DNA of 53,369 nt. Source: Serinicoccus sediminis (GTDB taxonomy: Bacteria; Actinomycetota; Actinomycetes; Actinomycetales; Dermatophilaceae). The notes beneath the pieces are model-generated. The model did not search any database. It was given only the letters and a program-made list of their open reading frames with translations, and had not been told where the DNA came from. Shown here one piece after another: positions 1 through 53,369 of this stretch. The stretch is from positions 1 through 53,369 of the forward strand of contig NZ_SDVA01000020.1 of assembly GCF_004153545.1 (NCBI RefSeq), read 5' to 3'. Numbering within the stretch: position 1 is the stretch's first letter; every line of letters begins with the position of its first letter. Both the position numbers and the translations under genes were made by a program.

Positions 1-1
1 G

Positions 2-973
2 GGTGCGGCGGGCGCGGCGGGGGCCCGCGCCTGGGCCGCGGCGGCGTCCGCCCGGGGCGGGGACGACACCCAGGCGGTCCCGCACGCCGACCCCACCCGG
101 ACCTTCGCCCGGGCCACGCCCACCCCCGCGGCGGACCGTTCCCCCGAGCCGGCCCCTCCGCCGAGCTACCACCGTGAGCGCCCGTCGGGCACGCTGGGCC
201 AGCGTGCCGGACGAGGTGGCACGGCGCCGCGCCGCGGCACGTGGCTGGGCTGGCTGGTCGCCGTACCCCTGGTGCTGCTGCTGGGGTGGCTGGTCTGGAC
301 CATCGCGACCGGCTCGGACGGCGGCGGTGCCTCGTCGGACGCCGGTGCGTCGTCACAGCCCGCCGGGACACCGGTCAGCGCCCAGGAGGCACGGGCCCTG
401 GCCTCGGACTTCTACACCGCCCTCGAGCAGGAGGGGCTCTCGGCGGCCCGGGAGCTGACGACGCCCTCGGCCTTCATCGCGGACGACATCGCGGACGGGC
501 TCGACTCCGTCGACGTGGCCGACCTGGAAGCCCAGGCGCGGGAAGACGGCACCGCGGTGGTGGACGCCGTGGTGACCTACACCTACGGCCCGGTGGTCAT
601 CGTGCAGGAGGAGACCCTGGGGGTCGAGCGCGAGGACGGGGTGCCCCGTATCTCGGTGCGCCAGGCGGTCGACCGCAGCCGGTCCGGTGCGCCGACCGAC
701 GGCCCCGGCCAGGGCGAGGGCACCGGGGACGGCGGCACGCAGGAGGGCGCCACCGAGGACGACCCGGTCGAGGAGCCCGCCGAGGGGTCGGGAGACGGCG
801 GCACGGACGGCGCGGACCCGGGCGACGGTGCGGGGGACGGGGGGACCGGCGACGGCCAGGACGATGACGGCAACGGCAACGGCAACGGCCAGAGCAACAA
901 CGACGGCGACGGCCAGGACGACAACGGCAACAACGGTGGAAACGGGAACGGCCAGGACGACGGGGGCCGCTGA
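2..973 (+). CDS. C-terminal part of a single-pass membrane protein (5' truncated)
   Basis: The reading frame is open from the first bases of the window to a TGA at 971-973, so the start lies upstream. The visible part is a Pro/Ala/Arg-rich segment, one hydrophobic helix (about bases 242-305, with the core LVAVPLVLLLGWLVW), then a predicted extracytoplasmic domain of about 120 residues with a small alpha/beta look (SAQEARALASDFYTALEQ). It ends in a long, very low-complexity tail rich in Gly, Asp, Asn and Gln. The disordered-TM-extracellular layout resembles the end of a membrane-anchored Ser/Thr kinase or similar sensor, but no kinase motif is in view, so no function is assigned. The convergent neighbour is an acyl-CoA dehydrogenase 14 bases away. 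Confidence 0.7.
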   Translation, partial: GAAGAAGARAWAAAASARGGDDTQAVPHADPTRTFARATPTPAADRSPEPAPPPSYHRERPSGTLGQRAGRGGTAPRRGTWLGWLVAVPLVLLLGWLVWTIATGSDGGGASSDAGASSQPAGTPVSAQEARALASDFYTALEQEGLSAARELTTPSAFIADDIADGLDSVDVADLEAQAREDGTAVVDAVVTYTYGPVVIVQEETLGVEREDGVPRISVRQAVDRSRSGAPTDGPGQGEGTGDGGTQEGATEDDPVEEPAEGSGDGGTDGADPGDGAGDGGTGDGQDDDGNGNGNGQSNNDGDGQDDNGNNGGNGNGQDDGGR

Positions 974-987
974 ACCCGTGCCCCAGC

Positions 988-2151
988 TCAGCCCTTGAGC
1001 AGCTGGCGTGCCATGACGACGCGCTGGATCTGGTTGGTGCCCTCGTAGATCTGGGTGATCTTGGCGTCGCGCATCATCCGCTCCACCGGGAAGTCCCGGG
1101 TGTAGCCGTAGCCCCCGAGCAGCTGCACCGCGTCGGTGGTGATCTCCATGGCGACGTCGGAGGCGAAGCACTTGGCGGCCGCGCCGAAGAACGGCAGGTC
1201 GTCGTCCCCCCGCTCGGACTTGCTCGCGGCGACGTAGACCATCTGCCGGGCCGCCTCGAGCTTCATCCCCATGTCGGCGAGCATGAACTGCACGCCCTGG
1301 AAGTCGGCGACCGACCGGCCGAACTGCTGGCGCTCCTTGACGTAGCCGAGGGCGAAGTCCAAGGCGCCCTGGGCGATGCCCACGGCCTGCGCCCCGATGG
1401 TGACCCGGGTGTGGTCGAGCGTGCGCAGCGCGATCTTCAGCCCCTCCCCCAGGCCGCCCACCATGCGGTCGCCCGGGATCCGGCAGCCGTCGAAGAGCAG
1501 CTCGCGGGTGGGGCTGCCCTTGATGCCGAGCTTCTTCTCCGGCGTCCCGAAGGTGAAGCCCTCGTCGCCCTTCTCCACCACGAAGGCGGTGACGTTGCGA
1601 CCGCGCGGGCCGTCCGGGTCGGTCACGGCCATGACGGTGTAGTACTCGCTGACCCCCGCGTTGGTGATCCACGACTTCTGCCCGGTCAGGACGAAGTCGT
1701 CCCCGTCGGCGACGGCCTTGCAGGTCATGCCTGCGGTGTCCGACCCGGCACCGGCCTCGGAGAGCCCGTAGGAGAACATCGCCTGCCCGGACGCCACGGC
1801 CGGGAGGTAGCGGGCCTTGACCTCGTCGCTGGCGGCCAGGATGAGCGGCATCGTCCCCAGCTTGTTGACCGCCGGGATGAGCGAGCTGCTGGCGCAGGCC
1901 CGGGCGACCTCCTCGATGACGATGCAGGTCGCCAGGGCGTCGGCGCCCACCCCGTCGTAGTCCTCGGCGATGTGCGGGGCGTGGAAGTCGGTCGCCACGA
2001 GGGCCTTCAGCGCCTCGTCGGGGAAGCGGCCCTCCTCGTCGACGGCGGCGGCGTGCGGCGCGATCTGCTCGTCCGCGACCTCGCGGACCGCCCCCCGCAG
2101 CGCCTCGTGATCCTCGTTGATCCGGAACAGGTCGAACTCGCTCGTGCTCAT
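988..2151 (-). CDS. Acyl-CoA dehydrogenase
   Basis: This is a 387-residue flavoprotein of the acyl-CoA dehydrogenase family, which oxidises acyl-CoA thioesters at the alpha-beta bond in fatty-acid or branched-chain amino-acid breakdown. Length is typical. Visible landmarks are the substrate/FAD segment SYGLSEAGAGSDTAGM, the KSWITNAG motif of the middle beta domain, and the C-terminal GYGYTRDFPVERMMRDAK block followed by YEGTNQIQR. E370 in that last motif is the usual catalytic base position. Substrate chain length cannot be read from sequence. The start is supported by a TACGCT -10-like box ending 7 bases upstream (2159-2164), which suggests a leaderless transcript. An LLM oxidoreductase lies upstream on the same strand. 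Confidence 0.93.
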   Translation of the reverse strand: MSTSEFDLFRINEDHEALRGAVREVADEQIAPHAAAVDEEGRFPDEALKALVATDFHAPHIAEDYDGVGADALATCIVIEEVARACASSSLIPAVNKLGTMPLILAASDEVKARYLPAVASGQAMFSYGLSEAGAGSDTAGMTCKAVADGDDFVLTGQKSWITNAGVSEYYTVMAVTDPDGPRGRNVTAFVVEKGDEGFTFGTPEKKLGIKGSPTRELLFDGCRIPGDRMVGGLGEGLKIALRTLDHTRVTIGAQAVGIAQGALDFALGYVKERQQFGRSVADFQGVQFMLADMGMKLEAARQMVYVAASKSERGDDDLPFFGAAAKCFASDVAMEITTDAVQLLGGYGYTRDFPVERMMRDAKITQIYEGTNQIQRVVMARQLLKG

Positions 2152-2158
2152 GGGAGGC

Positions 2159-2164
2159 AGCGTA
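2159..2164 (-). promoter_or_regulatory. -10-like box of a leaderless promoter (acyl-CoA dehydrogenase)
   Basis: TACGCT on the minus strand, 7 bases before the ATG at 2151. It fits TANNNT, the actinobacterial -10 pattern; the transcript would begin at or next to the start codon. Confidence 0.4.
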
Positions 2165-2195
2165 CCGGCCCGCCCAGGTGCACCTGACGTGCGCG

Positions 2196-3221
2196 TCAGC
2201 CGCCCAGGGCGGGGATGACCTCGCTCTCGAAGAGCTCGATGCCGGAGGTGTCGAAGGCGGCCTCGGGGAAGTAGGTGATGGCGTAGGTCATGCCGAGCCG
2301 TTCCAGGCCCTGCAGGGCCTCGACGACCTGCTCCGGGGTGCCCACGAGGGGTTGCGTGCGCAGGCTCTCGGCCTGGCCCCGGGCCGCCTCCTCGGACAAC
2401 CCGGCCTGCCGGTACCGCTCGGCGACGTCGGTGAGGCGCTGCTCCACCTCGCCGGCGTCCCGGCCGATGACCACGTTGTAGTTGGCGCTGCGGACGATCT
2501 CCTCGGGGTCACGCCCCACCGCGGCGCAGTGCTCGGCCAGCACTGCGGACTTGTGCTCGAACCCCTCCGGGCTGCCGTCGAAGTTGGTGGCGTCGGCATA
2601 CTCCGCGGCGATGCGCAGCGTCTTGCGCTCGCCGCCGCCGGCGACCCACACCGGTATGCCGTTGCGCGGGCTGCCGCCGAACCCCTCGGTGCTGCCCTGC
2701 AGCGGCCGGGGGAAGCACAGAGCACCGTCGACCTGGTAGTGCTCGCCGTCCAGCGTCGCCGACCCGGTGGTCCACATCTGCCGGAAGACGTCGACGCCCT
2801 CGCGCAGGCGCGCCAGCCGGTCGCCCGCGCCGGGGAAGCCGTAGCCGTAGGCCCGCCACTCGTGCTCGTACCAGCCCGCGCCGATACCCATGTCCACCCG
2901 GCCGCCCGAGATGACGTCCACGGTCGCGGCGACCTTGGCGAGGTAGGTCGGCTCGCGGTAGCTCATGCAGGTGCACATCTGGCCCAGCCGCACGCGTCCG
3001 GTGGTCGCGGCCAGCGCGGCCATGAGCGTCCAGGCCTCGTGGCAGGCCTCCTCGCTGGGCTCCGGCACGGTGTGCATGTGGTCGTAGACCCACACCGAGG
3101 TCCAGCCCTCCTCGGCGTCGGCGTGCTGCGCGACGTCGAGCATGGCGCCCCACTGCCGCTCCGGCGGGATCCCGACGAGGTCCATCCGCCAGCCCTGGGG
3201 TACGAAGAGTCCGAAGCGCAT
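2196..3221 (-). CDS. LLM-class (F420-dependent type) oxidoreductase
   Basis: This 341-residue luciferase-like monooxygenase fold protein has the N-terminal MRFGLFVPQGW strand, the EEGWTSVWVYDH segment, the RVRLGQMCTC strand, and GGRVDMGIGAGWYEHEWRAYG, which is the classic GxGxGxxxxE/xxxYG region of F420-binding members. A further block, VWVAGGGERKTLRIAAEYAD, is also family-typical. In actinobacteria most such proteins use F420, but the cofactor and substrate here are inferred from the family only. TAGGGT lies 6 bases before the ATG (3228-3233), so the mRNA is probably leaderless. The gene sits between purE and the acyl-CoA dehydrogenase on the same strand. Confidence 0.88.
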   Translation of the reverse strand: MRFGLFVPQGWRMDLVGIPPERQWGAMLDVAQHADAEEGWTSVWVYDHMHTVPEPSEEACHEAWTLMAALAATTGRVRLGQMCTCMSYREPTYLAKVAATVDVISGGRVDMGIGAGWYEHEWRAYGYGFPGAGDRLARLREGVDVFRQMWTTGSATLDGEHYQVDGALCFPRPLQGSTEGFGGSPRNGIPVWVAGGGERKTLRIAAEYADATNFDGSPEGFEHKSAVLAEHCAAVGRDPEEIVRSANYNVVIGRDAGEVEQRLTDVAERYRQAGLSEEAARGQAESLRTQPLVGTPEQVVEALQGLERLGMTYAITYFPEAAFDTSGIELFESEVIPALGG

Positions 3222-3227
3222 GACCCG

Positions 3228-3233
3228 ACCCTA
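3228..3233 (-). promoter_or_regulatory. -10 box of a leaderless promoter (LLM oxidoreductase)
   Basis: TAGGGT on the minus strand, exactly 6 bases before the ATG at 3221. Confidence 0.5.
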
Positions 3234-3241
3234 CGCCGCGC

Positions 3242-3784
3242 TCAGGACGTCGGTCGGTCGGACCGTCGGGCGCGCAGCCGCTCGCCCTTGGCGTGCGCCT
3301 GGTCCCGGAGGTCGGCGGCGAAGGTGGCGAGCTGTCCCCGCAGCCGCTCGGCCCGCTCACCCTCGCCGGCGGCGAGCGTGCGGACGGCCAGCAGACCGGC
3401 GTTGCGGGCCCCGGCCACCGAGACGGTGGCGACCGGGATCCCGGCCGGCATCTGCACGATGGAGAGCAGGCTGTCCAGGCCGTCGAGGTGCCGGAGCGGC
3501 ACCGGGACCCCGATGACGGGCAGCACGGTGACCGAGGCCAGCATCCCCGGAAGGTGGGCGGCGCCGCCGGCGCCCGCGACGATGACCCGCAGCCCCCGGT
3601 CGGCGGCGTCCCGGCCGTAGTCGACCATCTCGGTCGGCATGCGGTGGGCCGAGACGACGTCGGCCTCGTAGGGCACGTCGAACTCCTCCAGCACCTGCGC
3701 GGCGGCCTCCATGACGGGCCAGTCGCTGTCGCTGCCCATGACGACGCCGACGAGGGGCTGCCCGGGGCGGTCCGCGGTGCTCAC
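3242..3784 (-). CDS. purE: N5-carboxyaminoimidazole ribonucleotide mutase (class I PurE)
   Basis: PurE converts N5-CAIR to CAIR in de novo purine synthesis, taking the product of the adjacent purK. The 180-residue protein starts at a GTG (3784) that overlaps the purK stop codon in a GTGA. It contains the mononucleotide-binding [13 protein letters not shown], the SAHRMP motif with the catalytic histidine, the [12 protein letters not shown] loop and [20 protein letters not shown] with [10 protein letters not shown], all diagnostic of class I PurE. The C-terminal 25 residues (Arg/Lys rich) extend slightly beyond the usual core. The overlap implies translational coupling with purK. Confidence 0.95.
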
Positions 3785-4998
3785 TCGGTCACCACCCCCT
3801 GGAGGTAGTCGGCCGCGTGCCGGCTGCGCTCGCGCAGCTCCTCCAGCGTCACGAGGTCCCCGGGCTCGCCGCCGTAGACCGTGACGTGGCCCAGCTTGCG
3901 CCCCGGCCGCACGCCCTTGCCGTAGAGGTGCACCTTGAGCCCCGGGTCGCGCGCCAGCAGGTGCCGGTAGGTGGCGTAGAGCTCGGGGTAGTCGCCACCG
4001 AGCACGTTCGCCGAGGCCGTCCACGGCGCCCGCGCGGACGGGTCGCCGAGCGGCAGGTCGAGGACCGCGCGCAGGTGCTGCTCGAACTGGCTGGTCACCG
4101 AGCCGTCGATGCTCCAGTGGCCGCTGTTGTGCGGCCGCATGGCCAGCTCGTTGACGAGGTATGCCGGTGCCCCGGTCCGCGGGTCCCGCACCTCGAACGC
4201 CTCCACCGCCATGACGCCGGTCACGCCCAGCTCGCCGGCGAGGCGCAGCGCGCCCTCGCTCAGCGCGGCGGCGAGGTCCGGGTCCAGCGAGGGCGCCGGG
4301 GCCAGCACCTCGGTGTTGATGCCGCCCTCCTGCACCGTCTCCACCACCGGCCAGACCGCCGCCTGGCCCGAGGGGCTGCGGCCCACCATGACCGACAGCT
4401 CCCGGGAGAAGTCGACCGCCTCCTCGAGCAGGATGCCGTCCGCGAGCCCGCCCTCGCCGACACCGTCGAGCCAGGGGTCGAGGTCGGCCGGCTCCCGGCA
4501 CACCAGGACCCCCTTGCCGTCGTAGCCGCCGCGCGGCGCCTTGGCGACCAGCGGCCAGCCCACCTCAGCACCGAACTCCTCGACGTCGGCCGCGGTGCGC
4601 GCCTGCGCCCAGCGCGGGCACGGCAGCCCCAGCTCGGTGAGGCGCCGCCGCATGGCCAGCTTGTCCTGCGCGAAGACGAGCGCCTGCGGGCCGGGGTGCA
4701 GGGCGACACCGGCGTCCTGCAGGGCCCTCAGCACCTCCTGGGGCACGTGCTCGTGGTCGAAGGTCACCACGTCGCACGCGCGCGCGAAGTCCAGCACCGC
4801 CTCGGTGTCGGTGTGCTCCCCGACCGGGCTGTGCGGCACCACGAGGGCCGCGCTGGAGGTCGGGCTCTCGGCGAGCACGGACAGGGTGACGGCGAGGTTG
4901 GTCGCCGGCGGCTGGCACATGCGGGCGAGCTGGCCGCCGCCGACGATGCCGACCACCGGGAAGCCGCCCTCGGCACGGACGGGGCTGGGTGAGGTCAC
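3781..4998 (-). CDS. purK: N5-carboxyaminoimidazole ribonucleotide synthase (PurK)
   Basis: This ATP-grasp enzyme of 405 residues makes N5-CAIR from AIR, ATP and bicarbonate. Seen in order are the N-terminal [12 protein letters not shown] dinucleotide-fold motif, [10 protein letters not shown], the [20 protein letters not shown] linker and the ATP-grasp [14 protein letters not shown] loop. [19 protein letters not shown] and [29 protein letters not shown], the family signature, follow. Start is a GTG (4998) with TAGGCT 7 bases upstream, so it is likely leaderless. It is followed by purE with a 4-base overlap. The divergent gtrA gene begins 42 bases away, so both promoters lie in that gap. Confidence 0.95.
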
Positions 4999-5005
4999 GC
5001 CGGCC

Positions 5006-5032
5006 AGCCTACCCAGCCGACCCGCCTAGACT
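5006..5032. promoter_or_regulatory. Divergent leaderless -10 boxes between purK and gtrA
   Basis: TAGGCT on the minus strand (5006-5011) ends 7 bases before the purK GTG; TAGACT on the plus strand (5027-5032) ends 8 bases before the gtrA GTG at 5041. The whole divergent intergenic region is 42 bases. Confidence 0.45.
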
Positions 5033-5040
5033 GCCGCCCC

Positions 5041-5562
5041 GTGACCCCTTCGACCGCCCCCGGGCTGGTGGCGCGCGCCCGCGCGACCTACCAGCTCCTC
5101 GTCGCCGAGCTCGCGAAGTTCGGCACCGTCGGGGCGGTCGTCTTCGTCCTCGACACGGTGCTCTACAACGTCCTCGTCTTCGGCGTGCCGGGGCTGGCCG
5201 AGGGGCCCATGGCGGGTTCGCCGCTGTGGGCCAAGGCGGTGGCGACCAGCGTGGCGACGGTCTGCTCGTGGGTCGGCAACCGCTGGTGGACCTTCCGGCA
5301 CCGCCGCAGCGAGCCGGTCGCGCACGAGTTCGCCCTCTTCGTCGTCCTCAACGCGGTCGGGCTGCTCATCGCGGTCGGCTGCCTGGGTGTGTCCCGCTAC
5401 GTCCTGGGGCTGGACAGCCAGCTCGCCGACAACGTCTCGGGCAACGGCATCGGTCTGGTGCTCGGCACGACGTTCCGGTTCTGGGCCTACCGGACGTTCG
5501 TGTTCCGCGGCGCGCTGCCGGGCGAGGAGACGGGTCAGGGCGTGTTCGCCAGGGGCAGGTAG
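5041..5562 (+). CDS. GtrA-family integral membrane protein
   Basis: This 173-residue protein has four predicted transmembrane helices (GTVGAVVFVLDTVLYNVLVFG; AVATSVATVCSWVGNRWWTF; FALFVVLNAVGLLIAVGC; a C-terminal GIGLVLGTTFRFWAYRTFVF). FAKFGTVG-like entry, WxGNRxWTFR and RFWAYRTFVFR are hallmarks of GtrA proteins, which are thought to help move polyprenyl-linked sugars across the membrane for cell-surface glycosylation. The GTG start follows a TAGACT box by 8 bases. Its last 28 bases overlap the 3' end of the convergent histidine-kinase gene. The sugar and target are unknown. Confidence 0.85.
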   Translation: MTPSTAPGLVARARATYQLLVAELAKFGTVGAVVFVLDTVLYNVLVFGVPGLAEGPMAGSPLWAKAVATSVATVCSWVGNRWWTFRHRRSEPVAHEFALFVVLNAVGLLIAVGCLGVSRYVLGLDSQLADNVSGNGIGLVLGTTFRFWAYRTFVFRGALPGEETGQGVFARGR

Positions 5563-6599
5563 CAGGCGAAGGTCGGCGGGAAGGCGCGGACGAGCTCGAT
5601 CCGGCCCCCGATCGACTCGGCCGTCTCCCGGGCGACGGCGAGCCCCAGCCCGGTGCCCTGGCCGCTGGTGATGCCCCGGTCGAAGATGGTCCGGGCGAGG
5701 TCGCGCGGGATGCCCGGCCCCTGGTCGGAGACGGTGAAGACCGCGGAGGGGCCGGACCGGGCCACGTGCACCCGCACGTCGCCCCGGCCGTGCACGAGGG
5801 AGTTCTCCACGAGGGTGTTGAGCACCTGGGAGAGCACGGAGGCGCTGGCCTCCACGATGACGCCCCGCTCGCAGGTCAGCTCGATCGTCCGGCCCCGTCC
5901 CTCGAAGGCCGGGGTCCACTCCTCGTCGAGCCCGGCCAGCACCGCGTCCGCGGCGCTCACCGCGCCCCCGCTGGCGTGGCCGGCCCGGGTGCGCTGGAGC
6001 AGCTCGTCCACGACCCCGGTGAGCCGCCCCACCTGGCTGATGGCGATCTCGGCCTCGGCCCGCGCCACCGTGGCGTCGTCGGACTGGGCGATCTCCTCCA
6101 GCCGCAGCAGCAGGGCCGCGAGCGGGGTGCGGAGCTGGTGCGAGGCGTCCGCGGCGAAGGACCGCTCGAAGACCAGCGCCCGCGCGAAGGTGTGGTGGTG
6201 CCGGTCGACCTCGCGGGCCACGGCGTCGATCTCGGCGATGCCGGAGCGGAAGGGCTCCTGCTCGACGAGCCGGCCGGGCCGCGCCTGGGGGTCGAGGACG
6301 AAGCCGCCGGAGGCGAGCTCGTCGACCCGGTGGGCCAGCTGCCGCAGCGGCCGGGCGGTGGACTCGGCGGCCCGGTCCGCCAGGGAGCGGGCCACCGGGA
6401 TGCCGATGGCCACGAGCACGGCGGCGGTGAGGACCAGCGTGCCGAGCAGCCACCAGTCGGGCAGGATCCCGTCACCGCTGCGCCAGCGGGTGGCCTGCGC
6501 CTCCCGCAGCAGCCACGCCACGAGCGTGCTGAGCAGCAGGGACACGCCGACGACGGTCAGCACGATGCGCGCCGCCAGCTCGCGCAGCACCTGGCGCAC
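5535..6599 (-). CDS. Two-component sensor histidine kinase
   Basis: This 354-residue membrane kinase has TM1 near residues 10-32, a very short extracytoplasmic loop (about 20 residues), TM2 near 50-72, and a HAMP-like linker. The dimerisation/phosphoacceptor motif is FAADASHQLRTPL with H154. The ATPase domain shows VENSLVHGRGD (N box), VSDQGPGIP (G1) and GQGTGLGLAVARETAE (G2). The small loop suggests sensing within or near the membrane; the signal is not known. It starts 5 bases after the stop of the response-regulator gene, so the two form an operon. The 3' end overlaps gtrA on the other strand by 28 bases. Confidence 0.93.
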   Translation of the reverse strand: MRQVLRELAARIVLTVVGVSLLLSTLVAWLLREAQATRWRSGDGILPDWWLLGTLVLTAAVLVAIGIPVARSLADRAAESTARPLRQLAHRVDELASGGFVLDPQARPGRLVEQEPFRSGIAEIDAVAREVDRHHHTFARALVFERSFAADASHQLRTPLAALLLRLEEIAQSDDATVARAEAEIAISQVGRLTGVVDELLQRTRAGHASGGAVSAADAVLAGLDEEWTPAFEGRGRTIELTCERGVIVEASASVLSQVLNTLVENSLVHGRGDVRVHVARSGPSAVFTVSDQGPGIPRDLARTIFDRGITSGQGTGLGLAVARETAESIGGRIELVRAFPPTFACYLPLANTP

Positions 6600-6604
6600 G
6601 GCGC

Positions 6605-7309
6605 TCAGTCCGCGGCGTCGGAGTCGGCGCCGTCGGGGTCGTTCTGGAAGCGGAAGCCCACCCCGCGGACCGTGACGATGTGCCGGGGGTCGTGGGCGTC
6701 GTCACCGATCTTGCGCCGCAGCACGGACACGTGCATGTCGAGGGTCTTGGTGGACCCGAACCAGGTGTCCCACACCTCGCGCATGAGCACCTCGCGGGAG
6801 ACGACGCGCCCCTCCTCGCGCATGAGGACGCGCAGCAGGTCGAACTCCTTGGTCGTGAGCCGGACCTCGCGGTCGTGCAGGAAGACCCGCCGCGCCTCGA
6901 TGTCCATCCGCAGCGCCGACCCCCCGGGTGACTGGGCGGAGGCGGGTCCGCGCCGCAGCAGGGCCCGCACCCGGGCGAGCAGCTCGCCCAGCCGGAACGG
7001 CTTGGTGACGTAGTCGTCGGCGCCGGCGTCCAGCCCGACGACGGTGTCCACCTCCTCGCTGCGGGCGGTGAGCATGAGGACCGGCATGCGCACGCCGGAG
7101 TCGCGCAGCGAACGGCATACCTCGACGCCGTCGAGCTGGGGCAGCCCGAGGTCGAGCACGAGGACGTCGTGCCCGACGTCACCGGTCGCCTCGGCCAGCG
7201 CCGAACGGCCGTTGGCCGCGACGGTGACCTCGTAGCCCTCACGCCGCAAGGCCCGGGCGAGCGGCTCGGAGATGGTCGGGTCGTCCTCGGCCAGCAGGAC
7301 TCTGGTCAC
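6605..7309 (-). CDS. OmpR/PhoB-family response regulator
   Basis: This 234-residue regulator has a receiver domain with phospho-acceptor D53 (VLVLDLGLPQLDG), an acidic pair in LLAEDDPT, T in MLTARSEEVD and K in DYVTKPF. It is followed by a winged-helix DNA-binding domain (TTKEFDLLRVLMREEGRVVSREVLMREVWDTW; HVSVLRRKIGDD; VRGVGFRF). I chose the GTG at 7309 because GGAGGGAGA precedes it at good spacing; a GTG five codons upstream (7324) is an alternative. It is paired with the adjacent kinase; regulated genes are unknown. Confidence 0.93.
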   Translation of the reverse strand: MTRVLLAEDDPTISEPLARALRREGYEVTVAANGRSALAEATGDVGHDVLVLDLGLPQLDGVEVCRSLRDSGVRMPVLMLTARSEEVDTVVGLDAGADDYVTKPFRLGELLARVRALLRRGPASAQSPGGSALRMDIEARRVFLHDREVRLTTKEFDLLRVLMREEGRVVSREVLMREVWDTWFGSTKTLDMHVSVLRRKIGDDAHDPRHIVTVRGVGFRFQNDPDGADSDAAD

Positions 7310-7352
7310 AGCGTCTCCCTCCACGTTGCTACCTGACAGTATGCGCTCTCAT

Positions 7353-8171
7353 TCACCGGCCGGGCCACCGCGGGGCCCGCTTCTCGGCGAACGCCGCCAC
7401 ACCTTCGGCCCGGTCGCCGCTGAAGGCCGTGGCCCTCCAGGCGCCGTCCTCGATCTCCAGCCCGGCGGCCAGGTCGGTGCCCATCCCCAGCCGCATCGCG
7501 CGCTTGGCGTTGCGGACCGCGACCGGGGAGTTGGCCGCGATCGTGCCCGCCAGCTCCAGCGCCCGCTGCCGGGCCGAGCCCGCCTCGACGAGCTCGTCGA
7601 CGACGCCGAGGTCGCGGCCCTCCTGCGCACCGAGCCGGCGGGCGGTGAAGATCATCGAGGCCGCCCGCGACCAGCCCACCCGCCGGGTGAGCAGCTGAGT
7701 GCCGCCGCCACCGGGGATGACGCCGACGCCCACCTCCGGCAGCGCGAGGGTGGCGCCTGCCCCGGCGACGATGAGGTCGCAGGACAGCGCGAGCTCCATC
7801 CCGCCGCCGAGGGCGTACCCCTCGACCGCGGCGACGGCCGGCACGGGGAGGTCGAGGACGCCCCGGTAGGCGAGCTTGGACACGAGGCGGTGGTCCATCA
7901 TCTGCGCGTCGGTGAAGCCGTTGCGCTCCTTGAGGTCGGCGCCCACGCAGAAGGCCCGCTCGTGCGCGCTCGTCAGCACCACGGCACGGACGGAGGGGTC
8001 CGCGGCGAGGGCCGCGGTGGTGGCGGTGATCTCCCGGGCGAAGTCCGTGGAGATGGCGTTCATCGCCTCCGGGCGGTCGAGGGTCAGCTCGACCACCGAC
8101 GGCTCCCCCTGCGCCGCCTCACCCCCCGCGGGTGCGTGGCGGGTCACCTGCAGCATCGTCGGTGCGTCCAT
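7353..8171 (-). CDS. Enoyl-CoA hydratase/isomerase family protein
   Basis: This 272-residue crotonase-fold enzyme probably hydrates 2-enoyl-CoA in beta-oxidation. The family core is visible: TLDRPEAMNAIS, FCVGADLKER (first oxyanion-hole strand), VEGYALGGGMELALSCDLIVA (second oxyanion loop), and LPEVGVGVIPGGGGTQLLTRRVG, where the Glu in LPE is at a usual catalytic position. It overlaps the end of the upstream biotin-ligase gene by 53 bases. TACCCT lies 7 bases before its ATG (8179-8184), inside that gene, so it may also have its own leaderless promoter. Exact substrate is not readable. Confidence 0.9.
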   Translation of the reverse strand: MDAPTMLQVTRHAPAGGEAAQGEPSVVELTLDRPEAMNAISTDFAREITATTAALAADPSVRAVVLTSAHERAFCVGADLKERNGFTDAQMMDHRLVSKLAYRGVLDLPVPAVAAVEGYALGGGMELALSCDLIVAGAGATLALPEVGVGVIPGGGGTQLLTRRVGWSRAASMIFTARRLGAQEGRDLGVVDELVEAGSARQRALELAGTIAANSPVAVRNAKRAMRLGMGTDLAAGLEIEDGAWRATAFSGDRAEGVAAFAEKRAPRWPGR

Positions 8172-8934
8172 GCGGGCGAGGGTACTGGTCGCGCAGGTGC
8201 TCGACGTCCCCGGCGTGGTGCGCGACGACGGCCCCGCCCACCTGCCGGACGAGCAGCGCGCCACCCTCGTCCAGGCCGACCGCCTCCCCGCGGACGGCGG
8301 CGCCGTCCGGGCGGTGCACGACGACAGGACGCCCCAGGGTCGCGCAGCGCTGGAGGTATGCCGTGCGCACCGGCCCCGCGTCACCGCGGGCGAGCGCGTC
8401 GTGCAGCTCCCGCAGCCGGTGCAGGTAGTCCTCCAGGAACCCCTCGCGCGCACCGTCGGGCAGCGGCGCCCCGCCCCGGGCCAGCCGCCAGGAGGTCGCC
8501 GTGGGCACCGGCAGCTGGTCGTCCTGGTGGTCCACGTTGACGCCCACCCCCACGACGAGGTCGCCCGTGTCGGCGACCTGGACGAGCACGCCGCAGAGCT
8601 TGCCGGAGGCCCGCCCGGTCTCCAGGAGGACGTCGTTGGGCCACTTCAGCACCGCGTCCACCGGCCAGCGGCTGGCCGCCAGGGCGTCCACCACCGCGAC
8701 GCCCGCGGCCAGCGGGACCCAGCCGGCCGCAGCGGCGGGGACGGCCGACACCACGGCGCTGACCGCGAGGCAGGTCCCCGGTGGTGAGGACCAGCGGCGG
8801 CCGCGCCGGCCCTGCCCCGCGCTCTGGTGGTCGGCGACCACGACCCGACCCGGTCGGGGGTCGGCCATCGCCTCGACGTTGGTGGAGCCCACGCTCTCGT
8901 GCCGCTCCGGCGTGGCCCAGCGCAGTCGTGTCAT
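8119..8934 (-). CDS. birA: Biotin--[acetyl-CoA-carboxylase] ligase (BirA, catalytic type)
   Basis: This 271-residue enzyme transfers biotin to the carrier domain of biotin carboxylases, which suits its divergent neighbour, an acyl-CoA carboxylase subunit. Motifs include the biotinyl-AMP loop SAGQGRRGRRWSSPPG, LKWPNDVLL and KLCGVLVQ, then VVGVGVNVDH; the C-terminal SH3-like domain follows. There is no N-terminal helix-turn-helix, so this is a group I ligase that is not a repressor. The ATG start is 6 bases from a TAGCCT box (minus strand 8946-8941). The 3' end overlaps the enoyl-CoA hydratase gene by 53 bases. Confidence 0.93.
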   Translation of the reverse strand: MTRLRWATPERHESVGSTNVEAMADPRPGRVVVADHQSAGQGRRGRRWSSPPGTCLAVSAVVSAVPAAAAGWVPLAAGVAVVDALAASRWPVDAVLKWPNDVLLETGRASGKLCGVLVQVADTGDLVVGVGVNVDHQDDQLPVPTATSWRLARGGAPLPDGAREGFLEDYLHRLRELHDALARGDAGPVRTAYLQRCATLGRPVVVHRPDGAAVRGEAVGLDEGGALLVRQVGGAVVAHHAGDVEHLRDQYPRPHGRTDDAAGDPPRTRGG

Positions 8935-8940
8935 GGCGCA

Positions 8941-8950
8941 AGGCTAAGTT
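8941..8950. promoter_or_regulatory. Overlapping bidirectional -10 element between birA and the acyl-CoA carboxylase gene
   Basis: The intergenic region is only 22 bases. Reading right, TAAGTT (8945-8950) ends 6 bases before the ATG at 8957. Reading left, TAGCCT (8946 back to 8941) ends 6 bases before the ATG at 8934. The two boxes share the central TA, so one site appears to serve two leaderless transcripts. Confidence 0.5.
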
Positions 8951-8956
8951 GGGGGC

Positions 8957-10576
8957 ATGACCGACCAGCTCAGCGCCGACAGCCAGGACGACGACGGTCC
9001 GGACCTGCGCACGACCGCCGGGCGGCTCGAGGACTACCGCGCGCGGGTGGACGAGGCCGTCCACGCCGGGTCCGAGAAGGCCGTCGAGAAGCAGCACGCC
9101 AAGGGCAAGCTCACCGCGCGGGAGCGCATCGACGCGCTGCTGGACGAGGGCAGCTTCACCGAGCTGGACGCCCTGGCGCGGCACCGGTCGACCGCGTTCG
9201 GGCAGGATCGCAACCGTCCCTACGGCGACGGCGTGGTGACCGGCTACGGCACCGTGGACGGTCGGCCCATCGCGGTCTTCGCCCAGGACTTCACCGTCTT
9301 CGGGGGCTCGCTGGGCGAGGTCTACGGCGAGAAGATCGTCAAGGTCATGGACCTCGCGATGAAGATCGGGTGCCCGGTCGTCGGCATCAACGACTCCGGC
9401 GGGGCGCGCATCCAGGAGGGTGTCGTGGCCCTCGGCCTCTACGCCGAGATCTTCCGCCGCAACGTGGACGCCTCGGGGGTCATCCCGCAGATCTCCCTGG
9501 TCATGGGGCCCTGTGCGGGCGGGGCCGTCTACTCCCCCGCCATCACCGACTTCGTGGTGATGGTGGACCAGACCTCCCACATGTTCATCACCGGTCCGGA
9601 CGTCATCAAGACGGTCACCGGCGAGGACGTCACCTTCGAGGAGCTGGGCGGGGCGCGCACCCACAACTCCACGAGCGGCGTGGCCCACTACATGGCCAGC
9701 GACGAGGACGACGCCGTCGAGTACGTCAAGGAGCTGCTCGGCTACCTGCCCCAGAACAACCTCGAGGACCCCCCGGTCTACGACGAGGAGCCGGACGAGG
9801 AGGTCGGCGCGGCCGACGAGGAGCTCGACGTCCTCATCCCCGACTCCCCCGGTGTCCCCTACGACATCACCGAGGCCGTGCGGGCCGTGCTGGACGACGG
9901 CGACTTCCTGCAGGTCCAGGAGCTCTTCGCGCCCAACATCGTCGTGGGCTTCGGGCGGGTGGAGGGCCGCTCGGTCGGCGTCGTCGCCAACCAGCCGATG
10001 CAGCTGGCCGGGACCCTCGACATCGACGCCTCGGAGAAGGCCGCGCGCTTCGTGCGGACCTGCGACGCCTTCAACATCCCCATCCTCACCTTCGTCGACG
10101 TGCCGGGCTTCCTGCCGGGCACCGACCAGGAGTTCGGCGGCATCATCCGCCGCGGCGCCAAGCTGCTCTACGCCTACGCCGAGGCCACCGTGCCGCTGGT
10201 CACGGTCATCACCCGCAAGGCCTACGGCGGCGCCTACGACGTCATGGGGTCCAAGCACCTCGGCGCCGACATCAACCTGGCCTGGCCGACCGCGCAGATC
10301 GCCGTCATGGGAGCCCAGGGCGCCGCCAACATCCTCTACCGCCGCGAGCTCGCCCAGGTGCAGGCCGAGGGCGGCGACGTCGAGGCCGAGCGCGCCCGCC
10401 GCATCCGGGAGTACGAGGACACCCTGGCCAACCCCTACGTCGCGGCCGAGCGCGGCTACGTCGACGCGGTCATCGAGCCCTCGCACACCCGGGTCGAGGT
10501 GGCCCGGGCGCTGCGCCACCTGCGCACCAAGCGGTCCCACCGGGCGCCGCGCAAGCACGGGAACATCCCGCTGTGA
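8957..10576 (+). CDS. Acyl-CoA carboxylase beta (carboxyltransferase) subunit
   Basis: This 539-residue carboxyltransferase of the AccD5/PccB type moves the carboxyl group from biotin to acetyl-/propionyl-CoA, feeding malonyl- or methylmalonyl-CoA pools. Both crotonase-like halves are present: N-terminal [16 protein letters not shown] and [19 protein letters not shown] (first oxyanion holes), and C-terminal [30 protein letters not shown] and [21 protein letters not shown]. It ends with the [15 protein letters not shown] tail usual in actinobacterial AccD/PccB. The epsilon-subunit gene follows with a GTGA overlap; the biotinylated alpha subunit is not in the window. Confidence 0.95.
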
Positions 10577-10806
10577 GCACCGCCGACACCGACCAGCCGC
10601 AGCCCCCCGTCCTGCGCGTCGTGCGCGGTCGCCCGACGCCGGCGCAGCTGGCCGCGCTCACCGTGGTCCTCACTGCGGCCGGCGACGGGGAGCGGAGCGA
10701 GGGGGCCGACCCCCGCCGCACCCTGTGGACCGCCCGGGCGAGGTATGCCCGCCCGCGTCCCTCCGTGGGTCCGGGCGGGTGGCGCGCCTCCGCCCTCCCC
10801 CGCTAG
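10573..10806 (+). CDS. Acyl-CoA carboxylase epsilon subunit
   Basis: This small protein (77 residues) starts at a GTG that overlaps the stop codon of the beta-subunit gene. [21 protein letters not shown] is the characteristic N-terminal strand-helix of the actinobacterial epsilon subunit. The rest is Arg/Pro rich and ends in [10 protein letters not shown], another family habit. Epsilon subunits tether or stabilise the alpha-beta carboxylase complex and are restricted to actinobacteria. The stop codon overlaps the end of the convergent MOSC gene by 4 bases. Confidence 0.9.
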
Positions 10807-11468
10807 ACCGCCTCCCGCCGACCCACGCGCCGGGCCATGGCGTCGTGGTACCGCTCCGGCAGGCAGCCGGCGTCCAGCACCGCGCGCGCCGCGTCGAGGT
10901 CGCCCATGACCGCGGCGGAGGCCACCCGCAGGTCCACCCCGTGGCCGGGGGCGACGCCCAGCCCGACCGGGTCACCGGGCGAGATGCGGCCGGGGACGAC
11001 GACCCGCAGGTAGGCGCCGCAGTCGCCGCGCTCGGTGAACCGGCGCACCCAGTGCCGCTCGCCCAGGTGCCGGGCGAAGGTGGCGCACGGCTGCCGGGGA
11101 AGGCTGACCTGCAGCGTGGCCGACCCGACCTGCAGGAGACGCCCGAGCTCGAGGGCCCCGAGGTCGATGCCGACCGTGGTGAGGTTCTCGCCGAAGCTGC
11201 CGTCGCGCAGCTCCCGGCCGAGCTCGGCCTCCCACCAGTCCAGCTCCTCGCGCGCCACGGCATACACCGCCTTGTCCGCGCCCCCGTGGTGCCGGGCGTC
11301 CCCGACGTGGTCCCCCACGGCCCCGGACCCGTCCCCGTGGGCGGGACCGGGCACGACCACGTCGATCCCCGCTACCGGGTGCTTGTCGATGCCGGTCGTC
11401 CGGGGGGTGCCGGGGTCGGGTCGGGGTCGGGCGAGGTTGGTGGAGCGGACGCGCGCCGCCCCGCTCAT
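10803..11468 (-). CDS. MOSC-domain protein (YiiM-like)
   Basis: This 221-residue protein carries a MOSC beta-barrel domain: the family markers DGSFGENLTTVGIDL, LLQVGSATLQVSLPRQPCATFARHL (with the conserved cysteine in QPC), then RGDCGAYLRVVVPGRISPGD. It resembles YiiM, a molybdenum-cofactor-dependent enzyme reducing N-hydroxylated bases, but the Mo ligand assignment rests on family resemblance. The N-terminal segment GIDKHPV is the usual YiiM entry. Start ATG (11468) overlaps the stop of the upstream GltS-type transporter gene, so the pair is translationally coupled. Confidence 0.85.
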   Translation of the reverse strand: MSGAARVRSTNLARPRPDPGTPRTTGIDKHPVAGIDVVVPGPAHGDGSGAVGDHVGDARHHGGADKAVYAVAREELDWWEAELGRELRDGSFGENLTTVGIDLGALELGRLLQVGSATLQVSLPRQPCATFARHLGERHWVRRFTERGDCGAYLRVVVPGRISPGDPVGLGVAPGHGVDLRVASAAVMGDLDAARAVLDAGCLPERYHDAMARRVGRREAV

Positions 11469-12934
11469 GTCGTGACGGCGTCGACGCCGTCGGCGCCCTT
11501 CTCCTGCAGCTCGCGCCGTTCGGCGTCGGCGCGGGGCCGGAAGTAGAACCACCCGGTGCCGAGCGCCACGAGGAAGAGCGCGAACATCACCGAGAAGAGC
11601 GGCCACGGCCCGGTGAGGGCGATGACGGGCACCGCCAGCGCCGTGACCAGCCCGCCACCGAAGAACGGCTCGAAGACGAGCTGCTTGTAGCCGAACGCCT
11701 CGAAGGCCGGGCTCTCGGCGTCCGGGTCGGTGATCCGCATGAGGATGAGGCCGGTGGCCGTGACGCCCATCGACTGGCCGAAGTCGCCGATGCCGCGCTC
11801 GAACCAGTAGCGGCCGATGATCCGCGGGGCGAACCACAAGAACAGCCCCACGTTGAGCGCGATGCCGGCCACCGCCAGCAGCAGGAACGAGCCGATGTTG
11901 GAGCCGATGGCCTCCAGCGACAGGGTGCCGATCGCGGCGACGATGAGGAAGTCGAGGGCCCAGCCCTGGATGCGCAGCATGATCTGGTGGTCGATGAGGT
12001 GGTCGACACCGAGCGCCGCCGCCGCGGCCTGGATCGCCACGCCGCCGAGCAGCGCCAGCGGGAAGAGCGGCACGAAGGCGAAGACCTCGAGCGGGGTGTC
12101 ACCGTTGATGAGCACGCTGGAGTAGGTCTGGGCCTCGACCCACCGCAACGCCTCGAGGAAGCACCAGCCGATGAGGATCGCCACCGCCACCAGCGCCATG
12201 TGCAGCGACAGCGGCTCCACCGAGGAGGGCCGGCTGGTCATGGTGCCGGCGGGGTAGTACTCGTCCTTGCGGAACAGCCCCTTCTGCTCCTCGACCGAGG
12301 CCTGGACGTCGCCCTTGAGGATCTCGGTGCGTCCGGTCCGGACCCCCCAGTTGATGAGGGCGATGCCGATGACGACGCCGGCGACGATGCCGACGGTGGC
12401 CAGGCCGACCGCCAGGTCGGCCCCCTCGCCGTAGCCGAGGTCCTCCAGCACCGGCCGCATGCCGGCCGCGGTGCCGTGCCCGCCCTCGAAGCCCATCTCG
12501 ATGAGGGCGCCGACCATCGGCTCGGCGGCGAGCAGCGGGACCAGCACGAGCGCCGCGAGCAGCAGCCCCACGACGTACTGGCCGGAGCCCATCGCCACGC
12601 CCAGGGCCAGCTGCGGACCGACGAGCTTGCCGGCGCGGCGGGGCGTGGGCAGGTCCTGGCCGAGGAACATCGTCGCGAAGACCACGCTGATGAGCAGGCC
12701 CGGCAGGGCGGTCCAGACGTCCAGCATCGGCTGGGTGAACAGCCCGTTCTCGCCGACCGGGCCACCGACGCGCCCGAGCACCTGCGGACCGAGCAGCAGG
12801 ATGAGGAAGCCCCCGATGATCGAGCTGGGGAGGAAGAGCTTCTGCACCCACCCGACGTTGACCCTCACCACCTTGCCGAGGAGCAGGAAGAGCCCCAGCA
12901 CGATGAGCGCGAATCCGATCTGGTCTGCGGACAT
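11465..12934 (-). CDS. Sodium/glutamate symporter family transporter (GltS-like)
   Basis: This 489-residue integral membrane protein has roughly eleven hydrophobic helices. The two-fold GltS layout is visible: an N-terminal half with LFLPSSIIGGFLILLLGP and the FEGGHGTAAGM re-entrant motif typical of GltS, then a charged cytoplasmic loop around GRTEILKGDVQASVEEQKG. A second half follows with DFGQSMGVTATGLILMRITDPDAES. Glutamate is the family substrate, but this member is longer than E. coli GltS (401 residues) and substrate specificity is uncertain. GGGAGG sits just before the ATG. The MOSC gene is coupled downstream. Confidence 0.85.
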   Translation of the reverse strand: MSADQIGFALIVLGLFLLLGKVVRVNVGWVQKLFLPSSIIGGFLILLLGPQVLGRVGGPVGENGLFTQPMLDVWTALPGLLISVVFATMFLGQDLPTPRRAGKLVGPQLALGVAMGSGQYVVGLLLAALVLVPLLAAEPMVGALIEMGFEGGHGTAAGMRPVLEDLGYGEGADLAVGLATVGIVAGVVIGIALINWGVRTGRTEILKGDVQASVEEQKGLFRKDEYYPAGTMTSRPSSVEPLSLHMALVAVAILIGWCFLEALRWVEAQTYSSVLINGDTPLEVFAFVPLFPLALLGGVAIQAAAAALGVDHLIDHQIMLRIQGWALDFLIVAAIGTLSLEAIGSNIGSFLLLAVAGIALNVGLFLWFAPRIIGRYWFERGIGDFGQSMGVTATGLILMRITDPDAESPAFEAFGYKQLVFEPFFGGGLVTALAVPVIALTGPWPLFSVMFALFLVALGTGWFYFRPRADAERRELQEKGADGVDAVTT

Positions 12935-13010
12935 GGCCGCCCTCCCTCAGTCTCGTGGTGCGGTCACCCTGGCACAGGTCCGTCCGCCGCCGCCAGCGAC
13001 AGGCCGAGGG

Positions 13011-13814
13011 TCAGCCGGGGGTGTCCACCCGGGTGGCGACCGCGAAGACCCGCCGGAACGGCAGCACCACCCCCACGTCGGTGCGCGGGTATGCCGTGCG
13101 CAGGGCCGCGCGGAGCTCGTCGGCGAAGGTCTCGCGCAGGTCGGCGGGCAGCGCCTCGAGGGTGGGCCGGGCGCCGGTCGCGCTGACCCAGGTGAACACC
13201 GGGTCCGGGTCCTGGCCCGTGGGGTCGAGGACGTGCAGGTAGGTGCTCTCCCAGGCGTCCACGGTGCACCCCGCACCGGCCAGGACCCGCAGGTAGTCGC
13301 CCGGGTCGTGCGCGTGGGGCGTGGGCACCCCGGCCAGGTGGGCGGCATACCGGGGTCGTGCGGCCAGCTCCCGTCGCAGGGTGTGGCTGGGCTCGCCCAT
13401 GTTGCCCGGCACCGTCATCGCGAGCACCCCGCCGGGGCGCAGCCGCGCCACCAGCTCCGGCAGCAGGTCGAGGTGCCCGGGCACCCACTGCAGGGTCGCC
13501 GTGGTGACGATCAGGTCGACCGGGTCCGGGTCCTCGCGGGCCCAGTCGACGAGGTCACCGACCTCGGCCCGGGCTGCGGTGCCGGCGACCGTCTCACGCG
13601 CGGTGCGCACCATCTCCGGCGAGGAGTCCAGGCCCAGCACCTCGGCGTCAGGCCACCGCTGCGCGAGCCGCCGCACCCCGTGCCCCGGCCCGCACCCCAG
13701 GTCGACGACGCGGCGCGGCGGCGTCGCCGGCACCCGGGCCAGGAGCTCGGCGAAGGGCCGGTCCCGCTCGTCGGCGTACCGCCGGTAGAGGTCGGGGTCC
13801 CAGTCAGCGCTCAC
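13011..13814 (-). CDS. tam: Trans-aconitate 2-methyltransferase (Tam-like)
   Basis: This 267-residue SAM-dependent methyltransferase begins WDPDLYRRYADERDRPFAELL, the distinctive Tam opening. Then come the SAM-binding VVDLGCGPGHGVRRLA, the acidic LGLDSSPEMV, LIVTTATLQWVPGHLDLLPEL and VTVPGNMGEPSH-type segments. Tam methylates trans-aconitate, a toxic by-product of the aconitase reaction. Its GTG start lies inside the 3' end of the upstream membrane-protein gene (11-base overlap), which indicates an operon. Confidence 0.87.
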   Translation of the reverse strand: MSADWDPDLYRRYADERDRPFAELLARVPATPPRRVVDLGCGPGHGVRRLAQRWPDAEVLGLDSSPEMVRTARETVAGTAARAEVGDLVDWAREDPDPVDLIVTTATLQWVPGHLDLLPELVARLRPGGVLAMTVPGNMGEPSHTLRRELAARPRYAAHLAGVPTPHAHDPGDYLRVLAGAGCTVDAWESTYLHVLDPTGQDPDPVFTWVSATGARPTLEALPADLRETFADELRAALRTAYPRTDVGVVLPFRRVFAVATRVDTPG

Positions 13815-14835
13815 CGGGGCCCCGCTCCCGCGCGGTGCGCTCCTGCACCCGCAGCGCCCGGTAGACCGCCCGCACGCCGACGGCGCGCTCCAGCTCGTGG
13901 GTGACGACCGAGAAGAACTGGTGGCGGTAGGTGTCGTCGGTCACCGCGCTGACGATGAAGTAGAGACCGGAGAAGGAGGCGAGGAAGAGCGAGACCTTGA
14001 CCAGCTCGACCGAGACGCTCCCGAGGTAGGGCACGTGGCGCGTCTGCTCCAGACCGGTCCAGTTCAGCTGGGTCTGCTGCTGCATGATGATCGACCCGAA
14101 GACCAGCAGGAAGACGAAGACGGCCACGATGAGCGCGACCACCTGCACGAGCTGGATGGCCAGCAGCACGATGATGAGGTTCCACCGCTCGAAGCCGGTG
14201 ACCCGGGCGTAGGACGCGGTGTCCACGGCCGGGTCCGCCGCCAGCCGGGCCTGCGTGGACTCCATGGGCGTGCCCCGGCAGGCGCGCTCCAGGAACGCCT
14301 CGTCCACCGCGTCGTCGGCCTTGTCGACCTCTTCCGGCAGCCGGATGAGCTGGAAGACGACGCCCACGCCCAGCAGCAGCAGGACGACGAGCCAGTGGGT
14401 GGCGAAGGGCAGGCTGGCGCTCATCTCCCACGCCTCGGCGTTGATGAAGAGGAAGGCCACGAAGAGCAGCAGCAGCGGCAGCGCCCGCATGGCGGTGCCG
14501 ACCAGCAGCGGCACGCTGCGCACGGTGCGCCGCAGCGCGAAGGTGAGGATCGGGCGCGCGTGCAGGGCGGTTGAGGCATACCAGAGCACGGCGACGATGA
14601 GCAGCGTCAGCCACACCGCCGGGGCCGCGCTGACCTGCTGCGAGACCCACCCGAGCGCGCCGCCGAGCGCCGCCGTGACCACCACCACCAGCAGGAGCAC
14701 CGGCAGGAGGTGGCGGGGCCGCAGGGCCGCCCGGGCGGCGGCCCGCTCGGCGGGCACGAAGTAGGACAGGCCGTGGGCGAGGAACCAGCGCTCGGTCTCC
14801 CGGCGCGGGTCGTCGGGTCGGGGTCGGCGGGCCAC
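13804..14835 (-). CDS. Multi-pass membrane protein of unknown function
   Basis: I do not recognise the family. The 343-residue protein has an N-terminal cytoplasmic segment (WFLAHGLSYFVPAERAAARAALRPRHLLP), a block of about five hydrophobic helices, a soluble loop of about 70 residues (EEVDKADDAVDEAFLERACRG and onward), then two or three more helices and an Arg-rich C-terminus. GTG at 14835 is preferred over GTG at 14841 because TACCCT (14842-14847) ends 6 bases before it, as in other leaderless genes here. It overlaps tam by 11 bases. It is divergent from the DUF885 peptidase gene. Confidence 0.7.
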   Translation of the reverse strand: MARRPRPDDPRRETERWFLAHGLSYFVPAERAAARAALRPRHLLPVLLLVVVVTAALGGALGWVSQQVSAAPAVWLTLLIVAVLWYASTALHARPILTFALRRTVRSVPLLVGTAMRALPLLLLFVAFLFINAEAWEMSASLPFATHWLVVLLLLGVGVVFQLIRLPEEVDKADDAVDEAFLERACRGTPMESTQARLAADPAVDTASYARVTGFERWNLIIVLLAIQLVQVVALIVAVFVFLLVFGSIIMQQQTQLNWTGLEQTRHVPYLGSVSVELVKVSLFLASFSGLYFIVSAVTDDTYRHQFFSVVTHELERAVGVRAVYRALRVQERTARERGPGER

Positions 14836-14841
14836 GAGCAC

Positions 14842-14882
14842 AGGGTATGCGCGACCGGCCGGGACCCCGTGCACGGTAGGTT
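14842..14882. promoter_or_regulatory. Divergent leaderless -10 boxes (membrane protein / DUF885)
   Basis: TACCCT on the minus strand (14842-14847) is 6 bases from the GTG at 14835. TAGGTT on the plus strand (14877-14882) is 6 bases from the GTG at 14889. These spacings decide the start chosen for both genes. Confidence 0.45.
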
Positions 14883-14888
14883 GCCGTG

Positions 14889-16574
14889 GTGACCACGCAG
14901 AGCCGCGAGCTGACCGACATCGACCGCATCGCCGAGGACCACCTGGACGCCATGGTGGCGCTGAGCCCGCTCGAGGCGACCTACCTGGGGGTGCCCGGCC
15001 GGGACGCCGAGATCGACGACCTGTCCCTCGAGGGGCTGCGGGCCCACCGCGAGCAGTGCGCGCGCACGCTGGCCGCCCTCGAGGGCGCCCGCCCCGTCGA
15101 CGAGACCGACCGGGTGACCGTGGCCGCACTGCGTGAGCGGCTCGGGCTGGAGGTCGAGCAGCTCGACCTGGTCCTGGGCGGCCGGGCCCCGGTGGAGCTC
15201 AACGTCATCGCCTCCCCGCCCCAGGCGGTGCGCGACATCTTCGACCTCATGGCCAAGGACACCGAGGCGCACTGGGAGACGGTCGTCGCCCGGCTCCGGG
15301 CGGTGCCGGAGGCCCTGCGGCAGTACGCCTCCGCCCTCGCCTGGTCCGCCGGGCAGGGTCAGGTCGCGCCCGCGCGGCAGGTCCGCGCCGTGGCCGAGCA
15401 GTGCCGCGACCAGGCGGGCGACACCGCGAGCAGCTTCGACGCCCTCGCCGGGGAGGCGGCCGGTCAGCCGGAGGCGGTCCGCGCCGACCTCGCAGACGCG
15501 GTCACCGGCGCCAAGACCGCCTTCGGCGAGCTCGCGGCATACCTCGAGGACGAGCTGGCCGCGCTCGCGCCGGAGTCCGACGCCTGCGGCCAGGAGCGCT
15601 ACCGGCTGCACTCGCGCGGCTTCCTCGGGGCCGACATCGACCTGGAGGAGACCTACCGCTGGGGGCAGGAGGAGCTGGCCCGCATCACCCGGCTCATGGA
15701 GGAGACCGCCGAGCAGATCCGCCCCGGCGCGAGCGTCGCGGAGGCGGTCGCGGTGCTCGACGAGGACCCGGCCTACGCCCTGGAGGGCACCGACGCCCTG
15801 CGCGAGTGGATGCAGGTCAAGGCCGACGAGGCGGTGGCCGAGCTGTCGGGCACCCAGTTCGACGTGCCCGAGCCGGTGCGGCGGATCGAGTGCATGATCG
15901 CGCCCAGCCAGACCGGTGGCATCTACTACACCGGGCCCAGCGAGGACTTCAGCCGGCCCGGCCGGATGTGGTGGTCGGTGCCCAAGGGGGTCACCCGCTT
16001 CTCCACCTGGCGCGAGCTCACCACCGTCTACCACGAGGGCGTGCCGGGCCACCACCTGCAGATCGGGCAGACGGTCTACCGCTCCGAGCTGCTGAACCGC
16101 TGGCGCCGCCTGGCGTCCTGGACCTCGGGCCACGGCGAGGGCTGGGCGCTCTACGCGGAGTGGCTCATGGCCGACCTGGGCCACATGGACGACCCGGGCA
16201 ACCGGATGGGTCTGCTCGGCGGCCAGTCGCTGCGGGCGGCCCGGGTGGTCATCGACATCGGGGTGCACTGCGGCTTCGAGGCACCCGAGGAGGTCGGCGG
16301 CGGGGACTGGACCTACGACAAGGCGTGGCGCTTCCTCACGGCGCACGCGCACGAGAACGAGGAGTCGCTGCGCTTCGAGCTGGACCGTTACCTCGGCTGG
16401 CCCGGGCAGGCCCCGAGCTACAAGATCGGCGAGCGGCTGTGGCTGGAGCTGCGGGAGGAGTGCCGCCGCCGGGAGGGCGACGACTTCGACCTCAAGGCCT
16501 TCCACCGGCGCGCCCTGGACATCGGCGGTGTCGGCCTCGACACCCTGCGCGCGGCGGTGCTCGGGGAGCTGTGA
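14889..16574 (+). CDS. DUF885 family metallopeptidase-like protein
   Basis: This 561-residue all-helical protein of the DUF885 family is thought to be a zinc carboxypeptidase-like enzyme. The zinc motif TVYHEGVPGHHLQIGQ is present with H382, E383 and a following GHH. Downstream are HGEGWALYAEWLMADLG, which supplies another likely ligand (EGWALY), and RAARVVIDIGVHCGF, also characteristic. No signal peptide is visible, so it is probably cytoplasmic. Of two tandem GTG codons (14886, 14889) I prefer the second because it lies 6 bases after TAGGTT. The next gene starts in a GTGA overlap. Confidence 0.9.
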   Translation: MTTQSRELTDIDRIAEDHLDAMVALSPLEATYLGVPGRDAEIDDLSLEGLRAHREQCARTLAALEGARPVDETDRVTVAALRERLGLEVEQLDLVLGGRAPVELNVIASPPQAVRDIFDLMAKDTEAHWETVVARLRAVPEALRQYASALAWSAGQGQVAPARQVRAVAEQCRDQAGDTASSFDALAGEAAGQPEAVRADLADAVTGAKTAFGELAAYLEDELAALAPESDACGQERYRLHSRGFLGADIDLEETYRWGQEELARITRLMEETAEQIRPGASVAEAVAVLDEDPAYALEGTDALREWMQVKADEAVAELSGTQFDVPEPVRRIECMIAPSQTGGIYYTGPSEDFSRPGRMWWSVPKGVTRFSTWRELTTVYHEGVPGHHLQIGQTVYRSELLNRWRRLASWTSGHGEGWALYAEWLMADLGHMDDPGNRMGLLGGQSLRAARVVIDIGVHCGFEAPEEVGGGDWTYDKAWRFLTAHAHENEESLRFELDRYLGWPGQAPSYKIGERLWLELREECRRREGDDFDLKAFHRRALDIGGVGLDTLRAAVLGEL

Positions 16575-17278
16575 GCGGCCGCCCCGGGCGGGCCGACGGC
16601 GCCGGGACCGCGCGGGGGGAGGACGGCGCTGCCCCACGACCCGCGGGTGCTCCTGCTCCACGACCCGAGGACGCCGCTGTCCCACGACCCGCCCGCGCCG
16701 CGCGGCCGGTCCCCGAGCGGGTCACGCGCCGGCTGGTCCTGCGCGCCTTCACCGAGGCCGACCGCGAGCCGTTCGCCGCGCTCAACGCCGACCCCGAGGT
16801 GACCCGCCACCTGCAGGGGCCGCTCAGCCGCGAGCGCTCGGACGCCTTCGTCGACCGGATCGCCGCGTGCTGGTCCGAGCGGGGCTACGGGTTGTGGGCG
16901 CTGGAGCGGCGCGACACCGGCGAGTTCCTCGGCTACACCGGGCTCTGGCCGGCGGACTTCCTGCCTGGCGGGCCTGGGGTCGAGGTGGGGTGGCGGCTCG
17001 CCCGCCCGGCGTGGGGTCAGGGCTACGCCCCCGAGGCGGCCCGGGAGGCGCTGCGCTTCGGATTCTCCGAGGTGGGGCTGGCGGAGATCGTGTCCTTCAC
17101 GCCCGCCGTCAACACCGCCTCGCTGCGGGTCATGGCCAAGATCGGTCTGGTGCGCGACGCCAGCCGGGACTTCGACCACCCCCGGGTGGACCGCGCGGCA
17201 TACCCCGATCTCGTCCGGCACCTCGTCCACGCCCTCGACGCCCCGACGTGGCGGGCCGGCGCCGACGACTCCGGCTGA
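16571..17278 (+). CDS. GNAT N-acetyltransferase (RimJ/RimL type)
   Basis: The 235-residue protein starts at a GTG overlapping the DUF885 stop. The first 45 or so residues are low-complexity Ala/Pro/Arg-rich sequence (PAGAPAPRPEDAAVPRPAR) without alternative in-frame starts. The GNAT domain follows: RLVLRAFTEADREPFAALNADPEV, GLWALERRDTGEFLGYTGL, GVEVGWRLARPAWGQGYAPEAA (acetyl-CoA loop) and FTPAVNTASLRVMAKIGL. This is the subgroup that acetylates ribosomal-protein N-termini or small amines; the substrate here is unknown. The last 25 codons are part of a tandem duplication that continues after the stop. Confidence 0.87.
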   Translation: MSGRPGRADGAGTARGEDGAAPRPAGAPAPRPEDAAVPRPARAARPVPERVTRRLVLRAFTEADREPFAALNADPEVTRHLQGPLSRERSDAFVDRIAACWSERGYGLWALERRDTGEFLGYTGLWPADFLPGGPGVEVGWRLARPAWGQGYAPEAAREALRFGFSEVGLAEIVSFTPAVNTASLRVMAKIGLVRDASRDFDHPRVDRAAYPDLVRHLVHALDAPTWRAGADDSG

Positions 17279-17343
17279 CCCGTGACACGGGCCCGCCCTG
17301 GGGGGCGGACGGGCGCGCCCGCCCTTCCCACCACGACACCCAC

Positions 17344-17462
17344 GAGTCACACGCGCCCCGTCGTGCGGGGAAAGGCGCAGATGACGGCGTTATAGCCCCG
17401 GCGACGATCAACGTCCCCGCAGGGCGTTGCTGCCGTGACGGGTGCGGCGCGTGTGACGACTC
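17344..17462. repeat. Structured 119-bp element, copy 1
   Basis: Bounded by a long imperfect inverted repeat: GAGTCACACGCGCC at 17344-17357 pairs with GGCGCGTGTGACGACTC at 17446-17462 (2-base bulge). Inside, a nested pair TGCGGGGA / TCCCCGCA and an A/T-richer centre (GTTATA) stand out from the GC-rich surroundings. No ORF is evident. It could be a structured RNA, a MITE-like element or a binding site. Confidence 0.55.
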
Positions 17463-17479
17463 CTGGCACAGCACGGCAG

Positions 17480-17556
17480 ACCCCGATCTCGTCCGGCACC
17501 TCGTCCACGCCCTCGACGCCCCGACGTGGCGGGCCGGCGCCGGCGGCTCCGGCTGA
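17480..17556 (+). pseudogene. Duplicated C-terminal fragment of the acetyltransferase gene
   Basis: Repeats the last ~25 codons of the upstream GNAT gene (PDLVRHLVHALDAPTWRAG), ending in TGA, without any start codon or domain. It is a by-product of the tandem duplication, not an active gene. Confidence 0.75.
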
Positions 17557-17622
17557 CCCGTGACACGGGCCCGCCCTGGGGCGCGGACGGGGCGCGCCCG
17601 CCCTCACCACCACGACACCCAC

Positions 17623-17741
17623 GAGTCACACGCGCCCCGTCGTGCGGGGAAAGGCGCAGATGACAGCGTTATATCCCCGCCGACGATCAACGTCCCCGCA
17701 GGGCGTTGCTGCCGTGACGTCTGCGGCGCGTGTGACGACTC
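17623..17741. repeat. Structured 119-bp element, copy 2
   Basis: Second copy of the inverted-repeat element, same length, arms GAGTCACACGCGCC (17623-17636) and GGCGCGTGTGACGACTC (17725-17741). The terminal arms are identical to copy 1 while several inner bases differ. Confidence 0.55.
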
Positions 17742-17926
17742 CTGGCACAGCACGGCGGGGTATGCCGCAGCACGAGCCAGCGGGCGACCGGACCCGCGGC
17801 AGCTGACCCGGCCGGCAGCGAGATCGGCGTCAGGTATGCGGTCGGGACACGCCACCCGGAGGGCCGCCGCTGCCGCGGGTGCGCCGCTCAGCGACGCGCC
17901 ACCCGGGGGCTGGTGACGTCCGCGGG

Positions 17927-17932
17927 TAGGCT
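17927..17932 (+). promoter_or_regulatory. -10 box of a leaderless promoter (maf)
   Basis: TAGGCT ends 7 bases before GTG 17940, the start that gives the canonical Maf N-terminus. Confidence 0.45.
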
Positions 17933-17939
17933 CTCGTCC

Positions 17940-18581
17940 GTGATCCCCCTCGTGCTCGCCTCGGCGTCCCCTGCCCGGCTCACCACCCTCACCCGCGCCG
18001 GTGTCACCCCGGAGGTCATCGTGTCCGGGGTGGACGAGGACGCCGCCCTAGCCGCGGCGCAGGAGCGGCACGGCGAGCTGGACCCGTCTGACGTCGCGCT
18101 CACCCTGGCCCGGGCCAAGGCCGAGCAGGTGAGCCGCGACCACGGGGTCGACGCGCTGGTCCTCGGCTGCGACTCGGTCCTGGAGCTCGACGGGCAGGTC
18201 TTCGGCAAGCCGCACTCCTCCCAGGTCGCCGTCGAGCGCTGGCAGGCCATGCGCGGCCGGTCGGGCATCCTGCACACCGGCCACTGGCTCATCGACGACC
18301 GTGAGGGCGCCGACGACTCCACGGGCACCGGTGCCACGCTGGGCGCCACCGCGTCGACCGTGGTGCACTTCGCCGACCTGACCGACGCCGAGATCGCGCA
18401 CTACGTCGGCACCGGCGAGCCGCTGCACGTCGCCGGCGGCTTCACCGTCGACGGGCTGGGCGGCCCCTACGTCAGCGGCATCGAGGGCGACTACCACGGC
18501 GTGGTGGGGGTGAGCCTCCCGCTCCTGCGCGAGCTCCTGGGTCAGCTCGGTGTGGCCTGGCACGACCTACTCGGCGGCTGA
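17940..18581 (+). CDS. maf: Maf-family nucleoside triphosphate pyrophosphatase
   Basis: The 213-residue protein hydrolyses non-canonical or methylated NTPs (dTTP/UTP type in the family). It opens with IPLVLASASPARLTTL, the Maf signature with the conserved S-x-R region, then VSGVDEDA, LARAKAEQV, LVLGCDSVLELDG (metal-binding Asp) and FGKPHSS. GGFTVDGLGGPYVSGIEGDYHGVVGVSLPLL, the C-terminal hallmark, follows. The start GTG at 17940 was preferred over 17913 because of homologous N-termini and the TAGGCT box 7 bases upstream. A middle insertion (DDREGADDSTGTGATLG) is slightly unusual. It is convergent with paaE. Confidence 0.93.
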   Translation: MIPLVLASASPARLTTLTRAGVTPEVIVSGVDEDAALAAAQERHGELDPSDVALTLARAKAEQVSRDHGVDALVLGCDSVLELDGQVFGKPHSSQVAVERWQAMRGRSGILHTGHWLIDDREGADDSTGTGATLGATASTVVHFADLTDAEIAHYVGTGEPLHVAGGFTVDGLGGPYVSGIEGDYHGVVGVSLPLLRELLGQLGVAWHDLLGG

Positions 18582-18624
18582 CCTCCGCCGAGACGTCCCC
18601 GGCACCGCACAGACCGCGAGCGGT

Positions 18625-18639
18625 GGGGGCACAGCCCCC
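18625..18639. terminator. Possible bidirectional terminator between maf and paaE
   Basis: GGGGGC-ACA-GCCCCC hairpin in the 81-base convergent gap. No T-tract follows, as is usual in this GC range. Confidence 0.4.
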
Positions 18640-18662
18640 GTGCCTCCTGGTGGGGCCTCCGG

Positions 18663-19790
18663 TCAGGCGTCGTAGTCGATGGTGACCTGCTCGGTCACCG
18701 GGTGCGACTGGCACATCAGCCGGTAGCCGCGCTCGACCTCGTCCGGCTCCAGGGCGTAGTTGCGCTCCATCCGCACCTCGCCGTCGACGACCTTGGCCCG
18801 GCAGGTGCCGCAGACGCCGCCGGTGCACGAGAAGGGCGCGTCCGGGCGCTCCCGCAGGGTGGCCGCGAGGATCGTCTCGGCGGCACTGGCCATCGGCACC
18901 GTGGTCGTGCGCCCGTCGAGGGTGACCGTGGCCACCGCCTCGGGCGGGGCGCCGGGGTCGCGGGGTGCCGCATCCTCCTCCGGCGCGGTGACGGGTGCAC
19001 CGTCGCTGTCGACGTGGAAGATCTCCTGATGCACGTGCGCGGGGTCCACGTCGCGCTCGGCGAGCACCTGCTGCACCGTCTCGACCATGCCGAACGGCCC
19101 GCAGAGGTACCACTCGTCCACCTGGTCCTCGGGGACGAAGGTGGCCAGGAGCTGCTCGACCTTGGCCCGGTCGATGCGGCCGGTGAGCAGCTCGGCCTCC
19201 TGCGGCTCGCGGGAGAGCACGTTGAGCAGGGTGAACCGTCCCGGGAAGCGGTTCTTGAGGTCCATGAGCTCCTCGAGGAACATCACCGAGTCGGTCCGGC
19301 GGTTGCCGAAGACGAGGGTCACCCGCGAGAGCGGCTCCTCCTCGAGCACGGTGGTGAGCAGGGAGAGCACCGGGGTGATGCCGGACCCGGCGGCGATCCC
19401 GACGTGGTGCTTGGTGGCCGTCGGCTCGGTCGGGCAGACGAAGGACCCCATGGGGGTCATGACCTGCAGGGTGTCGCCGGGGTGCACGTGCTCGTTGAGC
19501 CACGTGGACATGAGGCCGCCGGGCACGGTCGCGGCCGCCACCCGGACCTCGCCGGTCTCCCGCGACCGGCCCCGGGAGATGCAGCAGGAGTAGGAGCGGC
19601 GCACGTCCTCGCCGTCGATGGTCGCCCGCACGGTGAGGTGCTGGCCGGGCTCGAAGGCGAACTCCTCGCGGAGCTCCTCGGGGACGACGAAGCTGAGGGC
19701 GATCGCCTGGTCGGTCAGGCGGTCGACCCGGCTCACCGTCAGGTCGTGGAACCTCGCGCGGCGCCGCGTCGGCTGCTGGATCAGGCTCAT
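18663..19790 (-). CDS. paaE: Phenylacetyl-CoA epoxidase reductase subunit PaaE
   Basis: This 375-residue electron-transfer subunit passes NAD(P)H electrons to the diiron PaaA in phenylacetyl-CoA epoxidation. It has a ferredoxin-reductase FAD domain (DVRRSYSCCISRGR), an NAD domain (HVGIAAGSGITPVLSLLTTVL, LVFGNRRTDSVMFLEEL, EWYLCGPFGMVE) and a C-terminal plant-type 2Fe-2S domain (FSCTGGVCGTCRAKV with a distal LMCQSHP cysteine). An acidic Pro/Ala linker (about residues 255-280) joins the last two. It is the last gene of paaABCDE, separated from paaD by a 90-base gap that contains a small hairpin, CCGAGC-CGCA-GCTCGG (19838-19853). Confidence 0.95.
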   Translation of the reverse strand: MSLIQQPTRRRARFHDLTVSRVDRLTDQAIALSFVVPEELREEFAFEPGQHLTVRATIDGEDVRRSYSCCISRGRSRETGEVRVAAATVPGGLMSTWLNEHVHPGDTLQVMTPMGSFVCPTEPTATKHHVGIAAGSGITPVLSLLTTVLEEEPLSRVTLVFGNRRTDSVMFLEELMDLKNRFPGRFTLLNVLSREPQEAELLTGRIDRAKVEQLLATFVPEDQVDEWYLCGPFGMVETVQQVLAERDVDPAHVHQEIFHVDSDGAPVTAPEEDAAPRDPGAPPEAVATVTLDGRTTTVPMASAAETILAATLRERPDAPFSCTGGVCGTCRAKVVDGEVRMERNYALEPDEVERGYRLMCQSHPVTEQVTIDYDA

Positions 19791-19880
19791 CGGTCTCCTC
19801 GCGCCCCAGCTGCGGGGGTGGTGGTCGGGGTCTGGGGCCGAGCCGCAGCTCGGGGGTGTCCGGGGGCGGGGCCCCGGGGT

Positions 19881-20411
19881 CTAGATCGTCTTGAACTCGT
19901 CGAACGGCTCGCGGCACGCGAGGCACCGGCGCAGGGCCTTGCAGGCGGTCGACCCGAACCGGGCCACCTCCTCGGTGTCGTCCGACCCGCACTGAGGGCA
20001 GGTCACGACCCGCAGCTGCAGCCCGACCGGCACCGGGCCGGGAGGCCCGGCGTGCGCCCGCTCACCCGTGGGCGGCGCGATCCCGAAGCGGCGCAGCTTG
20101 TCGCGGCCCTCCTCGCTCATCCAGTCGGTCGTCCACGCCGGAGACAGCCGGGTGACGACCTCGACCGGTATGCCGTGTGCCCGACCGGCCTCGGCGAGGG
20201 CGTCGGCCATGGCGTGCATCGCGGGGCAGCCGGAGTAGGTGGGCGTGATGGTGACGCGCATCCCGGGCCGGCCGTCGACGTCGGCGGTCTCGACCTGCCG
20301 GATGACGCCCAGGTCGTCGATGGTGATGACCGGGATCTCGGGATCGGGGACCGCGCGCATGTCCTGCTCCACCTGCGCGGCCAGGTCGGCGTCGAGCACG
20401 GCGGACCTCAC
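19881..20411 (-). CDS. paaD: Phenylacetyl-CoA epoxidase assembly protein PaaD
   Basis: This 176-residue protein has a DUF59/MIP18-type domain (AVPDPEIPVITIDDLGVIRQ; PTYSGCPAMHAM with the conserved cysteine) and a C-terminal zinc-ribbon-like module (TCPQCGS ... RRCLACREPFDEFKTI, four cysteines). PaaD is required for maturation of the Fe-S component of the epoxidase. The GTG start at 20411 overlaps the paaC stop in a GTGA. The zinc-ribbon tail is standard for PaaD. Confidence 0.93.
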   Translation of the reverse strand: MRSAVLDADLAAQVEQDMRAVPDPEIPVITIDDLGVIRQVETADVDGRPGMRVTITPTYSGCPAMHAMADALAEAGRAHGIPVEVVTRLSPAWTTDWMSEEGRDKLRRFGIAPPTGERAHAGPPGPVPVGLQLRVVTCPQCGSDDTEEVARFGSTACKALRRCLACREPFDEFKTI

Positions 20412-21178
20412 CACGTGGCCCCGGGGTGGCTGCGGTGGAGGTGCTGCATCTCCGCGAGCAGGTAGCCCATGACCTCCGAGTGCACGCCCTCGCGTCCGCC
20501 CCGGGCGTGCCACCGCGGTGGGTCGGGCGGGGTGAGCGTGGCCTGCTCCAGGACGCCGGCGACGTAGCCGTTGACCGCGTCGGTCAGGCTCGAGGGCAGC
20601 ACCCCGACGCCCTGCTCGGCGGCCCAGCGGGCGGCCTCGTGGTCCTCCCCCAGCTCGGCGACGTAGGGGTGGACCGCGACCAGCGCGGCCTGCATGCGCT
20701 CGTGGCTCTCCGGTGTGCCGTCCCCCAGCCGCAGGACCCACTGCGTCGCGTGGTCACGGTGGTAGTCGACCTCCTTGACCGCCTTGGCGGCGATCCCGGC
20801 GAGCGTCTCGTCGGTGGAGTCGAGCAGGGCGGCGTAGAGCTCGCGCTGGTAGGTCGAGAACCACAGCAGCCGCGCCATCTCGTGCGCGAAGTCGGCCCGC
20901 GGCTGCTCCACGAGCTGCACGTTGCGGAACTCGCGCTCGTCGCGCAGCATCGCCAGGTCGTCCTCGTCGCGGAGCGGGTCCGCGCCCTCGACCTCACCGG
21001 CCCGGGTGAGCAGGGACCGGGCCTGGCCGACGAGGTCGAGCCCGACGTTGCCGAGGGCCATGTCCTCCTCGATCTGCGGGGCGTGGGTCAGCCACTCCCC
21101 CAGGCGCTGGGCATACACGAGGGCGTCGTCGCCGAGCCCCAGCAGGTAGTGGACGTGGCGGACGTCGGTGCTGCTCAC
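20408..21178 (-). CDS. paaC: Phenylacetyl-CoA epoxidase structural subunit PaaC
   Basis: This 256-residue ferritin-like subunit pairs with PaaA as its scaffold. Landmarks are HYLLGLGDDALVYAQRLGEWLTHAPQIEEDMALGNVGLDLVGQAR, EDDLAMLRDEREFRNVQLVEQPRADFA, EVDYHRDHATQWVLRLGDGTPESHERMQ and the C-terminal HSEVMGYLLAEMQHLHRSHPGATW. These match PaaC from known paa operons closely. It overlaps paaB and paaD by 4 bases on either side. Confidence 0.95.
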   Translation of the reverse strand: MSSTDVRHVHYLLGLGDDALVYAQRLGEWLTHAPQIEEDMALGNVGLDLVGQARSLLTRAGEVEGADPLRDEDDLAMLRDEREFRNVQLVEQPRADFAHEMARLLWFSTYQRELYAALLDSTDETLAGIAAKAVKEVDYHRDHATQWVLRLGDGTPESHERMQAALVAVHPYVAELGEDHEAARWAAEQGVGVLPSSLTDAVNGYVAGVLEQATLTPPDPPRWHARGGREGVHSEVMGYLLAEMQHLHRSHPGATW

Positions 21179-21462
21179 AGGTACTCCACGTCCTCCGGCA
21201 CGTCGTAGAACGTGGGGTGCCGGTACACCTTGTCGGCCGCCGGGTCGAAGAAGCTGTCCCGCTCGTCCGGGCTGGAGGCGGTGATGTCCTCGGAGGCCAC
21301 GACCCAGATCGAGACACCCTCCTGCCGCCGGGTGTAGAGGTCGCGGGCGTTGCGCAGCGCCATCTCACGGTCCGGCGCGTGCAGCGAGCCCGCGTGGACG
21401 TGCGACAGACCCCGCTTGGCCCGCACGAAGACCTCCCACAGGGGCCAGGTGGCCGAGCTCAT
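21175..21462 (-). CDS. paaB: Phenylacetyl-CoA epoxidase subunit PaaB
   Basis: This 95-residue subunit bridges the PaaAC heterodimers. [50 protein letters not shown] is the family core, and [24 protein letters not shown] is the C-terminal part. Length is typical. Both ends overlap neighbours (paaA stop, paaC start) by 4 bases. Confidence 0.95.
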
Positions 21463-22505
21463 GCGACCGCCTCGGACTGCTGGCGCGCGGCCTGCTTCGC
21501 GGCATACGCCGCCGCCGCCTCACGCACCCAGGCGCCGTCCTCGTGCGCCTGCACGCGGGTGCGGATCCGCTGCTCGTTGCACGGCCCGTCGCCCTTGAGC
21601 ACCCGCCAGAACTCGTCCCAGTCGATGGGCCCGAAGTCCCAGTGGCCGCGCTCCTCGTTCCAGGCGAGGTCGGGGTCGGGCAGGGTGATGCCGAGCTTCT
21701 GCGCCTGCGGCACGGTCATGTCGACGAACTTCTGCCGCAGGTCGTCGTTGGAGAAGCGCTTGATGCCCCAGGCCATGCTCTGCGCGGTATGCCCGCCGCT
21801 GGCCTGCTCGCCGGTGTCCGGCGGGCCGAACATCTGCAGCGCCGGCCACCACCACCGGTCCGCGGCGTCCTGGGCCATCGCCTTCTGCTCCTCGGTCCCG
21901 CGCGACAGCGTCCACAGGATCTCGAAGCCCTGCCGCTGGTGGAACGACTCCTCCTTGCACACCCGGATCATCGCCCGGGCGTAGGGGCCGTAGGAGCATC
22001 GGCACAGCGGCACCTGGTTCATGATGGCGGCACCGTCCACCAGCCACCCGATGGCGCCGGCGTCGGCCCAGGTCAGGGTGGGGTAGTTGAAGATCGAGGA
22101 GTACTTCTGCTGGCCGGAGTGCAGCTTGTCGAGCAGCTCGGACCGGTCCACCCCGAGGGTCTCGGCCGCGGAGTAGAGGTAGAGCCCGTGCCCCGCCTCG
22201 TCCTGCACCTTGGCCATGAGGATCGCCTTGCGCCGCAGCGAGGGGGCGCGGGTGATCCAGTTGGCCTCGGGCTGCATCCCGATGATCTCCGAGTGCGCGT
22301 GCTGGGCCATCTGACGGATCAGCGTCTTGCGGTATGCCTCCGGCATGGCGTCGCGCGGCTCGACCCGCTGGTCCTCCTCGATGAGGCCGTCGAAGTAGGC
22401 GGCGAGCGCGTCGGTGTAGTCCGGCGTCTCGGCCGCGTTGAGGGGGTGCGGCGTGGTGGCGCGGCCGCCCGGGGCGTCCGCCTGGCCGAAGTCGTTGCCG
22501 TACAT
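21459..22505 (-). CDS. paaA: Phenylacetyl-CoA epoxidase catalytic subunit PaaA
   Basis: This 348-residue diiron oxygenase subunit forms the 1,2-epoxide of phenylacetyl-CoA, the committed step of aerobic phenylacetate breakdown. Ferritin-like helices with diiron ligands are visible in [18 protein letters not shown] (E and H) and in [16 protein letters not shown] (E and H). [18 protein letters not shown] and [22 protein letters not shown] are further family blocks. It is the first gene of the operon; GGAGAG precedes the ATG. Upstream lie two CCGT...ACGG palindromes that may bind a repressor. Confidence 0.96.
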
Positions 22506-22529
22506 CTCTCCAGTGTGCCAGAGAACAGC

Positions 22530-22563
22530 CCGTCTGTATAACGGAACCGCCGTCATATGACGG
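22530..22563. promoter_or_regulatory. Candidate operator upstream of paaA
   Basis: Two adjacent palindromic sites: CCGTCTGTATAACGG (22530-22544, imperfect) and CCGTCATATGACGG (22550-22563, perfect 14-bp). They sit 25-58 bases upstream of paaA and between it and the divergent gene, overlapping the only AT-rich promoter-like bases (minus-strand TTATAC). This is the position expected of a phenylacetate-responsive repressor site; the regulator itself is not in the window. Confidence 0.5.
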
Positions 22564-22601
22564 TGAATCTGTAACATGCGGGTCGGTGCGAGACTGGGTC
22601 G

Positions 22602-23168
22602 GTGAGCCATCAGCACGAGCAGCCCCCGGCCGCCGACGCCAGCGTGCGCACCGCGCGACCCAACGACGCCCCCGCCGTGGGCCTCGTCCAGGCCTTCGTC
22701 TGGCAGCACGAGCTCGCCGACGTGCTGGACCAGGACGTCCTGGACGCGCTGACCGGACCCCGGTTCGCCGCCGCGTGGAGGCAGTCGCTGGAACACCCCC
22801 CGACGCCGCGCCACCGCCTGCTCGTGGCGTGCGCGGGCCCCCAGGTGACGGGGTATGTCGCGGTCGGCCCGGCCGACGACGAGCCGGGGCTCCCCGCGGA
22901 CACCAGCGCCCTGCTGCTCGACGGCGGGGTCCACCCCGAGGCCCGGGCCGCCGGCCACGGATCGCGCCTGCTCAACGCGGCGGTGGACACCCTGCGCGCC
23001 GCCTACGACGAGCTCGAGGCCGTCGCGACGTGGGTGCTCGCCGAGGCCGGGCACACCCGGGCGTTCCTGCAGGAGGCCGGGTTCGAGCCGGACGGCGCGT
23101 GGCGGGACCGGATCGTCGGTGACGACGGGCGGACCGTCCGCGAGGTGCGCCTGGTCACATGGGCCTGA
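22602..23168 (+). CDS. GNAT N-acetyltransferase
   Basis: This 188-residue acetyltransferase has an N-terminal [20 protein letters not shown] segment, GYVAVGPAD, then [29 protein letters not shown], the acetyl-CoA-binding region with an R/Q-x-x-G-x-G/A pattern (AAGHGSRLL), and [19 protein letters not shown]. The substrate is not known. A TAACAT hexamer at 22571-22576 could be its -10. It is divergent from paaA, with the candidate operator between them, so its expression may be affected by the same regulator. The next gene starts 7 bases downstream. Confidence 0.8.
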
Positions 23169-23175
23169 GCCGTCC

Positions 23176-24369
23176 ATGACGACGACCCGCAGGCTGGTGG
23201 GGATCGACCTGGCGCGCACGCTCGCGCTGCTGGGCATGTTCGCTGCGCACCTGGCCACGCACGAGGGCGACGGCCCGGGCGGGGTGAGCTGGCTGTTCCA
23301 GCTCGTCGCGGGCCGGTCCTCGGCCCTCTTCGCGGTCCTGGCGGGCGTGAGCATCGCGCTGGCGGCCCCGCTCTCGGCGGTCCGGGCCGACCCGCGCCTG
23401 CACCGGCGGCGGCTGCTGGTGCGCTCGGCGCTCATCGCCGGGCTGGGCCTGCTCGTCGGCCTCCCCGGCTCGGGGATCGCGGTCATCCTCACCTACTACG
23501 GGCTGCTCTTCTGCTGCGCGCTGCCGGTGCTGCAGTGGCGGGCACGGCCGCTGGCCTGGCTCGCCCTGGGCTGGGGGCTGCTCAGCCCGCTCGTCAGCCT
23601 GCTCGTGCGCCAGGCGTTGCCTGGCCCCACCCTCGCCGTGCCCTCGGTGGCGTCCCTCCTCGTCGTCGGCCCGGTCCAGCTCCTCACCGAGCTGCTCGTC
23701 ACCGGGTACTACCCGGTGCTGACCTGGGCGACGTACCTCTTCGCCGGGCTGGCAGTCGGGAGGTGGCTGCAGGCCCGCGACGGCGCGGACCGCACTGTCA
23801 CGGGCTCACTGGTCCTGGGTGGTGCGGGCCTCGCCGCCCTCGCGCTCGGCGTCTCGGGGCTGCTCCTGCGCTCGGAGCAGGTGCGGGCGGCGCTGCTCGA
23901 GAGCGCGGGCCTCGCTGCCGATGCCTGGCCGGTGCTCGACGCCGACCGGCGGACGGGGTTCTACGGCACCCACCCGGAGGGGAGCGCCTGGTGGCTGGGG
24001 GTCTGGGCCCCGCACAGCGGCAGCGTGGTCGACCTCGCGCACACCACGGGCACCGCGCTGCTGGTGCTCGGCGGCTGTCTCGCCCTCGTCCGGGCCACCG
24101 CCGCGCTGCCGTGGTCGGTGCTGGCGGGGGCGGGTCGCGCGACGCTGACCCTCTACGTCGCCCACGTGCTCGTGCTGGCGACCCCGCTGGGCGACCAGGG
24201 GCCCCTGGCCCGGGAGACGAGCACCGGGCTCGTGCTGCACGGCCTGCTGGCCCTGGTCGCGGGCGCCCTGCTGGCGGCCAGCGGTCGACGCGGACCGCTG
24301 GAGGAGTTCGTGCACCGGAGCACGCACGGCCCCGCCGTGCCGTCGTCGCCGACCCGTCCACCCGGCTGA
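23176..24369 (+). CDS. DUF418/heparan-acetyltransferase-like membrane protein
   Basis: This 397-residue integral membrane protein has about ten helices. The N-terminus [24 protein letters not shown] and the early [20 protein letters not shown] are the recurring motifs of DUF1624/DUF418-type acyltransferases (GxDxxRxxAxxGMxxxH). The C-terminal [19 protein letters not shown] also fits. Such proteins are thought to acylate surface or small molecules, but no substrate has been set for this group. It follows the GNAT gene by 7 bases and probably shares its transcript. Confidence 0.8.
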
Positions 24370-24465
24370 CCTCAGCCGGACCGCGCCTCGCCGGGTCGCG
24401 AGCACCCTGCGCCAGCCAGCCGGCCGCACCGTCGGCACCTCGCCGTGCCCCGTCACGCCACGCCC

Positions 24466-24553
24466 GTTCACCTACCGTTCACTTTCGCGTCGGCTTGGGG
24501 TACTCTTGGTGAACAGAAGATGAACGACATACCCCGAAGACCTCGAAGGAGGT
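24466..24553. promoter_or_regulatory. PHO-box-like direct repeats, promoter and strong RBS of a small ORF
   Basis: On the plus strand GTTCACC (24466) and GTTCACT (24477) are spaced 11 bp start to start. On the minus strand GTTCATC (24525-24519) and GTTCACC (24514-24508) show the same 11-bp period. Between the two pairs lies TACTCT (24501-24506), a likely -10. GTTCACC-type 11-bp direct repeats are the PhoP binding pattern of streptomycetes (MtrA and GlnR sites can look alike). AAGGAGGT at 24546-24553 is a near-perfect Shine-Dalgarno for the ATG at 24561. Confidence 0.55.
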
Positions 24554-24560
24554 GGCCCCC

Positions 24561-24713
24561 ATGGCGACTGTTCGCCCACTCCGGACCACGCGACCGACCC
24601 GGGCGCTCACCTGGGTCCCGGTGACCGATGCGACCGGCCGCACCCGCATGGAGATGCGCTGGCACGTCGGCGCCCCGGCGCCGCAGATCCGGCGCCGCGC
24701 CTCGGTCGCCTGA
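24561..24713 (+). CDS. Small protein of 50 residues, unknown function
   Basis: This short reading frame has an unusually strong ribosome-binding site (AAGGAGGT, 7-base spacing) and a regulated-looking promoter, which argue that it is real. The product is very basic: it opens MATVRPLRTTRPTRALTWVP, continues VTDATGRTRMEMRWH and ends PQIRRRASVA. No transmembrane segment or known domain is visible. The 3' end lies in the first copy of a 26-bp triple repeat. The PHO-box-like sites suggest expression under phosphate limitation; this is inference. An 18-bp-arm hairpin follows at 24783. Confidence 0.65.
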   Translation: MATVRPLRTTRPTRALTWVPVTDATGRTRMEMRWHVGAPAPQIRRRASVA

Positions 24714-24778
24714 CCAGGCGCACAGCCTCGGTCGCCTGACCAGGCGCACAGCCTCGGTCGCCTGACCAGGCGCACACC
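24701..24778 (+). repeat. Three tandem copies of a 26-bp unit
   Basis: The unit CTCGGTCGCCTGACCAGGCG plus CACAGC is repeated at 24701, 24727 and 24753, the third ending CACACC. Each contains the small palindrome GCCTG-AC-CAGGC. The first copy supplies the final codons and stop of the small ORF; the other two are downstream. Confidence 0.9.
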
Positions 24779-24782
24779 GGAC

Positions 24783-24822
24783 ATGACGAAGGGCGGGCCC
24801 GACCGGGCCCGCCCTTCGTCAT
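24783..24822. terminator. Strong bidirectional terminator hairpin
   Basis: A perfect 18-bp inverted repeat (ATGACGAAGGGCGGGCCC and its complement) with loop GACC. It lies between the small ORF (plus) and the end of pnp (minus), so it can stop transcripts from both sides. Confidence 0.85.
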
Positions 24823-24846
24823 GCGGTGCGTCTCGCGAGGTGCGGG

Positions 24847-27339
24847 TCAGCCCTCGTCGGAGCCGCTGTCGCCACCCTCGGAGCCGTTGCCGTTGCTCCC
24901 GCGGCCACGGCCGCCACGACGGCGACGCTGACGACGGGGCCGGTCGCCGCCCTCCTGGGCGTCACCGGACTCCTCGGTGCTGGTCGCCTCCTCGTCGGCC
25001 GGCTCGGCGGCCGTCTCCACCACCGGAGCGTCGGCGACGGGCTCGGCGACCGGGGCGTCGGCCACGGGCTCGGCCACGGGCTCGGCGACCGGCGCGGCGG
25101 ACTCCGCCGCCGGTGCGGACGCGGCGGCCTGCTCCTCGGCGACGACCGCGGCGAGCGAGAGCTTGCCGCGCGGGTCGATCTCCTTGAGCTCGACCTGGAC
25201 CTTCTGGCCCACGCCGAGCACGTCCTCGACCGCGTCGATGCGCTTGCCACCGACGAGCTTGCGGATCTCGGAGATGTGCAGCAGCCCGTCCTTGCCGGGG
25301 AGCAGCGAGATGAACGCCCCGAAGGTCGTCGTCTTCACCACGGTCCCGAGGAAGCGCTCGCCGACCTCCGGCATCTGCGGGTTGGCGATCGCGTTGATCG
25401 CCGCCCGCGCGGCCTCGGCCGACGGGCCGTCGGTCGCGCCGATGTAGACCGTGCCGTCGTCCTCGATGGAGATGTCGGCGCCGGTGTCCTCCTGGATCTG
25501 GTTGATCATCTTGCCCTTCGGGCCGATGACCTCACCGATCTTGTCCACCGGCACGCGCACCGAGATGACGCGCGGGGCGTAGGGGCTCATCTCGTCCGGG
25601 GCGTCGATGGCCTCGTTCATGACGTCGAGGATGTGCATCCGGGCGTCCCGGGCCTGGGTGAGCGCCCCGGCGAGCACGTCGGCGGGGATGCCGTCGAGCT
25701 TGGTGTCCAGCTGGATGGCGGTGACGAACTCCCGCGTCCCGGCGACCTTGAAGTCCATGTCGCCGAAGGCGTCCTCGGCACCGAGGATGTCGGTCAGCGC
25801 GGCATACCGCGTCGAGCCCTCGACCTCGGCCGAGACCAGGCCCATGGCAATGCCCGCGACCGGCGCGCGCAGCGGCACACCGGCGTTGAGCAGGGACATC
25901 GTGGACGCGCAGACCGAGCCCATCGAGGTGGAGCCGTTGGAGCCCAGCGCCTCGGAGACCTGCCGGATGGCGTAGGGGAACTCCTCGCGCGTCGGCAGCA
26001 CCGGCATGAGCGCCCGCTCGGCGAGCGCGCCGTGGCCGATCTCGCGGCGCTTCGGGGAGCCGACGCGACCGGTCTCACCGGTGGAGAACGGCGGGAAGTT
26101 GTAGTTGTGCATGTAGCGCTTGCGGGACACCGGGGAGAGGGTGTCCAGCTGCTGCTCCATGCGCAGCATGTTGAGCGTGGTGACACCCATGATCTGGGTC
26201 TCGCCGCGCTCGAAGATGGCCGAGCCGTGGGCCCGGGGGATGACCTCGACCTCGGCGGACAGCGCGCGGATGTCCTTGAGGCCGCGGCCGTCGATGCGGA
26301 CCTCGTCGCGCAGGATGCGCTCACGGATGAGCTTCTTCTGCACGGCGCGGTAGGCCGCGGACAGCTCCTTCTCACGACCGGCGAAGGCGGCGTCCGACGC
26401 GGCGTCATCGCCGGCCAGCCGGGTCATCATGGCGGCCTTGATCTCGTCGACGCGGTCGTCGCGCTCGGCCTTGCCCGCGATCTGCAGCGCCGTGGCGAGG
26501 TCACCGCTGGTGGCCTCCTCGACGGCGGCGTAGGCGTCGTCCTCGTAGTCGAGGAAGCGCGGGAACTCCTGGACCTCCTTGGCGGAGCCCTGGGCGAGCT
26601 GGGCCTGCGCCTCGCAGAGGGCCTTGATGAACTTCTTGGACTCCTCGAGGCCCTGGGCCACGACCTCCTCGGTCGGGGCCTGCTTGCCCTCGGACTTCAC
26701 CAGGTCCCAGGTCGCCTCGGTGGACTCGGCCTCGACCATCATGATGGCCACGTCGTCACCGTCGACGACCCGCCCGGCGACGACCATGTCGAAGGTCGAG
26801 CGCTCGGCGTCGGAGAAGTTCGGGAACGCGACCCACTGGCCGTCGATGAGGGAGATGCGCACGCCACCGATGGGGCCGCTGAACGGCAGGCCCGAGATCT
26901 GGGTGGACGCGGACGCGGCGTTGATGGCGAGCACGTCGTACTGGTGCTCGGGGTCGAGGGACAGCACCGTGATGACGACCTGGACCTCGTTGCGCAGCCC
27001 CTTGGCGAAGGTCGGGCGCAGCGGGCGGTCGATGAGCCGGCAGGTGAGGACGGCGTCCGTCGACGGACGACCCTCACGCCGGAAGAAGCTGCCGGGGATC
27101 TTGCCCAGGGCATACATCTTCTCCTCGACGTCCACCGTGAGCGGGAAGAAGTCGAAGTGGTCCTTGGGGTGCTTGCCGGCCGTGGTGGTCGACAGCAGCA
27201 TGGTCTCGTCGTCGAGGTAGGCGGTGACGGAGCCGCCGGCCTGCCTGGCCAGGCGCCCGGTCTCGAACCGGACGGTGCGGGTGCCGAAGCTGCCGTTGTC
27301 GATCGTGGCTTCGGCGAACGTGATCTCTGGACCCTCCAT
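24847..27339 (-). CDS. pnp: Polyribonucleotide nucleotidyltransferase (PNPase)
   Basis: PNPase degrades RNA phosphorolytically from the 3' end and can also add tails. The ATG at 27339 has AAAAGGAGGG just upstream and gives an 830-residue protein. Two RNase PH domains are visible ([27 protein letters not shown]; the second has [36 protein letters not shown]), followed by KH ([25 protein letters not shown]) and S1 ([26 protein letters not shown]). Beyond S1 comes a 95-residue tail with A-P-V-A-E-P repeats, an acidic stretch and [15 protein letters not shown]. This tail makes it longer than the usual ~750 residues. It lies downstream of rpsO, the common order. Confidence 0.97.
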
Positions 27340-27441
27340 GGGCCCTCCTTTTCTCTTCACTCTCAGCGCGACGGGCATCGTCGTTGTGCCCGTCGGTCCT
27401 GCAGGCGGGGGACGCGGGTGGGCGCCCCCCTGACGCACGAA

Positions 27442-27465
27442 AGCGGCTCCCTCACGGGAACCGCT
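27442..27465 (-). terminator. Hairpin between rpsO and pnp
   Basis: On the minus strand AGCGGTTCCC-GTGA-GGGAGCCGCT followed by TTCGT. This could attenuate transcription after rpsO or be a processing site controlling pnp, as in the rpsO-pnp operon of E. coli (established there, inferred here). Confidence 0.55.
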
Positions 27466-27478
27466 CTCGGTGCGAGAC

Positions 27479-27748
27479 TCAGCGGCGCAGGCCGAGCCGC
27501 TTGATCAGCGACCGGTAGCGCTCGATGTCGATGTCCTCGAGGTAGCGCAGCAGACGCTTGCGCTTGCCGACCAGGAGCAGCAGCCCGCGGCGGCTGTGGT
27601 GGTCGTGCTTGTGCTCGCGGGCGTGCTCGGTGAGCTCGCGGATGCGGGCGGTCAGGAGCGCGACCTGCACCTCGGGCGAACCGGTGTCGCCCTCGGTCGT
27701 GGCGTACTCCTTGATGATGTCCTGCTTCGTGGCAGTCTCGATCGCCAT
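27479..27748 (-). CDS. rpsO: 30S ribosomal protein S15
   Basis: This 89-residue protein, exactly the family length, contains [23 protein letters not shown] and the conserved [34 protein letters not shown] helix region that binds 16S rRNA, ending [11 protein letters not shown] at 27748 follows AAGGAGTCGCCC. A TAACCT -10 (minus strand 27843-27838) would give a leader of about 85 bases that includes the palindrome GCCGTCATGACGGC (27817-27830); this may be where S15 or another factor acts. pnp follows. Confidence 0.97.
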
Positions 27749-27864
27749 GGGCGACTCCTTCGTGTTGTTGCGCGGCGCCAACCCGGGCCTGTTCACCGGG
27801 GCACTCTCGATCCGCGGCCGTCATGACGGCACGTTCCAGGTTATCAGCGCGCGCCGGAGCACCC

Positions 27865-27870
27865 TAATCT
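27865..27870 (+). promoter_or_regulatory. -10 box of a leaderless promoter (topoisomerase IB)
   Basis: TAATCT ends exactly 6 bases before ATG 27877; divergent from the rpsO promoter. Confidence 0.5.
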
Positions 27871-27876
27871 GAGCAG

Positions 27877-28872
27877 ATGCCCCGGCTGCGCACCGTCTCC
27901 CCCGCCACCCCAGGCTGGACCCGCCGGCGCTCCGGGAAGGGGTTCTCCTACCTCGATGCGCAGGGCCGGCGGCTCGGCGCCGAGGAGGTCGCGCGGGTCA
28001 AGGCGCTGGTCATCCCGCCGGCGTGGAAGGACGTGTGGATCTGCCCGCACCCGTCCGGGCACCTGCAGGCGGTCGGCACCGACGACGCGGGTCGGCGTCA
28101 GTACCTCTACCACCCGGCCTGGCGCGAGCAGCGGGACAAGCTCAAGTTCGAGCGGGTCCTCAAGGCCGCCGCCCGGCTGCCGGCGGCGCGCAGGCGGATC
28201 ACCCGCGACCTCGCGCTGGAGGGTATGCCGGTGCAGCGCGCCGAGGCGGTCGCGGTGCGCCTGCTCGACCTGGGCTACTTCCGCATCGGCAGCGACGTCT
28301 ACACCGACGCCCACGGCAGCTTCGGACTGACCACGCTGGAGCGCCGGCACGTGCGGGCCCGGGGCGAGGTGCTGCTCTTCTCCTTCGTCGGCAAGTCGGG
28401 GGTGGAGCACCGGGTGCAGATCGACGACCGGGACGTCATCGCCGCGCTGGACCGGATGCGCCGGCGCCGCTCGGGGGCACGGCTGCTGGCCTACCAGGAC
28501 GGGCGGCGCTGGGTCGACCTGGACGCCGCGGCGGTGAACGCCTACCTCGACGAGCTGCTGGGCGGGGAGCTGACGGCCAAGGACTTCCGCACCTGGCACG
28601 CGACCGTGCTCGCCGCGACCTCCCTGGCGCTGACCGAGGAGCAGGGTGACACGAGCGCCTCGCGACGCCGGGCGGTGCGGTCGGCGGTGGAGGAGGTGTC
28701 GGCATACCTCGGGAACACCCCCACGATCGCCCGGAACTCCTACATCGACCCGCGGGTCATCGACCTCTACGAGGAAGGCACCACCATCGCCGAGGCGGCA
28801 CGCCGGCGGCACCGCTCCCCGGCGGCGAGGACGCGCGACCTGGAGCGCGCCGTGCTAGAGATGCTGTCATGA
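27877..28872 (+). CDS. Bacterial type IB DNA topoisomerase
   Basis: This 331-residue poxvirus-like topoisomerase relaxes supercoils through a 3'-phosphotyrosine. N-terminal RRRSGKGFSYLDAQGRRL and VIPPAWKDVWICPHPSGHLQAVGTDDAGRRQYLYHPAWRE are family hallmarks. The catalytic domain has YFRIGSDVY, VGKSGVEHRV, KDFRTWHATVL and the active-site tyrosine Y289 in ARNSYIDPRV. The mRNA is probably leaderless. The LmbE-like gene overlaps by 4 bases (ATGA). Confidence 0.95.
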   Translation: MPRLRTVSPATPGWTRRRSGKGFSYLDAQGRRLGAEEVARVKALVIPPAWKDVWICPHPSGHLQAVGTDDAGRRQYLYHPAWREQRDKLKFERVLKAAARLPAARRRITRDLALEGMPVQRAEAVAVRLLDLGYFRIGSDVYTDAHGSFGLTTLERRHVRARGEVLLFSFVGKSGVEHRVQIDDRDVIAALDRMRRRRSGARLLAYQDGRRWVDLDAAAVNAYLDELLGGELTAKDFRTWHATVLAATSLALTEEQGDTSASRRRAVRSAVEEVSAYLGNTPTIARNSYIDPRVIDLYEEGTTIAEAARRRHRSPAARTRDLERAVLEMLS

Positions 28873-29603
28873 GCCTCACGACCTTCCCGGACGACTGGCA
28901 GCGAGCGCTGTGCGTCGTCGCGCACCCCGACGACCTGGAGTACGGCACCGCCGCCGCGGTGGCCCGGTGGACCGAGGAGGGCAAGGACGTCACCTACCTC
29001 CTCGTCACCCGCGGCGAGGCGGGGATCGCCACCATGGCCCCCTCCGAGGCCGGCCCGCTGCGCGAGCAGGAGGAGCGCGACGGCGCCCGCGAGGTCGGCG
29101 TCGAGGAGGTGCTGTTCCTCGAGGGGTTCTCCGACGGCGTCCTCGAGGCCGACCTCAGGCTGCGCCGTGAGCTGGCACGGGTCATCCGCGACGTCCGCCC
29201 CGAGGTCGTGACGACCCTCACCCACGCGGAGACCTTCCCGGGCGGCGGCCTCAACCAGGCCGACCACCGCGCGGTCGGGCTGAGCACCATCGACGCCGTC
29301 GCGGCCGCCGGCAACCGGTGGATCTTCCCCGAGCTGGTCACCGAGGGCCACGAGCCGTGGGACGGCGTGCGCTGGATCGCCTCGTCCGCGGGCCACACCC
29401 CCACCCACGAGGTCGACGTGACCAGCACGTTCGAGCGGGGGGTGGCCTCGCTGGAGGCCCATCGGGAGTACCTCGCCGCGCTCGGCGACGACTACCCCTC
29501 CCCCCGGGAGCTGCTCGGGATGATCCTGGGCGATCCGGACAGCACCCGCGAGGACGGGTCGCCCACCCGCTACCGCTGGGCCGCCCAGGTCTTCGAGCGC
29601 TGA
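28869..29603 (+). CDS. PIG-L/LmbE-family deacetylase
   Basis: This 244-residue zinc-dependent N-deacetylase fold protein has the metal motif CVVAHPDDLEYG (H19, D21, D22) and a downstream NQADHRAVG carrying the third histidine. Members deacetylate GlcNAc-type sugars, such as MshB in mycothiol synthesis, but this sequence lacks features that would identify the substrate. It is coupled to the topoisomerase gene by an ATGA overlap. The 3' side opens into the 307-bp repeat-containing gap before the DUF559 gene. Confidence 0.9.
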   Translation: MSLTTFPDDWQRALCVVAHPDDLEYGTAAAVARWTEEGKDVTYLLVTRGEAGIATMAPSEAGPLREQEERDGAREVGVEEVLFLEGFSDGVLEADLRLRRELARVIRDVRPEVVTTLTHAETFPGGGLNQADHRAVGLSTIDAVAAAGNRWIFPELVTEGHEPWDGVRWIASSAGHTPTHEVDVTSTFERGVASLEAHREYLAALGDDYPSPRELLGMILGDPDSTREDGSPTRYRWAAQVFER

Positions 29604-29705
29604 GCCACCCCGCTGGTGGGCCGCTGCCTGCTCCGCCCGGCCCGGCCCCGGCTCTGCCCGGCCCGGCTCGTCGGCCGGCTCCCCCGGCCCAGCCTCACCC
29701 CTCGG

Positions 29706-29775
29706 ACCTGAGCAGAGAAAAGTGCCCGACACCTGAGCTACTACCCATGCCTGGGCCACCTTTCTCTGCTCAGGA
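29706..29775. repeat. 70-bp palindromic element A
   Basis: Arms ACCTGAGCAGAGAAA (29706-29720) and TTTCTCTGCTCAGGA (29761-29775) pair over 14 bp. The interior also shows a GTG-CCC / GGGCCAC partial stem. It is the outermost of two elements downstream of the DUF559 gene. The preceding 100 bases after the LmbE-like gene are GGCCC/GGCTC-rich low-complexity DNA with no gene. Confidence 0.85.
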
Positions 29776-29797
29776 ATGACGCCGCTCCCCATGGGCC

Positions 29798-29867
29798 ACC
29801 TGAGCAGAGAAATGTGCCCGGCACGCAGGTTGCTGCACCTGTCTGGGCCACTCTTCTCTGCTCAGGT
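29798..29867. repeat. 70-bp palindromic element B
   Basis: Perfect 14-bp terminal inverted repeats ACCTGAGCAGAGAA (29798-29811) and TTCTCTGCTCAGGT (29854-29867), with an apical stem CAGGT-TGCTGC-ACCTG. It ends 43 bases from the 3' end of the DUF559 gene. Confidence 0.9.
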
Positions 29868-29910
29868 CCCTGCGGGGCGGGAGGCTCAGGTCTGGGCAGG
29901 GTGCCGGGGC

Positions 29911-30855
29911 TCAGGCCGGATGGCGGAGGGACGCGCGCTGGAGGGCCTCGCGGATCTTGGCCCGCACGAGCCCCGGCTTGGCCAGGTCTGCCCACGTGAG
30001 CCGCACGACCTCGTAGCCCAGCTCCCTGAGCCGGTCCTCGCGCAGCTTCTCAGCCACGAGCACGTCGCGGTCGTCGTACTTCACCCGGCCGTCGAACTCG
30101 ATCAGGACGTTCGTGCCCCGGACCCGGAAGTCCGAGCGCGCCACCAGCCAGCCGGCGGGGTCGTGGATCTCGACCTGGCACTCCACCGCGATGTCCAGCA
30201 GGTGCAGCAGCCAGGCCGTGCGTGACTCCCCGGCGCTCTCCCGGCTGCCGTCGGCCAGGTCGGCCACCAGACGCGCTGCCGGCCGGTCACGCCGCAGGCA
30301 CGACAGGTCGACCGCGGAGCTGAGCTCGTCCCGGGTGGCCGCGCCGACCCGCAGGGCCGAGTCCGCCGCGACCAGCCCGCACTCGGCGCCGTGGACGACG
30401 GCCTCCTGGAGACAGGCGAGGGCGGGCCGGACCACCGGCATACCGTCCTCCTCGGTGACCTGCTCCGCCGGCACCGGGGCGTGCACCCACAGGCCTCCGG
30501 AGCGATGCCCACGGCCGCAGCCCACGCGGCTCGCGTGGACCTCGTCGTCGCGTCCGTGCACGTCCAGACCCTGCACCACCAGCGCGCTGCGGTGGCTGAG
30601 AGCGACCCGCCCAGGGTCGGTGCCCAGAGAGGTCAGCGAGCCGGCGACCGCGAGCGCCCGCAGGCGGTGCCGCTCCCACGGGGGCGAGGCCTCCCACACC
30701 TGCCGGTCGACGAGGACCTCCCGGCGCAGGCGCAGGAGCACCCCCGCGGCGACCTGGCTCCTGATGACCGTGTCAGACACGCCGGCACGGTGCAGGTCAG
30801 CCGTGGTGAGCCCGTCCGGGTGCGCCTCCAGCAGCCGACGCACCCGCTCGTCCAT
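29911..30855 (-). CDS. AbiEi-like N-domain / DUF559 endonuclease-like protein
   Basis: The 314-residue protein has an N-terminal winged-helix-like region (ERVRRLLEAHPDGLTTADLHRAGVSDTVI) similar to AbiEi-type domains. The C-terminal DUF559/Vsr-like fold shows E in SAGESRTAWLLHLLD, D in GWLVARSDFRVRGTNVLIEFDGRVKY and the closing EKLREDRLRELGYEVVRLTWADL. These residues fit a PD-(D/E)xK nuclease core, though activity is unproven. ATG at 30855 is preferred because GGGGGAGGA precedes it; an ATG at 30870 overlaps that site. The gene is bracketed by the 70-bp palindromic elements B and C, which suggests they belong together. Confidence 0.8.
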   Translation of the reverse strand: MDERVRRLLEAHPDGLTTADLHRAGVSDTVIRSQVAAGVLLRLRREVLVDRQVWEASPPWERHRLRALAVAGSLTSLGTDPGRVALSHRSALVVQGLDVHGRDDEVHASRVGCGRGHRSGGLWVHAPVPAEQVTEEDGMPVVRPALACLQEAVVHGAECGLVAADSALRVGAATRDELSSAVDLSCLRRDRPAARLVADLADGSRESAGESRTAWLLHLLDIAVECQVEIHDPAGWLVARSDFRVRGTNVLIEFDGRVKYDDRDVLVAEKLREDRLRELGYEVVRLTWADLAKPGLVRAKIREALQRASLRHPA

Positions 30856-30937
30856 CCTGTCCTCCCCCATGGGCCCAGCCTGCCGTGCCGCGACGGCTCG
30901 GGCCGGACTTGTCCACAGGCACCAGAACCGGACGGGA

Positions 30938-30951
30938 ACCTGGGCAGAGAA
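30938..30951. repeat. Solitary arm of a 70-bp element (half element D)
   Basis: ACCTGGGCAGAGAA, one mismatch from the consensus arm, 30 bases before element C and with no matching right arm of its own. It is probably a decayed element. Confidence 0.6.
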
Positions 30952-30967
30952 CGGTGCACCGGCGAGA

Positions 30968-31037
30968 ACCTGAGCAGAGAAGGGCGTGCCAGGCAGGGGT
31001 TGCAGCACCTGCTCCGAGCACTCTTCTCTGCTCAGGT
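30968..31037. repeat. 70-bp palindromic element C
   Basis: Perfect 14-bp arms ACCTGAGCAGAGAA (30968-30981) and TTCTCTGCTCAGGT (31024-31037). The interior resembles element B in the same orientation (TTGCNGCACCTG and CACTC before the right arm). It lies about 110 bases upstream of the DUF559 start. Confidence 0.9.
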
Positions 31038-31080
31038 GCGCTCGGACGGGTGGGCACCCGGGCACTCGGGGCAGGGCGCC

Positions 31081-31130
31081 GCCGGGGGCGGGGGCGGGGC
31101 CCGGGGGCGGGGGGCGGGGGGCCGGGGGCT
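31081..31130 (+). other. G-run-rich tract (possible G-quadruplex)
   Basis: Eight or so runs of four to six G, separated by single or double C, directly after the 3' end of the Nei-type gene (which reads leftward, so its transcript is C-rich here). Confidence 0.5.
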
Positions 31131-31131
31131 G

Positions 31132-31968
31132 TCAGGTGCGGCGCTGGCAGTTGCCGCACCAGAAGAGGTTGCGGCCGGCGAGCACCTTGTGCCGGACGGT
31201 GGATCCGCAGCGCAGGCAGGGCTGGCCGGTGCGCTTGTAGACCGCGAACTCGCGGGGCACCACGGGCTCCTCACCCCGGTGGAGGGCCGCGGCGGTGTCC
31301 TCCAGCACGTCGTCGAGCGTGATGATGGTGCCCGTGCGCACCCCGAGCGGCATGAGCCGCACGAGGTCGTCCCAGATGAGCTGCCACGACGCGCGCTTGA
31401 GCGTCTTCCCCGGCCGCAGCGGGTGCAGCCGGTGGCGCCACAGCACCTCGCAGCGGTAGATGTTGCCGACCCCCGCGAGCACGGTCTGGTCCATGAGCAG
31501 CTCGGCCACGGTCTTGCCCGAGCGCGTGATCGTGGGGTATGCCGCGTCCGGGTCGTTGAGGTCGCTCACCGGCTGCAGCGGGTCGGGTCCCTGCCGCAGG
31601 ACCAGCCGGTCGACCTCCGCCTCGTCCACGACCTGGCAGGCCATGGGGCCGCGCAGGTCCGCGACGCGCGTCTCGGAGAGCAGGCGCAGGCGCACCTGCC
31701 CGGTCGCCGGGGGCTCCTGCCCCGCCGGCTCCACGGGCAGGACGAACCACTTGCCGATGAGGCCGAGGTGCACGTAGAGCGTCCGGCCACCGGCGAAGTC
31801 GACGAAGAGCAGCTTGCCGTGCGCCCACGAGCGCTCCAGCACGGACCCGTCCAGCTGCGCGGCCCCCTCGGCGAACCGCCCCTGGGGGCTGGTGACCGCG
31901 GGCGCGGTGCCGCCGAAAGCGTCGTCGAGCGAGCGAGCCAGGCGGTGCAGCGTGTGACCCTCGGGCAT
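31132..31968 (-). CDS. Fpg/Nei-family DNA glycosylase
   Basis: This 278-residue base-excision repair enzyme begins MPEGHTLHRLA; after Met removal P2 is the Schiff-base nucleophile and E3 the second catalytic residue. The H2TH domain includes LLMDQTVLAGVGNIYRCEVLWRHRLHP. A C-terminal zinc finger has C251, C254, C271 and C274. PEGH rather than the PELPEVE of Fpg points to the actinobacterial Nei branch, which removes oxidised pyrimidines, but substrate preference is inferred. No promoter-like box is clear in the 120-base gap to ppc. Confidence 0.92.
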   Translation of the reverse strand: MPEGHTLHRLARSLDDAFGGTAPAVTSPQGRFAEGAAQLDGSVLERSWAHGKLLFVDFAGGRTLYVHLGLIGKWFVLPVEPAGQEPPATGQVRLRLLSETRVADLRGPMACQVVDEAEVDRLVLRQGPDPLQPVSDLNDPDAAYPTITRSGKTVAELLMDQTVLAGVGNIYRCEVLWRHRLHPLRPGKTLKRASWQLIWDDLVRLMPLGVRTGTIITLDDVLEDTAAALHRGEEPVVPREFAVYKRTGQPCLRCGSTVRHKVLAGRNLFWCGNCQRRT

Positions 31969-32032
31969 GGGCTGATGCTCTCAGGTGCCCGCCGGCCCCC
32001 GCCACGCAGCCCCGACGACCGGGACCGCTCAG

Positions 32033-32050
32033 AGCACCTCGCACGGTGCT
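32033..32050 (-). terminator. Weak hairpin downstream of ppc
   Basis: AGCACC-TCGCAC-GGTGCT, 41 bases past the ppc stop codon; possible but not strong terminator. Confidence 0.3.
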
Positions 32051-32090
32051 GCGCAGGCCCCGTCAGCCGACGCCGGGTGGGACTCGAGCC

Positions 32091-34874
<2,784 letters not shown>

Positions 34875-34880
34875 GGGTCG

Positions 34881-34886
34881 ACCCTA
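34881..34886 (-). promoter_or_regulatory. -10 box of a leaderless promoter (ppc)
   Basis: TAGGGT, 6 bases before the GTG at 34874; identical in sequence and spacing to the LLM oxidoreductase site at 3228. Confidence 0.5.
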
Positions 34887-35420
34887 CGGCAACCGCTGGC
34901 CCCCCTGCCCGGCGCTCCCGGGCTCCTCGACGTCCTCCTGCAGGGCCAGCTCCCACCAGTCGCACCCGTGCCACCGGCCGAACTTGCGGCCCACCCGGGT
35001 GAAGGCCCCGACCTGACGGAAGCCCAGCGCCCGGTGCAGGGCCGCGCTCCCGGGGTTCGGCGGGGTGGAGCCGGCGACCGCCGTGCCGTAGCCCAGCTCG
35101 CGCAGCCGGTCGAGCAGCGCCGTGTAGAGCGGGCGGCCGAGGCCCTGCCCGGCGGCGTGCGGCGCGAGGTAGATGCTCGTCTCGGCCGTGCGCGCGTAGG
35201 CGCTGCGGGCGCGGTAGCTGCCGGCGTAGGCATACCCGAGCACCTGACCGTCCCTCTCGGTGACGAGCCACGCGTGGGCCCGCTGCGCGGCGGCGATGCG
35301 CCGTTCGAGCTCCTCCGCGCCGGGCGGCTCGGTCTCGAAGGTGACGGCGGTGCCGGTGACGTAGGGCGCGTAGATCGCCGCGCAGGCACCGGCGTCGGTG
35401 GGTCGGGCGTCGCGGATCAC
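34884..35420 (-). CDS. Phosphinothricin-acetyltransferase-like GNAT
   Basis: This 178-residue GNAT protein is similar to PAT/BAR and YncA: VIRDARPTDAGACAAIYAPYVTGTAVTFETEPP, GYAYAGSYRARSAYARTAETSIYLAPHAAGQGLGRPLY (acetyl-CoA loop), NPGSAALHRALGFRQVGAFTRVGRKFGRWHGCDWWEL. The family acetylates phosphinothricin, methionine sulfone or other amino-acid analogues; the natural substrate here is unknown. It starts at GTG 35420, overlapping the PBP2 stop, so it is the last gene of the mre operon. Confidence 0.85.
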   Translation of the reverse strand: MIRDARPTDAGACAAIYAPYVTGTAVTFETEPPGAEELERRIAAAQRAHAWLVTERDGQVLGYAYAGSYRARSAYARTAETSIYLAPHAAGQGLGRPLYTALLDRLRELGYGTAVAGSTPPNPGSAALHRALGFRQVGAFTRVGRKFGRWHGCDWWELALQEDVEEPGSAGQGGQRLP

Positions 35421-37486
35421 GGCTCCACCTCCCGGAGGGTCTCCCAGATCTGTCGCACCGCCGGGGCGGCGACGTCGGACCCGATGCCGCCCTCCTCGAC
35501 GACGACGAGCACGACGTACTCCGGCTCGTCGGCCGGGCCGTAGGAGGCGAACCACGAGGTGGCCTGCCGGCCGAAGGACTCCGCCGACCCGGTCTTGCCA
35601 GCCAGGGGGTAGTCCTCGGACGGCCAGCCGGCGAAGGCCGCCGCGCCCGTGCCCTCGGTGACGACGCCCTCGAGCCCCTCCCGCACGATGCGCCACGTGT
35701 CGTCGTCCAGCGAGACCCGGCCCTGCTCCGGCGCGGCGAGCTCCTCCACCACGGTGCCGTCCGGGCGCACCAGCGCGTCGGCCACCTGGGGCGTGACCAG
35801 GCGTCCCCCGTTGGCGACCGCGGCGTAGACCACGGCCATCTGCAGCGGGGTCGTCGCGACGTCGCCCTGGCCGATGGAGAAGTTCACCGCGTCGCCGGGG
35901 CGCCACCGGGCGCCGTCGACGCAGTTCTCCTGCGCCAGCTGCTCGAGGAACTCCCGTCGCTCCTCGTCCTCCACCTCCGGGTAGCCCTCGTCGGCACGTC
36001 GGCAGACGTCCTCCCGGGTGCTCTCCCAGTAGTCCTGCTTCCACTGCCGCGACGGCAGCGTGCCGGCCTCCTCACCGGGCACGTCCACCCCCGTCCGCCG
36101 CCCGAGCCCGAACCCCCGTGCCACGGCGAGGAAGCGGTCCCGCGCGTCGGCGTCCGCGCCGGCGTCCTGCAGGTCGCGCCAGTGGTCGTAGGCCCAGCGG
36201 TAGAAGGTCGTGTCGCACGAGACCTCGAGGACGCGACGCAGGCCGATCTCGCCGTAGGCCTCGGACTCGTAGTTGGTGAACCGCTGGCCGGCGATGGAGA
36301 CGGCGCCGGGGCAGGCGTACTCCCCCTCGGGGTCGATGCCGGTCTGCAGGGCGGCGGGCAGGGTGACGACCTTGAACGTCGACGCCGGGGGGTAGGTCTC
36401 CCCGACCACCCGGTTGACCAGGGGCGCGCCCCGGTCGGGGTCCAGCAGCCGGGCGTACTCGCCGGCGCTGACGCCGCGGCTCCACACGCCCGGGTCGTAG
36501 GTGGGGAAGCTGGCCGCGGCGAGCACGGCCCCGGTGTCGGGACGGAGCACGACGGCGGCCCCGCTCGTCGCCGGCGCGCCGGCCCGGCGTGCGGCCCGCA
36601 CCGCCTCGACGAGGGCCTGCTCGCTGGCCGCCTGGACGCGGACGTCGAGGTGGGTGCGCAGGTCGGACCCCTGGACGGGGTCGGTGTCCTCCAGGGTGCC
36701 GGTGACCACCCCACGCGGGTCGACGGTGAGGGTGGTGCGACCCGGTATGCCGCGCAGCCCCGCGTCGTAGACCGCCTCCAGCCCGGCCCGGCCCAGCCAC
36801 GCCTGGGCGTCGAGGGCGCCCTCGGAGGCGTCGACCTCCTCCTGGGTCGGCCGGCCGAGGTAGCCGACGAGATGGGCCGCGTTGACCCCCTCCGGGGCGG
36901 GGTAGTCGCGCACGGGGAGGCTCTGCACCTCGATGCCGGGGTAGCTCTCCGGTCGTTCCAGCAGGGCCAGCGCGTCCACCGGGTCGACGTCGTAGACGAG
37001 GGGGACCGGCAGGTAGGGCGAGCCGGAGAAGCAGAACGGCACGGGCGGCGCGTCCTGCGTGCCGCACAGCCGGGTGCGGCCCCACAGCTCCTCCTGCGGC
37101 CGGCGCAGGGCCGCGGCCACCGAGGACACCAGGGCGGCGCCCCCGTCGTCGGACTCCAGCAGCACCTGGGGGTCCACCGTGACGACCGAGCTCGCCGCGT
37201 TGGCCACCACGGGGGTGCCGTCGGCGGCCAGCACCCGCCCGCGCAGGGCCGGGGTGAGGATCTCCCGCGTGCTCACCTCGGCGGCCTGCACCGCGAGCTC
37301 CTCGTGCTGGCCCAGCTGCATCTGCCCGAGCCGCCCCACGAGCACGCCACCGAGGGCCAGCACGGCCACCAGCGCGGCCCAGAGGGCGCGGGTGGAGCGA
37401 CGGCGGCGCACCCGACGGGGGCTGAGGGCGGGACGCGGGACACGGGTGACGGCCCGACCGCGGCCCGGGACCGGGCCGGTGCTCAC
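35417..37486 (-). CDS. mrdA: Penicillin-binding protein 2 (class B transpeptidase)
   Basis: This 689-residue membrane-anchored D,D-transpeptidase cross-links peptidoglycan during elongation. It has a basic cytoplasmic N-terminus, a TM helix (ALWAALVAVLALGGVLVGRLG), a dimerisation domain, and the catalytic domain with S369 in PPASTFKVV (SxxK), an SCD version of SxN (EVSCDTTFY) and KTGS in LAGKTGSAESFG. The GTG start at 37486 overlaps the mreD stop. The order mreB-mreC-mreD-PBP2 is that of the rod-elongation operon. An insertion of around 60 residues (DVCRRADEGYPEVEDEERREFLEQ) precedes the active region's end. Confidence 0.92.
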   Translation of the reverse strand: MSTGPVPGRGRAVTRVPRPALSPRRVRRRRSTRALWAALVAVLALGGVLVGRLGQMQLGQHEELAVQAAEVSTREILTPALRGRVLAADGTPVVANAASSVVTVDPQVLLESDDGGAALVSSVAAALRRPQEELWGRTRLCGTQDAPPVPFCFSGSPYLPVPLVYDVDPVDALALLERPESYPGIEVQSLPVRDYPAPEGVNAAHLVGYLGRPTQEEVDASEGALDAQAWLGRAGLEAVYDAGLRGIPGRTTLTVDPRGVVTGTLEDTDPVQGSDLRTHLDVRVQAASEQALVEAVRAARRAGAPATSGAAVVLRPDTGAVLAAASFPTYDPGVWSRGVSAGEYARLLDPDRGAPLVNRVVGETYPPASTFKVVTLPAALQTGIDPEGEYACPGAVSIAGQRFTNYESEAYGEIGLRRVLEVSCDTTFYRWAYDHWRDLQDAGADADARDRFLAVARGFGLGRRTGVDVPGEEAGTLPSRQWKQDYWESTREDVCRRADEGYPEVEDEERREFLEQLAQENCVDGARWRPGDAVNFSIGQGDVATTPLQMAVVYAAVANGGRLVTPQVADALVRPDGTVVEELAAPEQGRVSLDDDTWRIVREGLEGVVTEGTGAAAFAGWPSEDYPLAGKTGSAESFGRQATSWFASYGPADEPEYVVLVVVEEGGIGSDVAAPAVRQIWETLREVEP

Positions 37487-37968
37487 GCCCACCCCCGCCG
37501 GGTCATCCACCGCTCCAGCCCCATCACCAGCGGGAGGACGACGACGGCCACGAGCATCGTCACGCCCAGGGTCCAGGCCAGCTCTCCCGGCAGGGCGCGG
37601 CCCACGCCGGCCGCGGCGCTGACCCCGCGCGCGCCGAGGACCAGGGCGGCCGCGGCCGCGGTCGCGAGCCAGGGCAGCACCGGGGAGAGCACGAGCTGCC
37701 GGCGAACCGCGCCCAGCCCCAGGCCGACGGCGGCGTAGGCGAGCGCGCTGGCCCCCAGCGGCGCGGCACCGGGGGGCACGACGTCGACGAGCCACCCACC
37801 GGCCAGCCCGACGAGCAGACCGACCCGGGGCGGGTGGAGCAGCGCCACGCCCGCCACGACGAGGAGCACGAGGTCGGGCCGGGCCAGACCGGCCGGCCAG
37901 GCGCTCGGGAGCAGCGCGGCGGCCAGCAGCAGCACCGCGCGGACCAGCGGACCCAGGACCCGGATCAC
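37483..37968 (-). CDS. mreD: Rod shape-determining protein MreD
   Basis: This 161-residue hydrophobic protein with about five helices has an N-terminal IRVLGPLVRAVLLLAAALLP, central VGLLVGLAGGWLVDVVPPGAAPLGASALAYAAVG (the D/P-containing MreD segment) and a basic C-terminus. Sequence conservation of MreD is low; the call rests on topology, length and position between mreC and PBP2. The GTG start overlaps the mreC stop. Confidence 0.87.
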   Translation of the reverse strand: MIRVLGPLVRAVLLLAAALLPSAWPAGLARPDLVLLVVAGVALLHPPRVGLLVGLAGGWLVDVVPPGAAPLGASALAYAAVGLGLGAVRRQLVLSPVLPWLATAAAAALVLGARGVSAAAGVGRALPGELAWTLGVTMLVAVVVLPLVMGLERWMTRRGWA

Positions 37969-38774
37969 GGCTCCTCCCGCAGCACGACCGCCACCAGGTC
38001 GAGGGTGTCGGTGTCCACGAAGGGCTCCACGACCGCCGTGCGGCCGAGCTGGCCGCGGTCCGGGTCGACGGACACGACCCGGCCCAGGGGTATGCCGGCC
38101 GCGTAGGGGACGTCGTCCGGGCTGCCCAGCGTCTCCACCCGGGCTCCGGTCTCGACGGCCGTGTCGCCGAGCGCGGTCAGGGTGAGCTGCCCGTGCCCGC
38201 GCGCCGGCAGCCCGGGGGCGGCGTCGGCCTGCACGTCGCCGAGCGCACCCTCCTCGCCGAAGCGCACCCCGACGACCACCTGGGGATCGCCCAGGAGCAG
38301 GACGTCGGCGCTGGTCGGCGCCACCCGCAGCACCCGGCCGACGAGCCCGTCGACGGCCACGACGGTCTGGTCGGGCAGGACGCCGTCCGTGCTCCCCACG
38401 TCGATGGTCACCGTCCGGCCGCCCACCGGGGAGGACCCGGGCGCGAAGGCGACCACCCGGGCGGGCAGGAGGGTCCGGTCCACCGCGGCGACGGTGCTCG
38501 AGCGGGCCAGCTGCTGCAGCTCGGCGGCGTCCTGGGCCTGCTCGCGCAGCCGGTCGACCTCCGCGGCGAGGGCGTCGCGCTCGGCGGTGAGCTCGGCCAC
38601 CCGGCCGTCGTCCCAGCCGGCGAGGGCCTCCTGCACCGGCGCGAGCGCCGCGGCGGCACCCGCCCGCACCGGAGCCGCGAGACCGGGCCGGGCGAGGTCG
38701 ACCACGAGGACGGCGGCGCTCGCCCCGGTGAGGAGCACGGCGAGCAGGGTGGTGCGACGCGGCATACCGCTCAT
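37965..38774 (-). CDS. mreC: Rod shape-determining protein MreC
   Basis: This 269-residue protein has a TM helix near residues 9-27 (LLAVLLTGASAAVLVV), a coiled coil (about residues 57-95, ELTAERDALAAEVDRLREQAQDAAELQQL) and the twin beta-barrel MreC domain (VGGRTVTIDVGSTDGVLPDQTVVAVDGLVGRVLRV; LLLGDPQVVVGVRF). MreC links MreB to the periplasmic PBPs. ATG 38774 overlaps the mreB stop; a second in-frame ATG three codons in is possible. Confidence 0.93.
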   Translation of the reverse strand: MSGMPRRTTLLAVLLTGASAAVLVVDLARPGLAAPVRAGAAAALAPVQEALAGWDDGRVAELTAERDALAAEVDRLREQAQDAAELQQLARSSTVAAVDRTLLPARVVAFAPGSSPVGGRTVTIDVGSTDGVLPDQTVVAVDGLVGRVLRVAPTSADVLLLGDPQVVVGVRFGEEGALGDVQADAAPGLPARGHGQLTLTALGDTAVETGARVETLGSPDDVPYAAGIPLGRVVSVDPDRGQLGRTAVVEPFVDTDTLDLVAVVLREEP

Positions 38775-39820
38775 GCCTGGAGCGCGGGCTGGCGGGTCAG
38801 CACCTGCCGCAGCGCCCCCATGTCGTCGACGCAGATGCCGGCGCCCCGGATGACCGCGTGCTGGGGGTCCTCGGCGAGCCGGACCGGCACCCCGAGCTCG
38901 TGCCGCAGCCGCTCGGTCCAGCCCCGGAGCAGGGCGCCGCCGCCGGTCAGGGTGACGCCGGTGTCGAGCAGGTCACCGGACAGCTCCGGCGGGCAGACGT
39001 CCAGCACGGCCCGCACCGCCTCGACGACCTGCGCGGTCACCGGCTCGATCATGCGGCGCACCTCCTCGCTGCCCAGCTCGACGGTGCGCGGCAGCCCCGA
39101 GGCCAGGTCGCGCCCCCGCACCCGGGTGGTGCGCTCGGTCGCCAGCGGCCAGACCGCGCCCACCTGCTGCTTGATCTGCTCCGCGGACCGCTCCCCCAGC
39201 AGCAGGTCGTGCTCCTGGCGCACCCCGTGCGCGACCGCCTCGTCCACCTCGTCCCCCCCGACCCGCAGGCTGCGCGCGTTGACCACCCCGCCCAGGCTGA
39301 TGACGGCGACGTCGGTGGTCCCGCCGCCCAGGTCGACCACCATGCTCGCGGCTGCGCTGTCGACGGGCAGGCCGGCCCCGATCGCCGCGGCCATCGCCTC
39401 CTCGACGACGAAGACCCGGCGCGCGCCGCAACGCATGGCGGCGTCCTCGAGCGCCCGCCGCTCGACCGCGGTGACCCCGCTGGGCACGCAGACCACGGTG
39501 CGGGGGCGGACCAGCCGGGTGGGCCGCACCCGCTCGACGAAGTGGCGCAGCAGCTGCTCGGTGACCTCCGCGTCGGTGATGACGCCGTCGGAGAGGGGCC
39601 GCAGGGTGAGGACCCGCTCCGGGGTCCGCCCCAGCATCTCGTGGGCGCCGGCCCCGGCCGCGACCAGCCGGCCGGTGGAGGTGTCGACGGCCACCAGCGT
39701 CGGCTCGTCGAGGACGACCCCGCGCCCCTGCACGTGCACCTGCGTCGTGGTCGTGCCCAGGTCGATCGCGAGGTCCCGCCCCAGCAGGGTGGACCCTCGG
39801 GGGACGCGCGCGGTGCTCAC
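38771..39820 (-). CDS. mreB: MreB-like actin homologue
   Basis: This 349-residue actin-fold protein retains the nucleotide-binding pattern: phosphate-1 DLAIDLGTTTTQVHVQG, connect-1 VCVPSGVTAVERRALEDAA, phosphate-2 MVVDLGGGTTDVAVISLGG, adenosine VTLTGGGALLRGWTERL. It is diverged: GTTTTQ replaces the usual GTANT-like loop. GTG at 39820 opens only 20 bases after the CHAT-protease stop, so the mre genes may be read from the CHAT operon. MreB filaments guide lateral wall synthesis, but most coccoid Micrococcales lack it. Confidence 0.88.
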   Translation of the reverse strand: MSTARVPRGSTLLGRDLAIDLGTTTTQVHVQGRGVVLDEPTLVAVDTSTGRLVAAGAGAHEMLGRTPERVLTLRPLSDGVITDAEVTEQLLRHFVERVRPTRLVRPRTVVCVPSGVTAVERRALEDAAMRCGARRVFVVEEAMAAAIGAGLPVDSAAASMVVDLGGGTTDVAVISLGGVVNARSLRVGGDEVDEAVAHGVRQEHDLLLGERSAEQIKQQVGAVWPLATERTTRVRGRDLASGLPRTVELGSEEVRRMIEPVTAQVVEAVRAVLDVCPPELSGDLLDTGVTLTGGGALLRGWTERLRHELGVPVRLAEDPQHAVIRGAGICVDDMGALRQVLTRQPALQA

Positions 39821-39839
39821 CCCGGCATCGTACGCAGCG

Positions 39840-42407
39840 TCACCGACCGACCGGCGTGGCACGCCACGGCGCCCCCCACGCCACGAAGGCGCCCGCGAGC
39901 GGGTGCGCGTCGACCGCGGCCCGGCCGAGCGCCTCGTCCGCGGCCAGGCCCCGGGCGAGCAGCTCGTGGTAGCGGGGCAGGTGGTCGGCGGCCACCTCGT
40001 CGGGGATCCGGCAGGGGGCGGCGACCACGCTCGCGACCCCCAGCCAGAGCAGCCCCGCCGCCAGCCCGAGGGCCGCCGAGCCACCGCGGTGGCGGGACCG
40101 GCCGGAGTCGCAGGCCGACAGGACGACGTGGGAGGCGTGCCGGGGCTGGCGCTCCAGGTCGGCGAGGAAGTAGGGCCCGTCGGTGAGCCAGAGCGAGGAG
40201 AACAGCGGGCTGTCGTCACGGTGCCGTCCGTGGGCGGCGACGTGGACGAGGTCGTGCTGCCCCAGCGCGCCCGCGAGGTCCGAGGCACTGGTGTCGTGGA
40301 CCGACCGGCCCCGGGGCCACACCGCCGCCACCCGGTCGACCTCCTCGGCCCCCCGGCCCAGCCCGGGCCCGGCCAGGGCGGCCACCAGGGGATCGGCCAC
40401 CTCGGTGCTCCCCCTGGCCCAGCCCGTGACGCTGGGCGAGACCGGGGTCGGCTGGCCGCGGCGGCTGGGCAGCAGCCCCCACGGCACCGACGCCAGCCCG
40501 GGCGTGGGCACGACGAGCACCCGGCCCTCGAGGCGCAGCGGGCGCAGCACCCGCTCGTCCAGGGCCAGCGAGGACCGCTGCAGCGAGCGCTGCAGCGTCT
40601 CCTCCATCGGTCCGCCGCAGGCCCGGGCGCCGGTCTCGAGGTCGGCGGCGAGGACCCGGGCCTCCTCGAGCACCGGCGCCAGCGGACCGAGGTCGACGTC
40701 GCGCAGGCGGCGGGCCGGGCCGGCCACGGCGCGGAGCCGACCCTCGGACTCGAGGAGGCACACGAGGGAGGTGTCCCGCTCGGCCAGCCGCCCCAGGGAC
40801 CGGGCGAGGTCGTCCCGGGTGACCATGCCCCGTGGGGCGCCCTGGCCGGGGGCGGACCAGGACAGTGTGGCGACCGACCGCTCCAGCTCGCGGACCCGGG
40901 CCCGCAGCCGGTGGGCCCGCCCCAGGTCGTCCCGCACCTGCTGCCGCAGGTGGCGCAGCACCGTCGTCCGCCGGGCCAGCTCGGGGTCGTCCGGCGGCAG
41001 GACGGCCGGGGACCTGCTCGCGGCCTCGCGCCAGCGCTCGACCGCCAGCAGCGTCTCGCGAGGCGCGGGTGGGGCGACGGCCAGGTCGAGCCGGGCCAGG
41101 TCCTGCGCGTAGAGGTGGGTCGCGGCGCGCAGCTCCAGGCTCGAGCTGCCGGCGACCGTCTCGGTCAGGTCGGCCAGCGCGGCCCGCAGGTGGCGACGGG
41201 CCGTCGGGGGGTCCTGCGCGTCCCGCGCGGCCCCGGCCAGCACCCCGCGCGCCCGCAGCCGGGTGCTCAGCGAGCCGACGTGCGTGAGGTCCGCGGTGGC
41301 GCGCAGCAGCCGCACCGCCTCCTCCGTCCGGCCGCGCTCCACCTCGGTCTCGGCCACGACGAGCCGGGCCAGGTCCGCGGCGACGTGGTCGCCCTCGGCG
41401 TCGAACGCCTCGACGAGCACCCGCCCCCGGCGGGCGACGTCGGCGGAGCGGCCGCCACGCCGCCGACGGGCGTCGAGCAGCACCAGCTCGGCGCGCCGGT
41501 GCAGGCCGGGCGCACGGTGCTGCAGCAGGCGTCGGGCCCGCAGGGCCACCTCGGCCGCGGCGTCGTGCCGGCCCTCGACCAGCTCGGCCATCGCCAGGTC
41601 GCCCTCGATCTCCCCGGCGACCAGACGCTGCCCGGTGCGCTCGGCCTCCGCGGACGCCCGCAGGAGCAGCTCGCGGGCCTCGTCGACGAGACCGGCGTCG
41701 AGCAGCGTCCGGGACCGGCCGTGCAGCGCCACCGCCGCCGAGGCCCCCTGCCCCAGCCGCTCGATGTCCCGGTAGAGCCGCAGGGCCCGCGGCAGGTCCC
41801 CCGAGAGGGCGACCGTCTGCGCCAGGTTGTGCCGAGCCATGAACTCCTGCACCCGCAGGTCGTGCTCGTGGGCGATGCGCGCCGCCTCGGCGAAGTCGTC
41901 CTCCGCGCGCGCCGGGTCCGGCCCCTCGGCCCGCACCGCGCCGCGCGACAGCAGCAGCTCGAACCGGTCGGCCGGTCCCAGCCGGTCCACGGACGCCAGG
42001 GCGTGCTCGAGGTGCGCCAGGGCCGCGCCCGGGTGGCCCGTCCGCCCGTTGATCATGGCCAGCTGCAGGCGGCACTTCGCGACCAGGACGACACTCAGGT
42101 CGGGCTCCAGCCCCTCGGCCAGCTCCAACGCCCGGCCCGCCACCTCCAGAGCGCTGGCGGTGCCGTGCCGCTGCACGAGCGAGGTGCTCAACGACAGCAG
42201 CAGCCGCACCTCGGCCTCGTCGGCGGCGGCGTCACCCGCGCCCATGGACGCCAGCCCGGCCACCCGCGCCGGCCACTCCTCCCGGAGCAGGGCCAGGGCG
42301 CGGCGGAGCAGTCGCTCCCCCTCCGCAGGCCGACCCTCCACGTTGGCCGCCCGGCCCTGGACGAACAGCTCCCCGACGGTGGCCGGGGTGGCCGTGGCTC
42401 GCGGCAT
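39840..42407 (-). CDS. TPR-CHAT domain protein (caspase-like protease)
   Basis: The 855-residue protein begins with a long array of TPR-like helical repeats (about residues 1-480; for example AEGERLLRRALALLREEWP, ALEVAGRALELAEGLEP). A coiled-coil-like stretch near 500-530 follows, then the C-terminal CHAT domain. The catalytic dyad is H726 in VHVAAHGRHRD and C766 in VVLSACDSGRS, 40 residues apart as in caspase-like enzymes. CHAT proteins cut specific protein targets, often in regulatory or defence systems. It is preceded at 7 bases by the small unknown gene and ends 20 bases before mreB. No NTPase partner is present. Confidence 0.9.
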   Translation of the reverse strand: MPRATATPATVGELFVQGRAANVEGRPAEGERLLRRALALLREEWPARVAGLASMGAGDAAADEAEVRLLLSLSTSLVQRHGTASALEVAGRALELAEGLEPDLSVVLVAKCRLQLAMINGRTGHPGAALAHLEHALASVDRLGPADRFELLLSRGAVRAEGPDPARAEDDFAEAARIAHEHDLRVQEFMARHNLAQTVALSGDLPRALRLYRDIERLGQGASAAVALHGRSRTLLDAGLVDEARELLLRASAEAERTGQRLVAGEIEGDLAMAELVEGRHDAAAEVALRARRLLQHRAPGLHRRAELVLLDARRRRGGRSADVARRGRVLVEAFDAEGDHVAADLARLVVAETEVERGRTEEAVRLLRATADLTHVGSLSTRLRARGVLAGAARDAQDPPTARRHLRAALADLTETVAGSSSLELRAATHLYAQDLARLDLAVAPPAPRETLLAVERWREAASRSPAVLPPDDPELARRTTVLRHLRQQVRDDLGRAHRLRARVRELERSVATLSWSAPGQGAPRGMVTRDDLARSLGRLAERDTSLVCLLESEGRLRAVAGPARRLRDVDLGPLAPVLEEARVLAADLETGARACGGPMEETLQRSLQRSSLALDERVLRPLRLEGRVLVVPTPGLASVPWGLLPSRRGQPTPVSPSVTGWARGSTEVADPLVAALAGPGLGRGAEEVDRVAAVWPRGRSVHDTSASDLAGALGQHDLVHVAAHGRHRDDSPLFSSLWLTDGPYFLADLERQPRHASHVVLSACDSGRSRHRGGSAALGLAAGLLWLGVASVVAAPCRIPDEVAADHLPRYHELLARGLAADEALGRAAVDAHPLAGAFVAWGAPWRATPVGR

Positions 42408-42414
42408 ACCGACC

Positions 42415-42915
42415 TCAGAGGGCGAAGGTCGGGGTGAGGACGGGCCGGCCGCCGGGCGGGCGCACGACGAGGTAGGCCGGTCCGCGCTCGACGGACCCCA
42501 GGACGAACCGCCCGTCGCGCACCGGGACCACCTCCGAGCGGCCGTCCGGGCGGGCCAGCTCGATCTCCTCGACGTCGCAGGTGATCCACCCGTCGACCCT
42601 GGCCGTCCCGTCGGTCTCGCCGCTCACCGTGACCATGACGCTGACGCTGTCGGTGCTGAAGGTCACCGTCATGGCCTGGTCCGGCTCGTCGTCGTCGGCC
42701 CGGGTGAGAACCAGGGGTGCCCGGGTGAGCTCGGCCACCTCGGCCTGCAGGGCCTGCACGGTGAGTGCGAAGGCGATGCGCTCGGTCAGCCCCGCCGGGC
42801 ACGGGTCCAGCCGGGTGACGGTCTCCCGGAGCTCGGTCAGCAGGGCGACGTCGCCCTGATCCATCGGCAGCCCCCCGCCGTCGTGGTCGGGACGCTGGTC
42901 GCGGTCGTCGTCCAT
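42415..42915 (-). CDS. Unknown protein between the sigma factor and CHAT genes
   Basis: This 166-residue protein was not recognised. The first part is helical (GDVALLTELRETVTRLDPCPAGLTERIAFALTVQALQAEVAELTRAP), then a beta-rich segment (VTFSTDSVSVMVTVSGETDGTARVDGWITCD; VVPVRDGRFVLGSVERGPAYLVVRPPGG) resembling a carboxypeptidase-regulatory-like beta sandwich. Its ATG overlaps the sigma-factor stop in TGATG. Position next to an ECF-type sigma gene makes an anti-sigma or sensor role possible, but no zinc motif or TM segment is visible. Confidence 0.8.
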   Translation of the reverse strand: MDDDRDQRPDHDGGGLPMDQGDVALLTELRETVTRLDPCPAGLTERIAFALTVQALQAEVAELTRAPLVLTRADDDEPDQAMTVTFSTDSVSVMVTVSGETDGTARVDGWITCDVEEIELARPDGRSEVVPVRDGRFVLGSVERGPAYLVVRPPGGRPVLTPTFAL

Positions 42916-43526
42916 CACGGTCCCGCCCACCTCTCGTCGGCGGCGAGCGAGCGCCGCAGCTTGTCCAGGCAACGGCCCCGCGTGGGACCGATGCTCCCCC
43001 GGGGCATGTCGAGTGCCGCCGAGATCTCGTCGTAGTCGGGCCGGTCGCAGAAGGCGACGATGCGCAGCAGCCGCCGGCACCGCTCGGAGAGCCGCTGCAC
43101 GGCCGACCACAGGGTCTGCTGGCGCTCGGTGAGCACCGCGAGGGCCTCCGGGCCGGGGTCGGCCTCCCCGGGGTCGACGGTGCCGGTGGGGTCGTGCTGG
43201 GTCCGTCGGGCCACCTTGGCCGTGCGCCAGCTCTCCCGCTTCACCGACACGACGAGCCAGCCCAGCACCGCCTCGTCCTCCCGGATGTCCTGGGCGTGCT
43301 CCACCAGCCGCATCCAGACGTCCTGCACGACGTCCTCCGCGCCGTCGCGGGCGCAGCCGTGGGCCCGGGCCACCTGCCACAGCAGGGGGGTGACCAGCTC
43401 GACGAGCTCGCCGAGGGCCTGCGCCTGCCCCTCCCGGTAGCGGCGGAAGCAGGCACCGGCCTGCTCGCCGAGGGACGGCGGGTCCTGGTGGGTCCGCAGG
43501 TCCGGGTCGTCGTCGGTCAGCATCAT
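42915..43526 (-). CDS. Sigma-70 family (ECF-type) RNA polymerase sigma factor
   Basis: This 203-residue protein has sigma region 2 (GCARDGAEDVVQDVWMRLVEHAQDIREDEAVLGWLVVSVKRESW) and region 4 with a helix-turn-helix (LSERCRRLLRIVAFCDRPDYDEISAALDMPRGSIGPTRGRCLDKLRRSL). A Pro/Gly-rich linker connects them. Two tandem ATG codons (43526, 43523) lie just after the AGGAGGA that ends the subtilase gene, so translation is coupled. It may drive this operon from the divergent intergenic region; that is inference. Confidence 0.92.
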   Translation of the reverse strand: MMLTDDDPDLRTHQDPPSLGEQAGACFRRYREGQAQALGELVELVTPLLWQVARAHGCARDGAEDVVQDVWMRLVEHAQDIREDEAVLGWLVVSVKRESWRTAKVARRTQHDPTGTVDPGEADPGPEALAVLTERQQTLWSAVQRLSERCRRLLRIVAFCDRPDYDEISAALDMPRGSIGPTRGRCLDKLRRSLAADERWAGP

Positions 43527-45211
43527 TCCTCCTTCAGCAGCCGCCGCAGGGCTGCGGCGGCCCGGCGGCGCAGGTCCGGCGCCGCGTCCTTCGCGTCGTC
43601 GGGGGACCGCTTCCCCGACAGGGCCGCGGCGAGCTCGCCGGACAGCCACGGCGCGGCGAAGCTGGTGCCGCTCCAGACGCCGAACCCGCCGCGCAGGTCG
43701 TCCGGGTCGGGAGTGGCGCGGTCCGCGCCGCCGTGCGGACCGGGGGTCCGGCGGTCGGCCTGCGCCGAGGCGTCGAAGGTCACCGGGAAGGTGCTCACCA
43801 CGTTGACGCCCGGGCGGTGGGTGGTCACCCACGGCCCGGCGTTGCTGAACATCGCCACGGTGCGCCGGTCGGGGTTGAGGGCGCCCACGCAGACCATGGG
43901 CACCGGCTGCCCGGGGTCCGGCACGGTGCCGGGGCCGGCCGCCCAGCCCCCGGGGTACATGGGGGTGGTGGTCGCCTGGTTGCCGGCCGCGGCGACCACG
44001 GCCACACCCACCTGTCCGTAGAGCTCCAGCAGCCGGCGCACCGGGTGCTGCGCCACCTCCCCGTCCTGGTGGTAGAACCCGAGCGAGAGGTTGAGCACGT
44101 CGACGACCCCTCCGGCCTCGTCGAACTCCGCCCGCCCCCGGTCCTGGTGGATGAGGTGCAGCACCAGCAGCACGGACAGCGTGCGGGTCACGTCCTGCTC
44201 GGCGGCCAGCCCGGCCGAGTCCAGCACCGGCAGGGCCACGATGCGGGCCCCGGGGGCGGCCTGCCGGACGACCCCGGCCACGAAGGTGCCGTGCCCGGAG
44301 AGCACGTCCAGGGCCCCGGTGAGCTCGTCGTCGACGCCGGTGCCCTCCGGCCACGGGGTCGGGCGGCCGCCGGGCAGGATCGGCCACCCGAGCAGCGAGC
44401 GCCGCTGCAGGGCGAGGTCGGACCCGGTGAACCACGGGTGCTCGCCGAGGCCGGTGTCCGGCACCACGACCACGGGAGGCCGGCGGCCGGGCGCGCGGCG
44501 GGTCGGGTCCGGCAGGGCCAGCTGCACCGGGGCCCGGTCCGGGGCGACGCCGGGCACCCCGGTCTGGCCGCCCCAGTAGAGGCCGCCGCCCTGGCCGCCC
44601 CAGTACAGGCCGCCGCCCTGGCCGCCCCAGTAGAACCCGCCGCCCCCGGGCAGCACGAGGTGCTCGAGGTCGACCCCCTCCAGACCAGCGGCCCGCGCGG
44701 CGAGGAGCAGCGACCACGGGTCGGGCTCCTCGACCCGCGCGTCCGGCACGACGTAGACGCGCGAGGCGTAGCCCTCGTCCAGCTCCGCCACGGTCACCGC
44801 GCCGACCTGCAGCCCGGGGTCGAGGCGGGTCACCTCGTCGTCGGGGTCCATCGGCCCGCTGACCACCTGCTCGACGTCCTTCCCCGCCCCGGGCTCCGCA
44901 CCGGACTCGACGGCCTGCAGGAGCCAGCGCCCGAACGCCTCGTCGGCGGTGTCGGTGCGCAGGGACACGGCATACCCCGCCTCCCGCAGGACCCGCTGCA
45001 GCTCGCCGACCCGGTCGGCGGCCGAGACGCCCAGCAGCCCGGCCACGAGCAGCCGGGTGTTGAGGTATGCCGTCGCCGAGGGCGCGGGCAGCCGCGTGCC
45101 GCTGCGCGGGTCCTCCTCGCGGGGGGCGGTGGCCGGGTCCAGCACCCGGGCGTCGTGGCGCCGCAGGAGGGACGAGGGCAGGTGCAGGTCGACGGGCTCG
45201 ACGTGGGGCAT
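43523..45211 (-). CDS. S8 (subtilisin-like) serine peptidase with GGGLYWGGQ repeats
   Basis: The 562-residue protein has no signal peptide. An N-terminal region (about 1-185) is of unknown fold. Then three copies of a nine-residue motif (GGGFYWGGQ, GGGLYWGGQ twice; residues about 190-216) lead to the subtilase domain: D252 (VVVVPDTGLGEH), H307 (LSGHGTFVAGVV), oxyanion N in AAAGNQ and S517 (WSGTSFAAPWLSG). It ends in an Arg/Lys-rich helix. RBS AAGGAGG is close to the ATG. It is the first gene of the leftward operon with sigma factor and CHAT protease; the intact triad suggests activity. Confidence 0.93.
   Translation of the reverse strand: MPHVEPVDLHLPSSLLRRHDARVLDPATAPREEDPRSGTRLPAPSATAYLNTRLLVAGLLGVSAADRVGELQRVLREAGYAVSLRTDTADEAFGRWLLQAVESGAEPGAGKDVEQVVSGPMDPDDEVTRLDPGLQVGAVTVAELDEGYASRVYVVPDARVEEPDPWSLLLAARAAGLEGVDLEHLVLPGGGGFYWGGQGGGLYWGGQGGGLYWGGQTGVPGVAPDRAPVQLALPDPTRRAPGRRPPVVVVPDTGLGEHPWFTGSDLALQRRSLLGWPILPGGRPTPWPEGTGVDDELTGALDVLSGHGTFVAGVVRQAAPGARIVALPVLDSAGLAAEQDVTRTLSVLLVLHLIHQDRGRAEFDEAGGVVDVLNLSLGFYHQDGEVAQHPVRRLLELYGQVGVAVVAAAGNQATTTPMYPGGWAAGPGTVPDPGQPVPMVCVGALNPDRRTVAMFSNAGPWVTTHRPGVNVVSTFPVTFDASAQADRRTPGPHGGADRATPDPDDLRGGFGVWSGTSFAAPWLSGELAAALSGKRSPDDAKDAAPDLRRRAAAALRRLLKEE
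44564..44644 (-). repeat. Three tandem 27-bp repeats inside the S8 gene
   Basis: Units at 44564-44590, 44591-44617 and 44618-44644, almost identical at DNA level, encode GGGLYWGGQ-type motifs. DNA identity suggests recent slippage or gene conversion. Confidence 0.9.
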
Positions 45212-45384
45212 GAGGCCTCCTTGTGCCGGCTCGGTCCCTGCGGGACCAGCCTAGGGGTCAGGTGTCGTCCAGAGAACCCCGCTGAGGCACAGATACACCG
45301 GATCGTGACGTATCTGCGGTGGAGGGCACCCGCTCTGGGTCCGCGGAGGTGCCGCCCGGCACCGCTGGACAGCAGGAGGTAGTC
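45212..45384. promoter_or_regulatory. Divergent promoter region with a 7-bp dyad
   Basis: The 173 bases between the S8 and trypsin-like genes contain CAGATAC (45290-45296) and its complement GTATCTG (45310-45316), separated by 13 bases. This is either an operator for a dimeric regulator or two divergent GATAC -10 elements, the type used by some ECF sigma factors (an AGAAC-like box lies 15-18 bases upstream on the plus strand). AGGAGGT at 45374-45380 is the RBS of the rightward gene. Confidence 0.5.
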
Positions 45385-46710
45385 ATGGAGCACGACGCGG
45401 TCGCCGCGGCACGCATCCGCCCCACCAAGGAGCAGGTCGAGGACGAGCTGCTCGCCCTGGACGGGGTCGTGGGCGTCGACATCGGCGAGAAGATCAGCGA
45501 CGGCAGACCCACCGGCGAGCTGAGCATCGTCGTCTACGTCGAGGCCAAGAAGGCGCCCTCGCGCGTCCCCAAGGGCCAGCAGGTGCCGGCGGAGGTGGCG
45601 GGCGTCCCCACCGACGTGCAGGAGCTCGTCATCGAGCTGCAGGGGGGCCCCGGCCTCTACGCCGGCGACCCGCTGAGCGACACGAGCAAGCACACGACCA
45701 TCAGGGGCGGGATCAGCATCGGTCCCGCCCGGCACCAGAACGCCGGGACCGGCGGGGCCCTGGTGCGGGACACCACCACCGGGGCGCTCGCCCTGCTCAC
45801 CAACTACCACGTCGCCTGCGTGGACACCTCCTGGACGGCCGGCGAGGACGTGCTGCAGCCGGGCCGCTTCGACAGCGGCGACCCGGCGACCGACCGGGTC
45901 GGCACGCTGACCCGCGGCGTCATCTCCGAGCAGGTCGACGGGGCGGTGGTCCGCCTGGACCCGGACGAGGCGTGGGCCGACGAGGTCGTCGACATCGGCG
46001 CCGTCAACGGCAGCACGGCCGCGGTGGTCGGCATGGCGGTCCAGAAGCGCGGGCGCACCACGGAGCACACGCACGGCGAGGTGGTGTCGGTCGACGCGAC
46101 CGTGACGCTCGACTACGGCGACGGCGTCGGGATGCGGACGCTGCGGCACCAGGTCTCCATCCGCCCCGCCGCCGGGGGGCCGCGGTTCTCCGACCGGGGC
46201 GACTCGGGCTCGGTCGTCATGAACGGCGGCCGCCAGGTCGTCGGGCTGCTCTTCGCCGGTGCCCGGGACGGCAGCCTCACCTTCGCCAACCCGGTCGCCT
46301 CGGTGCTCTCCGAGCTCGAGGTGACCCTCAACCCGCCCCGCGTGGTGCTCCCGCCCCCGCTGCGGTCGCGGATCACCGTGCTGTGCCCGACCCGCACCGA
46401 GCCGTGGTGCCCGGGCGCACGCACCCGGCCCTACGTGACCTGCCCGCCGGTGCTGCGGACCCGGCCCTTCGTCGACTGCCCCCCGGTGCGGCTCACCCGG
46501 ATCCCGGACTGCCTGCCCCCGGACAGCCGCCTGTGCCCGCCCCCGGTGAGCCGGGTGTGCGGCGGGTGGCAGAACCCGTACGAGCAGGGGTGGGACGGCG
46601 GTGGCGACGCCGGGCCCGACGACGCCTCCTGGTGGGCGGGCTACCACGCCGCGCTGGACCAGGTCGCCCAGGAGCTCGACGAGCTGGAGCAGGACGGTCC
46701 ACCGGCATGA
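45385..46710 (+). CDS. Trypsin-like serine protease with a Cys/Ser/Thr repeat tail
   Basis: The 441-residue protein has no signal peptide. Residues about 10-100 form the entry domain common in Nal1/trypsin-like bacterial proteases (GVVGVDIGEKISDGRPTGELSIVVYVEAKK; GVPTDVQEL). The protease triad appears as H142 (LLTNYHVACVD), D185 (QVDGAVVRLD) and S274 (DRGDSGSVVM). After residue 325 comes a tail of seven units of (S/T)-R-x(1-4)-C, mostly followed by Pro, then a Trp/Gly/Asp-rich end. ATG 45385 is preceded by AGGAGGT. Three lanthionine-synthetase-like genes follow with 4-base overlaps, suggesting that this tail is their substrate. Confidence 0.85.
   Translation: MEHDAVAAARIRPTKEQVEDELLALDGVVGVDIGEKISDGRPTGELSIVVYVEAKKAPSRVPKGQQVPAEVAGVPTDVQELVIELQGGPGLYAGDPLSDTSKHTTIRGGISIGPARHQNAGTGGALVRDTTTGALALLTNYHVACVDTSWTAGEDVLQPGRFDSGDPATDRVGTLTRGVISEQVDGAVVRLDPDEAWADEVVDIGAVNGSTAAVVGMAVQKRGRTTEHTHGEVVSVDATVTLDYGDGVGMRTLRHQVSIRPAAGGPRFSDRGDSGSVVMNGGRQVVGLLFAGARDGSLTFANPVASVLSELEVTLNPPRVVLPPPLRSRITVLCPTRTEPWCPGARTRPYVTCPPVLRTRPFVDCPPVRLTRIPDCLPPDSRLCPPPVSRVCGGWQNPYEQGWDGGGDAGPDDASWWAGYHAALDQVAQELDELEQDGPPA
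46366..46560 (+). repeat. Seven (Ser/Thr)-Arg-x(1-4)-Cys units in the protease tail
   Basis: Units, with the final Cys number: SRITVLC334, TRTEPWC342, TRPYVTC353, TRPFVDC365, TRIPDC376, SRLC384, SRVC392. Each has Ser/Thr followed by Arg and one Cys 1-4 residues later; all but the fifth and last Cys are followed directly by Pro, and the fifth is followed by Leu-Pro-Pro. The repeats are conserved as protein pattern, not as DNA copies, so the spacing looks selected. Confidence 0.8.
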
Positions 46711-47609
46711 GGAGCGCCCCGGCCCTGCTGGCGCAGGCGATCACGCAGGGGGTGGTCGCCTGCGTCGGCGTGCTCGACGGCGAGGTGAGGCTGGTCGCGT
46801 GCTCGCGCAGCAACCTGGTGCACCGGCTCGACGTCGGCGGCGTCCCGGTGGCGTTCGTCAAGCAGCAGGGCGAGGCCACGGCCACCGACGGGCTGGCGAC
46901 GGTGGCCCGGGAGGCGGCCGTCCTCGCCGGCCTGCGCGGGGCGCCGGTGCCGGAGCTGCTGCACGCGGACGAGGAGTCGGTGTGGACCGCCGCGGTGCCC
47001 GGGGCGCCGCTGCACGAGACGCTGCCCCACGAGCCCGTGCCCGTCGCCCGCGCGCTGGGCGGGATGCTGGCCGAGCTGCACCGGCACCCGGTGCCGCCGA
47101 CGACCGACGTGCCCCGCGCCACCCGCCCGTGGCCGCTCACCGGACAGGCTCCGGCCAGCGTCCGCAGCGCGCCCGAGGGGTCCTGGGCCGCGCAGCTGGC
47201 GGGGCAGGTGCTGGACGGGGAGGGCGAGGAGGCGCGCACCCTGCGCAGGGCAGGGCGGGCGTGGCGCCGGCGACGCTGGGTCCACGGCGACCTGTCGGCC
47301 GACAACGTGCTGGTGAGGTGGGGCGAGGGCCGCGGCGGCCCGGAGGCCCACCTCGTCGACCTCGAGGACGGTGGCCTCGGGGAGCCCTCCTGGGACCTGG
47401 TGTGCGCCCTGCGAGTCCTCGACGAGTGTCTCGCCGTGGCCCAGGTCGAGCACGCACGGCGGGCCCTGCTGGAGGCCTACGCGGCCGGTTCCGGACCGGG
47501 GGCCGAGGACCCGGCGCTGCGCCTCGCGCACGACGTCATGGCCGACACCCGCACCGCCCTGAGCGACCTCGCGTCGTGGGGTCACCTCCACCGGGTGCTC
47601 GCCTCGTGA
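46707..47609 (+). CDS. APH-like kinase (class V lanthipeptide LxmK-like)
   Basis: This 300-residue aminoglycoside-phosphotransferase-fold kinase has an N-lobe (SRSNLVHRLDVGGVPVAFVKQQGE with a likely ATP-binding Lys), the Brenner motif HGDLSADN (H193, D195, N200) and the metal Asp D218 (VDLED). The combination with a HopA1-like gene and a LanC-like gene downstream matches class V lanthipeptide systems (lexapeptide type), where the kinase phosphorylates Ser/Thr before elimination. Start overlaps the protease stop (ATGA). Read alone it could be any APH-family kinase; context carries the call. Confidence 0.8.
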   Translation: MRSAPALLAQAITQGVVACVGVLDGEVRLVACSRSNLVHRLDVGGVPVAFVKQQGEATATDGLATVAREAAVLAGLRGAPVPELLHADEESVWTAAVPGAPLHETLPHEPVPVARALGGMLAELHRHPVPPTTDVPRATRPWPLTGQAPASVRSAPEGSWAAQLAGQVLDGEGEEARTLRRAGRAWRRRRWVHGDLSADNVLVRWGEGRGGPEAHLVDLEDGGLGEPSWDLVCALRVLDECLAVAQVEHARRALLEAYAAGSGPGAEDPALRLAHDVMADTRTALSDLASWGHLHRVLAS

Positions 47610-48502
47610 GCGGGGTCGCCGCGGCGCTGCAGGACGCCGCCCGGGTCGCCGCCGCCGGACCGGCCGGCGAGGACCCCCGCGAGCTCGCGGACCGGCTCTA
47701 CGCCCAGTGGTATGCCGCACCCGTCACCCCCGCCGTCGCCGAGGCCCCGGGCCCGCCCCTGGCCGGCCTGCTGGACGCGCGCACCCTCACCCTCGACGGC
47801 TGGACCTCCGCCACGGTCCGCCGGGTCGACGCGGCCGGCGGCCTCGTCGTGCGGGACCCCCAGGGCCGCCACCACGCCGTGCTCCCCGGCCGGTGGGCCC
47901 GGCCGTCGGGTGGGGCGGGGGGCGGGACGTCCCTGCCGCCGCGCGACGGGCAGCAGGTCCTGGTGCCACCGGTCGGTGGGCCGGTCGTCGCCGAGTCGTG
48001 GTGGCGGACCTGGTCCCCGGGCTGGGTGCACCCCGCCCCGGCGGAGCCGCTCACCCGGGTCTACCTGTGCGTCCGGCGGGACGCCCTGGTGCACGTCGTC
48101 GGTCGCGTGGTCGAGGTGCTCGTCGGGCTCGGCGGACCGTGGCTGCTCAAGTGCGCCGTCGACGCCGGCGCCCTCGTCCGGCCGGACCGGGTCGTGGCCT
48201 ACCTCCCAGACCGGGACGCCCCCGCCGCGGTCTCCGCGCTGGCCGGAGCCACCCGGGGGTGGCTCGAACCCCGTACGCCGCCGCTGACCGAGGCGCCGGT
48301 GCCCGGCCTGGCCTGGGCGCAGGACGACGGGGACGGCGCGAGCTTCGGGGAGAACCGCTGCGCCGCCCTGGCCCCGGCGCTCGCGGCCTGGCACAGCTCC
48401 GGTCAGCGCGCGGACGGGGAGCACGCGGCCCGGCGCGGCCTGCGCGAGGCCGGCCTCGACGACCGTCGACCGCACCTGCGCCGGGTAGGGGTGGCGGGAT
48501 GA
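47606..48502 (+). CDS. HopA1-family protein (phospho-Ser/Thr lyase-like)
   Basis: The 298-residue protein shows the HopA1 pattern: ELADRLYAQWYAAP, DGWTSATVRRVDAAGGLVVR, RVYLCVRRDALVHVVGRVVEVLVGLGGPWLLKCAVD, RPDRVVAYLPDRD and DDGDGASFGENRCAALAPAL. HopA1/LxmY proteins are thought to remove phosphate from phospho-Ser/Thr to give dehydro-residues, working with the LxmK kinase. GTG start overlaps the kinase stop (GTGA). No secretion signal or type III system is nearby, so an effector role is unlikely. Confidence 0.82.
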   Translation: MSGVAAALQDAARVAAAGPAGEDPRELADRLYAQWYAAPVTPAVAEAPGPPLAGLLDARTLTLDGWTSATVRRVDAAGGLVVRDPQGRHHAVLPGRWARPSGGAGGGTSLPPRDGQQVLVPPVGGPVVAESWWRTWSPGWVHPAPAEPLTRVYLCVRRDALVHVVGRVVEVLVGLGGPWLLKCAVDAGALVRPDRVVAYLPDRDAPAAVSALAGATRGWLEPRTPPLTEAPVPGLAWAQDDGDGASFGENRCAALAPALAAWHSSGQRADGEHAARRGLREAGLDDRRPHLRRVGVAG

Positions 48503-49752
48503 GCACGGCACCGACGGAGGCGGGGGCCGCGGTGGACCAGCTGGCCCGGGCCGCGACGGGGGCGGTGGTCGAGGCGGCGCTGCGCGACGGCGGGCGCGTC
48601 GGGTGGGTCACCTGGTCCCGGACCGAGGCCGACCCGCCGTCCCTGGAGGCCGCCGGACCCGAGGTCTACGACGGCGCGGCGGGTGTCGCCTGGGCGCTCA
48701 CGCTGCTGGCCCCGCTGCACGACCGGCCCGAGGAGCTGAGCGCACTGGCCCGTGCGGCCCTCCCGGCCCGGACGCCTGCCGCGGCCGGTCTCCTGGACGG
48801 CGCGACGGGTGTGGCCGTGGCGCGCGCCACGGTCACCGGTTCGCCCGGCGCGCTCCCGCCGCCCGACGTCCTCGCCGGCTCGAGCGACCACCTCGACGGG
48901 CTGTCCGGCCTGCTGCTGGCCGCCGTGTCCCTGGGGGCTTCCCCGGCGGAGCAGGCCGATGTCGTCAGGGCGCTCCTCGCCTGCGGCCGCGCCGACGGGG
49001 AGGGCTGGGCCCACCCCGGGCCGGTGGACGAGCACGGGGAGCCGGCCCGACCGCTCACCGGCCTCGCGCACGGCAGCAGCGGGGTGCTGCTGGCCCTGGC
49101 CCACTGGCTGGCCACCGACCCGGCAGGGCCGCTGGCCGACGAGGCCCGGGAGCGCCTCTACCGGACCTGGTTGTGGGAGAGCGCCTGGGCCGACCGGGTG
49201 CTGGGCTGGCCGGACCTGCGGGACGCGCCGCCGGCCTACCCGGTCCTGTGGTGCCACGGCGCCGCCGGGGTCACCGCCACCCGTCTCGAGCTCGGCCGGC
49301 TCGCCGACACGGGCGTCGACCTGGGCGTGCCCGCGCCGGCGCTGCGCAGCCAGGCCGGCACCGGACTGCTGCTGTGCCGCGAGGCGGTGGAGCAGGCCGG
49401 GGAGGCGGCGCGACGGCAGCTCGCGGACTCCGGGCCGACCTCGGTCCGGGTCGACCCGCAGGACGCCGGGCTGACCCTCTGCCACGGCCTGGGTGGTCCG
49501 CTCGACGTCCTGGCCTCGGCGGCGGCCCAGGGTGACACCGCGCACCTCGACGCCGCCCGCGCGGCGCTGGTGCCCGTGGCCGCACTGCTGGGCGACGACC
49601 CGCACCTGTGGCCGACCGGCCAGCGCACCCGCGGCGGCTACGGCCTGTTCCAGGGGCTCAGCGGGACGGCGCTCGTCCTGGCCCGGCTGGCGCACCCCGA
49701 GCTGGGGCTGCCCTCCCCCGGGCTGTTCGGCGCGCCCGTCCCGGGGGGCTGA
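48499..49752 (+). CDS. LanC-like cyclase
   Basis: The 417-residue alpha-toroid protein has the LanC sequence pattern: YDGAAGVAWAL, DGLSGLLLAAVSL, LTGLAHGSSGVLLALAHWL, LWCHGAAGVTATRLELGRL (C252), LCHGLGGPLDVLASAA (C328-H329) and GLFQGLSGTALVLARLAHPELGLPSPGLF. C252, C328 and H329 would form the zinc site that activates Cys thiols to close thioether rings. ATG overlaps the HopA1 stop (ATGA), completing a kinase-lyase-cyclase set. It converges with ndk. Confidence 0.88.
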   Translation: MSTAPTEAGAAVDQLARAATGAVVEAALRDGGRVGWVTWSRTEADPPSLEAAGPEVYDGAAGVAWALTLLAPLHDRPEELSALARAALPARTPAAAGLLDGATGVAVARATVTGSPGALPPPDVLAGSSDHLDGLSGLLLAAVSLGASPAEQADVVRALLACGRADGEGWAHPGPVDEHGEPARPLTGLAHGSSGVLLALAHWLATDPAGPLADEARERLYRTWLWESAWADRVLGWPDLRDAPPAYPVLWCHGAAGVTATRLELGRLADTGVDLGVPAPALRSQAGTGLLLCREAVEQAGEAARRQLADSGPTSVRVDPQDAGLTLCHGLGGPLDVLASAAAQGDTAHLDAARAALVPVAALLGDDPHLWPTGQRTRGGYGLFQGLSGTALVLARLAHPELGLPSPGLFGAPVPGG

Positions 49753-49803
49753 CGGCCGACCCCGGGAGGAGTCAGCCGCAGCCCGTGCCCCGGCTCCGGC
49801 CCG

Positions 49804-50247
49804 TCAGCCCTGCCCCGGGAACCAGATGGCGATCTCGCGCTCGGCGGACTCGGGGCTGTCCGACCCGTGCACGATGTTCTGCTGGACCTTCAGGCCCCAG
49901 TCGCGGCCGTGGTCGCCGCGGATGGTGCCCGGCGCGGCCGCGGTCGGGTCGGTCGCCCCCGCGAGGGACCGGAAGCCGGGGATGCAGCCGTGGCCCTCGA
50001 TGATGGCCGCGGTGACCGGGCCCGAGGACATGAACTCCAGCAGCGGCTCGTAGAACGGCTTGCCCTCGTGCTCGGCGTAGTGCGCCTCGAGCTGCTCGCG
50101 CGAGGGGCTCACGACGGCGAGGGCGGCGAGGGTGTAGCCCTTGGCCTCGATGCGGCGCAGCACCTCCCCCGACAGGCCGCGACGGTAGCCGTCCGGCTTG
50201 ACGAGGACGAGGGAGCGTTCGGTCTGGGGCGGGGTCGTGTCGGTCAC
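49804..50247 (-). CDS. ndk: Nucleoside diphosphate kinase
   Basis: This 147-residue enzyme transfers the gamma phosphate between NTPs via H127 (NIVHGSDSPESAEREIAIWF). ERSLVLVKPDGYRRGLSGEVLRRIEAKGY and HYAEHEGKPFYEPLLEFMSSGPV are family blocks. The stretch SLAGATDPTAAAPGTIRGDHG is the nucleotide region. The GTG start lies 7 bases after TACCCT (50255-50260). In related genomes ndk follows a DUF4233 gene; here uppP lies between them. Confidence 0.97.
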   Translation of the reverse strand: MTDTTPPQTERSLVLVKPDGYRRGLSGEVLRRIEAKGYTLAALAVVSPSREQLEAHYAEHEGKPFYEPLLEFMSSGPVTAAIIEGHGCIPGFRSLAGATDPTAAAPGTIRGDHGRDWGLKVQQNIVHGSDSPESAEREIAIWFPGQG

Positions 50248-50254
50248 GGGGACC

Positions 50255-50260
50255 AGGGTA
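50255..50260 (-). promoter_or_regulatory. -10 box of a leaderless promoter (ndk)
   Basis: TACCCT on the minus strand ends 7 bases before the GTG at 50247, and overlaps one copy of the GGCATACC octamer. Confidence 0.45.
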
Positions 50261-50283
50261 TGCCGTGCCCGGTGCCCCCCGGG

Positions 50284-51114
50284 TCAGGGCTGCAGGACCC
50301 CGGCGCCCAGCAGCCCGAAGAGCACGAGCGCCAGGACGATCCGGTAGACCATGAACGGGGTGAAGGTGTGGGTCGTGATGTAGCGCATGAACCAGGCGAT
50401 CACGGCATACCCCACCGCGAACGCGAGCACCGTGGCCACGCCAATCGCGCCCCAGCCGGTGCCGGAGCCGATCGCGTCGCCGGTGACGACCTTGACCAGC
50501 TGCAGCCCGCCCGAGGCGAGCACCGCCGGAATGGCGAGCAGGAAGGAGTAGCGCGCCGCCGCCTCCCGGGTGAAGCCCATGAACAGACCACCGGCGATGG
50601 TGCCGCCGCTGCGCGAGACCCCCGGGACGAGGGCGAGCGCCTGCCAGAGCCCGAAGCCGAGGCCCTGGCGCCACGTCAGCTCGGAGAGCTGGCGCTCCTG
50701 CCGCCCGACGCGCTCGGCGGCCAGGATGACCAGGGCGAAGACGAGCAGCATCGTGGCGGTCAGCCACAGGCTGCGCAGGTCGGTCTCGATCCAGTCCTGC
50801 AGCAGCAGCCCGAGGATGCCGATGGGCAGGGTGCCGAGGATGACCCACCACCCCAGGACGGCGTCGGGGTCGTCGCGCGGGATGCGGCCGGCCAGGGAGG
50901 CGAACCAGGAGCGGATGATCCGCACGATGTCGCGCCAGAAGTAGAGCAGGACCGCGGCCTCGGTGCCGAGCTGGGTGATCGCGGTGAACGCGGCGCCCGG
51001 GTCCTCCTGCCCGAGCAGCCGGCCGACGATCGAGACGTGGGCGCTGGAGGAGATGGGCAGGAACTCGGTGAGGCCCTGGACGATCCCCAGGACGACGGCG
51101 CTCAGGAGGTCCAT
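50284..51114 (-). CDS. uppP: Undecaprenyl-diphosphatase (UppP/BacA)
   Basis: This 276-residue membrane enzyme recycles undecaprenyl-PP to undecaprenyl-P for wall-polymer export. [22 protein letters not shown] (catalytic Glu/Ser/His region) and [27 protein letters not shown] (Arg motif) are diagnostic; about eight helices are visible. It starts 3 bases after the DUF4233 stop, so they share a transcript, and ndk is downstream. Bacitracin resistance is a family property. Confidence 0.96.
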
Positions 51115-51117
51115 CGG

Positions 51118-51507
51118 TCAGCTCCCCTCCTGGTCGCGCTCCGCGGCCGCCCGCTGGGCGGTCAGCCGGTCCATCCGGATGCCCTGGGTGAGGCAGAGCC
51201 ACCAGAGGAAGCCGAAGAGCCCGGCGACGACGAACATGGCCGGGAGCACGACCCCCGCGGCGAGGGTGAGGAACTGGACGACCCAGCCCAGGAGGATCCC
51301 CCGGCGGCTGCGCAGGGCCCCCGCTGCCACGACGCACAGGCCGGCCAGGGCCAGCCCGCCCCACAGGAAGGCGCCCGCCCGGGGGTCGTCGGTGGTCTGC
51401 GCCAGCCGCCACGCGACAAGCGCGCCGAGGGCGACCGACAGGGCCTGGGCGATCAGCGTCGTGGCGCACAGACGTCGGGTGAGGGTGCCGGGAGTCACGC
51501 CGGTCAT
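51118..51507 (-). CDS. DUF4233 family small membrane protein
   Basis: This 129-residue protein has four hydrophobic helices (IAQALSVALGALVAWRLAQ; GAFLWGGLALAGLCVVAAGAL; GILLGWVVQFLTLAAGVVLPAMFVVAGLFGFLWWLCLTQGIRMDRL). The family usually lies between folC and ndk in actinobacteria; function unknown. ATG 51507 was chosen; GTG two codons later is possible. A short charged C-terminus (AAERDQEGS) ends the protein. Confidence 0.85.
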   Translation of the reverse strand: MTGVTPGTLTRRLCATTLIAQALSVALGALVAWRLAQTTDDPRAGAFLWGGLALAGLCVVAAGALRSRRGILLGWVVQFLTLAAGVVLPAMFVVAGLFGFLWWLCLTQGIRMDRLTAQRAAAERDQEGS

Positions 51508-51606
51508 CCTCCCAGACCACGCCTGGGTGACCTCCCAGCAACCCGCCAGCACCACCGCATACCCTGAGGTCGACACCATGGCCCGTCGCAGACCAGGAGC
51601 GCCCTG

Positions 51607-52239
51607 ATGCCCCGACCCGACCGCACCCCCGCGGCCTCCGACCGTGCCGCCAAGGCGGCCAAGATCCAGAAGGCGGGCGCCGCCGCCGAGCGGCGCCGCG
51701 GCGCGCTGATCTGGGGCTCGGCGGTCGCCGTCGTGGTCCTCATCATCGGCGCGGTGGTCTTCGCCGTCGTCCGGGACTCCCCCGCCCTGGCCGACCTGTC
51801 GGCCGTGGAGGACTTCGACAACACCGCCGCGGACCATCGCAACGAGCAGATCGACTACGACTCGGCCGTGCCCCCGGGCGGCCCGCACCACCCCGCGTGG
51901 TGGGACTGCGGGGTCTACGAGGAGCAGCTGCCGACCGAGCACGCGGTGCACTCGCTGGAGCACGGCGCCGTCTGGCTGACCTACCAGCCGGACCTGCCCG
52001 CCGAGCAGGTCGAGGTGCTCACCTCGCTGGGCGACGCCGACTACATGCTCGTCAGCCCGGTCGCCGAGCAGGAGTCGCCGGTCATGGCGACCTCCTGGAA
52101 CCACCAGCTCGAGCTGGACAGCGCGGACGAGAAGATCCTGCAGGCCTTCATCCGGGAGTACAAGCAGGCGCCGGACACGCCCGAGCTCGGCGCGGCGTGC
52201 ACGGGCGGGACGGTGACCGACCTGGTGGCGCGTCAGTGA
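51607..52239 (+). CDS. DUF3105 family membrane-anchored protein
   Basis: This 210-residue protein has a basic N-terminus, a TM helix (LIWGSAVAVVVLIIGAVVFAVV) and an extracytoplasmic DUF3105 domain: VPPGGPHHPAWWDCGVYEEQLPTEHAVHSLEHGAVWLTYQP, with an HHP and EHxVHSLEHG cluster that could bind metal, plus two cysteines. The next gene (DUF305) overlaps by GTGA. The pair is common in actinobacteria and may concern metal handling; function is not established. Confidence 0.88.
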   Translation: MPRPDRTPAASDRAAKAAKIQKAGAAAERRRGALIWGSAVAVVVLIIGAVVFAVVRDSPALADLSAVEDFDNTAADHRNEQIDYDSAVPPGGPHHPAWWDCGVYEEQLPTEHAVHSLEHGAVWLTYQPDLPAEQVEVLTSLGDADYMLVSPVAEQESPVMATSWNHQLELDSADEKILQAFIREYKQAPDTPELGAACTGGTVTDLVARQ

Positions 52240-53024
52240 GCGACCCCGCCGTCGAGCAGGAGCCCGCCCCGGTCGCCGGCGGCCGGCCCCGGGACCGGTG
52301 GCGCAGCTTCGGCGCCCCCGCCCTGGCGGCGGTGACGGTCCTCGCGCTGTGCCTGGGGGCGCTGGTCGGGTGGCTGGCCTTCGGTGAGCGGACCCCGCCG
52401 GACGACGGCGCGGACGCCGGCTTCGCCCGCGACATGAGCGAGCACCATGCCCAGGCGGTGCAGATGTCGCAGCTGGTCATGCAGCGCACCGAGGACGAGG
52501 ACGTGCGCCGGCTGGCGGTCGACATCAGCAACAACCAGGGCTACGAGCGCGGGATGATGGGGACCTGGCTCGACGACTGGGGGCTGCCCCGGGCGCGGGG
52601 CGAGGAGCGGATGGCCTGGATGTCCATGGAGGACATGGCCGGTCACGACCACGCGGACATGGAGGACCTGCCCGAGGGCGTGCCGATGCCCGGTATGGCC
52701 TCGCCCACCGAGATCCAGGAGCTCACCGACGCCTCCGGCCAGGAGGCCGAGGTGCTCTTCCTCCAGCTCATGACGACCCACCACATCTCTGGCGTGGAGA
52801 TGGCCGAGGCCGCCGTCGCGCAGGCCACGCAGCCCGAGGTGCTGCTCGCGGCGCAGAAGATGGTGGACGCGCAGGAGGGCGAGATCATCCTCATGCGCGA
52901 CATGCTCGCCGAGCGCGACGCCGAGCCCCGCGAGGACGTCGAGGCCTGGCTCGCGGCCCAGGAGGAGGCGCAGGCCGATGACGCCCCCGCGCCTGCGCCA
53001 GGCACCGGCGGGCACGACCACTGA
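52236..53024 (+). CDS. DUF305 family membrane-anchored protein
   Basis: The 262-residue protein has one TM helix (ALAAVTVLALCLGALVGWLAF), then two DUF305 ferritin-like halves: DAGFARDMSEHHAQAVQMSQLVMQRTEDEDVRRLAVDISNNQ and QLMTTHHISGVEMAEAAVAQATQPEVLLAAQKMVDAQEGEI. Between them is a Met/His-rich loop (MAWMSMEDMAGHDHADM), and the protein ends GGHDH, both suggesting metal (perhaps copper) binding. GTG start overlaps the DUF3105 stop. Confidence 0.88.
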   Translation: MSDPAVEQEPAPVAGGRPRDRWRSFGAPALAAVTVLALCLGALVGWLAFGERTPPDDGADAGFARDMSEHHAQAVQMSQLVMQRTEDEDVRRLAVDISNNQGYERGMMGTWLDDWGLPRARGEERMAWMSMEDMAGHDHADMEDLPEGVPMPGMASPTEIQELTDASGQEAEVLFLQLMTTHHISGVEMAEAAVAQATQPEVLLAAQKMVDAQEGEIILMRDMLAERDAEPREDVEAWLAAQEEAQADDAPAPAPGTGGHDH

Positions 53025-53083
53025 CCTCCGCGCGTCATCCGGTTGCGGTTGCGGGGCGCCCGACCACGGACGATGCTCGACCC

Positions 53084-53105
53084 GGGGCTGCGGACCCGCA
53101 GCCCC
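53084..53105. terminator. Hairpin after the DUF305 gene
   Basis: GGGGCTGCGG and CCGCAGCCCC around a 2-base centre (4-base effective loop), 60 bases past the DUF305 stop and 24 bases before the next start. Confidence 0.6.
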
Positions 53106-53129
53106 CACCACGACTGGAGGGTGGATGCG

Positions 53130-53369
53130 ATGAGCACGCAGGACAACGACCCGTTCGAGGACGTCCCCGAGGCGGGCCCGGCGAGCACCGGTGACGCGGA
53201 CGGGCACGCCGGCCCCGGTGGCGACGGCGGAGCCGACGGTGGCGCCGACGGACACGCGGGCCCCGGTGGCGACGGCGGAGCCGACGGTGGCGCCGACGGA
53301 CACGCGGGCCCCGGTGGCGACGGCGGAGCCGACGGTGGCGCCGACGGACACGCGGGCCCGGGCGGCGAC
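53130..53369 (+). CDS. Start of a Gly/Asp/Ala-repeat protein (3' truncated)
   Basis: ATG at 53130 follows GGAGGGTGG and opens MSTQDNDPFEDVPEAGP. From about residue 23 the protein is built of 16-residue repeats (DGHAGPGGDGGADGGA), encoded by nearly identical 48-bp DNA units; three full copies and part of a fourth are seen before the window ends. No domain is recognisable yet. The repeats are typical of disordered linkers or tails; the function depends on what follows. Confidence 0.6.
   Translation, partial: MSTQDNDPFEDVPEAGPASTGDADGHAGPGGDGGADGGADGHAGPGGDGGADGGADGHAGPGGDGGADGGADGHAGPGGD

What the first reader, a model, noticed from the sequence alone, without database searches (positions are those of the whole stretch)
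46366..46560. Protease tail built of seven (Ser/Thr)-Arg-x(1-4)-Cys units, beside a lanthionine synthetase set
Directly seen: after an intact trypsin-like domain (H142, D185, S274), residues 328-392 contain SRITVLC, TRTEPWC, TRPYVTC, TRPFVDC, TRIPDC, SRLC and SRVC, each Cys usually followed by Pro. Known: lanthionine rings form between a dehydrated Ser/Thr and a Cys a few residues away, normally in a short precursor peptide. The three following, overlapping genes encode the needed kinase, lyase and cyclase types, and no precursor-like ORF is visible nearby. Inference: the modified substrate is the tail of a full-size protease, giving a thioether-stapled tail that could anchor, stabilise or regulate it. 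I know of no described system of this kind.
Basis: partly seen in the sequence, partly recalled or inferred. Interest (0 to 1): 0.88.

Follow-up and report, generated by a model that had tools for sequence, protein, structure and literature searches.

The report
Proteases with predicted thioether-stapled tails
Several groups of actinobacteria carry proteases whose tails are strings of Ser/Thr...Cys units, found next to enzymes that normally staple small antibiotic peptides, which suggests that these enzymes staple the tail of a whole protein, something I found no report of.

Summary
In detail: a protein of a Serinicoccus-genus genome (45385-46710) has a trypsin-like domain with its triad and seven (S/T)R-x(1-4)-C units, followed by overlapping genes for an APH kinase (LanK), a HopA1 lyase (LanY) and a zinc-type LanC. 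This is the class Vb lanthionine synthetase set; no small precursor gene was seen. In searches with the protease, 17 of 17 tailed trypsin homologues have the three enzymes and 0 of 11 untailed ones do. Three more tailed trypsins and four subtilisins with (S/T)x2-5C tails, found by searching with HopA1, also sit beside the trio. Of 143 tail Cys, 142 have a Ser/Thr just upstream (shuffles: mean 104, maximum 118). All 24 tailed loci keep the HopA1 residues, and 23 of 23 readable ones the LanC zinc residues. Five relatives without a tailed protease lack the kinase and have lost the HopA1 Lys and Tyr; the four with a LanC-like gene have lost both zinc cysteines. Best reading: the tail of a full-size, probably cytoplasmic protease is the thioether-stapled substrate, in a module with a TPR-CHAT protease, a repeat-bearing subtilase and an ECF sigma factor. 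The chemistry is unproven; the tail's role is inferred.

The parts
45385..46710 (+). Trypsin-like (S1) protease, 441 aa, no strongly hydrophobic N-terminal stretch, with Cys-rich tail
   Evidence: Pfam Trypsin E 4.8e-4, 20.5 bits, just under its cut-off of 20.6; H142, D185, S274 invariant in 11 rows
46366..46560 (+). Tail of seven (S/T)R-x(1-4)-C units, proposed lanthionine/methyllanthionine substrate
46633..46692 (+). C-terminal segment WAGYHAALDQV..., proposed docking (follower) segment for the modifying enzymes
   Evidence: WxGYxAA present in 20 of 20 tailed trypsins; W417, G419, Y420, A422, A423 invariant in the 11 rows; role inferred
46707..47609 (+). LanK-type APH kinase
   Evidence: (LxmK model 28 bits, far below its 315-bit cut-off)
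47606..48502 (+). LanY-type HopA1 phospho-Ser/Thr lyase
   Evidence: model pLDDT 87; closest solved structure LxmY of LxmKY, E 5e-16
48499..49752 (+). LanC-type cyclase with presumed zinc ligands C252, C328, H329 and active-site H191
43523..45211 (-). Divergently encoded S8 subtilase
44564..44644 (-). (GGxYWGGQ)3 repeat just before the subtilase catalytic domain
42915..43523 (-). ECF-type sigma factor
42415..42915 (-). P5, 166-aa conserved protein without a family match (possible sigma partner, untested)
39840..42407 (-). TPR-CHAT caspase-like protease

Best explanation
The tail of a full-size, probably cytoplasmic serine protease is the substrate of a dedicated three-enzyme lanthionine synthetase of class Vb type. 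LanK phosphorylates the Ser/Thr of each unit, LanY eliminates the phosphate to leave dehydroalanine/dehydrobutyrine, and zinc-LanC adds the Cys 3-6 residues further on, giving a trypsin tail of 7-10 consecutive small thioether rings (more in some subtilisin types). The C-terminal WxGYxAA segment is the likely docking site for the enzymes, a follower in place of the usual N-terminal leader. The stapled tail stays on the protease as a rigid, protease-resistant arm that controls or positions it inside a proteolytic signalling module with the S8 subtilase, the TPR-CHAT protease and the ECF sigma factor encoded next to it. Shown: tail anatomy and conservation, strict co-occurrence with the enzymes in the genomes examined, retention of catalytic residues in step with the tail, separate HopA1 lineage. 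Inferred: each chemical step, the docking role of the segment, that the tail stays attached, and the regulatory role.
For: Co-occurrence: 17 of 17 tailed trypsins found by protease searches have the trio, 0 of 11 untailed ones (Fisher for 17/0/0/11 about 5e-8, worked by hand; one search gives 1.2e-8 for 20/0/0/11, which adds the three found through HopA1; relatedness ignored). Second protease family: four S8 subtilisins with (S/T)x2-5C tails sit directly upstream of the trio. Pattern: 162 of 163 Cys units in 20 trypsin tails hold [ST][RK] 3-6 residues before the Cys; 142 of 143 in the shuffle test. Enzymes: HopA1 R151/K182/R192/Y199 match by spacing CaoY R187/K219/R229/Y236 (PMC9486802 section 6; alignment A6); present in 24 of 24 tailed loci; LanC H/C/H/C/H in 23 of 23 readable. 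Natural control: 5 of 5 related loci without a tailed protease show no kinase and lost the HopA1 Lys and Tyr; 4 of 4 with a LanC-like gene lost both Cys. HopA1 fold closest to LxmY of the lexapeptide dehydratase. HopA1 tree: 29 protease-linked rows form one side of a branch (100/99) apart from 13 from other contexts, 10 of which show a short ORF of 48-77 aa ending in Cys.
Against: No mass or biochemical evidence. The subtilisin cases and three trypsin cases were found through HopA1, so they cannot test the rule 'no enzymes, no tail'. The untailed trypsins are mostly distant (28-38% identical; only G016 at 52%), so tail loss and enzyme loss within one close pair is seen once. One kinase (L124) has N for the catalytic-loop His. 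The kinase tree is less clean than the HopA1 tree. LanC of G012 matches in two frames, although near-identical G028 is open. Behind the stop of the untailed G016 protein the read-on stretch holds two short (S/T)R..C-like strings, chance or a tail remnant without enzymes nearby; not pursued. Why a protease should carry such a tail is not explained by direct evidence; the structure model of the protease failed (pLDDT 33).
Confidence: 0.72

Rival explanations
1. The protease domain is leader and maturation protease in one: the tail is modified and then cut off, by itself or by the S8/CHAT neighbours, to release a multi-ring lanthipeptide.
For: Known lanthipeptide leader proteases include subtilisin-like ones (PMC7268733, passages), and both S1 and S8 proteases carry the tails here; unit number and spacer residues vary between genera, as in diversifying peptides.
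Against: None of the eight cluster proteins scanned matches a transporter family (P5 has no match at all); by eye no conserved cleavage motif before the tail in A9; the proposed docking segment lies behind the tail, not before it; the trypsins lack a strongly hydrophobic N-terminus.
Confidence: 0.14
2. The tail is modified but reacts with other proteins: dehydrated residues or Cys form thioethers between molecules, so that the protease is tethered to a target or polymerised.
For: Multivalent tails of 7-10 units; in L193 the trypsin tail also carries the WGDGI repeat of its S8 partner, hinting at contact between the two.
Against: Each unit pairs one or more Ser/Thr with one Cys at ring-forming distance, which intramolecular rings explain better.
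Confidence: 0.05
3. The tail is an ordinary disulfide- or metal-binding Cys-rich tail and the enzymes modify something else (a precursor elsewhere).
For: Proximity and pattern are circumstantial; short genes can be missed, and the assembly is in 97 contigs.
Against: The only LanC and HopA1 matches of the genome are here; no small ORF in the cluster; no second copy of the tail in the genome at a convincing score; presence and absence with the trio; Ser/Thr is conserved with each Cys, which disulfides or metal do not need.
Confidence: 0.07

Closest known systems
Class Vb lanthipeptides (LanK, LanY, LanC; SmoA/SmoC)
   Same: Same three enzyme families: stand-alone LanK PF01636, LanY PF17914, and LanC for (Me)Lan formation (PMC12291118, passages; review PMC12328550 section 7; the SmoC paper PMC9621591 is not held).
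   Different: Candidate substrate is the C-terminal tail of a 440-690 aa protease, not a short precursor with an N-terminal leader; the HopA1 enzymes form a branch of their own among those I compared (no named class Vb enzyme was in the tree).
Class Va lanthipeptides (cacaoidin, lexapeptide)
   Same: LanK and LanY; LanY here is closest in structure to LxmY and keeps the CaoY catalytic residues.
   Different: Class Va has LanX and LanD and no LanC; here LanC is present, and neither LanD nor a second APH protein is among the eight cluster proteins scanned.
Borosins (recalled, no call)
   Same: The core to be modified is the C-terminal tail of a folded enzyme.
   Different: There the enzyme is the methyltransferase that modifies its own tail; here it is a protease with three other enzymes as proposed modifiers.
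Craspase: TPR-CHAT Csx29, Csx30, CASP-sigma (PMC10028731, abstract and section 7)
   Same: TPR-CHAT protease encoded with a further protein and an ECF sigma factor; there CHAT cleaves a sigma inhibitor.
   Different: No CRISPR effector among the cluster proteins scanned; P5 has no family match, is far shorter than Csx30 and is not shown to bind the sigma factor; two further serine proteases are present.

Membership tests
Class Vb lanthipeptide system | LanK, stand-alone APH-type kinase (PF01636) | tested here: met
Class Vb lanthipeptide system | LanY, HopA1-type lyase (PF17914) with catalytic Arg/Lys | tested here: met
Class Vb lanthipeptide system | LanC cyclase with zinc site | tested here: met
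   (ligand residues by alignment and motif)
Class Vb lanthipeptide system | Short precursor peptide with N-terminal leader in the cluster | tested here: not met
   none seen; the candidate substrate is a 441-aa protease
Class Vb lanthipeptide system | (Methyl)lanthionine in the product | not testable with these tools
   needs mass spectrometry
Class Va lanthipeptide system | LanD decarboxylase and LanX, no LanC | tested here: not met
   LanC present; none of the eight cluster proteins scanned matches a decarboxylase, and one APH protein only
Trypsin-like (S1) peptidase | His-Asp-Ser triad | tested here: met
   (invariant in 11 rows)
Trypsin-like (S1) peptidase | Arg/Lys specificity (Asp189) | tested here: inconclusive
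   counted by eye from S274, the position six before the Ser is F268; no structure to confirm

The most novel reading that the evidence does not exclude
A branch of lanthionine enzymes has been turned from making peptide natural products to a dedicated modification of proteins: it staples the tails of intracellular S1 and S8 proteases with up to about 17 thioether rings (7-10 on trypsins), and the stapled tail gates a caspase-like/sigma-factor proteolytic cascade.
Probability: 0.55. Interest if true: 0.93.

Novelty: new variant of a known kind. Interest (0 to 1): 0.87.

Why it matters
Lanthionine enzymes are known as makers of short peptides, many of them antibiotics. If they also staple the tails of full-size enzymes, thioether cross-links become a protein modification with a genetic signature that can be mined (S/T-x2-5-C tail plus LanK/LanY/LanC). 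It would offer natural enzymes that staple tails on folded proteins and a new form of protease control in a module that recalls cell-death and defence signalling. A genome-mining study of the field sorted clusters by class I-IV enzyme models and discarded the rest as unclassified (PMC7268733, passages), so such loci could have been passed over.

Tried and rejected
Considered and rejected: tail as chance Cys/Arg-rich high-GC reading (conserved in seven genomes; Arg codons vary in 7 of 7 unit columns while the residue holds). Separate precursor nearby, or a second tail-like protein in the genome: the best other match (E 0.012, 22 residues) lies in no Cys-repeat ORF; three weaker ones (E 0.4-0.7) were not looked at. 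Self-cleavage at the tail Arg by trypsin specificity: the S1-pocket position is not Asp by count, and subtilisin tails mostly lack the Arg (13 of 54 units). The untailed G016 trypsin (one search reported one TAG inside the match): the stretch behind the stop was looked at; it holds two short (S/T)R..C-like strings, which I take as chance without a test. The structure model of the protease failed and was not searched. Two of the early literature searches gave off-topic lists. Plasmid search: 13 records, none covers 80% of the query; all 13 matches end at or before residue 316, ahead of the tail.

Dropped before counts: the shuffle test used 15 of 24 tailed proteins (left out L018-L021 as near-copies and L191-L195, not yet fetched), and for L124 counted its first Cys cluster only (5 of 10 Cys). 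The HopA1 tree left out HopA1 loci with fused, cut or unclear genes (L055, L061-L064, L129, L153, L157, L159, L160). Weak trypsin matches (short segments, E above 1e-6: G664, G032, G1194, G1195, G1259, G1260 and second matches in other genomes) were not examined. Of the 11 untailed loci two lie near a contig end (L031 has 2.7 kb, L196 2.1 kb on one side; the others 7.4 kb or more on both). Genome searches were samples (1967 of 2000 allowed), not a full survey.

Full report
What was checked. The protein at 45385-46710 is 441 aa, with H142, D185 and S274 and seven (S/T)R-x(1-4)-C units at residues 328-392 = 46366-46560. Downstream, each gene overlapping the last by four bases, follow an APH kinase, a HopA1-family protein and a LanC-like protein. 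The opposite strand carries a subtilase, an ECF sigma factor, a 166-aa protein without family match ('P5') and a TPR-CHAT protein. The searched genome (3.5 Mb, 97 contigs) has a single LanC match and a single HopA1 match, both in this cluster. Four named genomes with the same protease at 82-91% identity are all Serinicoccus.

Conservation. Seven of 31 genomes of the genus have the HopA1 gene, and they are the seven with the tailed protease. Among those seven, the unit columns hold (6 of 7 Ser/Thr, the other a T/S swap; 7 of 7 Arg; 7 of 7 Cys) against 24 of 57 other tail columns; the Arg codons vary in 7 of 7 columns.

Trypsin searches over 58 relatives and 186 genomes of the family gave 17 tailed homologues (7 in this genus, 8 in genus g157, 2 in genus g458); 17 of 17 have kinase, HopA1 and LanC next to them (in L120 the LanC is cut by the contig end). 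Eleven untailed homologues were examined in 12-18 kb of surroundings, two of them near a contig end; 0 of 11 have any of the three, even with diverse queries. The closest untailed one, in G016, is 52% identical, the others 28-38%. Three further tailed trypsins came from searches with HopA1: G447, G1008, a genome outside the class, and G1137. In G1008 my gene caller missed the kinase, which was recovered by tblastn.

A second protease family. HopA1 searches also found four subtilisins directly upstream of the trio: L124 (693 aa, 10 Cys), L126 and L127 (623 and 624 aa, 19 Cys each), L128 (584 aa, 17 Cys). Their tails obey the same rule mostly without the Arg: of 55 Cys after residue 400, 54 have a Ser/Thr before them (52 at 3-6 residues, 2 at 9), 13 of these with R/K after it. 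In 20 trypsin tails 162 of 163 units hold [ST][RK] 3-6 residues before the Cys. In the shuffle test 142 of 143 Cys in 15 proteins have a Ser/Thr in reach, mean 104 and maximum 118 in 5000 shuffles that keep composition and Cys positions; singly, 7 of the 15 proteins stay above p 0.05, and the proteins are not independent.

Enzymes. The HopA1 model (pLDDT 87) is closest to LxmY of the lexapeptide dehydratase (Foldseek E 5e-16; profile E 3e-18), then the P. syringae effectors of the family and synthetases such as CuvL and SalKC. R151, K182, R192 and Y199 are spaced 31, 10 and 7 apart, against 32, 10 and 7 for R187, K219, R229 and Y236 of CaoY, where K219A and R187A abolish or nearly abolish elimination and R229Q weakens it (PMC9486802 section 6). 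RKRY in 24 of 24 tailed loci; kinase HDNDE in 23 of 24 (L124 has N for H); LanC H/C/H/C/H in 23 of 23 readable. In five loci of another family (L052, L123, L133, L134, L130), where HopA1 stands beside the S8/sigma/P5/CHAT genes without kinase or tailed protease, HopA1 has lost the Lys and Tyr in 5 of 5; four of them have a LanC-like gene and 4 of 4 have lost both Cys; L130 has HopA1 alone, the next gene being an unrelated membrane protein. This is the pattern expected if tail and chemistry go together.

Lineage. In the HopA1 tree (42 rows) the 29 protease-linked proteins fall on one side of a branch (100/99) and 13 that I had set apart by context on the other; 10 of these 13 show a short ORF of 48-77 aa that ends in Cys. 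Trypsin-tail rows group (88/83), the degenerate five group (100/100), S8-tail rows do not form one group. The kinase tree (37 rows) agrees for the trypsin set (100/99) but is weak elsewhere; one row of the other set (L065, a long branch) falls among the protease-linked kinases, and the tool flags joining of long branches in both trees.

Setting. In 396 genomes of the order, P5 occurs in 72 and HopA1 in 15, 11 shared against 2.7 expected (p 2.7e-6, relatedness ignored). Three more P5 genomes (G586, G672, G692) hold degenerate HopA1 genes that one search missed, so the HopA1 count is low. The lanthionine set plus tailed trypsin thus looks like an add-on to a wider S8/sigma/P5/CHAT module; the subtilisin-type loci are not beside it. 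TPR-CHAT with an ECF sigma factor recalls Csx29, Csx30 and CASP-sigma, where CHAT cleavage lifts inhibition of the sigma factor (PMC10028731, abstract and section 7). No strongly hydrophobic N-terminal stretch in the trypsins (highest 15-residue mean KD 0.6-1.1 in the first 60 aa; subtilisins 0.95-1.6) suggests a cytoplasmic place, where a disulfide-rich tail would be unexpected (inference; no signal-peptide predictor was run).

Recognition. WxGYxAA closes 20 of 20 trypsin tails and a similar GYxxGYAAALAQV occurs in one subtilisin, L124, but not in L126-L128 as read by eye. CaoA's leader is predicted to dock on its kinase through helices with a conserved Tyr and a Glu five residues on (PMC9486802 sections 7 and 8); Y420 and D425 here have the same spacing. 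I take the segment as a follower; this is a lead, not a test.

Literature. Ten searches, all but 74 aimed at this question, showed in their listings no paper on lanthionine in a protease tail; lists were capped and only open-licence PMC papers are held. Papers seen: PMC9486802 (abstract, sections 3, 6, 7, 8), PMC12291118, PMC7268733, PMC10604976 and PMC10907252 (passages), PMC12328550 (passages and section 7), PMC10028731 (abstract and section 7). The enzyme trio itself is known as class Vb.

Verdict. Failing the short-precursor test means I do not file it as a class V lanthipeptide, though it very likely works by class Vb chemistry.

Noticed in passing
44564-44644 (-), and S8 partners in L117-L120, L122, L125, L131, L132, L151, L191-L195: The S8 partner carries, just before its catalytic domain, short tandem repeats with an aromatic residue, near-identical within one protein but different between lineages: GGLYWGGQ, GWGQGI, GYGQGV, GYLQGV, PYTQPH, GHWGGI, PYWDPV, HPFTS, HPFWGG; less regular in L123 and L130. 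Copy number varies within Serinicoccus, 3 to 5.
   Followed up: partly
L193 6892-8352 and 8886-10376: The tailed trypsin of G1249 itself contains repeats with WGDGI, the repeat unit of its S8 partner, hinting that the two proteases bind each other or the same target.
   Followed up: no
L052 6761-8898, L123 9885-12016, L133 11303-13443, L134 3668-5808, L130 1261-2169: HopA1 and LanC-like genes (HopA1 alone in L130) without catalytic residues and without a kinase, kept next to the S8/sigma/P5/CHAT module: apparently re-used non-catalytic proteins.
   Followed up: partly
39840-43523 (-): TPR-CHAT, P5 and ECF sigma gene order; P5 matches in 72 of 396 genomes of the order, the neighbours checked only in the loci; resembles the Csx29/Csx30/CASP-sigma logic without CRISPR.
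   Followed up: partly
L061 9515-10233, L157 4629-5141: Small Cys-rich proteins (99-170 aa, CTCSCTCSC or CSQLISVPTGC patterns) beside HopA1-like genes, with a C-terminal helix-like LxxALxEV segment; possible other follower-type substrates.
   Followed up: no
L020 3256-4475: LanC of G012 matches in two frames, a frameshift or sequencing error; the near-identical G028 gene is open.
   Followed up: no
L178, behind the stop of the untailed trypsin of G016: The read-on stretch behind the stop holds two short (S/T)R..C-like strings; chance or a remnant of a lost tail.
   Followed up: no
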